Assembly (NCBI GenBank): GCA_017651345.1
Contig: JAGCDD010000171.1
Span: 1-57,485, forward strand
From: Bacteroidales bacterium
GTDB taxonomy: Bacteria > Bacteroidota > Bacteroidia > Bacteroidales > UBA3824
Direction of reading: 5' to 3'
Length of the DNA stretch: 57,485 nt
In this document: in pieces, positions 1 through 57,485 of the stretch
How the letters are laid out: every line of letters begins with the position of its first letter
Position numbering within the stretch: position 1 is the stretch's first letter
Position numbers and translations under genes: made by a program
Notes under the pieces: generated by a model
Told to the model about the DNA's origin: nothing
Database searches by the model: none
Seen by the model: only the letters and a program-made list of their open reading frames with translations

Positions 1-663
1 AGGCAGGTAATCGAATCGGCTAAGTCGGTAGAGTCTGAAAGTGAAAACAAAACCCTTGAAAACCTCGTTGCTAAAAACACCGAGTTTAACAACTACCTTA
101 CCAACGACAGCACGGTAGAGCGCACCAATCAATTGCTCGCGCTTCTTACCCAAATGAGCGAAAACCTCCACGCTGTACGTCTTATAGCTAAGGGATTTGC
201 CTACTCAACCGACCCCGTTAAAAAAGAAGCATCTAAAAAAGTGCTCGCCATCTTTGCAAAATACGGCAACACTTATGGTATCGGCAACTTTGAGCGTGTA
301 TCAAAATACCGCCACATTACCGGCGAAATCGATGCGCTTAACATCCCCGCCGAAGTGCTTCCTATCGCAGAGTTTATCGATGCTATTAAAAACTTCCCCG
401 ATGACTTTAACGCCATTTATACTGAGCGTGCCGAATATGTGGCATCTACTATGGGTAGAATCGCCGAAAGCCGCCGCGCCGCCGAAGAGGCTTACCGCAC
501 CTTTGTAATCTATGCCAACGGTCTTGCGGTAGTCGAACCCGAAAAATACGACGCTTTTGTGGCTCAGGTAAACCAGATTATCGCCAAGGCATCGCTTATG
601 ATTGGTAATCGTTCCAACAAAGTGGCAGATACCGAAGTAGAACCTAATGCTGCTGAATGCTAA
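1..663 (+). CDS. DUF6261-like hypothetical protein, 5' end missing
   Basis: The reading frame is open from base 1 to the TAA at 661-663, so the gene starts outside the window; the in-frame TTG at 133 is not a convincing start. The visible 220 residues are helical, rich in Ala and Glu, with no signal peptide or membrane segment. The pattern (charged helices, a YGxxYGIGxF-like turn, a run of conserved-looking Arg/Glu near AERAEY) recalls the DUF6261 family, which is abundant in Bacteroidota and has no known function. That assignment is from memory of the family. A hairpin terminator follows 28 bases after the stop, so this is the last gene of its transcript. Confidence 0.6.
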   Translation, partial: RQVIESAKSVESESENKTLENLVAKNTEFNNYLTNDSTVERTNQLLALLTQMSENLHAVRLIAKGFAYSTDPVKKEASKKVLAIFAKYGNTYGIGNFERVSKYRHITGEIDALNIPAEVLPIAEFIDAIKNFPDDFNAIYTERAEYVASTMGRIAESRRAAEEAYRTFVIYANGLAVVEPEKYDAFVAQVNQIIAKASLMIGNRSNKVADTEVEPNAAEC

Positions 664-690
664 TAACTTATCTTAATAAGTAAACCCACA

Positions 691-727
691 AATCCCGATG
701 GAGAACACCCCGTCGGGATTTTTTTTG
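691..727 (+). terminator. Intrinsic terminator after the first gene
   Basis: AATCCCGA (691-698) pairs with TCGGGATT (713-720), and a run of T follows directly. It ends the transcript of the DUF6261-like gene. Confidence 0.85.
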
Positions 728-756
728 TTTTTAATCAAAAAAAACATCTCAAAAAT

Positions 757-787
757 TTTGCAGAGAATAAAAAACTATCTACTTTTG
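757..787 (+). promoter_or_regulatory. Bacteroidota-type promoter of tRNA-Gln
   Basis: TTTG (757-760), a 19-bp spacer and TACTTTTG (780-787) match the Bacteroidota sigma-ABfr consensus (TTTG, about 19 bp, TAnnTTTG). The expected start of transcription is about 35 bases before the tRNA. Confidence 0.75.
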
Positions 788-826
788 CGCCGTCAAAAAT
801 GATTAAATGTTTTGGCGATTTGGTAC

Positions 827-897
827 AGACCTATGGTGTAATGGTAGCACAGCAGATTTTGGTTCTGTTAGTTGAGGTTCGAATCCCCATAGGTCTA
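827..897 (+). tRNA. tRNA-Gln (anticodon TTG)
   Basis: A full cloverleaf can be drawn. Acceptor stem AGACCTA (827-833) pairs with TAGGTCT (890-896), with discriminator A at 897. The anticodon stem GCAGA/TCTGT encloses a seven-base loop with anticodon TTG, reading CAA. The T arm carries GTTCGAATC. No CCA is encoded. Confidence 0.93.
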
Positions 898-898
898 C

Positions 899-937
899 AA
901 GCCTCCAAGGAATTTTCCTTCGGAGGCTTTCTTTTTC
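899..937 (+). terminator. Intrinsic terminator of tRNA-Gln
   Basis: AAGCCTCC (899-906) pairs with GGAGGCTT (922-929), extended inward by AAGG/CCTT, followed by a T-rich stretch. Confidence 0.8.
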
Positions 938-942
938 CCAGC

Positions 943-1109
943 ACATCACCGACGCAGGGCGTCGGCGATGTACGGGGTTACAGATATGCCGTCTTACAGA
1001 CGGAGACGGGGATATTAGCGATGAATAAAACAAATAGTGAAATAAGAATATCGTTTGGAAAACGATATTTCTATAACTCTGTACACCGAACCGCTATGCG
1101 GTGATGGTG
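943..1109. repeat. Array of four short hairpins (REP-like intergenic element)
   Basis: Four separate inverted repeats lie side by side without a gene: CATCACCGACGC/GCGTCGGCGATG (944-970, one mismatch, 3-base loop), CCGTCT/AGACGG (989-1003, 3-base loop), AATATCGTTT/AAACGATATT (1047-1069, 3-base loop) and ACCGC/GCGGT (1090-1102) with an outer CACC/GGTG. None has a T tract, so they are not a chain of terminators. The arms differ from one another. This may be a remnant of interspersed palindromic repeats or a structured RNA; I cannot tell which. Confidence 0.6.
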
Positions 1110-1125
1110 TGCGGAGAGCGCAAAA

Positions 1126-1157
1126 CAAAAAGGCTACTCGTCAAAGTAGCCTTTTTT
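1126..1157 (-). terminator. Intrinsic terminator of the tRNA-Phe pair
   Basis: AAGGCTACT (1130-1138) pairs with AGTAGCCTT (1145-1153), with T runs on both sides. On the minus strand it lies directly after the downstream tRNA-Phe gene, so it probably ends that transcript; it could also work on the plus strand. Confidence 0.8.
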
Positions 1158-1158
1158 G

Positions 1159-1231
1159 TGGTACCACCGGGAATCGAACCAGGGACACAAGGATTTTCAG
1201 TCCTTTGCTCTACCGACTGAGCTATGGTACC
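1159..1231 (-). tRNA. tRNA-Phe (anticodon GAA), downstream copy
   Basis: On the minus strand the acceptor stem GGTACCA pairs with TGGTACC, followed by discriminator A. The D arm reads GCTC...GAGC. The anticodon stem AAGGA/TCCTT holds loop CTGAAAA with anticodon GAA, and the T arm has TTCGATT. It is 73 nt long without encoded CCA, and identical to the copy at 1272-1344. Confidence 0.95.
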
Positions 1232-1271
1232 TCCTTCTTAATATTAATATAATCTCAAATACTCAACTTTG

Positions 1272-1344
1272 TGGTACCACCGGGAATCGAACCAGGGACA
1301 CAAGGATTTTCAGTCCTTTGCTCTACCGACTGAGCTATGGTACC
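1272..1344 (-). tRNA. tRNA-Phe (anticodon GAA), upstream copy
   Basis: This gene has the same 73-nt sequence and cloverleaf as the copy at 1159-1231. The two are 40 bp apart and share an upstream promoter and a downstream terminator, so they are probably one tandem transcription unit from a recent duplication. Confidence 0.95.
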
Positions 1345-1360
1345 TCGCTTATTTGCGGTG

Positions 1361-1392
1361 CAAAATTAGCGCGTTTATTTTATACTTGCAAA
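1361..1392 (-). promoter_or_regulatory. Promoter of the tRNA-Phe pair
   Basis: On the minus strand TTTG (1392-1389), a 20-bp spacer and TAATTTTG (1368-1361) match the Bacteroidota consensus, about 17 bases before the first tRNA-Phe. Confidence 0.75.
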
Positions 1393-1433
1393 TTTTTTTG
1401 CTTTTTTTACCCAAAAATATTTATTTGCCGTTC

Positions 1434-2162
1434 TTAAAATTTGTCTTTCTGTTTGTTAGCCTCTTTTTCTTTCTTCTCTTTGATGTATTGTTCGCGTTTG
1501 TCTTTTACTTTTTGGTAGTATTCGGCGTAGAGAAGGTATTTTTTGTATTGCTCTTCGTCTTTACCTTTCCAAATGTTTTTGCCAAGCGACGAGAATTTCA
1601 CCAATTTTTCGTAGAGCTGCTTGCCAAGTTCGTGACGACGTGCGGTGTTTTTTACACGTTCGGCGCGTACGCTTTCAAGTTCTTTTACAGCGGTTTTGGT
1701 TTGCTTGATGCTGTTTTTGAGGCTTTCAAAATCATCTTCTTTGAGTCCAACGTTGATGAGTTTTGATTTGAATTTTTTAGATACGGTAACAACCTTTTCG
1801 CCAAACTCGATGAGTGCGGTGGTGGGTATGCCGGTGATTTTTTGGCTCTTGAAGTATTTTTTCATCTCCTGTTTGCCAATTATCACTATTGATATGTGCA
1901 AGAGAAAGTTGCGGATGTCGGTGCGGAGTATCTCTTCTTTCTCGGATTTTACCTTGGTTTTTTCGCTTACCTTGTCGGCAAAAATCTTGTCTTCGGGAAA
2001 GTTTTCGTAATCAGCAATTTTTTTCCTTAATGTTTCGAGTTCTTTTTCTGTTACACCAAACTTGGCAAAAAGTTTCATGTCGTTGCCAACAAGTTCTATT
2101 ATGGTGCGGCAACGCGATGTAATTTCTGCTGCCGAATAATTGTATGTGAGTTGTGTGGTCAT
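1434..2162 (-). CDS. Unrecognised coiled-coil protein, 242 aa
   Basis: I do not recognise this protein. It has no signal peptide, and its only hydrophobic stretch (about residues 87-96) is too short to span a membrane. The composition is dominated by Lys and Glu. Heptad-like helices occupy about residues 50-80 and 140-180, and the last 25 residues are nearly all charged. A cytoplasmic helical protein is likely. It stands alone with its own promoter and ends about 90 bases upstream of the tRNA-Phe pair. The strong promoter and long uninterrupted frame support a real gene; the function is unknown. Confidence 0.75.
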   Translation of the reverse strand: MTTQLTYNYSAAEITSRCRTIIELVGNDMKLFAKFGVTEKELETLRKKIADYENFPEDKIFADKVSEKTKVKSEKEEILRTDIRNFLLHISIVIIGKQEMKKYFKSQKITGIPTTALIEFGEKVVTVSKKFKSKLINVGLKEDDFESLKNSIKQTKTAVKELESVRAERVKNTARRHELGKQLYEKLVKFSSLGKNIWKGKDEEQYKKYLLYAEYYQKVKDKREQYIKEKKEKEANKQKDKF

Positions 2163-2182
2163 TTTTTATTTTTTTTGCGATA

Positions 2183-2213
2183 CAAATGTAGAGATATATT
2201 TTTAACCCGCAAA
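2183..2213 (-). promoter_or_regulatory. Promoter of the coiled-coil gene
   Basis: On the minus strand TTTG (2213-2210), a 19-bp spacer and TACATTTG (2190-2183) match the Bacteroidota consensus. The start codon is 21 bases downstream. Confidence 0.75.
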
Positions 2214-2330
2214 TTAAATTACCCTTAACTTTGTTTAATTTATCAAAAACTTAATAATTTATTTAATAAAATAAAACTATCCTACATAAATATTTTTGGA
2301 TTTGCCTTGAATCTGTTACTTATAAGTAAG

Positions 2331-2373
2331 TATGGTTTACAAAAATAACCTAAAATTACTTTTGTAAACCATA
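2331..2373. repeat. Perfect 14-bp inverted repeat downstream of lepA
   Basis: TATGGTTTACAAAA (2331-2344) and TTTTGTAAACCATA (2360-2373) are perfect complements with a 15-bp spacer. It begins 21 bases after the lepA stop. No T tract follows on either strand, so it is not a standard terminator. It could be a 3'-end stabilising hairpin or a binding site. Confidence 0.7.
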
Positions 2374-2393
2374 TAATTTACAATTTGTAAGGC

Positions 2394-4181
2394 TTAGTTG
2401 ATTTTGAGTACGGCGAGGAATGCTTTTTGTGGTACTTCTACGTCGCCTACTTGTTTCATACGTTTTTTGCCTTTTTTCTGTTTGTCGAGGAGTTTGCGTT
2501 TTCGCGAAATGTCGCCGCCGTAGCATTTGGCTGTAACGTCTTTGCGGAATGCTTTGATGGTGCTGCGCGATATTATTTTGGTGCCTATCGCCGCTTGTAT
2601 TGCTATGTCGAATTGGTGGCGGGGAATCAGGTCTTTGAGCTTTTCGCAGATGTTTTTGCCAAACTCGTAGGCGTTAGATTCGTGGATTAGGCTGCTCATA
2701 GCGTCCACAGGTTCGCCGTTGAGCAGGATGTCTAACTTTATCAATTTTGATTCGCGGTAGTCGATCGGATGATAGTCAAACGATGCGTAACCTTTTGATA
2801 TGCTTTTGAGTTTGTCGTAAAAGTCGAACACGATTTCTGCCAACGGCATTTCAAAATTGAGCTCTATACGGTCGGCGGTGAGGTATGTTTCGTTGGTTTT
2901 GATGCCGCGCTTTTCCATGCAGAGTTTGGTTATTGGTCCGTAAAACTCTGACTTTGTGATAATATCAGCCTTGATGTAAGGTTCTTCGATATGGCTGATG
3001 GCTTTTTGTTCGGGCAATCCTGCGGGGTTGTGCACCTCTATCATTTCGCCTTTGGTGGTAAACACCTTATATGAAACGTTTGGCACAGTGGTGATAACGT
3101 CCATATCAAATTCGCGCGAAAGACGTTCCTGAACAATATCCATGTGCAACATTCCCAAGAATCCGCAGCGGAAACCAAATCCGAGGGCTATCGACGATTC
3201 GGGTGTAAAGGTGAGCGATGCGTCGTTGAGTTGCAGTTTTTCGAGCGATGTGCGCAACTCTTCGTATTCGTCGGTTTCTATTGGGTAAACGCCCGCATAC
3301 ACCATAGGCTTTACTTCGGCAAAACCTTCTATTGCTTTGGTGCATGGGTTTTCTACGTGGGTAATGGTGTCGCCCACTTTTACTTCGGTGGCTTGCTTTA
3401 TACCTGAAATTATGTATCCTACGTTTCCGGCAGAGATTTCGGTGCGAGGACGGAGGTCCATTTCGAGTATGCCCACTTCGTCGGCGTTGTACTCTTTTTT
3501 GGTGTTTACAAATTTTACGCGGTCGTTGGTTTTGAGCGTTCCGTTGTAGATGCGGAAATATGCTATGATGCCGCGGAATGGGTTGAACACCGAGTCGAAT
3601 ATCAATGCTTGCAAAGGAGCTTCGGGGTCGCCTTCGGGAGCGGGCACTTTTTCTATTATAGTGTCTAAGATACGTTCTACGCCTAATCCTGTTTTACCCG
3701 AAGCTTCAATAATATCTTCGCGTTTGCCGCCGATGAGTTCTATAATTTGGTCTTTTACCTCTTCGGGTTTTGCGGCGGGCATATCCATCTTGTTGAGCAC
3801 AGGGATAATTTCGAGGTTGTTCTCGATAGCCATATACACGTTAGAGATGGTTTGCGCCTGAATACCCTGCGTGGCGTCGATTACAAGCAGAGCGCCCTCG
3901 CAAGCGGCAATGCTTCGGCTCACCTCGTACGAAAAATCCACGTGTCCGGGAGTGTCGATGAGGTTTAGCACATAGTTTTCGCCATTGTAGCGGTGCTGCA
4001 TCTGTATAGCGTGACTTTTGATTGTGATGCCGCGTTCGCGTTCCAAGTCCATATCGTCGAGCACCTGATTGGTGAGGTCTTTTTCGTTGATGGTTTTGGT
4101 GTATTGCAGCAGACGGTCGGCGAGAGTGCTCTTGCCGTGGTCGATATGCGCTATTATGCAGAAGTTACGAATGTTTTTCAT
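2394..4181 (-). CDS. lepA: Elongation factor 4 (back-translocating GTPase LepA)
   Basis: LepA is a ribosome-associated translational GTPase with EF-G-like domains and a LepA-specific C-terminal domain. The GTPase motifs are clear: AHIDHGKST (11-19, P-loop), RGIT (50-53, switch I), DTPGH (76-80) and NKMD (130-133). The EF-G-like fold follows, and the basic C-terminal domain contains [18 protein letters not shown], typical of the tRNA-contacting tail. At 595 residues it is full length for the family. It has its own promoter inside the end of the upstream receptor gene, so it need not depend on that gene for expression. It acts in the cytoplasm. Identification is secure. Confidence 0.98.
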
Positions 4182-4208
4182 CGCAGGGTAAGTTTATTAT
4201 TTCAGCCG

Positions 4209-4240
4209 CAAATATAAAAACTTTTACAAATTAATGCAAA
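4209..4240 (-). promoter_or_regulatory. Promoter of lepA
   Basis: On the minus strand TTTG (4240-4237), a 20-bp spacer and TATATTTG (4216-4209) match the Bacteroidota consensus. It overlaps the last codons of the upstream receptor gene, 28 bases before the lepA start. Confidence 0.75.
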
Positions 4241-6092
4241 TTCCACCCATAAAGGTTGCTTTGGGCATAGTGAATCCTGCGTAGGTTTGATACTCTTTGT
4301 TGAGGAGGTTTTCGCCCTTAACAAATAATTTGAGCCAAGGCAACAGTTTGTAAGATACGTTGGCGTTGATAAGGTTGTAATCCTCTGTTTCGGCGTTGTT
4401 TCCTGTGCTGATATACAATCCGTTAATGCTCTGTTCGCTAATCTTTGCAGAGAATTTGCCATTAGTGTATTGCACAGCAAAATAGATTTTGTTTTCGGGT
4501 GCGCCAGTAACGGGAGTGTCCATATCGAGGAACGAATAGTTTAAATTAAATCTCCATGCGCCGTAAGTGTATGCTGCCGAAAGTTCAAAACCTTTGTTTT
4601 CAAATTCGCCTGTGTTCATATTTATCTTGCCAGCTCCGTCGGTGCGGGGAACGGTGGTGATGAGGTTATCACCTTTTATATAATAGATGTTGGCGCCAAA
4701 GTTGAATTTTCTGATTTTTTTGGTGTAAGAAAGTTCGTAGTTGATCATACGCTCAGGTTCGAGGTTTTCGTTTTGAGGCGGAAACATATACATCTCGCGG
4801 ATAATTGGGTTGCGGAATCCTTTGGAAACCAACAGTTTGATATTATCGTCGGATGGAGTGTAAAACGATACTCCCGCCTGAGGAATAATTTCGGTTCCTG
4901 CTTGCGAATGGTTGTCGATTCTAACGCCCAAATCGGCAGAAAACCACGATGTAATTTGTTGGTTGTAATCAATATAGCCTGCAATGTCGGTTTGGTTGTG
5001 GTCTTCTACAAGGTATTTTTTGTCGCCAGAGAAAAAGTCGTTCCAAGCCTCGCCGCCAAATGTCTGAAAATCTGCGCCCACAGTAAAGCGCGAACCGCTA
5101 AATGGCGAAAAGTTTTGATATGCAGTTACTCCGGCAATAAAGTCGTCGTGCATATAAAGGTTGTCTTTTTCGGGCTGACCCCAAAGGTGTCCGTCGTTGA
5201 TTTCGTGGTGTCCCCAATCGTAGAATAGGCGGATGCATCCCGAAGTGTTTTTGTAATTGTTAGTTGCAGAAATGCTTGCAAGTCCGCGGATGATGTCGGC
5301 TTTGGTGTCGAAGAGTGGTGCGTCTTCGGGTCCGGGGTTGTTAAACTCAAAGTAAGTAAGGTTGACATCGCCGTTGAGAGTCCAATTTTTGTTAATGTCG
5401 TAACCCACTTTGATAAAGTCTGAAATCTGCTCAAATGCAGAATTAAATCGGTGACCGTCGGTGCGTTGATAACTTGCCCCAACCACAGCCGAAAATTTGC
5501 CTTTGCGTACGCGAGCCATTCCGTTGCCTTCAAATGTGCCGTAACTTCCGCCCGAAAGCATAAAGTCGGTGTGCACTCCGTCGGTTTTGTCGGCGTTGCG
5601 GGTAACGATGTTGATAACGCCTGCCATAGCGTTTGAGCCATAAAGCAGCGACGACGGGCCGCGCAAAATCTCTACCTTGTCTGCCATAAAAGATTGGTAT
5701 GCGTCGGGAATTGGGTGACCCATCAAACCGGCAAACTGTGGCTGACCGTCGATAAGCACAAGCATCTGAGCACCATCGCCCACGCCGCGCACCTTGATTC
5801 CTCCGGCAGAGTTGGTAGAAACTCCATAACCTATCATGCCGCGCGAAGTGGCAAAAAGTCCGGGAGTCTCTTCCACGATAGAAGGAAGCATAGAAATATT
5901 GTATCCCTCAGCAAGTTTTTCGTTGCTAATTTGAGTAATAGTGAGGGGCAGATAGCGCACGTCGGTGGCAGTGCGAGTGCCTGTTACCACCACTTCGGGA
6001 TGGTAAACCATTCTTTCGATAATAGTGTCGCCCTGTGCAAAAGCTCCTTGTACGGCGCACATAGCGGCAATTGCTAAAAGTGATTTTTTCAT
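4224..6092 (-). CDS. TonB-dependent outer-membrane receptor, BtuB/FepA-like
   Basis: This is a ligand-gated outer-membrane porin powered by TonB. The N-terminus is a signal peptide ending GAFA-Q (about residue 20). EVVVTGTR (about 33-40) is a TonB-box/plug entry typical of BtuB and siderophore receptors, followed by a plug domain with VEILRGPSSLLYGSNAMAG. A 22-strand barrel ends with GENLLNKEYQTYAGF and a terminal hydrophobic residue. At 622 residues it lacks the carboxypeptidase-like N-terminal extension of SusC proteins, and no SusD gene lies nearby. The substrate (cobalamin, haem or metal chelate) cannot be told. I saw no cobalamin riboswitch in the 170-bp upstream gap. Confidence 0.9.
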   Translation of the reverse strand: MKKSLLAIAAMCAVQGAFAQGDTIIERMVYHPEVVVTGTRTATDVRYLPLTITQISNEKLAEGYNISMLPSIVEETPGLFATSRGMIGYGVSTNSAGGIKVRGVGDGAQMLVLIDGQPQFAGLMGHPIPDAYQSFMADKVEILRGPSSLLYGSNAMAGVINIVTRNADKTDGVHTDFMLSGGSYGTFEGNGMARVRKGKFSAVVGASYQRTDGHRFNSAFEQISDFIKVGYDINKNWTLNGDVNLTYFEFNNPGPEDAPLFDTKADIIRGLASISATNNYKNTSGCIRLFYDWGHHEINDGHLWGQPEKDNLYMHDDFIAGVTAYQNFSPFSGSRFTVGADFQTFGGEAWNDFFSGDKKYLVEDHNQTDIAGYIDYNQQITSWFSADLGVRIDNHSQAGTEIIPQAGVSFYTPSDDNIKLLVSKGFRNPIIREMYMFPPQNENLEPERMINYELSYTKKIRKFNFGANIYYIKGDNLITTVPRTDGAGKINMNTGEFENKGFELSAAYTYGAWRFNLNYSFLDMDTPVTGAPENKIYFAVQYTNGKFSAKISEQSINGLYISTGNNAETEDYNLINANVSYKLLPWLKLFVKGENLLNKEYQTYAGFTMPKATFMGGICINL

Positions 6093-6126
6093 ATAAATGT
6101 CAATATTAGAATTTCTAATAATATCG

Positions 6127-6134
6127 CAAATGTA
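6127..6134 (-). promoter_or_regulatory. -7 element of the TonB-receptor gene
   Basis: The minus strand reads TACATTTG, 34 bases before the start codon. No clear TTTG is seen at the right distance, so only the -7 box is supported. Confidence 0.5.
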
Positions 6135-6229
6135 TTGATAAAATGTGAAAATAAAAAATGTAATAATGCAGTGTGAGAGTAGTTATATTTTATCACAAAT
6201 TTTTTTTTCATTCATTTTGTTCATTTTTT

Positions 6230-6261
6230 TTTGGTTAATTAACAGAGATATTCTACTTTTG
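6230..6261 (+). promoter_or_regulatory. Promoter of the STAND NTPase, abutting its start codon
   Basis: TTTG (6230-6233), a 20-bp spacer and TACTTTTG (6254-6261) form a near-perfect Bacteroidota promoter. The GTG start is at 6266, only 5 bases after the -7 box, where transcription itself should begin. Confidence 0.75.
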
Positions 6262-6265
6262 GCTC

Positions 6266-8725
6266 GTGGACAATTTAGACGACATAAACCTCTTAAAAGA
6301 GGCGGTAGAACAAAAATTTGGCGCAAAGATTCTTTACGCCAAGGATTGTGCCGTCCTCTCTGATACTGTGTTCGAGGCTACGGGCAACAAGATTAGCGAA
6401 ACTACTATCAAACGCCTGTGGAACCTCGTGGCAAGTGTATTTAACCCATCTAAATATACTCTCAACTCGTTTAGCAAGTATATAGGCTACGAAGATTGGG
6501 ACGATTTTGTAACCAACCGCCACAGCGTTACCAAAAACGCCGAAAACATCGAAAAGTGGGAGCAGATTCGCCAAAAGGCACGCGCCATCAGTTACAACAG
6601 TTTCCTCTCGGTAAAAAACCGTATGGGTGTGGAGCTGCGCAATACCGTGCGTCGTAAGTTTGCCGACAAGATGTTCGACGATTTTCTTTCTTCCGACAAA
6701 ACCGCCACTGCTTTTATTGCTCCGGGCGGATATGGCAAGTCTACCATTGTGTCGGGGTTGGTCAACGACTTTTTCCTTGCCGAAAATGCTAAATATCCCG
6801 ACGATATTGTTTGGTTTATAGATTGTGGCATTTTTGATAGCGTCACCACCGAAGATTTTGACGTAGAGCGTTTTATACTCCGTCTTTTGGGATACGATAG
6901 CAGCAAGAGTTTTAAAGAATACTTTGAGGAGTTTCCTGCTGCCGTGCGTGGTCGCATAGTGCTTGTATTTGACGGACTTACTGAGTTTTCGGGTAATGAA
7001 GGCAGCACCAAACGCCTTATTAATAATATACTTTCGTTAATTGCATCAAACAAAGAGGTTAGATGGTTTAAAGTGGCTATGACCCTCCGTCCCGACCTTT
7101 GGAACTATATCTGCCGCACTCTCAGCGATAGTGGTGACATCAAAGATACGTGGTATGGTGTAGAGTTTTCTACATCGGCGTCGGTTGCCATTAATGTTCC
7201 GCTGCTTAAAATGGGCGAGGTGGAACAGATTATTCGCAACAGCGGCGTTTATGATGCTTCGTCGGTGGTAAACGTGATGCAAGAGGGTATATTAAATATT
7301 ACACGTATCCCATATTTCTTGCACCTTTATATATCGTTGGCACAGGTAAACAAAAGTATTGTGTCGGATACCGACCTTTTGCGCGAATTTGTTAGCCGCA
7401 AAATTATTGGCACCGAAAATGGAAGTCGCAAACTTAAACTTATTGATTTCCTTTTGTTTAGTACCAATTACGGTTTAGATAATGATATTGTGGTAAAAGC
7501 AAGTTTGCAAAATTTGCTCAACGATTATAAAACCGAGTTTGATCAACTTGTGTCGCTTGGAGTGCTCTACGAATATACTGTAGAGGATAAATTCCTTTCT
7601 ACAGCCACCTACGTTAAGTTTAATCATCAGATACTTTTTGAGTTTCTTTTGGCTAACTATTGGCTTAGAGAAAGTACATTCGATCGCGAGCTTTTTGCCG
7701 TGGTATCAGAGTTTTACAGCGGTAATCCATCGTTGAAATTTCAAATTGTATCGTGGCTAATTAAATACGCATTCAAAGACCGCCGGACGGATATTATTTC
7801 GGGTATTTTTGATATTTTGGAAAAGAATTTTGCCAATCTCGAAGATCAAACCTACATTATGAAACTTGTTAGTACTGTGGGTGTTGAGCTTCGCAAATAT
7901 CCTGATATCCGTGCCGAAGTGCTGCCTGTGTATGCCTCTACGCCTTCGGGAAGGTTTTACTATTTTATGCATTTTTGCGACATCGATTCGCTCAATGCGT
8001 TTTATGGTGATGCTATAAAATTATATGTAAAAAACTCAGTTTCGGTGGGCGACAAACTTTTTGCCTGCACCATCAAATTGCAACAGGGATTCTTTAACCG
8101 CGATCAAAAAATGCTTTCGGAGTATTTCTCGATGGTAGAATCTCTTGATATTCCGCACGACGACAATGTTTGCTATATTGAGTTTATGTCGGTGCAAGTG
8201 TTATATTATTCTATGAACGAAGGTCGTATACCAGCCTCATTGTTAGATTACATTTCTAATTTTGCGCGAGAGTATTACGGACACACCGAAAATCTTACAC
8301 CGTCGTTTACTTATGGTGATATTATACTTGCCGATTCGCTGTCTCTTGCCGAGCAATGGAATTTGGTAAAGGATATTAGCGAGTTGATTTTCAGTAATAA
8401 ACATTTTAGTCAGCGCAAACAAATAAGCGAATATTTCCAACAATTGCAAGTGCTTTATGCCTATTCGCTTCTCAAAACGGGTCACACCAAAAAGGCGACT
8501 GAGTATTTTGAAAGCATAGTAGAAAAACGCGAAGCATTTCCTGTTTCTGCCACCAACTATTGGAATATGCGTTTTTGCGAAATTGCTGCAGCCTTTTATT
8601 CAGCCGACAGCGACATTCATTCCGACTATATTAAAAAAGGTCTTGCAATATCTAAATGCTTTAAGTTCACTTACTTTGAAAAGAAATTTCAACAAATGCT
8701 CCGCCGTATGAAAACAAGGTGGTAA
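6266..8725 (+). CDS. STAND/NACHT-like P-loop NTPase with C-terminal helical repeats
   Basis: Residues 1-85 are a small helical domain seen at the N-terminus of many Bacteroidota regulatory proteins; its signature is DCxxLS, then ISETTIKRLW, then YIGYEDWDDF. A central NTPase module follows: Walker A GGYGKST (154-160), Walker B RIVLVFDGLTEF (230-241, NACHT-like DGLTE) and an Arg sensor in TLRPDLW (273-279). The last 400 residues are helical, TPR-like repeats (for example LLKTGHTKKATEYFESIV). There is no signal peptide or membrane segment. STAND NTPases act as ligand-triggered switches in signalling or phage defence; which applies here is unknown. The start is GTG, the only candidate that keeps the N-terminal domain, and it sits where transcription should begin. 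Confidence 0.8.
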   Translation: MDNLDDINLLKEAVEQKFGAKILYAKDCAVLSDTVFEATGNKISETTIKRLWNLVASVFNPSKYTLNSFSKYIGYEDWDDFVTNRHSVTKNAENIEKWEQIRQKARAISYNSFLSVKNRMGVELRNTVRRKFADKMFDDFLSSDKTATAFIAPGGYGKSTIVSGLVNDFFLAENAKYPDDIVWFIDCGIFDSVTTEDFDVERFILRLLGYDSSKSFKEYFEEFPAAVRGRIVLVFDGLTEFSGNEGSTKRLINNILSLIASNKEVRWFKVAMTLRPDLWNYICRTLSDSGDIKDTWYGVEFSTSASVAINVPLLKMGEVEQIIRNSGVYDASSVVNVMQEGILNITRIPYFLHLYISLAQVNKSIVSDTDLLREFVSRKIIGTENGSRKLKLIDFLLFSTNYGLDNDIVVKASLQNLLNDYKTEFDQLVSLGVLYEYTVEDKFLSTATYVKFNHQILFEFLLANYWLRESTFDRELFAVVSEFYSGNPSLKFQIVSWLIKYAFKDRRTDIISGIFDILEKNFANLEDQTYIMKLVSTVGVELRKYPDIRAEVLPVYASTPSGRFYYFMHFCDIDSLNAFYGDAIKLYVKNSVSVGDKLFACTIKLQQGFFNRDQKMLSEYFSMVESLDIPHDDNVCYIEFMSVQVLYYSMNEGRIPASLLDYISNFAREYYGHTENLTPSFTYGDIILADSLSLAEQWNLVKDISELIFSNKHFSQRKQISEYFQQLQVLYAYSLLKTGHTKKATEYFESIVEKREAFPVSATNYWNMRFCEIAAAFYSADSDIHSDYIKKGLAISKCFKFTYFEKKFQQMLRRMKTRW

Positions 8726-8741
8726 TATAATAATAAATAAA

Positions 8742-8790
8742 AAATCCGCCGGATTTGTTGGTTAAGACGTCTCTGGTGGATTTGGTTTTT
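8742..8790 (+). terminator. Hairpin terminator after the STAND NTPase
   Basis: AAATCC-GCC-GGATTT (8742-8756) is a compact hairpin. AAATCCGCC (8742-8750) can instead pair with GGTGGATTT (8775-8783), followed by a T-rich stretch. It separates the NTPase from the convergent toxin gene. Confidence 0.55.
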
Positions 8791-9100
8791 ATTTTATGCG
8801 TTTTTGTAATTTTTCGGGATTTTGGCGAAGATTCCAAAAGTCGATTACTTTAATAATGTCATTTTCAATGTAATATATTATTTTATTGTACCGTTTAACA
8901 ATCACACTTCGATAATCTATTTTTCTGCCATCTAATAATGGTTCTTTATGACCTAAATATGGATGTTGACATAAATAAACGTTATATTCATTAACTTCAT
9001 CGTATAATTCTAATTCTGTGGTACGGCCAAATTGGTCCCTAACGTATTCTGCTGTCTTTATAAAGGCTTTGATTGCTTGACTTAACCAAATTATTTTCAT
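8789..9100 (-). CDS. RelE/ParE-type toxin
   Basis: This 103-residue basic protein has the RelE/ParE layout: MKIIW beta strand, a long helical hairpin (QAIKAFIKTAEYVRDQFG), a strand with DYRSVIV and KRYNKIIYYIEND, then IKVIDFWNLRQNPEK. The family inhibits growth, either by cutting ribosome-bound mRNA (RelE) or by poisoning gyrase (ParE). The central RSVIVKRYNKIIYYIE strands suggest ParE-like, but the target cannot be deduced. The start codon overlaps the antitoxin stop as ATGA (9097-9100), which indicates translational coupling. No second toxin-like domain is present. Confidence 0.85.
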   Translation of the reverse strand: MKIIWLSQAIKAFIKTAEYVRDQFGRTTELELYDEVNEYNVYLCQHPYLGHKEPLLDGRKIDYRSVIVKRYNKIIYYIENDIIKVIDFWNLRQNPEKLQKRIK

Positions 9101-9363
9101 ACTGCTTGACGTTGAGGTTCGTTTTTGATTCCTAATTCTTGGGCAATATGTTTGAAAGCTTCGTCAGCTGGTAGGTATTCTCCGTTTTTGAATTCTCTTT
9201 CAGCCTCTTCAAGTCTTGCATCAAGCTCCTCTTTAGTATAGGGGCAATATGATTCTAACCCTTTTTCTGTGTCGTCTAATTCGTCTATCAACCACATGCG
9301 GTCTTCGTAAGATAACGAGCCCAAAAGGTAGTCGCGTAAGTTTATAAGTGTCTCTTTGCTCAT
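9097..9363 (-). CDS. Antitoxin of the RelE/ParE-type pair
   Basis: This acidic 88-residue protein precedes and overlaps the toxin gene by four bases. Residues 1-25 form a short helix-rich region (LRDYLLGSLSYEDRMWLIDEL) that may mediate dimerisation or DNA binding. The C-terminal half, with EELDARLEEAEREF, resembles the toxin-wrapping tail of such antitoxins. The family normally neutralises its toxin and represses the operon from the upstream promoter. Its first 21 residues share 12 identities, without gaps, with the 48-codon gene at 55930-56076. Confidence 0.85.
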   Translation of the reverse strand: MSKETLINLRDYLLGSLSYEDRMWLIDELDDTEKGLESYCPYTKEELDARLEEAEREFKNGEYLPADEAFKHIAQELGIKNEPQRQAV

Positions 9364-9386
9364 AGTTTTTGTTTTTTATTTTGTTG

Positions 9387-9417
9387 TAAATATACAAAAA
9401 GATGTGGATTGTGCAAA
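9387..9417 (-). promoter_or_regulatory. Promoter of the toxin-antitoxin operon
   Basis: On the minus strand TTTG (9417-9414), a 19-bp spacer and TATATTTA (9394-9387) resemble the Bacteroidota consensus with one mismatch. It starts 24 bases before the antitoxin ATG. Confidence 0.6.
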
Positions 9418-9630
9418 ATTATTTCTCCTCTTTTTTATTATGTAAGCAAGTTTAATGGTTATAATGCTGATTATCAGAGGATGTTTATTTTTTTTAAAAA
9501 AAATACCGTTTTTTGTCGGTCTTTTTTCAAAATTATCCGTAAATTGCAATTGAATTACTTTAAAATAGTTTTTACGAAACAGAAATAATATTTATAAATA
9601 AATAAAAGTTAAATCTAACGCCTGATTCTA

Positions 9631-9759
9631 ACGAATCAAAAATCTGCAAAATTTTAGAAGTACAGATCAGGTGCGAAAGGTTCACGCTAACATTATGTAT
9701 TGGCGTGAACTGTATCGTGCTTAATGTACTTCGAGGTTTTTGCAGATACCCTGATTCGT
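9631..9759 (+). ncRNA. Long hairpin element upstream of the BspA-type gene
   Basis: The 465-bp gap at 9364-9828 holds no gene but contains this structure. Four blocks are perfect complements: ACGAATCA (9631-9638) with 9752-9759, ATCTGCAAAA (9642-9651) with 9738-9747, GAAGTACA (9657-9664) with 9725-9732, and GTTCACGC (9680-9687) with 9703-9710, around a 15-base loop. In plus-strand RNA, GTGCGA (9671-9676) also pairs with TCGTGC (9715-9720) using two G-U pairs, and the 5/5 internal loop gains two G-U and one A-U pair. These wobble pairs favour an RNA on the plus strand over a DNA-level repeat. A mobile-element remnant remains possible. Confidence 0.5.
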
Positions 9760-9776
9760 AATTGAGCACAAAAGAT

Positions 9777-9796
9777 ACGGTTCGCGCCGTTTTTTG
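9777..9796 (+). terminator. Weak hairpin with T run before the BspA-type gene
   Basis: ACGG (9777-9780) pairs with CCGT (9787-9790) around a six-base loop, followed by six T. It lies between the long hairpin and the start codon at 9829. It could end the upstream RNA or act as an attenuator; the short stem makes it weak. Confidence 0.35.
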
Positions 9797-9828
9797 TTGT
9801 TGAAGAGGGTGTTGTAAAACAACATGTT

Positions 9829-12048
9829 ATGGATACAGTAAAATTAATTGACAAAAACAGGATTTCCTTCACGGAAATGTGCAGAAAGATTGTTGTGATG
9901 TTGGTAGTTCTTTTTATTCTTTCTGCGATTGGTAAAAAAAATGCAGACGCACAAGAGGCTTATGCAGAATTTAATGGTGGAACATTGGTATTCTTTTATG
10001 ATTATCATAAATCATCTTTGTCTTATGATCTTAACTCAGGAAATGATATACCTAGTTGGAATGTTATTGCAGACCGTATTACAAAAGTCGTGTTTGATGA
10101 TTCTTTCAAAGATTATAAACCTTTGAGTTGCGCTTCGTGGTTTTATGGTTGTTACAATCTTAACGAAATAAGTTGTTTAAGAGAGAACCTTAATACCTCA
10201 GATGTGACAAATATGTGTTATATGTTTGCGCAATGTAATCAATTGGAAAACTTAGATTTAAGTGGTTTTAATACAGCAAATGTTATTAATATGGATTGTA
10301 TGTTTTGGGGATGTAGTAAACTTGCAAGACTTGATGTGAGCAGTTTCGACACCAAGAATGTGACTTCAATGTGCATGATGTTTGATAATTGCCTTGGTCT
10401 TAGCCAATTAGATTTGAGCCATTTTGATACAGCTAATGTACTTGAAATGGGACATATGTTCTATTTGTGCGGAGTATCTATGCTGGATATTAGTAGTTTT
10501 GATACCAATAATGTTACTAATATGTTCGAAATGTTCGCGGAATGTGATAGTTTGAGAACCATTTATGTTGGAGACAAATGGAATACTGCCAATGTTATAT
10601 ACTCTGAAAATATGTTTTATGGTTGTCTTAGCCTATTTGGCGGCCATGGTTCAACTGTTTATGATTATGAGTTGACCGATAAAACATTCGCTCGTATGGA
10701 TGGTGGAGAACAATCTCCTGGCTATTTTACGAAATTAGGGCAACAACCATATGATCCCGAGGCATACGCTTATGCAATTTTTGACAACGGCATTCTGACT
10801 TTTTATTATAAGAAAGTTATACCCGAACATGGCGCATATTCTTGGGCTAATTTTGTAACTAATCATTTCCAAAATTATGTTGATGATTATTATTCATACT
10901 ATGATTTCCGTTCGTCTGTAAAAAAGGTTATTTTCGATAATTCATTTAAAAAGTTTCATCCAAAAAGTTTAAAGGGTTTATTTTGTGGGTTTTGTTATAT
11001 GACCGAAATAGAAGGTTTACGAGAAAATCTTAATACAGAGAACGCAACAAATTTGTCTGGAATGTTTGCTCATTGCGATAATTTGGTAAATCTTGATTTG
11101 AGTGGTTTTGATACAAAGAATGTAATGAATCTTGATTCTATGTTTTTGTCTTGTTGTAGTCTTACAAATCTTGATTTGAGTATATTTGATACCAAAAATG
11201 TTACTAATATGAGCCGAATGTTCGATTACTGTTATAACCTAACTAATATTGATTTAAGTAATTTAAAAACAGAAAACGTTTCTGATATGAGTCGTATGTT
11301 TGCAGATTGTAAAAATCTTATAAGTCTTAATTTGAGCAGTTTTAATACCAAAAATGTAATTGATATGCATGAAATGTTCAGTTTCTGTTTAACATTAACA
11401 ACGATTTCTGTAAGTGATAATTGGACTACTGAAAAGTGTTCAAATTCATCAGATATGTTTGATATGTGTTCTTCTCTAAGAGGTGGTAAAGGTACTTTTC
11501 ATAGTTTTTCTAATGTAGACAAATCTTTTGCTCATATTGATGGTGGGTTTGATAATCCTGGTTATTTGACAAAAAATATTATTTCTTTTATTGTTTCAAA
11601 ACCTCCTAATAAAACTGAATATATAGTAGGAGAGTCTATTGAATCTATTGGTGGAGAATTGTTAATAACCTATTACGACAATAGTACAGAATTTGTATCG
11701 TTAGAAAATGCTATTCTCTCGGATTATCAGTGTAATACCATTGGAGAACAAATTATCAAGGTATCGTATATGAATTTGGAAACCACCTTTACCGTCACAG
11801 TTAATCCATCAAACAATCTCAATACGCCAATTTCACCAGTTTCTAATAATATCGAAACAAATGTTTGGGCATCACATCACACTATATATATTAATGCTCC
11901 TACCGACACCAAATACAAAATCATCGACACGAACGGTCGAATCATCACAACTTCAACAACAAAATCTACCCACAACGAAATCATAATCAACACATCAGGC
12001 TTATTGCTTGTAATTATAAACGGTACTACCTATAAGGTAATTATTTAA
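9829..12048 (+). CDS. BspA-type (DUF285) repeat surface protein with Ig-like and sorting domains
   Basis: This is probably an exported surface protein. The hydrophobic stretch at about residues 20-38, ending NADAQ, looks like a signal peptide. Two arrays of DUF285/BspA-type leucine-rich repeats follow (about 90-270 and 390-560), with units like LDLSxFDTxNVTNMxxMFxxC. Each array ends with a similar cap containing DGG and PGYxTK, so the protein looks internally duplicated. Residues about 583-665 resemble a bacterial Ig-like domain (YIVGESIESIGGELLITY). The last 65 residues (YKIIDTNGRIITTSTTK, then a final strand) resemble a type IX secretion C-terminal sorting domain. DUF285 proteins are linked with adhesion. 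No clear promoter was seen near the start. Confidence 0.82.
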   Translation: MDTVKLIDKNRISFTEMCRKIVVMLVVLFILSAIGKKNADAQEAYAEFNGGTLVFFYDYHKSSLSYDLNSGNDIPSWNVIADRITKVVFDDSFKDYKPLSCASWFYGCYNLNEISCLRENLNTSDVTNMCYMFAQCNQLENLDLSGFNTANVINMDCMFWGCSKLARLDVSSFDTKNVTSMCMMFDNCLGLSQLDLSHFDTANVLEMGHMFYLCGVSMLDISSFDTNNVTNMFEMFAECDSLRTIYVGDKWNTANVIYSENMFYGCLSLFGGHGSTVYDYELTDKTFARMDGGEQSPGYFTKLGQQPYDPEAYAYAIFDNGILTFYYKKVIPEHGAYSWANFVTNHFQNYVDDYYSYYDFRSSVKKVIFDNSFKKFHPKSLKGLFCGFCYMTEIEGLRENLNTENATNLSGMFAHCDNLVNLDLSGFDTKNVMNLDSMFLSCCSLTNLDLSIFDTKNVTNMSRMFDYCYNLTNIDLSNLKTENVSDMSRMFADCKNLISLNLSSFNTKNVIDMHEMFSFCLTLTTISVSDNWTTEKCSNSSDMFDMCSSLRGGKGTFHSFSNVDKSFAHIDGGFDNPGYLTKNIISFIVSKPPNKTEYIVGESIESIGGELLITYYDNSTEFVSLENAILSDYQCNTIGEQIIKVSYMNLETTFTVTVNPSNNLNTPISPVSNNIETNVWASHHTIYINAPTDTKYKIIDTNGRIITTSTTKSTHNEIIINTSGLLLVIINGTTYKVII

Positions 12049-12067
12049 CACACAAAAGCTTTTGATA

Positions 12068-12118
12068 CAAAAACCTCCGCCGGAATGTTTTTTAACATCT
12101 TTGGCGGAGGTTTTATTT
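12068..12118. terminator. Bidirectional terminator between convergent genes
   Basis: AAAACCTCCGCC (12070-12081) pairs with GGCGGAGGTTTT (12103-12114), with an inner ATGTT/AACAT stem and T runs on both strands. It serves the BspA-type gene and the convergent DUF5723-like operon. Confidence 0.85.
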
Positions 12119-12145
12119 GCATGTGTATTATACTAACTTCAAAAA

Positions 12146-13582
12146 TTATTCAAATAAAGCTTTTTCGTAGTATTTTTTACGTCCAATAATAATCGACATT
12201 CCGGTTTGGAAGTTTACCATGTTGGTTTTTCTGATCCATTTGTCTGCCATATTGCTGCCGTTCATACTCCAAAACAGGGGTGAAAATTGGTCGAATATAA
12301 AATACAATTGTATCGGTCCTAATTGTTGCGATAATCCTAAGCCCCATACGTTTGCGCGGCGGTTGATAAACGATTGCGAAACGCTAATCTGTGTGCCTTT
12401 GCCAAATCGGAAATTAACCGATGAGGTAAGCGATGGATGTAGGTGCTTATTGTAAAACATTGCGCGAAACATCATGCCAAGGTCGATACATTTGTTGAGA
12501 TGATATTTGCCCGAAAGGTAGATTTTGGTGTTGAGCCAATCGGTATATCCTTTGCTGTTGTCGCTTGGGGTGGCAAATGCTGCGATAGAGTCTTCCATTA
12601 CCTGACCGAGCGAATCTAAGTTGTTGAAATATTTAGCAAGGTCCACACCAGTAAAGTCGAATGTACCTTTTTGTTCTAATGTTACGCCATATTTTTTCCA
12701 TTTGATTGCACCAAGGTCGATAACCGAACCGGCAAACGACCATTTGTCGTCTAATTCGTAAGTCATGCCGAGGTCAACAGCCCATCCGCCGTTTTTGGTA
12801 AACATCATGTCTTCTTTTTCGTCACTGGTCATGTGTTTGCGGTCTTTGATATTGGCAGCGTATGCACTGTCGATTCTACCTTTTTCGTCGTAGACAAATT
12901 TTAAATCTGCGCCAGAACCAATTTGAAACTGAACATCAGTTTTTAAACTCATATCGTACATGTCGTCGTCGGTGGTAAGCACCATATCGCATTTACGGGT
13001 GCGCAAATTGCCAATACCTTTTAAGCGTTTGATAGCTGCTCCAAAGTCAATCTTGTCAGAAAACTCGCGCGAATATCCAAACGAATATTGTATAAATGCA
13101 TTAGCTTTGACATCCAATCCGCTAAGGTCGATAGTGCTTTCTTTGTCGAAATATGTACCATCTTTAAGTTTCAGAAGATCTTTGGGATAGGCAAAGTTTT
13201 CGTAACCTCTGATAGAAACACCTGCATGAGCATAACCTTCGCCAATGCGGAAACCGAAGTTAAACAGTTGAACATTTGCCTCGACAAATTGATAGTTGTT
13301 TTTGTGTAATTTGCCGTAAATTTTGTCGAGGTCGATGATATACTTGTCGCCATTTGCTATGTGTTTAAACATATCGTTGATGGCAAAACCCGAGTTGCCA
13401 AACCCACCGTAAACATCGTATATTGATACATACACTTTGCAATGAGGGTTAAAAACGGGATTGTATATGTTGATGTTTGGAATATTATCCATAAAGTAGC
13501 CTGTAAGCGATTGTGCTCCGGCGGTTGCGCTTGTGAGTGCCAATGCGGCTGTTAGCGCTATATTTTTAATAGTGTTTTTCAT
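12146..13582 (-). CDS. DUF5723-like outer-membrane barrel protein
   Basis: The protein starts with a signal peptide (LTAALALTSATAGAQ, cleavage about residue 23). The remainder is made of alternating beta strands with aromatic ends, as in the FadL/PorV-like barrels of Bacteroidota. The early segment NIPNINIYNPVFNP and the self-contained barrel suggest the DUF5723 family. Its role is unknown; PorV-like proteins can help shuttle type IX cargo, but nothing here shows that. It is the last gene of a three-gene operon, 18 bp after the preceding lipoprotein gene, and ends at a shared terminator. Confidence 0.75.
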   Translation of the reverse strand: MKNTIKNIALTAALALTSATAGAQSLTGYFMDNIPNINIYNPVFNPHCKVYVSIYDVYGGFGNSGFAINDMFKHIANGDKYIIDLDKIYGKLHKNNYQFVEANVQLFNFGFRIGEGYAHAGVSIRGYENFAYPKDLLKLKDGTYFDKESTIDLSGLDVKANAFIQYSFGYSREFSDKIDFGAAIKRLKGIGNLRTRKCDMVLTTDDDMYDMSLKTDVQFQIGSGADLKFVYDEKGRIDSAYAANIKDRKHMTSDEKEDMMFTKNGGWAVDLGMTYELDDKWSFAGSVIDLGAIKWKKYGVTLEQKGTFDFTGVDLAKYFNNLDSLGQVMEDSIAAFATPSDNSKGYTDWLNTKIYLSGKYHLNKCIDLGMMFRAMFYNKHLHPSLTSSVNFRFGKGTQISVSQSFINRRANVWGLGLSQQLGPIQLYFIFDQFSPLFWSMNGSNMADKWIRKTNMVNFQTGMSIIIGRKKYYEKALFE

Positions 13583-13600
13583 TTTGAGTGATTTATTAAA

Positions 13601-14722
13601 TTAGTCTTTGGTTGTAAATCCGGCTTCTGCGCACATCGACATTCTAAGGTCGAGCGATTGGCTTTCGGTTATGTTAACATATTTGGTTTGGTCTGTTGTT
13701 ATCACAATGTCGTAAATCATTCTATCACATTTGGCGTTAGACAATTTTTCAAGACGTTTTTTGTCAAATGTGCTAATTTGATCGGCAGCCGTGGTTTGTG
13801 TAATGTTGCCTTGTGCGTCGGTTTTGGCGGCTTCAATATTCCAAGGACCTTGAGTAAATATTGAGTCAACGATTACAGAACCTTTCCCCAAAAAATATGC
13901 TTTGATTTTCAAGTCGATAGGCAGGCTGTTTTGAGCTTTGCTTTTGATAATTAGTTGGTCGGCATTTTCGAGAATTTCATCAAGGTCGGCTTCAATAGTG
14001 TCGCATACCGAAAAACCACCTGCTTTAATCTCTAACGGAAGGTCTATTATCACATTCACTTTCATTTTGTCGCCATCATCCAAAGCATCCGATTGGGCGG
14101 TGTATGTTAGGATGTAATAGTCGGGCATTTGTTTAAGTATTTCTGATAATTCGCCGTTGGTGTTTTCGTTGTTGACTTTTACCTCTTCGGCAAATTCAGG
14201 GTTTTCGGGAATAACAATGCCCATAGAGGTGCCGTTAGCTTTGAAAAACTCAATTTTATTAATCTGGAGGTTAATTTTGCTGTTTTTCATCACCTTCTTT
14301 TTGAGGGTGAACGATGGGTTTTTAATTAAGATATAACCATTGTCGCGGTCGCGGTAAAGGTCTTGTTTGTCGGTTACGTATGTTTTTTGCCAAGTTTGAG
14401 GAGGTAATCCGAGAGCAGCCAATTCTTCGGGACTAAGCATTGTTGGCAATTTAATCACTTTGTCGTCTTGGTCTACAATCATGTGAATTAGTCCTTTATT
14501 GTCGGTAGTAAAGTGGAGTCGCTTGTTGATACTTTCCGCTTTAAAGTCAGAGAATTTCATTTTGGTGTTGATCAAAGGTGCAGCCACTTTTCCGTTTATG
14601 GCTATCGAGTCGTCGTAATTATCAAACTCTTCAAAGTCGAAATCATCGCGGCACGAATTTAATGCTACTGTTGATATCAGCAGTGCACCCGTGAGGATTT
14701 TTACTAAATAATTTTTTTTCAT
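13601..14722 (-). CDS. Unrecognised lipoprotein, 373 aa
   Basis: The N-terminus is a lipoprotein signal with lipobox LNSC (Cys about residue 23) followed by acidic residues (RDDFDFEEFDNYDD), as in surface-exposed Bacteroidota lipoproteins. The mature part is beta-rich and ends in RMSMCAEAGFTTKD. I do not recognise a named domain. It lies 10 bp after the upstream lipoprotein gene and 18 bp before the barrel gene, so the three products probably form one envelope assembly. That link is inferred from the operon alone. Confidence 0.75.
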   Translation of the reverse strand: MKKNYLVKILTGALLISTVALNSCRDDFDFEEFDNYDDSIAINGKVAAPLINTKMKFSDFKAESINKRLHFTTDNKGLIHMIVDQDDKVIKLPTMLSPEELAALGLPPQTWQKTYVTDKQDLYRDRDNGYILIKNPSFTLKKKVMKNSKINLQINKIEFFKANGTSMGIVIPENPEFAEEVKVNNENTNGELSEILKQMPDYYILTYTAQSDALDDGDKMKVNVIIDLPLEIKAGGFSVCDTIEADLDEILENADQLIIKSKAQNSLPIDLKIKAYFLGKGSVIVDSIFTQGPWNIEAAKTDAQGNITQTTAADQISTFDKKRLEKLSNAKCDRMIYDIVITTDQTKYVNITESQSLDLRMSMCAEAGFTTKD

Positions 14723-14732
14723 AGTTTTATAG

Positions 14733-17489
14733 TTATTTTATTATGTAATTGTATAAATATTTGTCTTTGCTGCCTATTAAAAGGCTGTAATCTGCCGAAT
14801 TGTTGAATTTAGTGATGCTAAATTCAGTAATTCCATTTATTGGGAAACCGTCTTGAAGTTTGCACCTATTGTCGAGCAGATATGCTTTGTCGGTATTTTC
14901 ACATGTAATACCTATTTTAATATTGTTAGCTCCAAATTTGAATATTATAGGTTTCCCTGATATATCGCCATCGGTGAAATAGTCGCCAATTTTTTGATAT
15001 CTGCTGTCAAAAATTTCGATTGTATTTCCTTCGGTGAATATAAATTCGTTTTGCCCATCGCCGTTGATATCGTCCATTATGAAATTGTGGTTTCTGCTGT
15101 AACTTTTGATATTTTTGGTGTCTGACGATCCATCGCTGTTGATGTATTCGATTTCGCCGGCAGCATTGGTAGTTACAAATCTCATATTATAATCGTCAAT
15201 TGACTCGATATAATACTTTGAGTTTGGTGCTTTGGGGAAATTTTTGGTGGGCACAATTTTGGGTTCGCCTCTACGATTGAGAATGTAGGTTTTGAGGTTG
15301 TCGGCAAACACAAGGTACTCGTTGTCTTTGAATTTGAGGTATTGCACAGGCGTAATAATTTGATCTTTGGTTTCTACCGGATTCCACGAATCTAATGGTG
15401 TTCCGTTTTTTGTGTAAAGGTACAATTTTTTGTTGTTACATGGTACAAAAATACGATAATTTCCATCGTTTTCGTAATCAAAAACCGAAATTTCGCTCGA
15501 AATACCTCCCTTAATCTCTATTGGATAGTTGTCTAAGTAATTTCCATTTTTGTCGAGGCAGTGTATAAAATTGTCGGTGGCAAAGAGGTATTGTATTTTG
15601 CCATTGCGGTAAACGTCTACTTGATATACCTGACCTTGTATTGATTCTGGCAGTTGTTTTTGCCACAATCTCTTGCCGTCTCTGTCTATCAAGTATATTT
15701 TTTTTGACTCATCTTGAATTATAATGTTGTTGTCTTTGGTTTCAAAGTTTTTTACAATTTGAGGTTTGATTATGGCTGTGGAATCGAGAGGCGCTTTCCA
15801 TTTTATCAAACGCTCTTTTTCAATCATATCGCTGTAATTCAATACTATATTGGTGTAGTATTTGTCGTCGATTTTGCTTACTTGCAATGCTGATGAACGG
15901 AAATTTCTCAGTTTGCCATAGTTTTTGAGATATTCGTTTTTGTTGCTGTTGTTGAGAAGTTCGGATATAGCATTTTTATTGTATGCTAAGTCGGTATAAT
16001 AAAATATATTGCTTTTGCCGTTGATGAGGTTTTTAAACTCTTTGTAGTATGAATTGTTGGCAAGTGTTTTGTCGCTTTCTATCGAATTGATATATTCTTT
16101 TATAGCATTTACATTTTGAGCAAACACAATTTTCGAGTTGTAAAATGCCATATAGCTATAATCCATTGTGCCGAATATTTCGCCAAAATATGTCGAGAAA
16201 ATATTTTTTATCGGGAAAAAATAAACAACATATCTCTTGTTGTCCTGAGTAGTGATGTTTGCCATTAATTCTGATTCAGGAGTATTGTTTTTTTTCTGAT
16301 ACTCGCTCACGATTTTTAGGAGAGTCTTTTTAGCGAGGTCTTCATCATCAGTTTCGGCAATAATGTAGTTGTCGTTGGCACGTGTGGCTATGCTGTAGTC
16401 GGTAGTAAATTCGGTTATTCTGTTGCCGATTATTTTATATAATTCTTGTTCAAGATTAATTCTATATTTTTTGCAGTTGAGATTATCGTGTTGATCATAT
16501 TCGCTTTTGCGGTCGCTTAGATCGAGATATTTTTTGTAGCTTGTTTTAAAAGCTTCCATTTCCGAAATTCCTATCGATGCAAATTGGATAGTTTTGCTTG
16601 GTAGATACTCTTCAAAATCGTTTGAAACAGGTTCTTGATTTTTAAATATATTGATATACGCTCCCGATTTTTCGTTTGCGCTGCTAAATCCTGTAATAGT
16701 TACGCTTTGGTTGTGTGCCGAAACATCCAAAACCGACCAGTCGGCAAATTTTCCGATTCGCTTGGTAACCGATTTTTTTGAGCTGTTGAGTTGCTGACCC
16801 ACAATTTCGTAAAATTTGGGATAATTGATTATAACATTAGCTTCGGCATCGTTGCCTTTGTAAGTTATTATTTTGCACAAAGGTTTGTCGATGGCAATAT
16901 TGTCGCCTGTTTTTAATTGGCGGATAGCATTTTGAATGAAAATATCGTTGTAACTCAAAAGAATAAATTCTTTGTAATATGCAAAGTAGATGTTTCGCTT
17001 ATTATTTGAAGGCTTGATATTGATTACAGTAACATTTTCGTATTTAGTGGAAGTTACTTGTATTTTTTGTTCTTTGGTTTTGCGTTGAATTAGGTCGATT
17101 GCCACTTGAGCCACTTGTTTTCCTGTTAGTATTACAGCTAATCCATTAATTTTGTGACCATTGTTGTAAAACGACAGAGCAAAATGTTTTTTTCTTATGC
17201 CCGCTCTTAGTTTGTCTTCTTCTGATAAAAGTTTATGAATATCTGAAATTAGCGCATCAGCGGTTTGAAATTGATTTACTGCTTTTAAGTCGGTCCAAGC
17301 TGCACCGCCTTCTTGAATTTTTTCGGTGAGCGAAACAATATCGTTTGTGGTGATAATTATGCCCGGATTTGAAGGAATAGCGCGTAATACAGGGTCGGCT
17401 GCGGTGGCTACATCATCGTTGCAACTAACGCAAAGAGTGTATAGTATCGCTGTTAATATGGCTGCTATATATGCCGTTATTCTTCTCAT
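14733..17489 (-). CDS. Large lipoprotein with DUF3352-like N-half and beta-propeller-like C-half
   Basis: The lipobox is VSCN (Cys about residue 23). Residues about 40-560 resemble DUF3352-type proteins: they open with a 'losing all the details of P-N-P' style segment (LRAIPSNPGIIITTND) and alternate long helices with sheets. Residues about 600-918 hold repeated strands such as LIDRDGKRLWQKQLP, HCLDKNGNYLDNYP and LYTKNGTPLDSW, plus a DINGDGQNEFIF calcium-loop motif, which together indicate a PQQ/VCBS-type beta-propeller. It is the first gene of the operon with the lipoprotein and the DUF5723-like barrel. Its function is unknown. Confidence 0.75.
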   Translation of the reverse strand: MRRITAYIAAILTAILYTLCVSCNDDVATAADPVLRAIPSNPGIIITTNDIVSLTEKIQEGGAAWTDLKAVNQFQTADALISDIHKLLSEEDKLRAGIRKKHFALSFYNNGHKINGLAVILTGKQVAQVAIDLIQRKTKEQKIQVTSTKYENVTVINIKPSNNKRNIYFAYYKEFILLSYNDIFIQNAIRQLKTGDNIAIDKPLCKIITYKGNDAEANVIINYPKFYEIVGQQLNSSKKSVTKRIGKFADWSVLDVSAHNQSVTITGFSSANEKSGAYINIFKNQEPVSNDFEEYLPSKTIQFASIGISEMEAFKTSYKKYLDLSDRKSEYDQHDNLNCKKYRINLEQELYKIIGNRITEFTTDYSIATRANDNYIIAETDDEDLAKKTLLKIVSEYQKKNNTPESELMANITTQDNKRYVVYFFPIKNIFSTYFGEIFGTMDYSYMAFYNSKIVFAQNVNAIKEYINSIESDKTLANNSYYKEFKNLINGKSNIFYYTDLAYNKNAISELLNNSNKNEYLKNYGKLRNFRSSALQVSKIDDKYYTNIVLNYSDMIEKERLIKWKAPLDSTAIIKPQIVKNFETKDNNIIIQDESKKIYLIDRDGKRLWQKQLPESIQGQVYQVDVYRNGKIQYLFATDNFIHCLDKNGNYLDNYPIEIKGGISSEISVFDYENDGNYRIFVPCNNKKLYLYTKNGTPLDSWNPVETKDQIITPVQYLKFKDNEYLVFADNLKTYILNRRGEPKIVPTKNFPKAPNSKYYIESIDDYNMRFVTTNAAGEIEYINSDGSSDTKNIKSYSRNHNFIMDDINGDGQNEFIFTEGNTIEIFDSRYQKIGDYFTDGDISGKPIIFKFGANNIKIGITCENTDKAYLLDNRCKLQDGFPINGITEFSITKFNNSADYSLLIGSKDKYLYNYIIK

Positions 17490-17896
17490 TTTTCCGGTTG
17501 CGCATTTTATTTTAAAATACGAAGATAAATATTATATCTTAGTTTTTGCTTCTTTTTCTAAAATTTACGATTATGTTTTTGTTTTTCTAATATTTTGTTA
17601 AGATAAACGTTTTTTGTCGGTATATATTTATTTTACATTTCTATTTTTTATTTTGTTGTGTAATGTGTTGTATTTTAATGTATTGTACATTTGTTGTTAC
17701 ATTTGTAATTGCGACGCTGTTAACATTTGGAAACGCTTAATTTAATTTCTTTTATGTTTGCTTATACTTCATAAGTATATAGCAATCATATTTTCAAGTT
17801 TTCTTTTAATTTTTAATATCTCAATTTCCTTTTGATATTTTTAGTTGACTTAATTTATTATCTTGAATAATGCATTTAAACAACGTTATTGCCTCG
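17490..17896. other. AT-rich gap of 407 bp without a gene
   Basis: I see no coding region, tRNA or convincing hairpin here. It must hold the promoter of the 14733-17489 operon; the best -7 candidate on the minus strand is TATCTTCG at about 17519-17526, which has one mismatch to consensus and no clear TTTG partner. Confidence 0.4.
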
Positions 17897-18658
17897 CTAT
17901 CTGAATTTTGCAAAAAATTCGGTTATTATGCCTTTGATATCGTTGTCGAGATATTTTAGAGCTTGTTCTTTTATCTCTTTGGGTATTGGATAATATGCTT
18001 CGGCTATTGATCCAGCAATGGCAGCAGTGGTGTCGGTGTCGCCACCCAATTCTACAGCATTGCGAATGGTGGATTCAAAATCGTGTGCTTCTAAAAAACA
18101 CTCTATTGCATCAGGAACTGCTTCCATACAGCTGTCGTGCATTCCTTTTACTTCGCTGAGTATGGGCATGTTGTATTCAAAATGCTCTTTTACATAATCA
18201 GCTACGTCTTCTTTTAGCAACATTTTGTTGCGAAGTACATATATCAAATTTGCAACGCAAATCGCTCCTTTGATGCCTTCGGGGTGGCTGTGCGTGGGTT
18301 TCGCCGATTTTATTGCCTCTTTAACGGTTTTGGCTTCGGAGTCGAATGCCCAACCAATTGCACTTACTCGCATTGCCGACCCATTGCCCCAACTATCGTA
18401 TGGCTTTTGATGTTCGCTCTTGAGCCATTGTGTAAGCTTGCTGCCATATCCTCCAAGCGGAAACGGATATTTGGTACACCATTTTACAAGATTGTCGCTG
18501 TATTCGGCTCCGTTGATTATAGCATCGGCTATGGCAACGGTGCAAATAGTGTCGTCGGTAAAGGCACATTCGGGCGTAAAGAGTTTAAAATTGCTAACGT
18601 TTCTTCCGCCGTATTCAAACCGCGAACCTACTATATCTCCTATAATTGCTCCTAACAT
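17897..18658 (-). CDS. ADP-ribosylglycohydrolase (DraG family)
   Basis: The family removes ADP-ribose from proteins or nucleic acids using a binuclear Mg site. The metal-binding motifs are present: GDIVGSRFE (7-15), FTDDTICT (33-40, paired Asp) and GGDTDTTAAIAG (about 203-214), all of which are characteristic. The length (253 residues) is normal for a single-domain cytoplasmic enzyme. It lies 21 bp after the MscS-type channel gene on the same strand, so the two are probably co-transcribed. No ADP-ribosyltransferase was seen nearby, so the substrate is unknown. Confidence 0.92.
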   Translation of the reverse strand: MLGAIIGDIVGSRFEYGGRNVSNFKLFTPECAFTDDTICTVAIADAIINGAEYSDNLVKWCTKYPFPLGGYGSKLTQWLKSEHQKPYDSWGNGSAMRVSAIGWAFDSEAKTVKEAIKSAKPTHSHPEGIKGAICVANLIYVLRNKMLLKEDVADYVKEHFEYNMPILSEVKGMHDSCMEAVPDAIECFLEAHDFESTIRNAVELGGDTDTTAAIAGSIAEAYYPIPKEIKEQALKYLDNDIKGIITEFFAKFR

Positions 18659-18679
18659 TGTTGTATAGTTTAATGGTTG

Positions 18680-20260
18680 CTAATAATGTAATGCTGCTGC
18701 ACGATAATCTTCGGGCGACAGTTGAAATATTTTTAAGTCAAAATCTTTTGCTACTGTAAATAGATGCTCAAAAAATGCAGACTGAATTTTTTCGAATGCA
18801 CCCCATTCAGTTATTTTTGTAAAAGCGTATATTTCAATAGGAATACCTGTGGCTGTGGGCTGCATTTGACGAACCATAAGATGTCCGTTTTCTACAAATA
18901 TTCCCTCTTTTTCTAATATGCGGTTGAAAACGCTGTGTGGCATCAGTTCGTTGTTGACAAAATCATAGTCGAGACCGTAAGTTACAGGATAATAAATCTT
19001 TGGATCTTTGCGGTCGATTTCAACTTTGTGTCCTCTGCTCTTGATAAACTTGGCGAAATCCTTGATGTACAGATCGCCATTTTCGTTGGTGTCGAGATAC
19101 ATTTCAGACTGAGGTCCGTTGATTTTTAAAAACTCCTCTTTGTTGTTGACAAGATATTCCTCTCTTGTTCCTTTTTTGGTCTTTACCAAAGTGGGTTTAT
19201 ATTTTTTGAACACTTGGAAATTGGCGCGGATATATCGTTCAACGTATTGTCTAAAAAGTTCGATATTCGACATCTCCATTTTGTCAAATTCTATTGACGG
19301 GTCACCGCTACCGATTTTTTCCTGACGTTCTTTGATATAGTCGTTGAGGATTGTGTATTTTGAAATCTTTTGGAGAAACTCGTCGTCAACCGCCTTAATA
19401 CTCTCGGCGTCGAACAGAAGTGTGCGTTTGATGCGGCGGGCTTTAGTTTCTTGCATGTTGCTCCAATTTATAAACGATTCGCTCATCAGCGATGCCGTGG
19501 GAACGGTAACAATGCTGTTGTCGAAGTTTCGCACTTTTACTGTGGTAAGGTTGATGTCTACAACGTGACCCTCAACATTGCGGCTCGACATTGTAATCCA
19601 ATCATCTTTTTTTATCATATTCATGGTAGAAAGTTGAATAGATGCCACAAATCCCGAAATCGAATCCTTGAACACAAGCATCAGCACTGCCGACATTCCT
19701 GCAAGACCTGTGAGCAATGCGTCGGGACTTTTGCCGAGTATTATCGATATAGTTAAAATAAGGCAGATAAGTATGGTGATGATTTTTGCCACTTGAGCGT
19801 AACCCTTGAAACTCATTTTGCGGCGTTTTTGGCGCATAATAGAATCAAGAATGTCGTTGGCAGCGTTAAGTGCTTTGAGCACAGTCATCATTACAGAGAA
19901 AATATTGTATACATAACATGCTGTGCGAATGTGCTTTACCCAATCTTCATCGGTGATTGCAAACTGTATTAGGTAATAAATAATGGCGGCGGGAACTATG
20001 TGCGACAGCGGAATAAGCACTTTGTGTTTTACCAGTTCGTCGTCGTACTTGTTTTCGGTTTTGGTAACGATGGTGTGAACCACGCGGTTGATTATCAACT
20101 TGGTGATGAAATAACTGATAAAGCAGATGATGGCAATTATCAGCATATTGATAATGCCTTTGAATATAATAGCCCAATCTTCTGATATGTGCCAGTTCAT
20201 AAATGTGGCTATCAGATAGTCGGAAAAATCCTTAAACAAGTCGAATAATATTTTGCTCAT
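18680..20260 (-). CDS. MscS-family mechanosensitive channel, YbdG-like
   Basis: The protein has about five hydrophobic segments in the first 200 residues, the last (ALLTGLAGMSAVLMLVFKDSISGFVASIQ) being the pore-lining helix of the MscS family. The beta domain follows with DWITMSSRNVEGHVVDINLTTV and the NFDNSIVTVPTASL motif. A C-terminal cytoplasmic domain of about 250 residues is longer than in small MscS and fits YbdG (miniconductance) relatives. Such inner-membrane channels release solutes on hypo-osmotic shock. It heads a two-gene unit with the ADP-ribosylglycohydrolase. Confidence 0.9.
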   Translation of the reverse strand: MSKILFDLFKDFSDYLIATFMNWHISEDWAIIFKGIINMLIIAIICFISYFITKLIINRVVHTIVTKTENKYDDELVKHKVLIPLSHIVPAAIIYYLIQFAITDEDWVKHIRTACYVYNIFSVMMTVLKALNAANDILDSIMRQKRRKMSFKGYAQVAKIITILICLILTISIILGKSPDALLTGLAGMSAVLMLVFKDSISGFVASIQLSTMNMIKKDDWITMSSRNVEGHVVDINLTTVKVRNFDNSIVTVPTASLMSESFINWSNMQETKARRIKRTLLFDAESIKAVDDEFLQKISKYTILNDYIKERQEKIGSGDPSIEFDKMEMSNIELFRQYVERYIRANFQVFKKYKPTLVKTKKGTREEYLVNNKEEFLKINGPQSEMYLDTNENGDLYIKDFAKFIKSRGHKVEIDRKDPKIYYPVTYGLDYDFVNNELMPHSVFNRILEKEGIFVENGHLMVRQMQPTATGIPIEIYAFTKITEWGAFEKIQSAFFEHLFTVAKDFDLKIFQLSPEDYRAAALHY

Positions 20261-20292
20261 AGTAGTGATGTTTTGGTGTTATTTAAAAATGC

Positions 20293-20323
20293 CAAAAATA
20301 GAGGTTTTGGCGTTTTTTTCAAA
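20293..20323 (-). promoter_or_regulatory. Promoter of the MscS-type channel gene
   Basis: On the minus strand TTTG (20323-20320), a 19-bp spacer and TATTTTTG (20300-20293) match the Bacteroidota consensus, 33 bases before the start. It overlaps the weaker dusB promoter on the other strand. Confidence 0.7.
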
Positions 20324-20340
20324 AAAAGTTTGTTTCTTTG
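20306..20340 (+). promoter_or_regulatory. Probable promoter of dusB
   Basis: TTTG (20306-20309) and TTTCTTTG (20333-20340) resemble the consensus, with a 23-bp spacer that is longer than usual. Transcription from here would begin shortly before the ATG at 20357. Confidence 0.4.
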
Positions 20341-20356
20341 TGAAAAATTTTTTCAA

Positions 20357-21361
20357 ATGTTTACAATCGGAGATATAAAATTCAACCGTTATCCCCTGTT
20401 TCTTGCGCCTATGGAAGACGTTACAGATGTGTCGTTTCGCCATATTTGCAAAATGTACGGGGCTGATATGCTTTACACAGAATTTATTGCAAGCGAGGCA
20501 CTTGTGCGCAATATCGACAAAACTGTAAAAAAAATGCACCTCGAAGATTCGGAGCGTCCCGCAGGTATACAAATCTATGGACACGACCCTGTGCACATGG
20601 CAGAAGCTGCTCAAATGGCGGCAGAACTCAAACCCGATTTGATTGACATCAACTGTGGATGTCCTGTGAAAAAAATTGCCACCCGAGGCGATGGCGCAGG
20701 ACTTCTTCAAAATCCCGACCTAATGATCGAGATAGTAAAAGCAGTGGTAGCCGCCGTACCCAATATCCCCGTAACAGTGAAAACCCGTCTTGGCTGGGAC
20801 GAGAACTCAAAAATCATTGTCCCTCTTGCCGAACGCCTTCAAGATGCAGGCATTAAAGCACTTGCCATTCACGGTCGCACACGTATGCAATTATATAAAG
20901 GTGAAGCCGATTGGACTCTCATTGGCGAAGTAAAGAATAATCCGCGGATGCACATACCCATTATTGGCAACGGTGATGTGGATTCTCCTCAAAAAGCAGC
21001 CGAAATGCGCAATCGCTATGGAGTAGATGCAATAATGATAGGTCGTGCCGCTGTGGGATGTCCATGGATATTTAAAACAGTTCATGAATATTTAGAAACT
21101 GGCGTTCTTCCTCCCGAACCTACAGTTGCCGAGCGGGTAAAGCTTGCTAAGTATCAGTTGGAAACATCAATGCAATGGAAAGGCGATACTCGTGGAATGT
21201 TAGAGATGCGTCGTCATTATTCGCAATATTTTAAAGGTGTACCAGATTTTAAACCATTCCGTATGCGCCTTGTTACCGAACCCGACCCGGCTGTAATATC
21301 TCAAATATTAGATGAAGTGGGCGAACGGTACAAAGATTTTAGTTTTGAACAAGTTGGCTAA
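20357..21361 (+). CDS. dusB: tRNA-dihydrouridine synthase, DusB-like
   Basis: The enzyme reduces uridines in the tRNA D-loop using FMN and NADPH. The TIM barrel is recognisable from FLAPMEDVTDVSFRHIC near the N-terminus, IDINCGCPVKK (catalytic Cys at about residue 100), VKTRLGWD, AIHGRTRMQLYKGEADW and IGNGDVDSPQKA, followed by IMIGRAAVGCPWIF. I chose the ATG at 20357 (334 residues). A GTG at 20273 would add 28 residues that are not typical of the family and would lie upstream of the likely transcription start. Confidence 0.95.
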   Translation: MFTIGDIKFNRYPLFLAPMEDVTDVSFRHICKMYGADMLYTEFIASEALVRNIDKTVKKMHLEDSERPAGIQIYGHDPVHMAEAAQMAAELKPDLIDINCGCPVKKIATRGDGAGLLQNPDLMIEIVKAVVAAVPNIPVTVKTRLGWDENSKIIVPLAERLQDAGIKALAIHGRTRMQLYKGEADWTLIGEVKNNPRMHIPIIGNGDVDSPQKAAEMRNRYGVDAIMIGRAAVGCPWIFKTVHEYLETGVLPPEPTVAERVKLAKYQLETSMQWKGDTRGMLEMRRHYSQYFKGVPDFKPFRMRLVTEPDPAVISQILDEVGERYKDFSFEQVG

Positions 21362-21373
21362 TAATAGACATAA

Positions 21374-21405
21374 AAAAAGCGGAACTTTAAAATTCCGCTT
21401 TTTGT
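21374..21405. terminator. Bidirectional terminator between dusB and the lysozyme gene
   Basis: AAAAAGCGGAA (about 21374-21384) pairs with TTCCGCTTTTT (21393-21403), with T runs on both strands. Confidence 0.85.
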
Positions 21406-21408
21406 TTA

Positions 21409-22038
21409 TTACTCAGAGTTAAACATTGCAATCTCCCATTTTCGGATATTCAAACTGTACTGACTTGTAACAAGTGTACCGTCGGGCTTGTGGTATTTAC
21501 ACCATTTTCTAAACTCCTCGTCAGGACTTTCGCCGTTGTCGATTTTCACCTTCAACTGGCTTTTTAAGTAACGGCCGATACCCTTAGCAAAAATAAAGTG
21601 GGCAACAGCCATTAGCTGATTTTCGGTAAGACCCGAAGAGTGTTTTCGTGCAAGAACAAGACACTTAGAAAAGTCGCTTCGCAAAAGTCGGTCAGCTTCC
21701 TGACGTGTAATGCGGTCGTCTTTAAAATGCTCGTTGTCTTTCACCACGTGTCCATATCCGATGGTTTTATAACCGGCGGCGCAGTAATAAGCCTTACCTC
21801 CGGCAAAACCCTCGTGCTTTTTGATAAACGCGATGGTTTGCTCAAAAACGTCGGAATAACCTGTAGTGGGCACACAAGGAATAATAGTGTACTTTTCTAC
21901 CGTCTCCACGACGTGCTTTTCCTCAAATTGTTCGCCCCTGATATCAAAATAACTTTTGTCAGGGTCGGGGGCTGTGGTGCTACTTGTGAGCATTACACAA
22001 CCGATACTCATAAAGAGTCTTAAAATTAAAGTTTTCAT
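21409..22038 (-). CDS. GH24-type lysozyme, exported
   Basis: The catalytic part resembles phage T4-type lysozymes (glycoside hydrolase family 24), which cleave peptidoglycan: FIKKHEGF gives the catalytic Glu, KTIGYGHV the conserved Thr region, and ITRQEADRLLRSDF and LTENQLMAVAHFIFAKG the following helices. An N-terminal hydrophobic segment (TLILRLFMSIGCVMLTSS) marks export or membrane anchoring. A 45-residue linker separates it from the enzyme domain. I chose the ATG at 22038; a TTG nine bases upstream is less likely. No holin, spanin or other phage gene is nearby, so a host cell-wall role or a captured phage enzyme are both possible. Confidence 0.85.
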   Translation of the reverse strand: MKTLILRLFMSIGCVMLTSSTTAPDPDKSYFDIRGEQFEEKHVVETVEKYTIIPCVPTTGYSDVFEQTIAFIKKHEGFAGGKAYYCAAGYKTIGYGHVVKDNEHFKDDRITRQEADRLLRSDFSKCLVLARKHSSGLTENQLMAVAHFIFAKGIGRYLKSQLKVKIDNGESPDEEFRKWCKYHKPDGTLVTSQYSLNIRKWEIAMFNSE

Positions 22039-22047
22039 AACGCTCAA

Positions 22048-22213
22048 ATTTTTATGTAAATAATCGCTCAGGTATTATCCTTAGATATATGCCTGTGCGG
22101 CCACTTTCATCGGCTTATAGCCGTATTTGATATGTTATGATATAATTTAAAGTTATTTGTAATTGTTATTATAATTTTATTTTTATAATCTCTTATACTT
22201 TATTCTTTAAATT
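22048..22213 (-). promoter_or_regulatory. Long structured leader of the lysozyme gene
   Basis: About 170 bases lie between the promoter at 22220-22251 and the start codon, with no gene. On the minus strand the leader contains CGGCT-ata-AGCCG, followed by a GCCG/CAGGC-type hairpin around 22088-22117. A regulatory role is inferred only. Confidence 0.3.
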
Positions 22214-22219
22214 ATGTTG

Positions 22220-22251
22220 CAAATATATACACAAATTTTACTAAATGCAAA
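22220..22251 (-). promoter_or_regulatory. Promoter of the lysozyme gene
   Basis: On the minus strand TTTG (22251-22248), a 20-bp spacer and TATATTTG (22227-22220) match the Bacteroidota consensus. Confidence 0.7.
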
Positions 22252-22280
22252 TATTTTTTCTCTTTTTTTGCATTTTTTCT

Positions 22281-22326
22281 AAAAAAAAATATACCACACC
22301 CTCTACAATGGTCTGTGGAGAGGGTG
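22281..22326 (-). terminator. Terminator after ubiX
   Basis: On the minus strand CACCCTCT (22326-22319) pairs with AGAGGGTG (22304-22297) around a 14-base loop. A T tract follows after seven bases. Confidence 0.6.
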
Positions 22327-22371
22327 AAGGCTAAAAAAATATTGTTAAAAATTGTTAAATTTTTTAAGATT

Positions 22372-22926
22372 TTACATTTCTCCCCACTTAAAACCGTCGT
22401 TTTTGATGTTGAGAAGCGAAAGAATTCGATCAACAACGGTGTTGGTAAGCTGTTCGATGGTGGTGGGAGAGGAGTAAAACGAAGGCGAAGCAGGACAAAT
22501 TATCCCTCCGGCAAGTGTAATGCGCTCCATGTTTTGTATATGTATCAGACTAAGAGGAGTTTCGCGAACGGTGAGTATAAGTTTTCTTCGTTCTTTTAGC
22601 ATTACATCGGCGGCACGTGTTATTAGCGAATCAGATATTCCGTTGGCAATTCTGCCCAAAGTGCCGCACGAACAGGGGCATATTACCATTGCTGAATAGG
22701 AGCAAGAACCCGATGCAAATGGAGCGTCAAACTCTTTGTCGGGATATATTTTTATCTTATCGTGATGGGGTAGGGGAGAGTGGTTCTCTGAGTTATAAAT
22801 TTTTAACCCATTACTGCTAAATACAACGCCGATTTGCTCTACTTCGGACGAGTTTTCTAATTTTTGGATAAGTTGTCGGGCGTAGATAGTTCCGCTTGCT
22901 CCGGTAATGGCTACTGCTATTTTCAT
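22372..22926 (-). CDS. ubiX: Flavin prenyltransferase UbiX
   Basis: UbiX attaches a dimethylallyl group to FMN to make the prenylated cofactor of UbiD-type decarboxylases. The N-terminal flavodoxin-like motif AITGASGTIYARQL, the central APFASGSCSYSAMVICPCSCGTLGRIANGI region and the late VRETPLSLIHIQNM motif with ICPASPSFY are all typical. I chose the ATG at 22926 (184 residues), which overlaps the upstream stop as ATGA; a start at 22989 would add 21 residues that lie inside the preceding gene. No ubiD is in the window. The pairing with an envelope barrel gene looks incidental, though the overlap implies coupled translation. Confidence 0.95.
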   Translation of the reverse strand: MKIAVAITGASGTIYARQLIQKLENSSEVEQIGVVFSSNGLKIYNSENHSPLPHHDKIKIYPDKEFDAPFASGSCSYSAMVICPCSCGTLGRIANGISDSLITRAADVMLKERRKLILTVRETPLSLIHIQNMERITLAGGIICPASPSFYSSPTTIEQLTNTVVDRILSLLNIKNDGFKWGEM

Positions 22927-23516
22927 TGTTGCGAGCGATGATTTGAGAATCGTCGGTAGATGCTCAGATTTATAAAATTGTTTCTCCAATATGGCATATC
23001 GGGGTCGTTGGTAATTTTTGTGATGCTATAACCAAAATTTGCCGTTAGTTCAAATTTGGGCGAAAGATAAAATCTAAATCCTGCCAAGCCGTCTACATCG
23101 TATTTGTTTAAATAATCGGGATCTTTAATTTCAGCTCCTGTTTCGTCTATAATTTTTGATGATATTCTATGATTGTAAGATATACCTAACTCTGCCCCGA
23201 ATTTTTGCGAAAAACGGTATTTGATTAATATCGGAAGTTCGGCATAGTTGAGCTTGGTTTTAAATTCGGTGTAGCCTTGAGTGCGTTTGATTGCACCCTT
23301 AGAAGTGAAAAGCAAACCAGATTCTATGCTTATAGTTTTGTCGATGGGCGATGAAACGGTAAACCCTGCGCGGATTCCCGGTTTGTGGTATCCGCCTTGA
23401 GTGTCGCCATCGATTTGACACCCGTTGATGCCCAAAACTGCGGCACCGCTAAAGGTTTGCGCTGTGGCAGATGTGCATATTGAAATTGCTGCTATAATAT
23501 ATATAAGTGTCTTCAT
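22923..23516 (-). CDS. PorT-like outer-membrane beta-barrel protein
   Basis: The signal peptide ends CTSATAQ (about residue 20). The rest shows the pattern of small eight-stranded barrels of Bacteroidota (PorT/OMP_b-brl_2 type): GAAVLGINGCQ, GIRAGFTVSSPI, SIESGLLFTSKGA, YAELPILIKYRF and AGFRFYLSPKFELTANFGYSI. PorT itself belongs to the type IX secretion system, but many relatives have no known role, and no other secretion gene lies here. It overlaps ubiX by four bases. Confidence 0.8.
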   Translation of the reverse strand: MKTLIYIIAAISICTSATAQTFSGAAVLGINGCQIDGDTQGGYHKPGIRAGFTVSSPIDKTISIESGLLFTSKGAIKRTQGYTEFKTKLNYAELPILIKYRFSQKFGAELGISYNHRISSKIIDETGAEIKDPDYLNKYDVDGLAGFRFYLSPKFELTANFGYSITKITNDPDMPYWRNNFINLSIYRRFSNHRSQQ

Positions 23517-23520
23517 GTGT

Positions 23521-23554
23521 TAAAAAAATCCCGTTTTATCGTGAAAACGGGATT
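23521..23554 (-). terminator. Terminator after the nuclease-like/TPR/WG gene
   Basis: AATCCCGTTTT (23527-23537) and AAAACGGGATT (23544-23554) form a perfect 11-bp stem. On the minus strand seven T follow. Confidence 0.9.
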
Positions 23555-23595
23555 ATAGGTAAAAATATAAATATGAAAAAAACTATGAGATTGTC

Positions 23596-25680
23596 TTATT
23601 CTTCAATCTTGTTGCCCCTATTGTCGATAAAGAAATATGTTGTGTCGTTACCGATTTTGAGACAAACTAACGCCTTGCCGTTGCAGAATGTTTCTCCTGC
23701 GCCTTCCATCTTGCGATAGTTGAAGTCGAACATTGGCGGAATTACAATCTTGCCAGTGGTGTCAACGTATCCGAATTTACCTTTTGAAAGGTCGTTTTTG
23801 TCGTAGCGGTATTTAAAGAGCCACAATCCTTCGGTAGGACGGCGCATACTTAAGAAGTAAGAAGTGTCGCTGTTGATATTGTTTTGCACTTCGGTGATAT
23901 AAGCATTTCTGCGGTTTTCGGCGTTGCGGTATTTGCGTTGAGCAACGGTGTCGGTGTTGTCGTAGCGGATAGCGCGTTTGTAAGCTGTGATTGCGCTGTC
24001 GATAAAGTGAGGATTGTCGTTAGAGAAATTCTCCATATAGTAGTCGCCAAGATTCATTTGCACATCGTGAGGTGTTTGAATAGCAGTGGTTTCTATTTCG
24101 GGTTGAACAGCTTTGTTGGCTAAGTATTTACCAATAAAGAATATAGCGGCAACGCCGAGCAACAACAATAATACTGTGATTAAACCCCACCAAGCTTTGC
24201 GGCGGAGTTTTTTAGCGTGGGCGTTTTCTTTGATCGACGGGTCTTTGCGTTGTGCGTTCCAATATGCAAACGGAGCTATAAAGATATTAAGCCAACGTAG
24301 CCATTTGTTTTTGAAAAAGTTGGTACCCTTGTCGAGCGACTTGGCAATTTCATAACGTTTTTTGAGGTTTTCGTCGGCAACATTGTAGTTGCGAGCCGTT
24401 TTGAAACATTCGGCGGCATTGGCAAAATCACCAACTTCTAACAGAGCCTCGCCTTGAGCCTCAAATTTTTTGGAGTTAGCTTCAGCATTTTCACCATCTT
24501 TGAGCTCGGCAGCATCTTCGTATTCTTCGTAAGCATTGATATAGTCGCGAGTTGCAAACAAGAGGTCTCCTTTGATCATTTTGTACATAAAAGAGAGTGT
24601 GTTGCTATTTTCGCGAATACCGGCGTCAATTTCGCTTTTGCGATTGTCGGGAAGAATATTTTTGTATTTTATATACTCATAAATATAAAGTGCGCGCGAA
24701 GGTTGATATTTGGTAGCGTATGCATCGGCTTTGTAGATGAGGTCGCTTGCCGGAGTGCTTGAGAGGTCACCAAATTCAAAGTCGTTGAGGTAGTTAGGCA
24801 CTTTGCTAACTTCGCGACGAAGGTCGAATATTTTGCGCTGTTTGTCGGTGAGGTTGGTTTTGTGGAGAAGTTCAAGTTCTTCAAACTGCTCTTTAAACTT
24901 GATGGTGTTTTCAAGCTCACCGATTTTTGGTTCTTGACTGTTGGTGTTGTTGGAAGAAGCAACAGGTTTTGGAGCGGCTGCAACGGGAGCGGCTTCAGCA
25001 ATAATAGGCGAGGCTGCTGCGCTAATAGCTGCTGCCACCGCTTCGGCATTGGGAGCTGAAACTGTTTTGATGGTTTGCGTGGTAACTGTAGTGGTTGTGG
25101 TGGTAGTTGTGGTGTGAGTTTCGGGCTCTGCCTTTGGCTCGTCTACCACAGCCACATCTGACGAAAAATCAAGAAGGTCGTCGCTGTTGCCGTCAACGTC
25201 AGATGTATATTTGTGTTCTGATTCAAACCATTTGCCTGTGATTTTAAAATCAGCCAAAAGTCCAAAAATAGCTTTACTATCGATTAGCAAAAGTTCTAAT
25301 CCGTTTTCTTTGGCAATACGCGAAGTCCAATTTTCCCACCAAGAGGTTTCTTCGGACGTTAGTTTAGTAGGTACAATGAGCACCCATTTCTTTATGTCGT
25401 TGGTTTTCATAAAGGGAAGATTGTCGTTGAGCGACTTTCTGATTTGCCCTTTACGCGAGTTAGAAATACCGTCGGTAAAAAATTTTGGGAGGTAAATAAT
25501 CGAGTTTTTACCTTGATTGTCGACCTTGGAGGTGTCGTTTTCTAAGATATCAGCCGATTTAATGATATTGTGGTCGGGATATTTTAGCCTCATAAGGTCT
25601 TCGCAGAGGTCGCAGAAAGTAAGTCGTGCCACCTGTTCGTTTTCGTATGCTTTTCTAAATTCGTCCCACGTATGTTGCAT
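23596..25680 (-). CDS. Membrane protein with nuclease-like fold, TPR and WG repeat
   Basis: Domains in order: residues 1-155 look like a restriction-endonuclease-fold domain found on NTPase and TPR proteins (NEQVARLTFCDLCEDLM, then YLPKFFTDGISNSRKGQIRKSL, then KKWVLIVP and WWENW). A low-complexity Thr/Ala/Pro linker follows (about 185-250, including eleven Thr in a row broken once). TPR-like helices span about 260-450, and a transmembrane helix (WWGLITVLLLLLGVAAIFFIG) lies near 492-512. More TPR-like helices follow, then a WG-like repeat at the C-terminus (KFGYVDTTGKIVIPPMFDF). The core Lys of the nuclease fold is kept but the usual Gln/Glu two before it is Leu (LPK), so cleavage activity is doubtful. 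The role is unknown; a membrane sensor or scaffold is my inference. Confidence 0.7.
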   Translation of the reverse strand: MQHTWDEFRKAYENEQVARLTFCDLCEDLMRLKYPDHNIIKSADILENDTSKVDNQGKNSIIYLPKFFTDGISNSRKGQIRKSLNDNLPFMKTNDIKKWVLIVPTKLTSEETSWWENWTSRIAKENGLELLLIDSKAIFGLLADFKITGKWFESEHKYTSDVDGNSDDLLDFSSDVAVVDEPKAEPETHTTTTTTTTTVTTQTIKTVSAPNAEAVAAAISAAASPIIAEAAPVAAAPKPVASSNNTNSQEPKIGELENTIKFKEQFEELELLHKTNLTDKQRKIFDLRREVSKVPNYLNDFEFGDLSSTPASDLIYKADAYATKYQPSRALYIYEYIKYKNILPDNRKSEIDAGIRENSNTLSFMYKMIKGDLLFATRDYINAYEEYEDAAELKDGENAEANSKKFEAQGEALLEVGDFANAAECFKTARNYNVADENLKKRYEIAKSLDKGTNFFKNKWLRWLNIFIAPFAYWNAQRKDPSIKENAHAKKLRRKAWWGLITVLLLLLGVAAIFFIGKYLANKAVQPEIETTAIQTPHDVQMNLGDYYMENFSNDNPHFIDSAITAYKRAIRYDNTDTVAQRKYRNAENRRNAYITEVQNNINSDTSYFLSMRRPTEGLWLFKYRYDKNDLSKGKFGYVDTTGKIVIPPMFDFNYRKMEGAGETFCNGKALVCLKIGNDTTYFFIDNRGNKIEE

Positions 25681-25758
25681 AATTATCTGTAAATATGTAA
25701 GTTGGTTGATGTTGTGTTTTGCCTTTGCCTAAGCTGTTGTATACTTACGGCGGTTAGG

Positions 25759-25789
25759 CAAATATACAAATATTTATGTATAAAACAAA
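25759..25789 (-). promoter_or_regulatory. Promoter of the nuclease-like/TPR/WG gene
   Basis: On the minus strand TTTG (25789-25786), a 19-bp spacer and TATATTTG (25766-25759) match the Bacteroidota consensus, giving a leader of about 70 bases. Confidence 0.75.
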
Positions 25790-25847
25790 TATGAAGATTA
25801 TTTTTTTTATTTTTTTTCTTAATCGGCGTTGTTGCGAGCATTTTTAA

Positions 25848-25931
25848 AGAAAAAACTCCCCGAGTCCTCACGGATACGGGGAGAAACTTTAAAAATTATG
25901 GATTATGACAATATATACGCGATTGACGTAC
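25848..25931 (-). ncRNA. Candidate small RNA with its own -7 box and terminator
   Basis: In the 327-bp gap at 25681-26007 the minus strand has TACCTTTG (25943-25936), a perfect -7 box. About 50 bases on comes a strong terminator: CTCCCCG (25883-25877) pairs with CGGGGAG (25862-25856), with an inner TCC/GGA stem and six T. No reading frame of useful length fits between. A transcript of about 80 nt is predicted. No TTTG at the right distance was found, which lowers confidence. Confidence 0.4.
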
Positions 25932-25986
25932 GGGGCAAAGGTAAAAAATATTTTTTATCTAAGCACGTTGTTGGTGATATTTTTTT

Positions 25987-25994
25987 TATTTTTG
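25987..25994 (+). promoter_or_regulatory. -7 element of the GDYXXLXY gene
   Basis: TATTTTTG matches TAnnTTTG, 13 bases before the ATG at 26008. TTG at 25968-25970 is a possible -33 partner with a short 16-bp spacer. Confidence 0.45.
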
Positions 25995-26007
25995 TGATGT
26001 CAGAATT

Positions 26008-26481
26008 ATGAAGAACAAAATATACATATTAGCCATTGCACTTTTTGTGATGCTTGTAGCGGTGTCTGTGGTGGCAATTTTCAAGTTGAAAAGCGCCAAC
26101 AACGGATCCGAAATACTATTAAAATTGGCACCCGTTGACCCGCGTTCGCTTATTCAGGGCGACTATATGGCGCTCGACTACGAACTTATGTGGGAAATCC
26201 GCTACAAGGGCGATTACAAATTTGTGGTGGTAACGGTAGACGACAATCGCGTGGCTACGTTCAACCGCCTGCAAAACGACAGCACCCAAAATGCCAACGA
26301 ACTCCTACTCCGCTACAAACGCGACGGCAACAAGATTTCCTTAGGCGCCGAGCACTTTTTCTTCAACACCGACTCCGTTGAAAAATACCAACAAGCCGAA
26401 TATGGATTAATCAAAGTTGACGACAAAGGCAGATGCAGTCTTGTGGGTGTTTGCGGAAATGATAAAAGGTTGATTGAATAG
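26008..26481 (+). CDS. GDYXXLXY-family membrane-anchored protein
   Basis: The name-giving motif is exact: GDYMALDY (about residues 50-57). An N-terminal membrane helix (YILAIALFVMLVAVSVVAIF) anchors a soluble beta-rich domain of about 120 residues. In many bacteria this family is encoded next to a DUF2157 multi-spanning protein, but no such gene is present here, so this copy is an orphan. Function is unknown. It is convergent with the VWA gene, seven bases apart. Confidence 0.85.
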   Translation: MKNKIYILAIALFVMLVAVSVVAIFKLKSANNGSEILLKLAPVDPRSLIQGDYMALDYELMWEIRYKGDYKFVVVTVDDNRVATFNRLQNDSTQNANELLLRYKRDGNKISLGAEHFFFNTDSVEKYQQAEYGLIKVDDKGRCSLVGVCGNDKRLIE

Positions 26482-26488
26482 TTCCCCA

Positions 26489-27619
26489 CTAACACTCAAT
26501 AACACAACATCTTCCCCATTTTTGCAATCGTTCTGCATTGTATTTTTCACATTGTTTATCGGGGAAAATCCAGAGAACTTTTGGTTTGCGACCTGTGATT
26601 TTGGGCTCATCGGCGTATCCGTCGGTAAAGAATATAATGCCATCGTAATGAGTTTTGCATGTGCAAAAGTAATCAAAAACAGGCTGAAAATCAGTACCTC
26701 CGCGACCGGTTACTTTAACCTCTGTACACGCTTTTTTAAGAGGGAGAACTTCGCCTAACTTGGTATCAAACTGCACTGTATCAATACTTTCGATGCCGTA
26801 TTTAAAGAAACGGTTTATTACCGAATAATACTTTTGCAACATTTTGCTATCTACCGACCCGCTAACATCTACCGCCACCAAAAGGTTTGTGCGCATTTTG
26901 TACACGCTGCCAAGATTTTGAAAATCTGTCCTACGGTTGGGGCGCATACGTGTGAGGTTTCTGCGGCTACTTATAACGCTTGCCCTAAACCCCGAAAGCA
27001 CTTTGCGATAATCGATTTGAGCCTTCAAAGATGCCTTTATCTTCTCCACTAAATTGCCCGGCAGCGCCCCCCACGAGGTGGTATTTTCTATAATTTCGTT
27101 GATACGGCTACATTCAAACTCATTCTCCTCCCACAACTCGGATAATGGAGCGCATGTAGTGCAGGCGGCTCGCCTGCCATCACCATTTTCTTCACTTGAA
27201 GAGGCAGGCGAGCCGCCTGCACTCCATAGTTTCATCGCATACCATTCAAAATATTCTGTTGAGGGCAATTGAAATTCATCTGCCTTGTGTAAATTCAAAT
27301 ATTTGAAATTATAATTGTTGGTAAGCACAATGTTGCTCGCAACTGCGCGTATTGCAGCGGGACATTCGGGCTGACGTTGATAAGGATGTTTGAGCATAAT
27401 ACGAATTGTTTCGGTGCGGAACAATTCTTCTAACGCATTGTCGTCTACCGTTTTAACAATATCGGGATTATACTCAATTCGTCCGCGACCACAGCGCACA
27501 GGCACCGACATTTTAAAGTTTTCTACCAATTCGTGTCCGCACAAAACTCCGTGCAACGCCGGCTCGGTAAGAAACCAATTGTCGTAAACATGCTTGCTGA
27601 TACGGTCGTATGAGGTCAT
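26489..27619 (-). CDS. VWA-like protein (DUF2201-type), MoxR partner
   Basis: The C-terminal half is a von Willebrand A domain with intact MIDAS: DVSGS (251-255), a later GRGGTDF that supplies the Thr loop, and IIFFTDGYAD. The N-terminal 200 residues are helical and correspond to the metallopeptidase-like part of DUF2201 proteins, but no HExxH is visible. Residues about 133-157 are encoded by a palindromic repeat inserted in frame (see the repeat at 27155-27226). The gene is 8 bp after the MoxR gene; MoxR/VWA pairs usually act as an ATPase-driven metal-insertion or remodelling machine. It is the last gene of a four-gene run. Confidence 0.88.
   Translation of the reverse strand: MTSYDRISKHVYDNWFLTEPALHGVLCGHELVENFKMSVPVRCGRGRIEYNPDIVKTVDDNALEELFRTETIRIMLKHPYQRQPECPAAIRAVASNIVLTNNYNFKYLNLHKADEFQLPSTEYFEWYAMKLWSAGGSPASSSEENGDGRRAACTTCAPLSELWEENEFECSRINEIIENTTSWGALPGNLVEKIKASLKAQIDYRKVLSGFRASVISSRRNLTRMRPNRRTDFQNLGSVYKMRTNLLVAVDVSGSVDSKMLQKYYSVINRFFKYGIESIDTVQFDTKLGEVLPLKKACTEVKVTGRGGTDFQPVFDYFCTCKTHYDGIIFFTDGYADEPKITGRKPKVLWIFPDKQCEKYNAERLQKWGRCCVIEC
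27155..27226. repeat. Palindromic repeat inserted within the VWA gene
   Basis: AGTGCAGGCGGCTCGCCTGCC (27158-27178, given here as a 21-base arm whose key core is GGCGGCTCGCC) is perfectly complementary to 27203-27223. With one mismatch the arms extend to 24 bases (27155 and 27226). The 24-base centre itself contains CTTCA/TGAAG. The element is GC-rich compared with its surroundings and keeps the reading frame, encoding SAGGSPAS and RRAACTTCAP. It looks like a REP-type mobile palindrome. Confidence 0.85.
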
Positions 27620-27627
27620 AATGTCAA

Positions 27628-28701
27628 TTATAACTTACTAACAAACTTCATTAATTTTTGATACACCTCCATTGCGTTTGAAACAATGAATGCCACAGCC
27701 GAGGGGTACATACCTTGCGAAAATACCGATGTAAAATGCGCCAAGGACTCTTTGTTGGTGTCTGATTCAAGGAGCGCAATATAGTTTTTGAGGTTGTCAG
27801 TGGCGGTGACTTTCTCCTCGGGGGTGATTTCGGCAGTTTCGAGAAAGCGGAAAATGCCTTCGTTTAACGTTGAAAACTGATGCACTTTGTATTTTGAAAT
27901 CCTTGCCTTCACTTTGTCGAAATTCAATAGCACCTCTCTTCCGCCAATAATTTTGGCTGCCGACGCCGAAACATAGAATTTTTGCGCCGCCTGAACACCT
28001 ATTACACCGGCAATCATCTTTTGGTCGGTTTGGTCTAAATCTCTGATATGCAGAATAATATCCGAGACTTTTTTCCAAGCCCTGCGGTCGGGAAATTTTT
28101 CTAAACCGCTGTCAATTTGCGGACGGTCTGCCACATTGCCATCGAGCCAATCGGGATTAGACGAAATAAAGTCAGTAACACGAGTATCAAGTTTCTGTTT
28201 TTCAGCCCATAAGAGCCATTCTTTGTATGTAGGACGAAATCCGTAAACATTAAAACGCGACACAAGTGCCGGGTCGAGGTCGGTAAGTTGATACTCCTCG
28301 CCATCGTTGACAGCCGAAATCAAGCGGCTACCCTTAGGAAGAGTACGTCCGGCGAGTTTTCGATTAAGTGCCAAATCCATAATAGTTTGCAACACTTCGG
28401 GACGTGCGCGGTTTAATTCGTCTAAAAACAGCACCACCGGCTCATCATCGTTGGGGAACCAATACGGCGGCAGAAATTCCGTTCTACCCGATTCGGCATT
28501 TTTGATAGGCAAACCGATTAAGTCGCCCGGGTCGCTCATCTGTCCAAGAAACAGGGCTACCACCTTAAAGCCTTTTTCGGTGTAATAGTTTGTAAGAATC
28601 TCCGATTTGCCAATGCCGTGTTTTCCCACAAGCATAATATTCTGATTGGCAGGGGTTTTATCTAATATTTCTAAAAGTTCTATGGTGTTGATGTTGATCA
28701 T
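27628..28701 (-). CDS. MoxR-type AAA+ ATPase
   Basis: AAA+ motifs are complete: Walker A GKHGIGKS (26-33), Walker B VLFLDELNRA (90-99, DE at 94-95), the sensor-1 region SRLISAVND, and the Arg-finger region LDPALVSRF. PGDLIGLP (58-65) is typical of MoxR-like ATPases. The length of 357 residues includes a C-terminal helical lid. MoxR ATPases work with VWA proteins as chaperones or metal-insertion machines in the cytoplasm. The VWA partner follows 8 bp downstream and two paralogous unknown proteins precede it. A -7 box lies just upstream, so it may also be transcribed separately from them. Confidence 0.92.
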   Translation of the reverse strand: MININTIELLEILDKTPANQNIMLVGKHGIGKSEILTNYYTEKGFKVVALFLGQMSDPGDLIGLPIKNAESGRTEFLPPYWFPNDDEPVVLFLDELNRARPEVLQTIMDLALNRKLAGRTLPKGSRLISAVNDGEEYQLTDLDPALVSRFNVYGFRPTYKEWLLWAEKQKLDTRVTDFISSNPDWLDGNVADRPQIDSGLEKFPDRRAWKKVSDIILHIRDLDQTDQKMIAGVIGVQAAQKFYVSASAAKIIGGREVLLNFDKVKARISKYKVHQFSTLNEGIFRFLETAEITPEEKVTATDNLKNYIALLESDTNKESLAHFTSVFSQGMYPSAVAFIVSNAMEVYQKLMKFVSKL

Positions 28702-28723
28702 TGTATACGATGTTTTTGCTGTG

Positions 28724-28731
28724 CAAAGGTA
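28724..28731 (-). promoter_or_regulatory. -7 element ahead of the MoxR gene
   Basis: The minus strand reads TACCTTTG, 23 bases before the MoxR start and just after the stop of the upstream gene. No well-placed TTTG was found. It could give separate control of MoxR and VWA. Confidence 0.5.
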
Positions 28732-28732
28732 A

Positions 28733-29521
28733 CTACTTTTCCCAAAGGTCGTTGTCCTCTTTTAAAATATTCTCTACGTAGAAACGTCCGTTTTCTTCGG
28801 TAAATGCCATTATGGACTTGATTCCGGCAATCACTTTGTCGATTTTTTCTACAAAAGTTTTGTGAGGCAGATAAAATGTTGTTTTCTGACTTTTGCTGAT
28901 TTTTACGGTGATTTTATCGTTGGCTTTCAGCGTGGTAACATAAAATTCAAAACCTTCGTCCCTGAGTTTTTTAAGCACAACGCTGTCGATGGCAGTGCGT
29001 TCAATCTTTGCCGCCATTCGCGCTTTCGACAGTTCAAACGCATACCGCTGCAACTCTTCATTCCACTGTGAATAATTATCTTCCACAAAAGTAAAAAATG
29101 TTATCATCGACTGCCGTTTCTGCCACGAGAGCGACCCACATTGCATAAATGCGTCGGTACACGCAAGCACAAAACGAATCTCAGTGCGCGAATTATGTGT
29201 AAATTCAAATTGCAGTCCGCATTTTAATGTTAATATCATTTTGCTGTCGTCCTGCATTTTAGCCGAAACTCCGGGCAATTCAGATTGCAGAAAATCAGCG
29301 ATTTCCACAAGCCGATTGGCAACCTTGCCGCTTGAATATCTTGCGAATTCGGCATATTCGCCCGCCGCCGAAGTTACAATGTGACCCATAATTTGTTCCA
29401 TCAAAGTCTCCGGCTTACAAGCGGGATATTCCAAAAAATTATCGGTATAATACCTTACAGCCCAATCAATGTCGGGATTTTCGATATTGCAAATATAAGG
29501 TTTTTCAATTTTTTGATTCAT
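28733..29521 (-). CDS. Unrecognised MoxR-associated protein, 262 aa (paralogue of the next gene)
   Basis: I do not recognise the family. There is no signal peptide or membrane segment. The N-terminal part is helical (ELPGVSAKMQDDSKMILTLK) and carries several Cys. The C-terminal 90 residues, from AKIERTAIDSVVLKKL through FYLPHKTF, align with those of the neighbouring 245-residue protein, including the shared K-FYL-K pattern. Its position in the MoxR-VWA operon, 31 bp upstream of MoxR, suggests it is a substrate, adaptor or regulator of that ATPase. That is inference from context only. Confidence 0.75.
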   Translation of the reverse strand: MNQKIEKPYICNIENPDIDWAVRYYTDNFLEYPACKPETLMEQIMGHIVTSAAGEYAEFARYSSGKVANRLVEIADFLQSELPGVSAKMQDDSKMILTLKCGLQFEFTHNSRTEIRFVLACTDAFMQCGSLSWQKRQSMITFFTFVEDNYSQWNEELQRYAFELSKARMAAKIERTAIDSVVLKKLRDEGFEFYVTTLKANDKITVKISKSQKTTFYLPHKTFVEKIDKVIAGIKSIMAFTEENGRFYVENILKEDNDLWEK

Positions 29522-29542
29522 AACAGGTTAAGGTTAAATATC

Positions 29543-30280
29543 TTATATCCAAAAATGATTATCGTTGCTTTTGTAATATTTTTTTACTCTAAAATCATTG
29601 CCTTTGGCTACAAAACCATCGAGGGTTGTTATCAAATTTACAAAAGCATTGGGATTTGCCAAAAATTTGGCATTTTTAAGATAAAATTTTATAATCTTTT
29701 TGTCGCTTAGTCTTATTTTTATATTGCAACTTTGCGGCTTAACTAATGTTTCGTATTGCAGTCCCAATGGATTAAGTTTCGCTTTTAGAAGCGCTTCTAC
29801 GGCGGTAGAAGAAATCTTGTTTTTCATCAATTCTTTCTGAACCGCAAATTTTATACGCTCGGCAATTGGTTTCCAAATGGGAATGCGATCGGCAATAAAC
29901 TCCACCACGTCGCAAAAACGCGAATTCTTATCAGTTTTGGTTTTGGAATCTTTATTATACCTTTGTACAATAAAGATTCCTACTCCCTCGCTGAGATCTA
30001 TACGCAAGCGTGATTTTCCATACAATATATTCGATGACAAATTAGCACATTTGTCGTTGTGCCGTTCTTTCAGAATATTGTAAACGCTCTCAAAATCAAC
30101 TTCCCCATCTTTGTTTTCGCTGCGCAAACTGTGGAAAAAATACGACAGAAACTCCGACGTAACATTGTTCAAAAGTGCGCTAACATAAATATTCATATCA
30201 TTAGTCAGAGTGTTTCGCTTTGCCTCCTTAAAGCAAACGGCTTCTATTTTTCGAAGTTCTTTTGGGTCGATTTCTAACAT
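29543..30280 (-). CDS. Unrecognised MoxR-associated protein, 245 aa (first gene of the operon)
   Basis: This is a soluble, Lys-rich protein without signal peptide. Residues about 160-240 (NKISSTAVEALLKAKL, then CNIKIRLSDKKIIKFYLKNAKF) match the C-terminal part of the following 262-residue protein, so the two genes descend from a duplication, while the N-terminal halves differ strongly. The spacing to the next gene is 21 bp. A terminator of the fumarase gene lies upstream, so this gene should begin the transcript; no good promoter was identified in the 20-base space left. Function unknown. Confidence 0.75.
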   Translation of the reverse strand: MLEIDPKELRKIEAVCFKEAKRNTLTNDMNIYVSALLNNVTSEFLSYFFHSLRSENKDGEVDFESVYNILKERHNDKCANLSSNILYGKSRLRIDLSEGVGIFIVQRYNKDSKTKTDKNSRFCDVVEFIADRIPIWKPIAERIKFAVQKELMKNKISSTAVEALLKAKLNPLGLQYETLVKPQSCNIKIRLSDKKIIKFYLKNAKFLANPNAFVNLITTLDGFVAKGNDFRVKKYYKSNDNHFWI

Positions 30281-30299
30281 AATAAAAGGTTATTAATAT

Positions 30300-30342
30300 T
30301 CAAAAAAAATAGGGCTGAGGTTTATCACATCAGCCCCGTTTT
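30300..30342 (-). terminator. Terminator after fumarase
   Basis: GGGCTGA (30312-30318) pairs with TCAGCCC (30330-30336). On the minus strand the stem is followed by TATTTTTTTT. Confidence 0.85.
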
Positions 30343-30359
30343 ATGTTTCAATTTTCAAC

Positions 30360-32009
30360 TTAAATAATCGTGCAGCCGGAGCAAGGTTTCAACTGTTTAA
30401 AAAAGTCGTTGCCTTTGTCGTCTACGAGGATGAAAGCGGGGAAATCCTGTACTTTGATTTTCCAAATTGCTTCCATGCCAAGTTCGGGATATTCCACGCA
30501 CTCAATGCTCTTTATGTTGTTTTGAGCGAGGATAGCGGCAGGACCGCCGATTGAGCCGAGGTAGAATCCGCCGTGCTTTTTGCAAGCGTTGGTAACAGCT
30601 TCGGTGCGGTTGCCTTTGGCGAGCATTATCATTGAGCCGCCGTGATCTTGGAACTCGTCAACATACGGGTCCATACGGTTGGCTGTGGTGGGACCCATTG
30701 AGCCACAAGGCATTCCAGCGGGAGTCTTGGCAGGTCCGGCGTAATAAATCGGGTGATCTTTCATATATTGTGGAAGGTCTTCGCCTGCGTCCAAACGTGC
30801 TTTGAGTTTGGCGTGAGCAATGTCGCGACCTACTATGATAGTGCCGTTGAGCGAAAGACGTGTGGCAACGGGATATTTGGTAAGTATCTTGCAAACCTCG
30901 CTCATAGGTTGGTCGAGGTCGATTTTTACTGCGTTGCCTTCGCCTGCGTTGCGGAGTTCTTCGGGAATAAGTTCGGTAGGATTGTCGTCCATTTTTTCAA
31001 TCCAGATACCGTCTTTGTTGATTTTTGCCTTGATGTTGCGGTCGGCAGAGCAACTTACGCCCAAACCAATCGGGCAACTTGCACCGTGGCGCGGAAGACG
31101 TATCACACGCACGTCGTGAGCCATATATTTGCCGCTAAACTGTGCGCCGAGACCAATTTTGTAAGCCTCTTGCAAAAGTTCTTTTTCGAGTTCCACATCG
31201 CGGAATGCACGTCCTGTTTCGTCGCCAGTGGTGGGCAACGAATCGTAGTAATGGGTAGACGCCAACTTCACAGTCAAGAGGTTCTTTTCGGCTGATGTTC
31301 CGCCAATTACAAATGCTATGTGGTAGGGAGGACAAGCCGCTGTGCCGAGGCTCTTCATTTTTTCTACCAAGAAGGGAACCAATGTGCCTGGGTTTTGGAT
31401 GCGGGCTTTGGTCTCTTGATAAAGGTAAGTCTTGTTGGCCGAGCCGCCGCCTTTGGTAACCATCAGGAACTTGTATTCCATACCTTCGGTGGCTTCGATG
31501 TCGATTTGTGCGGGAAGGTTGCAACGGGTGTTTTTCTCCTCGTACATACTCAGTGGAGCGTTTTGCGAATAGCGCAGATTGTCTTGTGTGTAGGTGTTGT
31601 AAACGCCTTTTGCAAGAAATTCTTCATCGCAGAATCCTGTCCACACCTGCTGACCTTTTTCGCCGTGGATAATGGCTGTACCGGTGTCTTGACAGAGGGG
31701 GAGCTGGCCTTTTACCGAAACCTCGGCGTTGCGCAAGAATGTGAGGGCCACATATTTATCGTTTTCTGATGCCTCAGGGTCGCGGAGAATCTTGGCTACC
31801 TGTTCGTTGTGTTTGCGGCGGAGCATAAACGATACATCGTGAAACGCCTGCTGCGAAAGTTTTTCCAAAGCCTCGGGCGAAACCTTCAAAATCGGTTTGC
31901 CTTCAAATTCTGAAACCGAAACTCCTTCTTTTGTAAGGAGATAATATTCGGTATCGTCCTTGCCCAACTGAAACATCGGGGCATATTTAAAATCGGGAAT
32001 GTTTGCCAT
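30360..32009 (-). CDS. fumA: Fumarate hydratase, class I (iron-sulfur)
   Basis: Class I fumarases interconvert fumarate and malate with an oxygen-sensitive [4Fe-4S] cluster. Cluster-binding cysteines are visible in [23 protein letters not shown] and later in the C-terminal half; the family motifs [31 protein letters not shown] and the terminal PCSGC are present. The start at 32009 (549 residues, MANIPDF) is preferred: an ATG-like start at 32081 would lie upstream of the transcription start implied by TACCTTTG at 32048-32041. The enzyme acts in the cytoplasm as part of the anaerobic reductive TCA branch. Confidence 0.97.
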
Positions 32010-32040
32010 TTTGCAATATTTTTGAATTGTTTGTTTTGCG

Positions 32041-32048
32041 CAAAGGTA
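32041..32048 (-). promoter_or_regulatory. -7 element of the fumarase gene
   Basis: The minus strand reads TACCTTTG 32 bases before the ATG at 32009. It fixes the start codon, because the longer frame would begin upstream of the transcript. The only partner is TTG at 32073-32071, at a long 22-bp spacing. Confidence 0.6.
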
Positions 32049-32125
32049 GGGATTATTTTTGGTATAATAACAATATTTCAATAGATATTTTTTAACAAAA
32101 CACCATCCGCCACAACTAAATTGTT

Positions 32126-32156
32126 TTTGTTGTTAATAAAAAATCCATTACTTTTG
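32126..32156 (+). promoter_or_regulatory. Promoter of the FHA/PP2C/kinase operon
   Basis: TTTG (32126-32129), a 19-bp spacer and TACTTTTG (32149-32156) match the Bacteroidota consensus. It lies 26 bases before the first gene of the cassette. Confidence 0.8.
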
Positions 32157-32182
32157 CGGTGTTAGCAAAATAGAATCGTACG

Positions 32183-32539
32183 ATGGATACTCTAAAAATA
32201 ATTGCCATTATACTTACCACGTGTCTTTTAAGTGCGTGTTGCACTCCTATTGCATCTATCACAAAGCACCCCGAAGACTACCGTGGCAAAACCGTAATTG
32301 TAAAAGGCAGAGTTATCAACACTCTCCGCCTCGAAGACCTTAGTTTCTTCACCATCAAAAACCACGGAAAAATCAACATCACCACCACAAGTTTCCTCCC
32401 TGTAAAAGACGACTATGTGCGCGTAAAAGGCATTGTAGATGACAAATTCTACTATCAGCGCGACACGATACTCATTATACGCGAAATTGTGGAAATCGAC
32501 GAAAACAAAAAACCTGACTTTAACCGAATGGTAAACTAA
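32183..32539 (+). CDS. Small lipoprotein with OB-fold-like domain
   Basis: The N-terminus is a lipoprotein signal with lipobox LSACC (Cys at about residue 19). The mature part of about 95 residues is beta-rich, with GKTVIVKGRV, FFTIKN and YVRVKGIVDD, the pattern of tRNA_anti-like/OB-fold domains found in periplasmic small proteins. It is the first gene of the signalling cassette, two bases before the FHA gene. A ligand-sensing role is possible but not shown. Confidence 0.7.
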   Translation: MDTLKIIAIILTTCLLSACCTPIASITKHPEDYRGKTVIVKGRVINTLRLEDLSFFTIKNHGKINITTTSFLPVKDDYVRVKGIVDDKFYYQRDTILIIREIVEIDENKKPDFNRMVN

Positions 32540-32541
32540 CG

Positions 32542-34011
32542 ATGAATAAGTGGCTGATATTATTGTGGTTAATTACGGCGGCGCAATTGGTAAACGCTCA
32601 AAATTTTAAAATCAGCCGTGTTGACGAAAGCAGGTTTCCCGAAATTTCGTTTCAACTTGAAATTTCAGGCGGAAGCGAAAAATCTATCGAAGATTTCTCG
32701 TTAGAAGAACTATCTAAAAGCATAGAATACACCTCCGAAGCCACCGATGCTGAAGGTGCGCAAATTTCAAGAACTTATATTTATTTGGTAGAAAATTCAT
32801 ACTATTTTCATAAAAATCATATCCATCCTGAAATAATTTCGGCTTTAAAACAAATTACAGGCAGCATTGACGAAGACGACCGTATCAACATTCTGTTTTT
32901 TGGCGGGAAACTTCAACCCACGGTTAAATACGTGAGCATAGAACCAACCTCCGACACAAAACGGCTCGTCAGCATGACAGATAGTTATTTTCGTTCAGAA
33001 TCAGACAGCACATGTATCGACAATCCTCTATACCCAAGTATTGAAGAGGCCGCAGAATACGCTCTTTCGCTGACATCGCAAAACAGTGCAAAATTTCTCA
33101 CCATCATTGCCCGAGGTCTCAACCTGTGCAACACTCTCGCTTTTTCGCCAAACTTTGTGGAGCTGATGCACAAGAGTGACCTTTATATTAATATGGTGAT
33201 GTTTAAAACCGAAACACCCAACGCCCGACGCGATCTTGCCGACCTCTGCGAATCGTCTGGAGGGTCGTTTGTATCGTTTGAAAAAGGTGAGTTGGAAAAG
33301 TCGCTTATGCAGCTTGCCGAAAAAAACAGCAAAACTCCGCCAAAAACCACAAGCCACTGCTATCAAATATCGTTTGAAACTCAGCAAAACGGCACCAACA
33401 ATTTTGTAAAGGCGAAATTCAACGGCGCAGAAACCGTAATTGAGTTTTCAAACCCCACAAAGACAGGCATTTTTGGACGGCATCCCTCCACAGCATTTGC
33501 AGGCATTATGTTCGCGGTTTTGGCAGCAGTGCTCATTATCTACGCCGTGGCTCGCAACAAGGTGATCAAAAAAATCGACGACGCTACAAAACTCAAAATT
33601 CGCGAAATTCAAATTCAAAACAAACGCCTAAAACGCGAAATCGAAAAATACCGCAAGCATCCTATCAGCGTTTCGCATTCGTTCGACGATTTCAACTCTG
33701 CCGAAAATCTTATGGCAGGCGGTCAGCAAACACCGAAACTAATCTGCGCCAACGACGGCGAAAACACTTCATACGACCTCAATAAATTGGTAATGTCGAT
33801 TGGTCGTGCCGACGACAACGATATTGTAATACCCAATCGTACAGTTTCTTCGCACCACGCAACGCTCAGTTTTGAAGGCGGAGTATTCTACATCAGCGAC
33901 AACGACAGCACCAACGGCATTTTTGTCAACGATATAAAAATTACAAAAAGCAAAGTTCAAAACGACGACATTATACGCATCGGCTCGGTGTTCGCCAAAT
34001 TAAAATACTAA
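32542..34011 (+). CDS. Membrane FHA-domain protein with periplasmic VWA-like domain
   Basis: Signal peptide (WLILLWLITAAQLVNAQ), then a periplasmic domain of about 290 residues whose order of strands and helices resembles a VWA domain (IYLVENSYYF, FAMIDAS position replaced; FLTIIARGLN). The MIDAS DxSxS is absent, so metal binding is unlikely. A transmembrane helix lies at about 315-337 and a Lys-rich coiled coil at about 345-375. A cytoplasmic FHA domain fills about 418-489 (SIGRADDNDIVI, SSHHATL, NDSTNGIFVND), which binds phosphothreonine. It is encoded with a kinase and a phosphatase, so it probably reads the phosphorylation state they set. Confidence 0.85.
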   Translation: MNKWLILLWLITAAQLVNAQNFKISRVDESRFPEISFQLEISGGSEKSIEDFSLEELSKSIEYTSEATDAEGAQISRTYIYLVENSYYFHKNHIHPEIISALKQITGSIDEDDRINILFFGGKLQPTVKYVSIEPTSDTKRLVSMTDSYFRSESDSTCIDNPLYPSIEEAAEYALSLTSQNSAKFLTIIARGLNLCNTLAFSPNFVELMHKSDLYINMVMFKTETPNARRDLADLCESSGGSFVSFEKGELEKSLMQLAEKNSKTPPKTTSHCYQISFETQQNGTNNFVKAKFNGAETVIEFSNPTKTGIFGRHPSTAFAGIMFAVLAAVLIIYAVARNKVIKKIDDATKLKIREIQIQNKRLKREIEKYRKHPISVSHSFDDFNSAENLMAGGQQTPKLICANDGENTSYDLNKLVMSIGRADDNDIVIPNRTVSSHHATLSFEGGVFYISDNDSTNGIFVNDIKITKSKVQNDDIIRIGSVFAKLKY

Positions 34012-34017
34012 AATAAT

Positions 34018-35163
34018 ATGGCAGAGACAAAAGAATTAACCAATTTTCACTACATCAGCCTTACCGACAAAGGTTGTGTCCGCACCAACAATGAGGACTA
34101 TCTCGGCTATTTCGACACGCTCAACGGTCATGTGTTTGTGGTGTGCGATGGCGTTGGCGGGCTTCCTTGCGGCGAAAGGGCTTCGCAAACTGTGGTAAAT
34201 TCGGTTAAGTTCTTTTTTTCAAATTTTTATTACAAAGACCCTTACCAAGCACTCTCAGATGCGTTAGATTATGCACAAGACCGCATTGCCGATGAGGTGC
34301 GCAACGACCGCTCTTGTCAAGGAATGGCCACCACTGTGGTGCTTGCTCTTGTGCGGTACAATACCGTTTATTATGCCCACATGGGAGATTCGCGGCTATA
34401 TTTTCTTCACCACAAAGAACTTATACGCCTTACCAAAGACGACAGCGTGGTGAAAAACGAACTCACCAAGGCTATGGGACTTACGCCACCATGTCGTCCA
34501 AATATTTGCACCAAGCCCGTAAATCCCGACGAAAAAGACCTCATAATGCTCTGTACTGACGGACTTTACAATATGATTTCGGAAAAAGAAATTCAATCTG
34601 TTCTCTGTCGCCGCGGACATATCGAAGACAAGGGTATGGATATGCTCAAAACCGCAATCAAACGAGGTGCACCCGATAATATTTCGCTGCAAATTATAAA
34701 ATTCTACAACATTGAACCTAAAAACACAGCCACAGCTAACACTCCAAGCGAAGATTCAAAACCCAAAATCAAAAAAGCTGTTTTGATACTCGAAATTCTT
34801 CTTGCCGTGCTGCTTGTGGTTGGAATAGCGGTAATGCGTTTCGGTAGCAAACCTCAAAACACAACTGAAAAACCAACCCCGCCAGCCCAATCGTACAGCA
34901 TCAATATCAAAACCGATGAATCGTGCAATATCGACTCTATATCAAAACTTTACGGCGTAAAAATTGAGGATATAGTGGTATATAGCAAAGGTGGAAACTT
35001 TATAATGAATATCCCCGTAAAAAAAATTCTCAAAACACGCTATTACGACAATCTTGCCACTTTAGAAAAACATTTTGGTGTAAGTCGTCGTAGGTTAATG
35101 ATTATCAATAATATTCAAAACCCGCACATTACTCCGGGCACCAACATTACAATTCCCTTTTAA
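34018..35163 (+). CDS. PP2C-type Ser/Thr phosphatase with membrane helix and LysM-like domains
   Basis: The cytoplasmic N-terminal domain has the PP2C metal motifs: VRTNNEDY, VCDGVGG, AHMGDSRLY, LCTDGLYNM and APDNIS. A transmembrane helix follows at about 251-272. The outer segment has two LysM-like units (IDSISKLYGVKIEDIVVY and LEKHFGVSRRRLMIINN...ITPGTNITIPF), which may bind peptidoglycan. It would dephosphorylate targets of the kinase encoded 13 bp downstream. The combination suggests cell-wall sensing coupled to Ser/Thr phosphorylation; that coupling is inferred. Confidence 0.92.
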   Translation: MAETKELTNFHYISLTDKGCVRTNNEDYLGYFDTLNGHVFVVCDGVGGLPCGERASQTVVNSVKFFFSNFYYKDPYQALSDALDYAQDRIADEVRNDRSCQGMATTVVLALVRYNTVYYAHMGDSRLYFLHHKELIRLTKDDSVVKNELTKAMGLTPPCRPNICTKPVNPDEKDLIMLCTDGLYNMISEKEIQSVLCRRGHIEDKGMDMLKTAIKRGAPDNISLQIIKFYNIEPKNTATANTPSEDSKPKIKKAVLILEILLAVLLVVGIAVMRFGSKPQNTTEKPTPPAQSYSINIKTDESCNIDSISKLYGVKIEDIVVYSKGGNFIMNIPVKKILKTRYYDNLATLEKHFGVSRRRLMIINNIQNPHITPGTNITIPF

Positions 35164-35175
35164 AACCGAAAAATT

Positions 35176-36915
35176 ATGCAGACAAACTCGCTAATAGGAC
35201 GCCGGCTCGGCAACTACAAAATAGACAGCCTTATTGATCAAGGCGGCATGGGAAGCGTATACGAAGGTGTTCACATGCTCCTCGGTCGTAGGGCTGCCAT
35301 CAAGCAGCTCAACCCTATTCTCGAACAAAAAGAGGGCGTTAAAGAACGTTTTAAAAACGAGGCGATGATTCTATCCAAACTCAAGCACCCTCATATCGTT
35401 AGCATCTACGACTATATTGAATGCGACGAGGGGACTTTTATTGTGATGGAACTTATCAAAGGCACTGCTCTTGACGTTTACCTCAAAAACGAATCGGGAC
35501 CTATTCCCGAGCCTCGTGCCGTCCGCTATATTTCGCAAATGCTCGACGCTATTGGATATATGCATTCAAAAAACATTATCCACCGCGACATTAAGCCCGG
35601 AAACTTTATCATCACTGCCGACGACGAAATCAAGATTCTCGATTTTGGCATTGCTCAGCTTATTGGCGAAACTCCAAAACACCTCACACAACCCGGCACT
35701 AAGGTTGGAACTGCTCTTTATATGAGTCCTCAGCAGGTTAAGGGACAGCCATTAGACCGCCGTACCGACATATATTCGCTTGGCATCACGTTTTTTCAAA
35801 TGCTAACGGGTCAACATCCTTACAACGTAAAACTCTCAGAATACGATATTTACAATAAAATTATCAACGAACCACTGCCCCCGCCATCTTCGATTTATGC
35901 CGGAGTGTCGCCGCAGATGGAAGACATTATATATAAGGCAACTGCCAAAAAACCGTTAGACCGCTATCAAAACTGCGCCGCTTTTCTTCACGATGTAAAA
36001 GCCGCTGCCAAGCAAACTTCGGGCGAAGACAAGCATCTCAATACGCAGATTTTTGACCTTTCGCCTGTTGATACCGAACGCAAACCGTCGGCATGGCGCA
36101 ATATTGCTATCTTGCTTATGATTTCGATATTTTTGCTCGCTGTGGCTGTGTCGGTATTCACCTTTGGACGTCACGACCAAATGCACGTTATTGGCGACAA
36201 TGCACATCTCTATAAATCAGATAGTCTCAACGCCGAACGCACCGACCGCCTCAACTATGGTGAAACTGTGCGCATTGTACCCGACCGTCCCGAAATCATC
36301 AACAACGGCACCGCTTGGGTAGAGGCCACTTCGCTGCGCGGAACCAAGGGTTATATTCCTAAAAAACAATTGGTTTCGGCAAAAATTTATCAGCAAATCA
36401 ACTCTATGTTCCTTACCAAAGAGGCTATCGACCTTACCCCGTGCGAATACAAACTTGTGCTGTGGAAATATTTTGTAGAAAACAAGTATTTCCGCAACTC
36501 GTCTACCTCGTGGAAAATTTCGTCAGATACCAAAAACGAACTCGACTTTTCGGGCATTGCCTCTGGACGGTTTAACTCAAATTCCACACCCGATTATGCC
36601 TGCATTCTTCATAGCCTTAGCGACCGTCGCTGCCGTATCCTTATTTTCCTTGATCAATCGTCTGAAAATATTGCGATAGATTATCCGGGCGAAATCCGAA
36701 TCAAAACTATTCCCGCAGGCGAACAAGGCGGAGGATGGTTTCTCGGTAACACTTACAAACGCACAGCTGCCAATGGTTCGCAATACGAGGTAGATAAATA
36801 TGAGTTTCTTACCACAGATGGAATAATGATTTATGATATCGAAAACGAAACCAATTCGGTTTGTGTGTTTAATTCTGCCGAAAACAAGATACACATTTAC
36901 CAACAGCCGAAATAA
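35176..36915 (+). CDS. Transmembrane Ser/Thr protein kinase with SH3-like outer domain
   Basis: The kinase domain is complete: Gly loop DQGGMGSVYEG (21-31), catalytic Lys43 (AIKQL), HRDIKPGN (136-143), DFG (156-158), and the activation-segment end GTALYMSPQQ. After a linker with several Thr (HLNTQIFDLSPVDTE), a transmembrane helix spans about 309-331. The outer domain begins with an SH3-like stretch (NAHLYKSDS, TVRIVPDRP, WVEATSLRGTKGYIP) and continues with a beta-rich region ending at residue 579. It belongs to the Hanks-type bacterial kinases that sense envelope signals. The phosphatase and FHA genes precede it closely on the same strand. Confidence 0.95.
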   Translation: MQTNSLIGRRLGNYKIDSLIDQGGMGSVYEGVHMLLGRRAAIKQLNPILEQKEGVKERFKNEAMILSKLKHPHIVSIYDYIECDEGTFIVMELIKGTALDVYLKNESGPIPEPRAVRYISQMLDAIGYMHSKNIIHRDIKPGNFIITADDEIKILDFGIAQLIGETPKHLTQPGTKVGTALYMSPQQVKGQPLDRRTDIYSLGITFFQMLTGQHPYNVKLSEYDIYNKIINEPLPPPSSIYAGVSPQMEDIIYKATAKKPLDRYQNCAAFLHDVKAAAKQTSGEDKHLNTQIFDLSPVDTERKPSAWRNIAILLMISIFLLAVAVSVFTFGRHDQMHVIGDNAHLYKSDSLNAERTDRLNYGETVRIVPDRPEIINNGTAWVEATSLRGTKGYIPKKQLVSAKIYQQINSMFLTKEAIDLTPCEYKLVLWKYFVENKYFRNSSTSWKISSDTKNELDFSGIASGRFNSNSTPDYACILHSLSDRRCRILIFLDQSSENIAIDYPGEIRIKTIPAGEQGGGWFLGNTYKRTAANGSQYEVDKYEFLTTDGIMIYDIENETNSVCVFNSAENKIHIYQQPK

Positions 36916-36927
36916 TTTTTACCTTTG
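36896..36927 (+). promoter_or_regulatory. Promoter of the alanine racemase fusion gene
   Basis: TACCTTTG (36920-36927) is a perfect -7 box, with TTTA at 36896-36899 after a 20-bp spacer. The ATG is 17 bases downstream, so the leader is very short. Confidence 0.65.
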
Positions 36928-36944
36928 CAAAAAAAACTAATAAC

Positions 36945-39218
36945 ATGAAATTTACAGCAAACGAAATAGCCGACATACTCAACGCCGACTCTATAACAGG
37001 CAATAAATCATTAGAAGCCAACCAATTAATTCTCCGTGCAGCCACTGCAGCCGCTCTTCCAGATAGTGTTTATTTTGATCTCCGAAAATTCAAAGACCCG
37101 CCAAACGCTATTGAGCGTATGCACAATCTCGGTGTAAGAATTTTTGTTTACGCCGAACCGTTAACTGCCGAACCGTTTAGCGACTCAGTATATATAAAGG
37201 TGCGAAACATCAACACCGCCATCAACCAATACATCACCGAAATTATCCGCCGCTACGAAGGCACAGTTATAGCCGTGCCTCAACGCAACAACCGTTGCTG
37301 CATAAAAGATTGGATGGCTCTGTTGCTCAAAAACTCTGCAAATGTTTTTACCACAGCCCATTACACATCCGAATTAGATTTCCTCGAAAATGTCAGCCTA
37401 TTAAACAACAGCTACGATATTGCAGTTTGTCAAATTCCCGACAACTACGAATACACCTCAATAGCTGCTATCGAACAAGCCGACACTGTAAGTTTTAACG
37501 AAGAAGAATTTTCTATTTCGTTTACAAAAGAAGAGGCATCTACCACAATCAATATCACCAAAAGTCAATCAGAATTTCCAGCAACAATCAAAATACCATT
37601 TTGCGACACAGAGCACGCTCAAGATGCCGCTCAATGCCTTTGCTACCTGCTCAAACAAAACCTTTACATTCCATCGGTTCACAACTCGGTGTTCAAATCG
37701 CTCGAAATTCCCGACCCGCTTATCAAAATGCGTCAGGGCGATTTCAACATAGGTATCGTTTCGTGTTTTTCGTCTAAAAACAATATCTACGCTATTTGCA
37801 AGTGTTTCGACTTTATGGCTCGTCAGCATCAGTTTAATTCGCTCACTGCCGTAATTGCAAAACCCGATTTTGAAACCCTCACCAAAGATGAATTTTTTGC
37901 GCAGTTGTTTTTTGCTGCACGAGGTTGCGGAATTTCGCGCATTGTGTTTATAGGATATTTTGAACAGATACCTCACAACGAATTTATACGCATTACCAAA
38001 TACGATACTATTCAAGACTTTATCGATAATTTTGCCGAACAAACCTACACAGGAGGCGGCATTTTGCTCAAAGGCGAATGTTACGACGATTTTGCCGACG
38101 CTTTCGACTTTTTTCACACAGGCAACCACGATACTGTATTGGAAGTTAGTCTCAATGCCCTCAAGCACAACCTCAACTACTATCGCGCACTGCTCCGTCC
38201 GCAAACCAAAATGATTGCAATGGTAAAGGCTAATTGCTACGGCAGCGGAAGTTTTCAAATCGCCAACATGTTGCAAAACAATGGTGTAGACTATCTTTGT
38301 GTAGCTTTTGCCGAAGAAGGTATAGCCCTTCGCCGTGCCAATATCAAAATGCCAGTTATGGTAATGAACTACGACGGACGCAACTACAAGCAATTAATCA
38401 ACTACCGTCTCGAACCCGTATTGTTCTCGTCTGAGCGCACACTCCGCCTTATCGAAATCCTTAAAGAACGCGGCATAAAAAACTATCCCGTTCATGTAAA
38501 ACTCGATACAGGTATGCACCGTTCGGGCTTTATGACGCACGAATTAGAAGAGTTTTGCAACATTGTTAAGAGCAATGCCGACACTATTAATATAGTTTCG
38601 ATGTTTACCCACTTTGTGGCAGCCGACGACAACCAAGAAGACAAGTTCTCGTTAACGCAAGTTCAGCGTTTTACACAAATGGCAGATACCATTTGCCGTC
38701 TTACTGGTCTCAATCCTATGCGCCATATCTGCAATTCAGTTGGTATAGAGCGTTTTACCGATTATCAGTTTAATATGGTTCGTCTTGGAATCGGTCTTTA
38801 CGGCGTGGCATACGAAGCCACCGAGCAACTTATGGGCATTTCTAAATGGAAAACCAACATTGTGCAAATCAAAAATATAGATAAAACCGAAACCGTGGGA
38901 TACAACCGCCGTGGCAAAATCAGTAGAGATTCGCGCATTGCCCTCATTCCTGTAGGATATGCCGACGGACTCAACCGCAAATTTGGCAACGGCAACCTCC
39001 AAGTAGAAATCAACGGACACCGCGCACCCATCATCGGCAATATCTGTATGGATATGTGCATGGTAGACATCACCGACATTGAGTGCAAAGCTGGCGACGA
39101 AGTTGTTATTTTTGATACTAACACTAAACTTATCGAAATGGCAAACGCTATAGGCACAATTCCATACGAAATACTCACCGGTATATCTCCGCGAGTAGCA
39201 AGAGTTTATGTAGAATAA
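36945..39218 (+). CDS. alr: Alanine racemase fused to a MurF-like domain lacking the P-loop
   Basis: Bacteroidota often fuse MurF (adds D-Ala-D-Ala to the peptidoglycan precursor) to alanine racemase (makes D-Ala, PLP-dependent). Here residues about 396-757 are a normal racemase: MVKANCYGSG with the PLP Lys428, VGYNRRGKIS containing the catalytic Tyr, PVGYADGLNRK and GNICMDMCMVDIT. Residues 1-390 follow the MurF layout (EIADIL near the start, KDWMALLLKN), but the position of the ATP-binding TGTNGKT reads VPQRNNRCC (111-119), and no ligase signature is seen. Total length is shorter than an intact fusion. The MurF-like half is probably inactive as a ligase, so a separate MurF should exist elsewhere. 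Confidence 0.9.
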   Translation: MKFTANEIADILNADSITGNKSLEANQLILRAATAAALPDSVYFDLRKFKDPPNAIERMHNLGVRIFVYAEPLTAEPFSDSVYIKVRNINTAINQYITEIIRRYEGTVIAVPQRNNRCCIKDWMALLLKNSANVFTTAHYTSELDFLENVSLLNNSYDIAVCQIPDNYEYTSIAAIEQADTVSFNEEEFSISFTKEEASTTINITKSQSEFPATIKIPFCDTEHAQDAAQCLCYLLKQNLYIPSVHNSVFKSLEIPDPLIKMRQGDFNIGIVSCFSSKNNIYAICKCFDFMARQHQFNSLTAVIAKPDFETLTKDEFFAQLFFAARGCGISRIVFIGYFEQIPHNEFIRITKYDTIQDFIDNFAEQTYTGGGILLKGECYDDFADAFDFFHTGNHDTVLEVSLNALKHNLNYYRALLRPQTKMIAMVKANCYGSGSFQIANMLQNNGVDYLCVAFAEEGIALRRANIKMPVMVMNYDGRNYKQLINYRLEPVLFSSERTLRLIEILKERGIKNYPVHVKLDTGMHRSGFMTHELEEFCNIVKSNADTINIVSMFTHFVAADDNQEDKFSLTQVQRFTQMADTICRLTGLNPMRHICNSVGIERFTDYQFNMVRLGIGLYGVAYEATEQLMGISKWKTNIVQIKNIDKTETVGYNRRGKISRDSRIALIPVGYADGLNRKFGNGNLQVEINGHRAPIIGNICMDMCMVDITDIECKAGDEVVIFDTNTKLIEMANAIGTIPYEILTGISPRVARVYVE

Positions 39219-39280
39219 AAAAAAATTTTTTTTCACTCCTGATTTTTGCATTCAACTATTCTAATACAAAAATTTCTGTT

Positions 39281-39288
39281 TATCTTTG
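39281..39288 (+). promoter_or_regulatory. -7 element ahead of the 244-residue gene
   Basis: TATCTTTG matches TAnnTTTG, 38 bases before the ATG. No TTTG at the usual distance. Confidence 0.5.
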
Positions 39289-39325
39289 TATCGTTATTAC
39301 AACCTTTATACAAACAGGAAAACAG

Positions 39326-40060
39326 ATGAAAATTTTTGGAAAGAAAGACGAAGGCATCTTCACTACACGTATGTTGACTACGATAACCGACATTATCGTA
39401 AAAAAATACATTAAAGCAGGCTACATTGCGCCCGAAAACTACGAAGATACCCGACAGACGATAATTGAAAAATATATTGCTAAACGCGAGCATATCGAAA
39501 GTTTGTACGACAAGCGGGCAAAACCTGAAACCTATCTTTCAGCCGTTCTCTACAAAATGATGCTCGAAATTATGAGGTCAACTTCTTCAAAACAGAAGCA
39601 TTTTGGCGAATACGAAGCAACCGTGCTAAAAAACGGCGAGGGTCATCAAATTACCCCCGAAGAAAAACTGATTATCGAGAACGAAAAAAAATATCTCGAA
39701 AAAGTGCTTGCTTCATTCGGTCACGAAACCTCCAAAGTTACTCTATTCTGCAAAATGTTTTTCAGAATAAGGCCTTCCAAACAAGAATTGGAGGCGTATC
39801 TAAAACACAAGGCAGACAACGATATATTAAAATTAACGTTCATTGAAGGCAACGAACTCGACAAAGACATTTTTGACAGGCTATGCACAATTTGCAACAC
39901 CGCCGAAAACAAAAACAACAAACCCGATGCTGTGCGTATGTTTGTAGGTAAAACCAACGGCAAAATTATCAACCGTCTCAACCTCAACCGACAAACAAAT
40001 TACAACGAAGAATCGCTTGCACTGCTATTTGATATGGTATATACTGACAAAGACACGTAA
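39326..40060 (+). CDS. Unrecognised helical protein, possibly sigma-factor-like
   Basis: This soluble, charged, wholly helical protein has no signal peptide. A stretch at about 60-85 (RAKPETYLSAVLYKMMLEIMR) recalls region 2 of sigma-70-type factors, and a following acidic segment with EEKLIIENEKKYLEKVL resembles the start of region 4, but no helix-turn-helix is obvious. The next gene encodes a small membrane protein with a cytoplasmic N-terminus, which is the usual arrangement of an anti-sigma factor. The sigma assignment is tentative; a different DNA- or protein-binding role is equally possible. Confidence 0.55.
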   Translation: MKIFGKKDEGIFTTRMLTTITDIIVKKYIKAGYIAPENYEDTRQTIIEKYIAKREHIESLYDKRAKPETYLSAVLYKMMLEIMRSTSSKQKHFGEYEATVLKNGEGHQITPEEKLIIENEKKYLEKVLASFGHETSKVTLFCKMFFRIRPSKQELEAYLKHKADNDILKLTFIEGNELDKDIFDRLCTICNTAENKNNKPDAVRMFVGKTNGKIINRLNLNRQTNYNEESLALLFDMVYTDKDT

Positions 40061-40104
40061 CTTTTAGAATAAATAAATAACCAACTCTAACACATTTATA
40101 TTGT

Positions 40105-40647
40105 ATGCAAACCACCGACTATAACCAACTTGCCCGATGCGCTGATTACCTCAACAGCAAGGGTACATCCCTCTCATCCGACGATTACGCTCGAATGTCA
40201 GATGATGACGATTTTGCAATGTCTGCCGTCGACATTGCCGAAATATCGTCTTTGGCACAAAATAAACTTTCCAAAAATCATACCGTAAAACTGATTCCTT
40301 TGCTCGCCATTGTGGCTGCAGCAGCCATAGCAGCATTTGTATTTATTCCAAAAACAGCCATCGAAGACGCTGCACCATCCCTCAAAACATCTGTTTCGTC
40401 TGTTGCCAAATCTACAGCCGACGACATCACCGCCGAAAACGGAATCGCTACAATTTCGTGGCAGTTTGAAGCCACATCTGCCGATACCCTTGTTATTTAC
40501 GATGTTAACGGCAAATCTCTTGTGAAAAAACCTATCTCAGGAAACGCCGCCACCATTGCTTTGCCTCAATCTGCTCAAAAATACATCTACAAAATTGAGC
40601 GTTATTCTACCGACATCCTCAAAAAAGGTACTATTTTGATAAAATAG
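40105..40647 (+). CDS. Small single-span membrane protein, possibly anti-sigma-like
   Basis: The N-terminal 65 residues are cytoplasmic and acidic (SSDDYARMSDDDDFAMSAVDIAEI), then one membrane helix (LIPLLAIVAAAAIAAFVFI, about 72-90) and a periplasmic region with a beta-rich end (TLVIYDVNGKSLVKKPISG) resembling a short sorting-domain-like or Ig-like sandwich. It follows the possible sigma-like gene by 44 bp. The topology fits an anti-sigma factor, but no known anti-sigma domain was recognised. Confidence 0.55.
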   Translation: MQTTDYNQLARCADYLNSKGTSLSSDDYARMSDDDDFAMSAVDIAEISSLAQNKLSKNHTVKLIPLLAIVAAAAIAAFVFIPKTAIEDAAPSLKTSVSSVAKSTADDITAENGIATISWQFEATSADTLVIYDVNGKSLVKKPISGNAATIALPQSAQKYIYKIERYSTDILKKGTILIK

Positions 40648-40747
40648 CTTTTCATACCCCTGCATAATTTTTTGTTCTACAGATAATAGGGTATATTGTT
40701 GTTCATGTGTTATGTTATTGAATTTATAAAACTAAAAATTAACAAAA

Positions 40748-41431
40748 ATGAACAACAAACTATTTTTTACCGCCGTGAGTTTGGCATACGCGGCGTTGAT
40801 TGGTTGCGAACCTGATATACATCGAGCAAGCAGCGATTTTTTTTATCCATCGTCGTTTAGTGCCGACACAGGTTATTTTTTTAGAGATGCCAAAGAAATT
40901 CTTCTCCGTTTTTCATCCTCAAACAATTATTCTCCATCGTACGGAGGTTCTTCCAAAGAACGTTACAAACAATATGTCTACTATTTTGGCGACTTTGGCT
41001 ACCGCGAGGACGATGAAGTATGTTTTGGCTGCTGCGATGATGTTGAGGATATTGGTTTCGGACGCCCTACGTCGCTTTGCGTATGCGATATCAAATCTAT
41101 CCACGTGGTTTGCGAAAACGAATTTGACGAAAATCATCCCGCAGGATCTAATGCCGACGACTTGTTTAAAATCGGTCTTGAAACTGCATATCCTTTTCTA
41201 AAAAACAATTACACAGGTTATTATGAGTATTACGATAAGTATTTCCCTCTTCAAGACATCAACCCCGATTATCTAAAACTCACTGGATTATGGTTTGGAC
41301 ACTTAATTATTACTAAAAATCCGCCCGTCGAAGGCAAATACTCTTTTACCATATCCGTTGAAATGGATGCCGACCCTGTTTCGGGCAATGTGCCTAAGTT
41401 TTCTCCTCAAACTGTTACCTTAATATTTTAA
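40748..41431 (+). CDS. Unrecognised lipoprotein rich in Tyr, Asp and Cys
   Basis: The signal peptide ends in lipobox LIGC (Cys about residue 20). The mature protein has many aromatic and acidic residues and a Cys-rich loop (VCFGCCDDVED, then LCVCD), which might bind metal or form disulfides. The C-terminus is beta-rich (YSFTISVEMDADP). I do not recognise the family. It is followed 11 bp later by a barrel gene, so the two may work together in the outer membrane. Confidence 0.65.
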   Translation: MNNKLFFTAVSLAYAALIGCEPDIHRASSDFFYPSSFSADTGYFFRDAKEILLRFSSSNNYSPSYGGSSKERYKQYVYYFGDFGYREDDEVCFGCCDDVEDIGFGRPTSLCVCDIKSIHVVCENEFDENHPAGSNADDLFKIGLETAYPFLKNNYTGYYEYYDKYFPLQDINPDYLKLTGLWFGHLIITKNPPVEGKYSFTISVEMDADPVSGNVPKFSPQTVTLIF

Positions 41432-41442
41432 TCTAAAGTCTT

Positions 41443-42108
41443 ATGCGAAAATTAATTATACTAATCATAGCATTGTTTTGCAACATTATTACAGGCAAAT
41501 GTCAGCCTGCATTTACTGCTGGTCTTTCGTTGTCAACAACTGCCAATTCTGATTTCGACGATGAAGTAAAATTTCTCCCTGCCCACAACTTTGGAGTTAC
41601 ATTCGACCTTGGCAGCGATACACGTAAATACGCTTTTCGTCCGGGTGTTGTGTATTGTGTTAAAGGTTGGAAAAAAATTGGTCTTGTAGACGAAAAACAG
41701 TTGTATATCAATCACATGCTTCAATTTCCACTCTACTGGATACACAAAATCAGGCTCAACGACAATCTCAGGATCGACCTTGGATACGGATGTTTTGTAG
41801 AGTTTGCTTTCGATGGCAATGTTAAGGTAAAATATCCCGAACTTACAGGTAGTTATGTAATCAACGGACAGCAGCAGACTGTACATTACGACAAAATTAC
41901 CAAAAACTTTCGAGGTAAAATATTTGCTTGGAATCAAGGTAATATCCTTTACGCCGGAATGTCCACCAACCGCTATTACGCCGGAGTCGCTTTGCAGTCG
42001 AGCCTTTTTCCGCAGGGTATGGTAGCCTTCTTGTTTAACGCAGCCTATTATCTCAACCCCTGCCGCCAAAAGGTAAAACACTCAGGCGACTATTCGGAAT
42101 TTGAATAA
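41443..42108 (+). CDS. Outer-membrane beta-barrel protein, PorT-like
   Basis: The signal peptide is IILIIALFCNIITGKCQ (cleavage about residue 21). The mature protein is a small barrel with PAFTAGLSLSTTANS, VTFDLGSD, AFRPGVVYCVKGWKKIG and LDYGCFVEFA-type strands and a final LNPCRQK. It is similar in layout to the barrel at 22923-23516. The preceding lipoprotein gene is 11 bp upstream. No function is assigned. Confidence 0.7.
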   Translation: MRKLIILIIALFCNIITGKCQPAFTAGLSLSTTANSDFDDEVKFLPAHNFGVTFDLGSDTRKYAFRPGVVYCVKGWKKIGLVDEKQLYINHMLQFPLYWIHKIRLNDNLRIDLGYGCFVEFAFDGNVKVKYPELTGSYVINGQQQTVHYDKITKNFRGKIFAWNQGNILYAGMSTNRYYAGVALQSSLFPQGMVAFLFNAAYYLNPCRQKVKHSGDYSEFE

Positions 42109-42136
42109 CATTTTTTTGTGTTTTTTTTGATATTCC

Positions 42137-42167
42137 TTTCATCGTACAAGAAAATAACGTATCTTTG
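42137..42167 (+). promoter_or_regulatory. Promoter of the GTPase operon
   Basis: TATCTTTG (42160-42167) is a good -7 box. TTTC (42137-42140) lies 19 bp upstream. It supports the ATG at 42199 and not a frame start at 42118. Confidence 0.6.
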
Positions 42168-42198
42168 GGAAGAAATCAAACTTTTAAAACACCGCATT

Positions 42199-43332
42199 AT
42201 GGACAATCTTGTAATTCCTGTAGAGGGACTTGCTGAAAAATTTGAGCAGCAGTTTACCGAACTCAAAAACGAAATTATCAACCCTAACATCCTGATTCTC
42301 GGACAGACAGGCGTGGGCAAAAGTTCGCTCATCAATACCATCTTTGAAAAAAATATCGCTGCCGTTAGCAATACTAAGGCGCAGACTCGCGGCTTTCACG
42401 TTTATACCGACAAGGATGTGCCCGTAAACATCATCGACAGTGAGGGTTACGAACTCGAAAAATCTGCCGACTTTAAAAAGATGATTGAGGAGTATCTCAA
42501 CCTGCATTTCGACGAACTAAATAAGCAGATTCACCTTGCGTGGTATTGCATCAGTATTTCGTCGGCAAGGGTGCTGCCTTACGATATAGATATTCTTAAA
42601 TTCCTGTTAGAGAAGAATATACCTACCTGCGTGGTGCTTACTCAATGCGACAACGACACTCCCGAAGGCACTACCGCCGCACAACTCAAAAAGGTAATCG
42701 ACGACAATTTCGGCGGAAAGATAGAATGTTTCCAAGTGTCTAACGATGAGGAGATTAATAAGCAACTTGGTCTCGATGATTTGATATATTGGTCGCGCAA
42801 CAATCTTAGCGAAGAAAACCTTCGTCTTGGATTTGCCGTGGCTCAGAAAAAGAACCTCGAACTCAAGAAAGAGGATGCCGAAAAACGCATAAAATATTAT
42901 GCCGCCTCTGCCGCCGCCGTGGGTGCAACGCCTATACCCGTGAGCGATGCGGTGCTGCTTACTGCATTGCAGGTGAAGATGTGCGCCGATATTTTTGGCA
43001 TTTACGGCTTAGACAACAACATCAGTAGCACTATCAAAAACGTTATTAGCGGACAGGTGGTGTCGCTACTTGGCAAAACTCTTGCCGGCAACCTTATAAA
43101 ACTGATACCCGGCGCAGGTACGGCTGTGGGCTCGGTGATAAATGCTACCGTGGCAACTTCTATTACGGTGTCGATGGGTTATGCAATTTCGCGTTTAACC
43201 AAAAAATGTATCGAGAGCCGTCTTACAGGCAAGTTTATGGAGGGATTGCCCGTAATTTTCAATCAAGAAAACCTCAACAAACTTATCGACGAGTTTAACG
43301 CTAAAAACAAAGGATGCGAAACGAACAGTTAA
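42199..43332 (+). CDS. GTPase with DUF697-like C-terminal region
   Basis: The GTPase domain has G1 GQTGVGKS (about 35-42), a G2 Thr in TKAQTRGFHV, G3 DSEGYE and G4 TQCDND. The C-terminal third (AAAVGATPIPVSDAVLLTALQVKMC, then TLAGNLIKLIPGAGTAVGSVINATVATSITVSMG) carries hydrophobic helices in the style of DUF697 and YcjF/Era-like proteins, so membrane association is likely. The start at ATG 42199 is preferred (377 residues). It overlaps the second GTPase gene by 19 bases, so the two are translationally coupled. The cellular role is unknown. Confidence 0.85.
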   Translation: MDNLVIPVEGLAEKFEQQFTELKNEIINPNILILGQTGVGKSSLINTIFEKNIAAVSNTKAQTRGFHVYTDKDVPVNIIDSEGYELEKSADFKKMIEEYLNLHFDELNKQIHLAWYCISISSARVLPYDIDILKFLLEKNIPTCVVLTQCDNDTPEGTTAAQLKKVIDDNFGGKIECFQVSNDEEINKQLGLDDLIYWSRNNLSEENLRLGFAVAQKKNLELKKEDAEKRIKYYAASAAAVGATPIPVSDAVLLTALQVKMCADIFGIYGLDNNISSTIKNVISGQVVSLLGKTLAGNLIKLIPGAGTAVGSVINATVATSITVSMGYAISRLTKKCIESRLTGKFMEGLPVIFNQENLNKLIDEFNAKNKGCETNS

Positions 43333-44051
43333 ACATAATTATCACAGGCAAATCAGGTGTTGGCAAAAGTTCCTTTCTCAATTATCTTTCGGGAAAGGAC
43401 TTTTTCAAGACCGGCATTGGTACGCCCGTTACACAAGAATATTTTGAATGTGTTGAGTATCAATCAGAAAACGGTGTAACCTACCATCTTTTTGATACCA
43501 AAGGCATTGAACCCGACACAGCATCGGAATGTCGCGCCGAAATCATCAAGCGTATCAACGATTGCGACCGCCTTACCAACATTTTTGATTGGATACACAC
43601 TGTGTATTACTGTTTTGCGGCGTCGGGCAAGAGGATTGAGAGTTTTGAGGTGGATTTTATTAAGCAATTGATGGAAAAAGCCTCGGTGATAATTCTCCTT
43701 ACCAAAAAAGACCTTGTTGACGATGACGTTATCAATCAGATTAAGAGCCAGATACGCAAAGAAATTGGCGACAAAGTTCAGGTAATATCTGTTTGCAGTG
43801 TTTCGGTAAAAACCCGCAAGGGAGAGTCTACGCCGTCGGGCAGGGAGAGCGTGTTGCGTGCCGGTTTTCTTGGATTGTGGAACAAAATTGCCAAAACACG
43901 TTGCCGCAAAATTGCCTCTATGATAGATTCGCCCATTGATTGGGATATGGTGCAACGCAAATTGCCCGACGATGAGGTGATGCGAAATATGTTTCCCGAA
44001 ATTCGCCGCAAACACGAACGGTTGAGCATTTTGCAGTTTTGCAACACGTAA
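43314..44051 (+). CDS. Second small GTPase, coupled to the first
   Basis: G1 GKSGVGKSS (11-19), G3 DTKGIEPD (about 60-67) and G4 LTKKDL (about 127-132) are present. A short C-terminal tail of helices follows, with no membrane segment. The G3 motif DTKG and the absence of a DUF697 region distinguish it from the preceding GTPase. The gene begins inside the end of the upstream GTPase gene. Two different GTPases coded in overlapping genes suggest that they form a pair, as some dynamin-like and septin-like proteins do; this is inference. Confidence 0.82.
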   Translation: MRNEQLNIIITGKSGVGKSSFLNYLSGKDFFKTGIGTPVTQEYFECVEYQSENGVTYHLFDTKGIEPDTASECRAEIIKRINDCDRLTNIFDWIHTVYYCFAASGKRIESFEVDFIKQLMEKASVIILLTKKDLVDDDVINQIKSQIRKEIGDKVQVISVCSVSVKTRKGESTPSGRESVLRAGFLGLWNKIAKTRCRKIASMIDSPIDWDMVQRKLPDDEVMRNMFPEIRRKHERLSILQFCNT

Positions 44052-44077
44052 ATATCGACAATCTGTGGGATCCGTTT

Positions 44078-44704
44078 ATGTTTGATTTGCTTTTAGAACA
44101 ATGCCGCACCAACATTTTGGCGTTTGATGCCGAGCACGTTTGCACCACAAATCAGAATATCTACAACAGCGTTTTTGGTTTTTATCAAAAACTTAACGGA
44201 TTTTTCCCCGACATTATCTATTCGCACAATTCAAAGGAGGAACTCATTAAGATAAAGCATTACGACATAGATGCTAAAATCAAAAGCATTGCCTCTGTGC
44301 GTGAGGAACTTGAGGCTGCCGAAAAAGATGTTGACGGCACTTTTTTATTCGACGGCAAAGAAAAAGAGGTGCTTGAACACCGCCGCGGACAATATCGTCA
44401 CCGCATCAAAGATACCGCCAAGGATATTCTTCGATTGTTGGAAAATTTTATAAAGGTTTATCAAACAGAACTTTATCAATATGGGCAAGACTGTCTTCGC
44501 GACGACCAACTAAACGCTCACGCTGGTCCGATTACTTCGCCTGCCGACCTAACTCGCAACGAAACAATATTTTACCGTATTTATCACGCCTTGTTTAAGG
44601 CTCACCGCACCGACCCCGAAACGCTTGCCATTATTGCTGAAACGCTTGGAATTAGCGACACTGTTTCGCAAAATATTATTAATTTTGCCGCCAAAGAAAT
44701 ATAA
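44078..44704 (+). CDS. Unrecognised helical protein of the GTPase operon
   Basis: The product is a soluble, fully helical protein with a charged coiled-coil centre (DAKIKSIASVREELEAAEKD, then LEHRRGQYRHRIKDTAKD). No known domain was recognised. I place the start at ATG 44078 (208 residues); a TTG at 44039 inside the preceding gene would add 13 residues and cannot be excluded. Its position directly after the two GTPases, and 11 bp before prsW, suggests it is an effector or regulator of the GTPases. Confidence 0.65.
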   Translation: MFDLLLEQCRTNILAFDAEHVCTTNQNIYNSVFGFYQKLNGFFPDIIYSHNSKEELIKIKHYDIDAKIKSIASVREELEAAEKDVDGTFLFDGKEKEVLEHRRGQYRHRIKDTAKDILRLLENFIKVYQTELYQYGQDCLRDDQLNAHAGPITSPADLTRNETIFYRIYHALFKAHRTDPETLAIIAETLGISDTVSQNIINFAAKEI

Positions 44705-44715
44705 ATTTTCGTCTA

Positions 44716-45501
44716 ATGCAGATAATTGCTGTTATTTCGTTTTTGCCGGTTTTTTTGATTCTTTATTACATTTACAAAAAAGACCGCGACCCCGAACCAG
44801 TTCAAACTGTGAGCCTTACGTTTGTTTTTGGTGCGGTTACGTGTGTTCCTGCCATTTTTCTCGAACTTGGAGCCGAGTATGCTCTTAACGCTTCGACGCT
44901 CGAAGTGGATACGCCTATTTACAATCGTGCGCGTATGTTTGCTGGCGTGGCGTTGATAGAGGAGGTTTGCAAATGGGGCGTGGTGATGCTTTTTATTTGG
45001 AAACACAAAGATTTCGACGATTCGTACGATGCCATTGTGTATTGCGTAACGGCGTCGCTCGGTTTTGCGGCTTTGGAAAACTTGCTTTACGTGGTGCAAA
45101 ACGGTTTGGCTGTGGGCATTATGCGTGCCGTTACCTCAGTGCCCGGACACGCTTGCTTCGGTGTTTTTATGGGATACTTTTTGGCAAAGGCAAAATACCA
45201 TTCAAGCCACGGCGATACACAAAAAATGATACTTTGGATGGCTCTTGCGCTTGCAGTGCCGGTGCTTGTTCACGGCGAATACGACTATTTGCTCACCGTG
45301 GATATGCTGTGGGTATTTTTGGGTTTGATTGTGGTTGCCGACATTGTGGCGTTTGTGCTTATTCACCATAGTTTTCACGACGACCATCCGATTGTTATCC
45401 GCGAAACACCTCTGCCGCCTGAGTTTCCTACCACGCCGCCGGAGTTCCATAACTCTGTTCCTCCCACTTTTAACCCTAACAATCAATGCGATACAAACTA
45501 A
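44716..45501 (+). CDS. prsW: PrsW-family intramembrane metalloprotease
   Basis: PrsW-type proteases cleave anti-sigma factors or similar membrane targets. The multi-spanning protein has the family motifs: LIEEVCKWG (paired Glu), GFAALENLLY and PGHACFGVFMG (His), which form the metal site. Eight or so membrane segments fill residues 1-220. The tail is rich in Pro (PPEFPTTPPEFH). The 3' end overlaps truA by 16 bases. No obvious substrate lies adjacent, though a possible sigma/anti-sigma-like pair is 4 kb upstream. Confidence 0.92.
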   Translation: MQIIAVISFLPVFLILYYIYKKDRDPEPVQTVSLTFVFGAVTCVPAIFLELGAEYALNASTLEVDTPIYNRARMFAGVALIEEVCKWGVVMLFIWKHKDFDDSYDAIVYCVTASLGFAALENLLYVVQNGLAVGIMRAVTSVPGHACFGVFMGYFLAKAKYHSSHGDTQKMILWMALALAVPVLVHGEYDYLLTVDMLWVFLGLIVVADIVAFVLIHHSFHDDHPIVIRETPLPPEFPTTPPEFHNSVPPTFNPNNQCDTN

Positions 45502-46214
45502 CTCTTGCCTACAACGGCGAAAATTACCACGGTTGGCAAACTCAGCCCAATGCTCCCACGGTTCAAGAAACTTTGGAACGGGCTTTCTCCGTTGTGCTGC
45601 GTCAAAACATCTCCATAACAGGCTGTGGACGTACCGATACGGGTGTGCATGCCGAATTTTACGTGGCTCATTTCGACACCTACGATATCAATGCCAAAAT
45701 AGGCGACTTGATTCACAAGATGAACTCATTTCTCCCAAAGGATATTGCCATTTACAGTATCGAACCTGTTGGCGATGATTTCAATGCACGTTTTAGTGCC
45801 GTTAAACGTTCGTACCGCTATTGGATTCACACCCGCAAAGACCCTTTTCTCGACCGCAGTTCGTGGCTTGTGCCATATCCTATTGATATTGAAAAAATGA
45901 ACCAAGCCTGCAAAATACTTATGCAGCACACCGACTTCGCCTCGTTTTGCAAGGCGGGAAGCGACAATAAGACCACCATCTGCCACATTTCGTCGGCTCA
46001 ATGGACCCAGGATGGTCATCGCATAAAGTTTGAAATCACTGCCGATAGGTTTCTGCGCAATATGGTTCGTGCAATAGTGGGCACAATGGTAGACCTTGGC
46101 TTAGGTAAAACCTCACTTGCAGATTTTGAAGGTATAATAAAAAGCCACAAGCGCAGTTCCGCCGGACAATCTGTACCAGCAAAAGGACTTGCGCTTGTGG
46201 ATATAAGGTATTGA
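45486..46214 (+). CDS. truA: tRNA pseudouridine(38-40) synthase TruA
   Basis: TruA converts uridines at positions 38-40 of the anticodon arm. The start (MRYKLTLAYNGENYHGWQ), the catalytic-Asp motif GRTDTGVHA, and the later RYWIHTRKDPF, FRFLRNMVR-type segment (ADRFLRNMVRAIVGTM) and SAGQSVPAKGLALVDI are all diagnostic. The length of 242 residues is normal. The gene starts within the end of prsW and is convergent with the glycyl-tRNA synthetase gene, 13 bp apart. Confidence 0.97.
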   Translation: MRYKLTLAYNGENYHGWQTQPNAPTVQETLERAFSVVLRQNISITGCGRTDTGVHAEFYVAHFDTYDINAKIGDLIHKMNSFLPKDIAIYSIEPVGDDFNARFSAVKRSYRYWIHTRKDPFLDRSSWLVPYPIDIEKMNQACKILMQHTDFASFCKAGSDNKTTICHISSAQWTQDGHRIKFEITADRFLRNMVRAIVGTMVDLGLGKTSLADFEGIIKSHKRSSAGQSVPAKGLALVDIRY

Positions 46215-46227
46215 AAAATCTATCTGA

Positions 46228-47805
46228 TTACGCTTCGGGCAGTTCGATGTCCTCGTCGGCAAGGCGTTTGAGGATATTGTTGATGTCGCAGTTTTTAGAA
46301 ACTATGTCGGCAACCTTGTCGATAGCCACACGCTCTTGTTTCATACTGTCGCGCCAACGGATGGTAACGGTGTTGTCTTTGAGTGTGTCGTAATCAACTG
46401 TTACGCAGAACGGAGTACCGATAGCATCTTGACGGCGGTAGCGTTTTCCGATGGTGTCTTTCTCCTCGTAGCGGCAGTCGAAACGGTACATAAGGTCTTT
46501 CATAAGTTTCTGTGCGATTTCGGGCAAGCCGTCTTTCTTAACGAGCGGGAACACAGCCACTTTTACAGGAGCGAGTGCGGGCGGAATCTTCATTACCACG
46601 CGGCTGTCGGCTTTACCGTCAACAGTGAGGTCTTCCTCGGTGTACGATCCGGAGATGATGCTCAGGAACATACGGTCGAGACCGATGGATGTTTCGATTA
46701 CGTAAGGAGTGTAACTTTGGTTGAGTTCGGGGTCGAAGTACTGAATGTTTTTGCCCGAATATTTCTGATGCTGACCAAGGTCAAAGTCGGTGCGTGAGTG
46801 GATACCCTCAACCTCTTTGAATCCCATCGGGAAATTGTATTCGATGTCGGTGGCGGCGTTGGCATAGTGTGCGAGTTTCTCGTGATCGTGGAAACGGTAG
46901 TTGTCGGTGCCGAAACCGAGAGCCTCGTGCCATTTGCGACGCATTGTTTTCCAGTATTTAAACCAACGGAGTTCGGTGCCGGGTTTGATAAAGTACTGCA
47001 TCTCCATCTGTTCAAACTCTCTCATACGGAAGATAAACTGACGTGCCACAATCTCGTTGCGGAAAGCCTTGCCTATCTGAGCGATACCGAAAGGAATCTT
47101 CATACGGCCGGTCTTCTGCACGTTGAGGTAGTTTACAAATATGCCCTGAGCGGTTTCGGGACGGAGATATATTGTTGACTGTTCGTCGGATACGCTACCC
47201 ATTTTGGTAGAGAACATAAGGTTGAACTGACGAACTTCTGTCCAGTTTTTAGTGCCGGAAATGGGGCAAACGATGTCGCAGTCGAGAATAATCTGACGGA
47301 GTTCTTCAAGGTTGTTTTCGTTGAGAGCCTTATCGTAACGTGCTGTAAGTTCGTTGATTTGCTGCTGAACTTTTTGAACGTTTTCGCTTGTGGCAAGGTA
47401 TTTTTCCTTGTCGAACTTGTCGCCGAAACGTTTAGCGGCTTTTTCCACGTCTTTTTCTATTTTAGCGTAGAGTTTGTCGCGGTATTCTTCGATAAGATTG
47501 TCGGCGCGGTAACGTTTTTTAGAGTCGCGGTTGTCGATGAGGGGGTCGTTGAAAGCAGCCACGTGTCCCGATGCCTCCCAGGTTTTGGGGTGCATAAAGA
47601 TGGCGGCGTCGATGCCCACGATGTTTTCGTGGAGGCGTGTCATAAACTTCCACCAGTACTCTTTGATGTTGTTTTTAAGTTCCACGCCGTTTTGACCGTA
47701 GTCGTACACAGCGGCGAGACCGTCGTAAATTTCGCTCGACGGGAAAATAAAACCGTATTCTTTGCAGTGCGATATAAGTTTCTTTAATTGGTCGTCTTGT
47801 GCCAT
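46228..47805 (-). CDS. glyS: Glycyl-tRNA synthetase, dimeric class II type
   Basis: This is the single-chain (alpha-2) glycyl-tRNA synthetase, which charges tRNA-Gly in the cytoplasm. Class II motifs are seen in RPETAQGIFVNYLNVQKTGRMK-type segments (quoted in part: RPETAQGIF), FRNEIVARQFIFRMREFEQME (in part RMREFEQ) and IETSIGLDRMFL-type motif 3 (ETSIGLDR). The C-terminal anticodon-binding domain (VAVFPLVKKDGLPEIA, then YRRQDAIGTPFCVTVDYD) is present. The 525-residue length is normal. A -7 box lies 30 bases upstream. Confidence 0.97.
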   Translation of the reverse strand: MAQDDQLKKLISHCKEYGFIFPSSEIYDGLAAVYDYGQNGVELKNNIKEYWWKFMTRLHENIVGIDAAIFMHPKTWEASGHVAAFNDPLIDNRDSKKRYRADNLIEEYRDKLYAKIEKDVEKAAKRFGDKFDKEKYLATSENVQKVQQQINELTARYDKALNENNLEELRQIILDCDIVCPISGTKNWTEVRQFNLMFSTKMGSVSDEQSTIYLRPETAQGIFVNYLNVQKTGRMKIPFGIAQIGKAFRNEIVARQFIFRMREFEQMEMQYFIKPGTELRWFKYWKTMRRKWHEALGFGTDNYRFHDHEKLAHYANAATDIEYNFPMGFKEVEGIHSRTDFDLGQHQKYSGKNIQYFDPELNQSYTPYVIETSIGLDRMFLSIISGSYTEEDLTVDGKADSRVVMKIPPALAPVKVAVFPLVKKDGLPEIAQKLMKDLMYRFDCRYEEKDTIGKRYRRQDAIGTPFCVTVDYDTLKDNTVTIRWRDSMKQERVAIDKVADIVSKNCDINNILKRLADEDIELPEA

Positions 47806-47834
47806 TGTATTGTATGTTAAATAATTTCAGGTTG

Positions 47835-47842
47835 CAAAGTTA
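47835..47842 (-). promoter_or_regulatory. -7 element of the glycyl-tRNA synthetase gene
   Basis: The minus strand reads TAACTTTG, 30 bases before the start codon; no TTTG at the usual distance. Confidence 0.5.
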
Positions 47843-47882
47843 GATATAAATTTTGAGATTATATCATTTTTTTGCAAATTAT

Positions 47883-49031
47883 CTACTTCTCTGCCTCCAA
47901 CAGCCTCTCCACGCCTCTCTTTATTGTATCATCTTCCCTTGCAAAGCATACTCTTATGATGTTGCTCTTGTTTTTGTCGTGGTAGTACATCGACATTGGG
48001 AAAACTGCTACGCCGTGGGTGTTGACAAGTTTGATGGCAAACTCGGTGTCAGGGTCGGGGGTAACGTCAGAGCAGTCTATCGCCTGAAACCACGAGCCTT
48101 CGGTGGGTGTGAATTTGTATTTCGAGCCTTTGAGCAGGCTGCACAAGAGGTCGCGTTTGTGGTGATAGAGTTCACGTATTTGGTCTAACACTTCGGCATG
48201 TGCCTCGTTGAGAAAATCGGCAAAGGTGTATTGCACAGCGGTGTTTGAACCGTTGCAGATATAGTTGTGCATCTTGCGTATTTCGGCGGTGTAGTCGGCA
48301 GGTGCACAGCAAGTGCCTGTTTTCCAACCTGTGGCGTTAAACGATTTGCCGAGCGAACTTATTACAATGCTCTGTTTTGCCATAATCGGGTAGTGCGATA
48401 CGCTTGTAAGCGGACCATCATACACAAAACTGCCGTAAGTTTCGTCGCTGAGTATCACAATTTTGCTTCCGGCAATGGTTTTTTGCAGCATTTTCATATC
48501 TTCGTCAGACATTACTTTGCCGGTGGGTATATGAGGATTGCTGATGATTATCATTTTGGTGCGTTGATTAACCGAACGCATTACCTCGTTCCAATCAATC
48601 TTGTAGTCGGGATATTTGAGAGCAATAAACACGGGCGTGCCTCCGTTTAGGCGGATTGCTGGCACATAGTTTTCGCAAACGGGCTCAAATACAATAACTT
48701 CGTCGTCTTCGTGAACAACGGCTGAGATTGCAGTCCATACGGCTTCGGTAGATCCGGCGGTGATAGTAACCTCGGTTTCGGGGTTGTACTGGGCGCCAAA
48801 CTCCTTGTTGTAGATGCCTGCCATAGCTGTGCGCAAGGGCAGTATGCCTTCGATGGGGCTGTACTGATTGTGTCCGTTGCTTATATGCTTGGCAATAGAT
48901 TTTACAAGGCACTGCGGCATATTAAAATCGGGCACCGAGCAAGCTATGTCTACCGCATTGTTTTTGGCAGCGACGTCTAAAATCTCGAATGCCGTTTTTA
49001 ACGTATTTTCAGGTAGTTTTGATCTCAGCAT
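47883..49031 (-). CDS. PLP-dependent class I aminotransferase
   Basis: The fold-type I aminotransferase motifs are present: NGHNQYSPIEGILPLR near the N-terminus, ISNPHIPTGKVM, DETYGSFVYDG, and the PLP-binding SSLGKSFNATGWKTG (Lys near residue 231). Near the end, SIIRVCFAREDDTI supplies the Arg that binds the substrate carboxylate. It resembles methionine- or kynurenine-type aminotransferases of the YbdL group, but the amino acid cannot be fixed. It follows glyS on the same strand, with 77 bp between. Confidence 0.9.
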   Translation of the reverse strand: MLRSKLPENTLKTAFEILDVAAKNNAVDIACSVPDFNMPQCLVKSIAKHISNGHNQYSPIEGILPLRTAMAGIYNKEFGAQYNPETEVTITAGSTEAVWTAISAVVHEDDEVIVFEPVCENYVPAIRLNGGTPVFIALKYPDYKIDWNEVMRSVNQRTKMIIISNPHIPTGKVMSDEDMKMLQKTIAGSKIVILSDETYGSFVYDGPLTSVSHYPIMAKQSIVISSLGKSFNATGWKTGTCCAPADYTAEIRKMHNYICNGSNTAVQYTFADFLNEAHAEVLDQIRELYHHKRDLLCSLLKGSKYKFTPTEGSWFQAIDCSDVTPDPDTEFAIKLVNTHGVAVFPMSMYYHDKNKSNIIRVCFAREDDTIKRGVERLLEAEK

Positions 49032-49051
49032 ACTTTCTGTTATTTATTTTT

Positions 49052-49059
49052 CAAAATTA
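49052..49059 (-). promoter_or_regulatory. -7 element of the aminotransferase gene
   Basis: The minus strand reads TAATTTTG, 21 bases before the ATG; CTTG at about 49081-49078 is a weak partner. Confidence 0.45.
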
Positions 49060-49151
49060 CAAAAGATTTTAATATGGCAAGTTTAGTTTTAGTTTTTTTG
49101 CAAAATAAATTTTTTAATTGGTTTAAATAGTGATAATTAATGTGTTAAAAA

Positions 49152-49187
49152 TAAAAAACTCCGGCATTGCTGTCGGAGTTTTTTTTT
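49152..49187 (-). terminator. Terminator after the 140-residue protein gene
   Basis: ACTCCG (49158-49163) pairs with CGGAGT (49174-49179), with A/T runs on both sides, so it can act in both directions. It lies just after the stop of the minus-strand gene at 49209. Confidence 0.75.
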
Positions 49188-49208
49188 GATGTGTGGAAAA
49201 TAGTGGTA

Positions 49209-49631
49209 TTAGTATGCTATGGAATTATATATCTGCTGTTTAAGGTAATCGATACCGCTTCCGAGCACTATTCCGGCGTTGTCGGCGGCTGCGATATAGT
49301 CGGCAGCGTTGTCGATGGTGGCATGAGCGTAAAAATATAGTCCTGTGTCTTCTTTTACCACGTCGCTGTCTACCGATTCTATTACGGCGTTGCTTTCGTG
49401 ACCGTCAACAATCAGTTTGATGTTGGTGCTTTCGGAGAGTGAGTTTATATATTTATAAGGTATCTCAATTTTGCAGAGACATTTTGAATCAGAGTTTTTT
49501 TCAACGGAAAAACCGCTTGTGATAATGTTTTCGGGCATATTGTTTTTTACACCGAAAACCAACATTGCTGTTAACATTGCCAAAGCAATCGCTATGCCTG
49601 CGTGCTTGATCATTTTGTTTGTTGTTTTCAT
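49209..49631 (-). CDS. Small membrane-anchored protein, partly HlyD-like
   Basis: An N-terminal membrane helix (AGIAIALAMLTAMLVFGV, residues about 11-28) is followed by about 110 periplasmic residues. The segment CKIEIPYKYINSLSESTNI, then IVDGHESNAVIESV, resembles the barrel part of HlyD-type membrane fusion proteins, which is followed in full-length members by longer coiled coils that are absent here. It could be a truncated relative or a chance likeness. It has a good -7 box and terminator, so it is probably expressed. Confidence 0.5.
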   Translation of the reverse strand: MKTTNKMIKHAGIAIALAMLTAMLVFGVKNNMPENIITSGFSVEKNSDSKCLCKIEIPYKYINSLSESTNIKLIVDGHESNAVIESVDSDVVKEDTGLYFYAHATIDNAADYIAAADNAGIVLGSGIDYLKQQIYNSIAY

Positions 49632-49684
49632 GGTTCTGATGTTTATTATGTTGTTAACCTATTAGTGGTGATTATTAGACGGTG

Positions 49685-49715
49685 CAAAATTAGCCCTGCT
49701 TTTCAAAGTGTGCAA
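49685..49715 (-). promoter_or_regulatory. Promoter of the 140-residue protein gene
   Basis: The minus strand reads TAATTTTG (49692-49685), with ATTG (about 49716-49713) after a 20-bp spacer. The start codon is about 54 bases downstream. Confidence 0.5.
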
Positions 49716-49775
49716 TGCGTAAAATGCGTATATGGGTAAAAATAGGGTAGGGGTTTTACGTATTTTTGGGGGAAA

Positions 49776-50768
49776 TTACAACACCAAATACACGTGAAGC
49801 GCTATCGACGATAGCAAAAATGCTGCAAACAAGAGTTCGCTCCAAAAGCCTTGTTTCATATTGTAAAACACTGTTACAATCATAAACGCAGCGGGGAATA
49901 GGGCTATTCTAAGTGTTTCGATACTAAGAAACGGCGACAATGCAGCACCTACGGTTATTACAAAAACCATAAACAAAAATCTGTATACCCTTGCCTCAAA
50001 CACATTGAATCGTGTATAAAGACTTGCCATCATTAGTCCCGTTACCACAAGCCATGCCGTTCCTGCAACGAGAAACACAAGATCGTTGCCCACGGGTGTG
50101 AAAATGTGACGGATACTAAATTCTTCGGCGATGTTTTCCCACACAGGCATAATTTCACTGTTGCTAAGGTAATAACCCGCAAAATAGAATAGCACGGGGG
50201 TGATAATTCCGAGCACCAACATCATTATTTCGTTGAAACGGTAGGGACGGAACACTGCAATGGCTGCTATTCCAAAAAAGAGCGTTATCACAGCGTTGAA
50301 ACAAAACAGTGTGGCAACGCCAAAAAACAATCCTGCATCAAAAAGGTTGTACACTGCCACATCTTTGCCGTTGCTATTGAGTATCGGAAACATACCCATC
50401 ATAATAAACACAGCGGCAAACTGTTCGGGAAGTAGCACATTGTAAGGTATATAGCACATTCCCACTGCTGCCGTTACCACAAAAAACAACGATCCTTTGG
50501 CTCGGGTGAGTTCAAAACGGTTGTTGAGGCTTGTCATCACAAGCACTTCCATAATATTTAGCAGCACAAAGCATATACCGAGCAGCAACGGTGTACCAAA
50601 CGAACCGAGAAAGTTTCTTATATCGCCAAAAATCAATGAACCCGACTGCGGTACTATCCACATCCAACCACCGTAAGGCATCACCGCCGAACACGCAAAT
50701 CCGGCAAACACCAAGACGGCGATTGCAATTCCGAGGGGGCTGTTGTCTTTTAGCGATTTTAGTATCAC
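49776..50768 (-). CDS. Multi-spanning membrane protein, DUF6427-like
   Basis: The 330-residue protein contains about ten hydrophobic segments (for example AIAVLVFAGFACSAVM, TLFCFNAVITLFFGIAAIAVF, GIITPVLFYFAGYYL). The length, layout and Bacteroidota context match DUF6427-like proteins, which have no known function; that assignment is from memory. The start is GTG at 50768, with a -7 box 23 bases upstream. It is a single-gene unit. Confidence 0.7.
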   Translation of the reverse strand: MILKSLKDNSPLGIAIAVLVFAGFACSAVMPYGGWMWIVPQSGSLIFGDIRNFLGSFGTPLLLGICFVLLNIMEVLVMTSLNNRFELTRAKGSLFFVVTAAVGMCYIPYNVLLPEQFAAVFIMMGMFPILNSNGKDVAVYNLFDAGLFFGVATLFCFNAVITLFFGIAAIAVFRPYRFNEIMMLVLGIITPVLFYFAGYYLSNSEIMPVWENIAEEFSIRHIFTPVGNDLVFLVAGTAWLVVTGLMMASLYTRFNVFEARVYRFLFMVFVITVGAALSPFLSIETLRIALFPAAFMIVTVFYNMKQGFWSELLFAAFLLSSIALHVYLVL

Positions 50769-50790
50769 AGTATACGGTTTTTATGGTTGA

Positions 50791-50798
50791 CAAAATTA
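50791..50798 (-). promoter_or_regulatory. -7 element of the multi-spanning protein gene
   Basis: The minus strand reads TAATTTTG, 23 bases before the GTG start; no clear TTTG partner. Confidence 0.45.
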
Positions 50799-50852
50799 CA
50801 AAATTTTTTTACATTGAATGAAAACACTCTATTTTTTTAGCCACTATTAAAC

Positions 50853-50882
50853 AAAAAAAGGGACACGACTAATCGTGTCCCA
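50853..50882 (-). terminator. Terminator after the 993-residue receptor gene
   Basis: GGGACACGA and TCGTGTCCC form a perfect 9-bp stem with a four-base loop. On the minus strand seven T follow. Confidence 0.9.
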
Positions 50883-50909
50883 AACAACAATTATATTTAT
50901 AGTGAACTT

Positions 50910-53891
50910 TTATGGTCTTCCACCAAATCCGCCACCGGGTCTTCCGCCGCCAGGATAGCCACCGCCGGGTCTTCCGCCGGGACCAAATCCACCACCGGGG
51001 TATCCGCCACCGGGACCAAATCCTCCAGGACCGCCTTGATTGCGTGCGTCTTTGCCGCCAAAGAGGTTGAGACGGTAGATGATGTGCAACATAACGTACG
51101 AGTTGATGGTGTTGTACTGAGTGTCGCTACGCTGCATTGCTGTAACGCTGCGGCTGTAGGTGCTAAGCTGCTGCAAAATATCGTAGAATTGTACCGAAAC
51201 TGTAAGAGCTTTGCCTTTGAGAAAACTTTGCGAAACTTGTGCGTTCCATACAAGTTCGTCGGTATTCATAGAGTTGTCGTTGTATCCGCGACGGCTTTGG
51301 TTGTGAAGGTCGGTGGTAACGCTCATACCAAACGGGAAATAAACGTTAAACGATCCACCATACGAAAACATTTTGGTGTCGAGGTTGCTCTGTTTTTGAA
51401 GTTCATTGCGCGAATGTGTGTAGTTGATACTTCCGTCGAGTGCTATCTCAAACCAGCCTTTGCGCCAGCTACCTTGCAAACGTTCCATTATGGTGTTAGA
51501 CTGAGTGGTAGATTTTTTAGTATCATTGTTTACAAGTACATAGCCTACATTATTATTAAAGTTGTACATTGTAAAGGTGTTGATATTCCAAATACCTGCC
51601 GAATCAAGGGCTGTGTTAAACATAAAACCAGAGTTGATACCCCAGTTGCCGTTGATGTTTTCGGGGCGAGAAATCTGTTTACCTGTTCTTTCGTCGTATG
51701 TTACCATATTAGAAATAGAGTTCTTGGTGGTGTTCATATTCACGAAAGTCATAATAGTGCGCATGTGCTCGCGGATGTAAGTGTTGTAATTGAGTCGGAG
51801 GTTGTTAGAAAACGAGGGTTTCAAACCGGGGTTACCTTTGGTAATGCGCATCGGGTAGCTGTCGTCGGTGATGTCGAGGAGGTCGCTCATCGAGGGCTGC
51901 GAAGTGTTGCCTCGGTAGGTGATTTCTAAGCGGGTGAGGTCGTTGGGATTGTAACGGTATTCAAATGTAGGAGTTACATTAAATACTGTACGTGTGGTGT
52001 CAACTTTTACGCCTTGAAAATCTTGCACAAACTTGGTTTTTTGTGGTTGCAACATTCCGCCAACGTTCAACTGATATTTGTCGCGAATCATACGGAATCC
52101 GAGGTTGATATCGTGAATATAGTTTTTATATTCTGAATAACGGCTCTGTGATTGATTGAAATATGCATCGCTGAGGGGGTTGTTGATACGCGAAAGATAA
52201 TTGTTCCATTCGCGATATTCGTTTCTTACACCAAGAAATGGGTTGGCATCAAAAAGGTTTTTGCTATAATCGTATGTAGAACGGTCGCTTTCGCTGTATT
52301 GATAGCGGTATTGATAGCTAAACTGCAAGTAGGTGCGTTTTGCAATAGGTTCGCTATATGATAGTTGCACCGAAGCGTTCCAGTTGTTGCTTGGAGTAAG
52401 ATTGTATTTGTTGGTAAAGTATGTAGAATCTTCGCCCGAAGCAAGTTTTATTTGATAATAAATAATGTCGCTTGTGGTGATGGTTTTGTTTTCGGTGTCG
52501 GTGTATCCGCCGCTACCGCTGAGGGTGATATTGCGACCTTCGTTGTTGAGCTTGCGGTTAAACTGCAATGTGCCGTTGTATCTTGTATTGTTGCTGTAAT
52601 TGAGGTTGCCATCGGTTTGATAGTTAACCACCAAAGTGTCGGAAACCAATTTAGAAATATCTGCACTTGCCAACGGGTCAAAAACATGTAGATAAGGATC
52701 TTCGTCGAACATTGCCGAAAGACCTCTTGAGCTACCGTCGTTGGCAGAAATCGAAGCTGTAGGACGGAACATAATGTTGGTCATTTCGTCGGGTTGCCAT
52801 TCTAAGCGACCTTGAAAATTCCAACTATCACCACGAGAATATTGCTGTGTGTTTGAGTTAGAAAATGCGCCTTTTTTTACAACGAATCTTTCTACCGATT
52901 GTTGACTAAGGATATCGCCGTCGCTGTGGTTCCAACGTATGCTACCATCAATTTTTAGTTTGTTTTTTTCTTCAAAGTTGTAGTTGAGACCTACCATCTT
53001 TGTGGCGTTCAAACCATTGTTGCCCATACGGAAACGTCCGCCGCCACCGCCAAATCCACGATCGCTAACGTTGTTGGCGTTGGTCATTACCATAATGCGG
53101 CTACGGTTGGCAAAATATGCGCCCATACCGCGCCACGAATAGCGGTTTTCGGTGCCTAAGCCGAGGTCGAGGTTGGTAAACATACCTTTGTTCATTCCCG
53201 GTTTGATACCAAAGTCGAGCACGGTTTCTTCGTTGCCGTCTTCAATGCCGGTGATACGTGCCATATCGCTCTGCTGATCGTATGCCTTAACGCGGTTTAC
53301 GATAGATGTTGGGAGGTTTTTCATTGCTGTTTTGGTGTCGCCGGTCATAAATTCCTTACCGTCAACAAGAATCTTGGTAACCTCTTTGCCGTTGATGGTG
53401 ATTTTGCCATCGTCGTCTACTTCGGCTCCGGGGAGTTTTTTTACAAGTTCTTCAATTACAGAACCTTCGGCAGTGCGGTAAGCGTCAACGTTATAAATAA
53501 AGGTGTCTTTTTTTACCGAAACCTTTGAACCGTATGCCTTTACTGTTGCTTGTTCTAACATTACGGAACTTGGGTTCATTTTAATTTTTCCAAGGTTAAC
53601 GTTTTTGCCTTGATGAATAGAAACAGCCTTAACGATAGGGTCGAAACCTACGCTCGAAATTTTGATAACAAAATCGCCATCGTTGGGGGCTTTAATAGAG
53701 AATGTGCCGTTTGCATCGGTGATAGTACCCGTAATAAACGTGCTGTCTGATTTTAGCAATCGGGCGGTGGCATTGATAGCCGGCTCTTTGGTGTCGCCGT
53801 CGATGATTGTGGCGGTGATTTCGCGATTCTGCGCCATTGCTGCGGTAACCATCGAAACCGCTACCAAGATTAATAAGAATAGTTTTTTCAT
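50910..53891 (-). CDS. Outer-membrane TonB-receptor-like protein with Gly-rich tail
   Basis: Signal peptide (LFLLILVAVSMVTAAMA-Q), then a carboxypeptidase-regulatory-like domain (REITATIIDGDTKEPAINATARLL, quoted in part ATIIDGDTKEP), then a plug with VIEELVKKLPGAEVDDDGKI and ILVDGKEFMTGD. A barrel of about 700 residues follows, of the OMP_b-brl_3 type. The last 45 residues are Gly/Pro/Arg-rich with repeats such as GGGYPGGG and GGRPGGG; they follow the final strand FGGKD, so the tail is probably exposed. No SusD partner is present. The substrate is unknown. Confidence 0.85.
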   Translation of the reverse strand: MKKLFLLILVAVSMVTAAMAQNREITATIIDGDTKEPAINATARLLKSDSTFITGTITDANGTFSIKAPNDGDFVIKISSVGFDPIVKAVSIHQGKNVNLGKIKMNPSSVMLEQATVKAYGSKVSVKKDTFIYNVDAYRTAEGSVIEELVKKLPGAEVDDDGKITINGKEVTKILVDGKEFMTGDTKTAMKNLPTSIVNRVKAYDQQSDMARITGIEDGNEETVLDFGIKPGMNKGMFTNLDLGLGTENRYSWRGMGAYFANRSRIMVMTNANNVSDRGFGGGGGRFRMGNNGLNATKMVGLNYNFEEKNKLKIDGSIRWNHSDGDILSQQSVERFVVKKGAFSNSNTQQYSRGDSWNFQGRLEWQPDEMTNIMFRPTASISANDGSSRGLSAMFDEDPYLHVFDPLASADISKLVSDTLVVNYQTDGNLNYSNNTRYNGTLQFNRKLNNEGRNITLSGSGGYTDTENKTITTSDIIYYQIKLASGEDSTYFTNKYNLTPSNNWNASVQLSYSEPIAKRTYLQFSYQYRYQYSESDRSTYDYSKNLFDANPFLGVRNEYREWNNYLSRINNPLSDAYFNQSQSRYSEYKNYIHDINLGFRMIRDKYQLNVGGMLQPQKTKFVQDFQGVKVDTTRTVFNVTPTFEYRYNPNDLTRLEITYRGNTSQPSMSDLLDITDDSYPMRITKGNPGLKPSFSNNLRLNYNTYIREHMRTIMTFVNMNTTKNSISNMVTYDERTGKQISRPENINGNWGINSGFMFNTALDSAGIWNINTFTMYNFNNNVGYVLVNNDTKKSTTQSNTIMERLQGSWRKGWFEIALDGSINYTHSRNELQKQSNLDTKMFSYGGSFNVYFPFGMSVTTDLHNQSRRGYNDNSMNTDELVWNAQVSQSFLKGKALTVSVQFYDILQQLSTYSRSVTAMQRSDTQYNTINSYVMLHIIYRLNLFGGKDARNQGGPGGFGPGGGYPGGGFGPGGRPGGGYPGGGRPGGGFGGRP

Positions 53892-54002
53892 TTTTTGCTG
53901 TTGTTATACATTACGATAATTCCAATACGGAAAACGGTATTTTGACTGCGGATTGTGCAAATAGTTTAAAGTTTTTCAAAAAAAATGCTAATCTGCTGTT
54001 TA

Positions 54003-55622
54003 TTACAATGCCACCCATTCGCTGCACCATTTTTCCACAGCCTCACGGTGTGTTATAAATATCATTGTTTTTTGGGGATAGGCTTCAAACAATCGGCGGT
54101 ATAACTCTTTTTCGGTGTCAGGGTCGAGAGCCGACGAAATTTCGTCTAATAAGAAAATATTTCCGGGGCGCAAAAGTCCGCGGGCAATGGCAATGCGCTG
54201 AGCCTGACCTTCGCTGAGTCCGCTACCGTGTTCGCCAAGTATTGTGTCTATTCCGTCTTTTAAGTTAAACACAAAATCGGCACAGGCGGTGTGGAGCACT
54301 TGTTTTAGTTTTTGGTCGTTGGCAGATGGGTCGGCTATTAAAAGGTTGAACCGTATTGTGTCGCTGATGAGCGTGTTACCCTGAGGCACAAACACAAAAT
54401 TGGCACGGAGAGAGGCATCTGTGGACATTTGTTTGCTGCTATTGTAAATGGTAATCTGCCCATCTTCGGGTTTTATAAATGCCATCATTAAACGAAATAA
54501 TGTGGTTTTGCCAATGCCAGTGCGACCTGTGATTGCGGTTTTGGATTGAGGTGCAAAGTTGTGTGAAATTTGTTTTATAATAGTTTCGCCGTTTTCGGTA
54601 TATTTAAAGGTAACATTTTGAAAATTAATGCCAATGGGTGAGGTTTCGGGGAGGAGAGTGGGAATATCTTCTTCGGATGAGGATTCAATTTCGTTTAATC
54701 GGTCGATACTTGCTGTTGATTGTGCCACTTTGGGCAGATAACCCATAAGCGTTAAAATGGGACTTTGAATCAAGCCTACAAGTTGCAAAAACGATGTTAG
54801 TGTACCAAATGTAATGGCTCCCGCTTTTAATTGAATGCCGCCGTAAACAAATGCTGCAATAAAGCCGAGTCCAAAAGTAAGTCCCGTTAACCCTTTGATA
54901 ATGATTAAAAAACGTGTTCGCCGCATTGTTTTGGCAAAAAATGTATCTTGACGTGAAGCGAGCGTTTCGGTCAAATATTTTTTGGCGCATAACGAACGGA
55001 GCACAGTGTTTTGTTCCACGCTTTCTTGCACTTGCATTTGTATTTGGCTCTCTTCGTCGCGAATGGTGCGTGTGAGTTTGCGCAAACGAAATGCTATCAA
55101 CTTGCCAATTGCCATTATTAATGGTGTTACCAAAGCTAAAAACCAAGCCAAACGCGCATCAAAATAGCGCATTAGCAAAAATGCTCCCAAAAACTCTATG
55201 CCCACCACCACAATTTGCGGCAATATATCTGACGATACATCGCTTACAAGTTCAATATCTTTCGACAATCGCGATGAAACATCACCAGAATGAAGGGTTT
55301 TGCTACTAAAAAGCGGTGTAGAAAATAGTTTTTGATAAATGCGGGTTTTGATGTCGATAAGTTGACGTGTGTTGGCTTTTACGGCAAAATAATAAATAAA
55401 CTGCCTTATAAGAACAGCCGATGCCGTTGCCAAAAACAACCACAAAACGGTATAAAAGAAATCGTTGTTGCTACCTTCGGGTATTACCACATCTACAAAG
55501 ACCTTGCTGAGCCATACCACATAAAGGTCGAGCACAGCCTGCACAATTCCGGCGGCAATGCGTATTATGATGTTGGTTCTAATACCCCGAATGTTGGAAT
55601 AATACCATTTAAAATAGTTCAT
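54003..55622 (-). CDS. ABC exporter (fused membrane and ATPase domains)
   Basis: Residues about 15-310 hold six membrane helices, with no N-terminal C39 peptidase domain. The ATPase half has Walker A TGRTGIGKT (about 366-374), Q-loop FVPQGN, signature LSEGQAQRI, Walker B IFLLDEIS and H-loop ITHRE. It is a half-transporter that should dimerise. It begins four bases before the end of the PqqD-like gene (ATGA overlap), so the pair is translationally coupled. The combination recalls export systems for ribosomally made peptides, but no maturase gene is in the window. Confidence 0.92.
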   Translation of the reverse strand: MNYFKWYYSNIRGIRTNIIIRIAAGIVQAVLDLYVVWLSKVFVDVVIPEGSNNDFFYTVLWLFLATASAVLIRQFIYYFAVKANTRQLIDIKTRIYQKLFSTPLFSSKTLHSGDVSSRLSKDIELVSDVSSDILPQIVVVGIEFLGAFLLMRYFDARLAWFLALVTPLIMAIGKLIAFRLRKLTRTIRDEESQIQMQVQESVEQNTVLRSLCAKKYLTETLASRQDTFFAKTMRRTRFLIIIKGLTGLTFGLGFIAAFVYGGIQLKAGAITFGTLTSFLQLVGLIQSPILTLMGYLPKVAQSTASIDRLNEIESSSEEDIPTLLPETSPIGINFQNVTFKYTENGETIIKQISHNFAPQSKTAITGRTGIGKTTLFRLMMAFIKPEDGQITIYNSSKQMSTDASLRANFVFVPQGNTLISDTIRFNLLIADPSANDQKLKQVLHTACADFVFNLKDGIDTILGEHGSGLSEGQAQRIAIARGLLRPGNIFLLDEISSALDPDTEKELYRRLFEAYPQKTMIFITHREAVEKWCSEWVAL

Positions 55623-55888
55623 TCAACAATGCCGAGATTTTTCCAAGATTCTAATAAAGATTTTATATCGTTTTGAGCGGTATTTAGGTCGATGTCGTAT
55701 TGTTGACAAATCTCTTGGGCGATACTATCAACGGTAAAATCGCCTTGCTGTTGAGCAATTTGCCAAATGTTTGCAGCCGAATCGTTAAGACTTATAAGAT
55801 GACCAAAGTCAACAGCTTCGAGACCCTCTGCTACAATTACCTTTTGTCCGCATACTTCGCGGAGTACAAAACCTGATTTGAGTTTCAT
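55619..55888 (-). CDS. PqqD-like protein (peptide-recognition element)
   Basis: The 89-residue protein has the PqqD fold pattern: FVLREVCGQKVIV, LISLNDSAANIWQIA (the hallmark LNxxAxxIW), then IAQEICQQYDIDLNTAQNDI. PqqD-like proteins bind leader peptides of ribosomally made, modified peptides and present them to a maturase. Here it overlaps an ABC exporter gene by four bases. No radical SAM enzyme is visible nearby, so the peptide partner is unknown. Confidence 0.88.
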   Translation of the reverse strand: MKLKSGFVLREVCGQKVIVAEGLEAVDFGHLISLNDSAANIWQIAQQQGDFTVDSIAQEICQQYDIDLNTAQNDIKSLLESWKNLGIVE

Positions 55889-55929
55889 GTATAATATGTG
55901 TTAATTTGCGATTTTTCCCCAAACATAAA

Positions 55930-56076
55930 TCATACAGCACCCTCCACTTCGTAACATTGCTTACGTTTCTTTTGAAGACGTTCTTTTTTGGCAAGTCTAC
56001 TTACAAAAAGCATATCTTCGTACGAAAGTGTATCGCAAAGGTAATCAACTAAACCCATTAATGATTGTGTACTCAT
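55930..56076 (-). CDS. Small protein (48 aa), antitoxin-like
   Basis: A frame from ATG 56076 to TGA 55930-55932 encodes 48 residues. The first 21 share 12 identities without gaps with the antitoxin at 9097-9363 (MSxxxLxxLxDYLxxxLSYED, key residues D11 Y12 L13, L17 S18 Y19 E20 D21). The rest is basic (KKERLQKKRK) and unlike the antitoxin tail. Its stop overlaps an ATG (ATGA) that opens a 10-codon frame ending at 55901, as the antitoxin overlaps its toxin. It could be a shortened antitoxin with a decayed toxin, or, given the PqqD-like gene 42 bp downstream, a peptide precursor. A good promoter precedes it. Confidence 0.65.
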   Translation of the reverse strand: MSTQSLMGLVDYLCDTLSYEDMLFVSRLAKKERLQKKRKQCYEVEGAV

Positions 56077-56096
56077 AGTGTTGTATTTTTATTACG

Positions 56097-56128
56097 CAAA
56101 TGTAGGTATAATTATCTGGATTTGCAAA
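56097..56128 (-). promoter_or_regulatory. Promoter of the small-protein/PqqD/ABC unit
   Basis: On the minus strand TTTG (56128-56125), a 20-bp spacer and TACATTTG (56104-56097) match the Bacteroidota consensus, 21 bases before the ATG at 56076. Confidence 0.75.
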
Positions 56129-56142
56129 TTATTTCAAGAAAT

Positions 56143-56185
56143 AATAAAAAAACAGGCGGGTGTAGTGAATACCCGCCTGGATTTT
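56143..56185 (-). terminator. Terminator after the FISUMP-like lipoprotein gene
   Basis: CAGGCGGGT (56153-56161) pairs with ACCCGCCTG (56171-56179). On the minus strand seven T follow. Confidence 0.85.
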
Positions 56186-56202
56186 TATATTTGGTGTGTG
56201 TG

Positions 56203-57411
56203 TTAATTATTGCTTTTGTGGAGGACTGTCCTGACAGTGTATTTATTGGTGTAAGAATAATAATCATCATCGATACACATATCTTCATCTCTATTACCCC
56301 AAGAATTATCAACCTTCAACGCATACCTATCGAACATACCTAGTGAACCTGACCAATAGAAACCAACTTCGCCGGCATAGTTTAGTACGTCTGTTGAATT
56401 TTTGCATCCAGCAGCGGGAAGAAATATGTGTGGGTCATAATCTGGGTTCGAGGCGTTTTTCTTAAAAACATTAAACCCTTTTATGATGCTGTTGTCGTTC
56501 TCATCAAAAACGAACTTCCATGTACATTCATTTTTAAGAATTGTAAAGTCGGCATCATTTGCTCCGTTGCCCGTAGGTAGTGATAAAGAAGATAACTCAC
56601 CATCATTATAGTTATAATAATCTCCAGCGCCATCGTAAGTAGTAGCACCTACATTTTTATCAGCCCAAAGTGCACCATTGGATAATCCCAAATCAACATA
56701 TCCGCTGCGGTCGATAGAGTAGATTGTGCCTGCCTCAGGTGATGTTTTGCTGTAAAAGTTTGTTTCAAAGTGGATTCCTGCTGAAACTCGAATCCAAATT
56801 TTTCCTTCATCATTTAAAGGATAGGACTCTGCAGAATTATCAATTTTTACTGATAGTTCGTGCTGCAATGGCGACATAAAGATTTCAAAATATGCGTTTT
56901 GATCGATGAGAGTAACCGTATTGTCGCTACCGTATTTAAAACTACCATCAAAACGATGAGTGCATTTTTCCATCAAATCTGTTAATGATATGGTAGAATA
57001 ATCTGAATTAAATCCACCTGTCTTTACGATTTTAGCACCAACCTTTTCTCCGTTTTGTGGTGCAGTTGTGAGTGTGCCGTTAAAGATTCCATTTGTATAA
57101 TCCTTTAAAAACAAACCACCGTAAGACTCTTTTGTGGATAAATTATAGATATCTAAAACTAAGTTATCCACATCACTTTCTGAAAACGAAGGTTGAACTG
57201 TTGCTCCTTTATCCTCGTATCCTATTTTAGAGAGTTTTTTACCTGTAACCACTTTGATGGTAAACGGCACTCCTTGTTGCTCTGTCTCGGTGTTGGCTTG
57301 TTTGGTGGTGTCGGGTTTTACAGCATCATTGTTGTCTTCGTCTTTGCTGCACGATGTTGCAAGCATTACTGCTGCCATTAAAGGCAGAAATTTAAGAAAA
57401 GTCTTTTTCAT
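56203..57411 (-). CDS. FISUMP-like surface lipoprotein
   Basis: A lipoprotein signal (lipobox ATSC, Cys about residue 21) is followed by an acidic, Asn-rich linker (SKDEDNNDAVKPD) that favours surface display. The C-terminal half opens with YVDLGLSNGALWADKNVGA, the mark of the FISUMP-type domain of Bacteroidota and Fibrobacter, and continues with DYYNYNDG and PAAGCKN, then WSGSLG. The N-terminal half is beta-rich and resembles fimbrillin-like parts. It is preceded by a strong AGGAGG site, which is rare here. The upstream gene ends 15 bp before the start, so the two may be one operon. Confidence 0.82.
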   Translation of the reverse strand: MKKTFLKFLPLMAAVMLATSCSKDEDNNDAVKPDTTKQANTETEQQGVPFTIKVVTGKKLSKIGYEDKGATVQPSFSESDVDNLVLDIYNLSTKESYGGLFLKDYTNGIFNGTLTTAPQNGEKVGAKIVKTGGFNSDYSTISLTDLMEKCTHRFDGSFKYGSDNTVTLIDQNAYFEIFMSPLQHELSVKIDNSAESYPLNDEGKIWIRVSAGIHFETNFYSKTSPEAGTIYSIDRSGYVDLGLSNGALWADKNVGATTYDGAGDYYNYNDGELSSLSLPTGNGANDADFTILKNECTWKFVFDENDNSIIKGFNVFKKNASNPDYDPHIFLPAAGCKNSTDVLNYAGEVGFYWSGSLGMFDRYALKVDNSWGNRDEDMCIDDDYYSYTNKYTVRTVLHKSNN

Positions 57412-57419
57412 TGTCGTGT

Positions 57420-57425
57420 CCTCCT
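57420..57425 (-). promoter_or_regulatory. Strong Shine-Dalgarno site of the FISUMP-like gene
   Basis: The minus strand reads AGGAGG eight bases before the ATG at 57411. Most other genes in the window have no such site. It overlaps the stop region of the preceding frame. Confidence 0.7.
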
Positions 57426-57426
57426 A

Positions 57427-57485
57427 TTATTCTTTTTTACGTTGAATTGGGCTAAATCCTGCGCCTTGGCTTCCAGCAAGCAGGG
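57427..57485 (-). CDS. 3' end of a gene that continues beyond the window
   Basis: A frame without interruption runs from the edge to TAA at 57427-57429, encoding LLAGSQGAGFSPIQRKKE. It ends 15 bp before the FISUMP-like start and its stop codon is directly followed by a second stop (TAG). The fragment is too short to identify, and it could be chance. Confidence 0.35.
   Translation of the reverse strand, partial: LLAGSQGAGFSPIQRKKE

Follow-up and report, generated by a model that had tools for sequence, protein, structure and literature searches.

A Bacteroidota family of structured 5' leader RNAs with features of a transcription attenuator and apparently exchangeable hairpin arms

The window analysed here is the whole of a 57,485-nucleotide stretch from a Bacteroidales bacterium (GenBank assembly GCA_017651345.1, contig JAGCDD010000171.1, positions 1 to 57,485, forward strand). 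It carries a long hairpin at 9631-9759, followed on the same strand by a gene for a BspA-type repeat protein (Table 1). The hairpin is real, and its perfectly paired blocks lie where a first-pass annotation, made from the letters alone, had placed them: 9631-9638/9752-9759, 9642-9651/9738-9747, 9657-9664/9725-9732 and, at the apex, 9680-9687/9702-9709. The block GTGCGA, paired with the help of G-U, is likewise present at 9671-9676. The leader from 9600 to 9830 (231 nt) folds at -81 kcal/mol (z = -7.05), and none of 200 dinucleotide shuffles was equally stable. Reading the 129-nt hairpin on the minus strand likewise gives an extreme value (z = -7.46), as would be the case for any near-perfect palindrome. 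The unit is larger than the hairpin itself and extends over about 9616-9814. Covariance-model searches covering the window found one copy, and Rfam 15 at the gathering threshold returned three tRNAs and nothing else from the whole window. By eye, a weakly conserved sequence resembling GGTTAGCAAAA / GGCTCGCAAAG precedes the start codon in many copies in the genus; in the window, for example, it lies at 9803-9828, between the putative terminator and the start codon, and overlaps the 3' strand of P1. Divergent from the leader, on the minus strand at 8789-9363, are two small overlapping open reading frames (ORFs) of 103 and 88 aa without Pfam matches, whose arrangement looks like that of a toxin-antitoxin pair.

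Table 1. Parts of the leader and the gene behind it (positions in the window).
Feature	Position	Strand	Basis
P1, outer closing helix, 5' strand TAACGCCT	9616..9623	+	minimum-free-energy pairing with 9807-9814
s0, partner of the 5' part of s1 in the terminator conformer	9618..9629	+	own duplex beats swapped mean in 117/133
X, outer variable arm, 5' strand, partner 9752-9759	9631..9638	+	fold; arm swap test
A box	9639..9655	+	9642-9651 with 9738-9747 in the long hairpin; alternatively mini-hairpin AAAAT/ATTTT
Y, inner variable arm, 5' strand, partner 9725-9732	9657..9664	+	fold; arm swap test
s1, antiterminator strand, partner s2	9665..9687	+	fold; own s1:s2 better in 117/133
Apical loop region, variable	9688..9701	+	alignment
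s2, common strand, with s1 (long hairpin) or s3 (terminator)	9702..9725	+	swap and position tests
A' box, mini-hairpin GGT...ACC, loop complementary to A loop	9735..9750	+	covarying closing pairs
X', outer variable arm, 3' strand	9752..9759	+	fold
s3, terminator 3' strand, complement of s2	9761..9788	+	s2:s3 duplex -27.7 kcal/mol here
T-run of proposed intrinsic terminator	9790..9795	+	T-rich octamer behind s2 complement in 132/133
P1, 3' strand	9807..9814	+	minimum-free-energy pairing with 9616-9623
Downstream gene, DUF285/BspA-type repeat protein with Big_3 domain, 739 aa	9829..12048	+	

The first-pass annotation had suggested a search for further copies in the same genome. Such copies exist; the ones observed have diverged and precede other genes. 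One of them, a BLAST match at 80% identity, stands before not a DUF285 gene but one for a protein with Sel1-like repeats and, by eye, a signal-like start; across the genus, BLAST matches occur in 11 of 18 genomes (E <= 0.01). A covariance model built from 16 copies (R1) finds the element in all 18 (E <= 0.001), with 14 matches in the window's own genome, of which one is the reverse strand of another, leaving 13 places. In a sample of the order, R1 matched 51 of 247 genomes and 42 of 173 genera (E <= 1e-6). A broader model built from 63 copies (R2) matched 78 of 395 genomes and 50 of 197 genera in a sample of the class, and 45 of 395 genomes and 21 of 171 genera in a sample of the phylum (both E <= 1e-7); these three sets of counts are lower bounds, because large searches use stricter filters. 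Most of the genomes are metagenome bins, and those matched by R2 include some listed with one contig. One exact pattern retrieved 67 stretches from records nearly all named as Bacteroidales bins, including Salinivirgaceae, Paludibacteraceae, Symbiothrix, Tannerella and Dysgonamonadaceae; two come from KHT7, with no "MAG" in the record title. An exact match outside bins so named, in Candidatus Kutchimonas denitrificans (L199, JAACAK010000062), has no R1 match at E 1e-5 and is either chance or contamination. Single queries found no viral contig with one exact pattern and no plasmid or phage record matching one 221-base sequence. At 21 leader loci (5 + 16), Rfam 15 gave no convincing match at E up to 1, the weak hits below gathering threshold being to miRNA, CRISPR repeat and snoRNA families. 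This is a large Bacteroidota family of RNA leaders without a match in Rfam 15.

For the comparative tests, alignment A4 (88 rows, with five reverse-strand matches to the same hairpins left out) and 94 rows of alignment A5 were pooled to 177 copies. Removal of identical copies and of those with less than 45 nt upstream or less than 110 nt downstream left 144, near-duplicate removal left 135, and 133 of these have a T-run. The comparison of arms used other filters and kept 149 copies. The copies are related, and the swap and Fisher tests treat them as independent, so that their values are indicative.

The long hairpin covaries strongly. In A5, reduced to its 90 distinct rows, pairing extends to 95.5% of cells, a percentage that leans upwards because R1 was fitted to that alignment, and 26 of 31 pairs are changed on both sides, including all seven pairs of helix 1; the first MAFFT alignment already had both-side changes in 19 of 36 predicted pairs. 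Homologues thus carry the compensatory changes on which the first-pass annotation had staked its RNA reading. The covariation score in A5 is 0.594, versus 0.191 with shuffled partners and 0.06-0.11 with slid partners. Moreover, the duplex between the two arms averages -28.7 kcal/mol for a leader's own arms versus -10.5 for swapped ones, the own pairing being better in all 133 copies. G-U cells outnumber A-C cells in the model's pairs by 265 to 18 in A4 and 305 to 18 in A5. Such an excess separates the strands, because on the opposite strand the same cells would show A-C mismatches. The G-U asymmetry noted at first pass in the single hairpin therefore extends to the family, and the element very probably acts as an RNA of the sense strand, in the direction of the downstream gene.

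A reading at the DNA level, in which the hairpin is a folded recombination site or a mobile hairpin of the attC or REP/MITE kind, would account for an element that is multicopy, palindromic and close to accessory and defence genes, and would make transposition of the movement of arms between sites described below. We consider it very unlikely. A DNA duplex repeat leaves the surplus of G-U over A-C unexplained, orientation and distance to the gene are fixed, and conservation extends beyond the hairpin to the terminator strand. The copies are diverged as well: identical copies, which the first-pass annotation had named (with flanking target duplications) as the mark of a mobile element, and near-identical ones, which a MITE or REP repeat calls for, are not what was found, the median arm identity over pairs of the 149 copies being 0.56. 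An integron was also rejected. None of the 18 genus genomes has a match to the integron integrase model TIGR02249 over its curated cut-off, and sub-threshold recombinase matches occur in all 18 and equally in 14 of 14 control genomes.

Behind the hairpin, at a median of 22 nt, 133 of 135 non-redundant copies have a T-run (two do not), and the T-run is preceded by a segment, s3, that nearly repeats s1. Both s1 and s3 can therefore claim s2, as s3 is its complement. The s2:s3 duplex averages -24.0 kcal/mol within a leader, -18.3 with s3 swapped between leaders and -8.5 with a control segment (n=133). A leader's own s3 is better than swapped ones in 129 of 133 and fails to be so in four; in the control, which pairs s2 with the segment after the T-run, the figure is 67 of 133. 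In a test in which the T-run played no part, s3 was taken to be whichever segment within 90 nt best complements s2; it was directly followed by an octamer containing five or more T in 132 of 133 leaders, versus 16% for random octamers of the same regions. A wider set of distant copies repeats the pattern, with a T-run in 52 of 53 and the own s2:s3 pairing better in 44 of 52 (not better in eight). The two other pairings of a four-strand arrangement hold up similarly: own s1:s2 is better than swapped in 117 of 133, and so is own s0:s1, versus 79 of 133 for s0 against the segment after the T-run. The outer helix P1 is better with its own strand in 91 of 133, versus 60 of 133 in each of two controls, and as a family feature it is moderately supported by this comparison. 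No support was found for a general outer helix between s0 and the bases directly behind the hairpin (own better in 54 of 133).

This anatomy agrees with the first-pass view that the RNA can pair in alternative ways and includes an attenuator, and changes two parts of that view. The pairing of GATTC with GAATC that had been put forward as the competitor exists, and the main competing pair appears instead to be s0:s1 (9618-9629 with 9665-9675). Similarly, the local T-run hairpin at 9777-9796 can form, and its place as putative terminator goes to s2:s3 (9702-9725 with 9761-9788) before the T-run at 9790-9795.

The second fold leaves its own trace in the A and A' boxes, each of which can close a mini-hairpin. 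The closing pairs of the A' mini-stem read GGT/ACC in 59 copies, GGC/GCC in 39 and GGT/GCC in 37, and the non-pairing GGC/ACC occurs once (136 of 149 copies); the pattern is absent from the other 13, four of which read GGG...CCC. The closing bases of the A mini-stem are A-T in 56, G-C in 20, G-T in 16 and A-C in one of the 93 copies (of 149) that were matched. Fisher tests give 1e-11 for A' and 1e-9 for A, with copies taken as independent. Within the long hairpin, RCC leaves its first base unpaired in 118 of 124 copies. For GGY, the third base is unpaired in 76 and pairs with the other arm in 48 of the 124, so that the first fold still involves the GGY side of the mini-stem. Folding each arm by itself gave no excess stability (mean z of +0.29 and -0.38 versus shuffles), and the case for the second fold therefore rests on the covariation of the closing bases.

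Computed energies favour the first fold. At the minimum, the partner of s2 is s1 in 126 of 133 leaders, s3 in five and another in two, and the s2:s3 fold lies a median of 12.7 kcal/mol above the minimum (nested-only energies). The terminator would thus rarely win unaided, and a kinetic or bound-factor contribution would be needed; this energetic cost is the weakest link of the switch model. Ribosome-mediated attenuation through a leader peptide was rejected, since 50 of 135 leaders have an ATG ORF of at least six codons, fewer than the fraction of 0.67 expected from shuffles. The parts that define an intrinsic-terminator attenuator, namely a helix with its U-tract, an exclusive antiterminator and a position 5' of a gene on the same strand, are all supported by the tests on the copies.

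The complementarity of the strands, the covariation of both folds, the position of the T-run, the sense strand and the 5' position can be read directly from the copies; from these we infer termination, its regulation and the nature of whatever regulates it. Our preferred reading, to which we give roughly two chances in three, is that the element is a cis-acting 5' leader RNA in which two exclusive folds control transcriptional read-through. In the ON fold, X:X', A:A', Y:Y' and s1:s2 would join into one long hairpin; s2 would be held by s1, no terminator would form, and RNA polymerase would continue into the gene. In the OFF fold, s0 would pair with s1, with A as a mini-hairpin between them, and s2 would pair with s3, with A' as a mini-hairpin, bringing a helix against the U-tract and causing termination. 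If A were kept from A', s0 could take s1 and the 3' part of s2 would be left free as a toehold for s3, and the choice between folds may depend on kissing of the A and A' loops, which are complementary. Since computed energies favour the long hairpin, the leader probably allows read-through by default, and the gene would be shut by a factor or kinetic condition preventing A from pairing with A'.

Leaders that modify or bind the polymerase offer another way to place a hairpin before accessory genes. HK022 put and EAR are processive antiterminators or RNA-polymerase-binding leaders, and if the hairpin were of this type it would act on the polymerase, with s3 and the T-run being one terminator among those to be overcome. 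The length and conservation of the hairpin, its place 5' of accessory genes and the terminator-like T-run directly behind it would all suit such a role. We regard it as quite unlikely, since switching between folds is what the covariation of the mini-stems and the rivalry of s1 and s3 over s2 indicate.

The relation of the element to the gene behind it bears on a further alternative, namely an independent sRNA with its own promoter, long hairpin and terminator, acting in trans, the gene being only a neighbour. The T-run would end an RNA of about 175 nt, as such an sRNA would have, and the distance to the gene is loose in distant copies: a dozen of the 53 in the wider set have no start codon within 300 nt, and about 250 nt separate the leader from a TonB-plug receptor gene at L232, L229 and similar loci outside the order. 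By eye, a promoter-like TTTGCG...TTGAAGC block stands before leaders of the L232 and L229 type. In the genus and order, in contrast, the distance is nearly fixed. Among 119 copies with 500 nt on both sides, 117 have a chosen sense start, and it falls 60-100 nt behind the hairpin in 86 of them, versus 7 of 68 in a mirror search of the other strand. Moreover, DNA methylase domains recur among the downstream proteins, and competition of s1 and s3 for s2 would have no role in a plain sRNA. We thus judge the sRNA explanation unlikely.

For the survey of gene families, ORFs below 65 aa were left out of the 133 downstream ORFs, giving 120, and three more were dropped (L100 for length, L169 and L135 as doubtful), so that 117 proteins were scanned. 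Pfam assigned DNA methylase domains to nine (PF01555) and eight (PF02384), HSDR_N_2 to five and Sel1 to six; four are dynamins, and 8xMP, caspase-like and DUF285 matches number three each. PADLOC models for type III (and type II) methyltransferases matched nine and those for type I matched eight. On the upstream side no methylase appears in the 25 families listed of 175 from 117 proteins, the commonest being AAA_14 (seven), DUF4143 (six) and HATPase_c_4 (six), with YhcG_C (four) and PADLOC PDC-S01 (five) also present. Families thus recur upstream too, and the neighbourhoods are accessory on both sides. In the wider set, ten scanned proteins included two N6/N4 DNA methylases and two TonB-plug receptors.

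Small helix-turn-helix (HTH) proteins form another recurrent group. A pattern picked 42 of the 133 downstream ORFs, of which one was wrong by eye, leaving 41; Pfam HTH matches among the 117 proteins were HTH_3 (three), HTH_26 (two) and HTH_7 (two). Proteins of the HTH-like group are mostly 68-90 aa, carry a motif like HIGxxIxxELxRQxRSxxWLA (by eye) and come first behind many leaders, as at L017:1661-1864, L016:1128-1364, L112:2737-2973 and L103:3271-3501. Four that were examined matched no NCBIfam model. At several sites these proteins stay alike where the arms of the leader change. Leaders L099, L072, L088, L116, L082 and L094 stand before genes for dynamin-like GTPases and 8xMP-like membrane proteins and seem to form a sub-branch in which the apical loop is longer (members assigned by eye), possibly part of an anti-phage module. 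The downstream genes are thus diverse, including DNA methyltransferases, small HTH proteins, dynamins and secreted proteins, and they share no pathway that names a ligand. DUF285 is one family of many, and the tie to BspA-type genes drawn at first pass, with the notion of a BspA-specific element, is given up.

The arms X and Y vary between copies and behave, on sequence comparison, as modules swapped between leaders of unrelated genes. Taking upstream identity of at least 0.85 together with downstream identity of at least 0.75 as the mark of the same site, we found 17 same-site pairs among 10,731 pairs of the 149 copies. Arm identity in these is at least 0.95 in nine (several of which come from one site cluster and are not independent), 0.78-0.82 in two and 0.50-0.62 in six, the last being at the median level of any two copies. 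The six low pairs represent five sites: L016/L078, L033/L104 (where L033 and L034 are one site, compared with L104), L108/L119, L048/L079 and L208/L187. At these sites the flanks are 0.83-1.00 identical, the DNA matches to about the end of s0, the interior of the hairpin differs, and the match resumes at about the end of X' or within s3; BLAST alignments run through the element at 80-97% identity over 0.9-7.4 kb. Conversely, 21 of 10,511 different-site pairs have arms at least 0.85 alike. Eleven of these stand before proteins without BLAST similarity and three before distant HTH relatives (34-43% identity), and in the remaining seven the downstream proteins were not comparable. In one example the arms are shared by L077, whose protein starts like type III methyltransferases, and L092, before a 260-aa protein.

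Palindromes provoke recombination, and such exchange would most simply occur by homologous recombination in the conserved boxes, taking both arms together; selection would remove exchanges that break the pairing of the arms. Homogenisation within genomes is not favoured as the source of shared arms, since arms at least 0.80 alike are shared by 2 of the 230 different-site pairs from a single genome and 7 of the 2661 that span two genomes of the genus, small numbers in both cases. Assembly chimeras may contribute, given the predominance of metagenome bins; against this, the copies in aligned arm-sharing pairs come from different records and differ at bases within their common arms. It is tempting to see in X, A and Y an address read by a trans factor (a protein, a small RNA or an infection signal), with arm swaps rewiring defence, methylation and surface genes across the phylum, much as recognition domains are swapped in restriction systems, and we offer this as a speculation that is rather unlikely to hold.

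To our knowledge, little is known of how Bacteroidota control costly accessory genes, and the exchange of paired stem segments between leaders is an uncommon way for a regulatory RNA to evolve. A switch before methyltransferase, restriction, dynamin and surface-protein genes would provide a handle on the control of costly or dangerous accessory genes in this phylum, and the exchange of arms raises the question of whether they hold specificity or structure only.

The strand topology is that of the trp/pheA-type four-strand attenuators, in which 0:1 and 2:3 pairing (terminator, with U-tract) alternates with 1:2 pairing (antiterminator), and here covariation backs both folds. Unlike those leaders, the present family has no sign of a leader peptide, is much longer, is not linked to one pathway, and has two mini-hairpins whose loops are complementary, besides outer arms that vary. 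No earlier description of the family was found in the literature searched, mostly at abstract level. The structured RNAs Flavo-1, 6S-Flavo and Bacteroidales-1 of the same phylum (PMC2864571) gave no match in the Rfam 15 scans of the window and the 21 loci; the GUCCY-hairpin appears in the same source without an Rfam number. HMP2_4205 (Fremin and Bhatt 2021, PMC8040213) is described as 132 bp, palindromic, mostly from Bacteroidetes, near TPR genes and with a predicted terminator, and by this description alone it may be a fragment of the leader family. The passages on it describe no switch, second fold or arm exchange, and the main text lacks the words methyltransferase and restriction, whereas the leader family has such genes downstream. 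FopS of Bacteroides thetaiotaomicron (PMC11697453), as summarised there, comprises paralogous sRNAs with a single-stranded 5' stretch and a terminator hairpin that act in trans on SusC mRNAs. The leader family resembles it in being a multicopy Bacteroidota RNA that ends in a putative intrinsic terminator. It falls outside FopS as so described, for its 5' part is a hairpin of about 130 nt and not a single-stranded seed stretch, and the action we propose for it is in cis.
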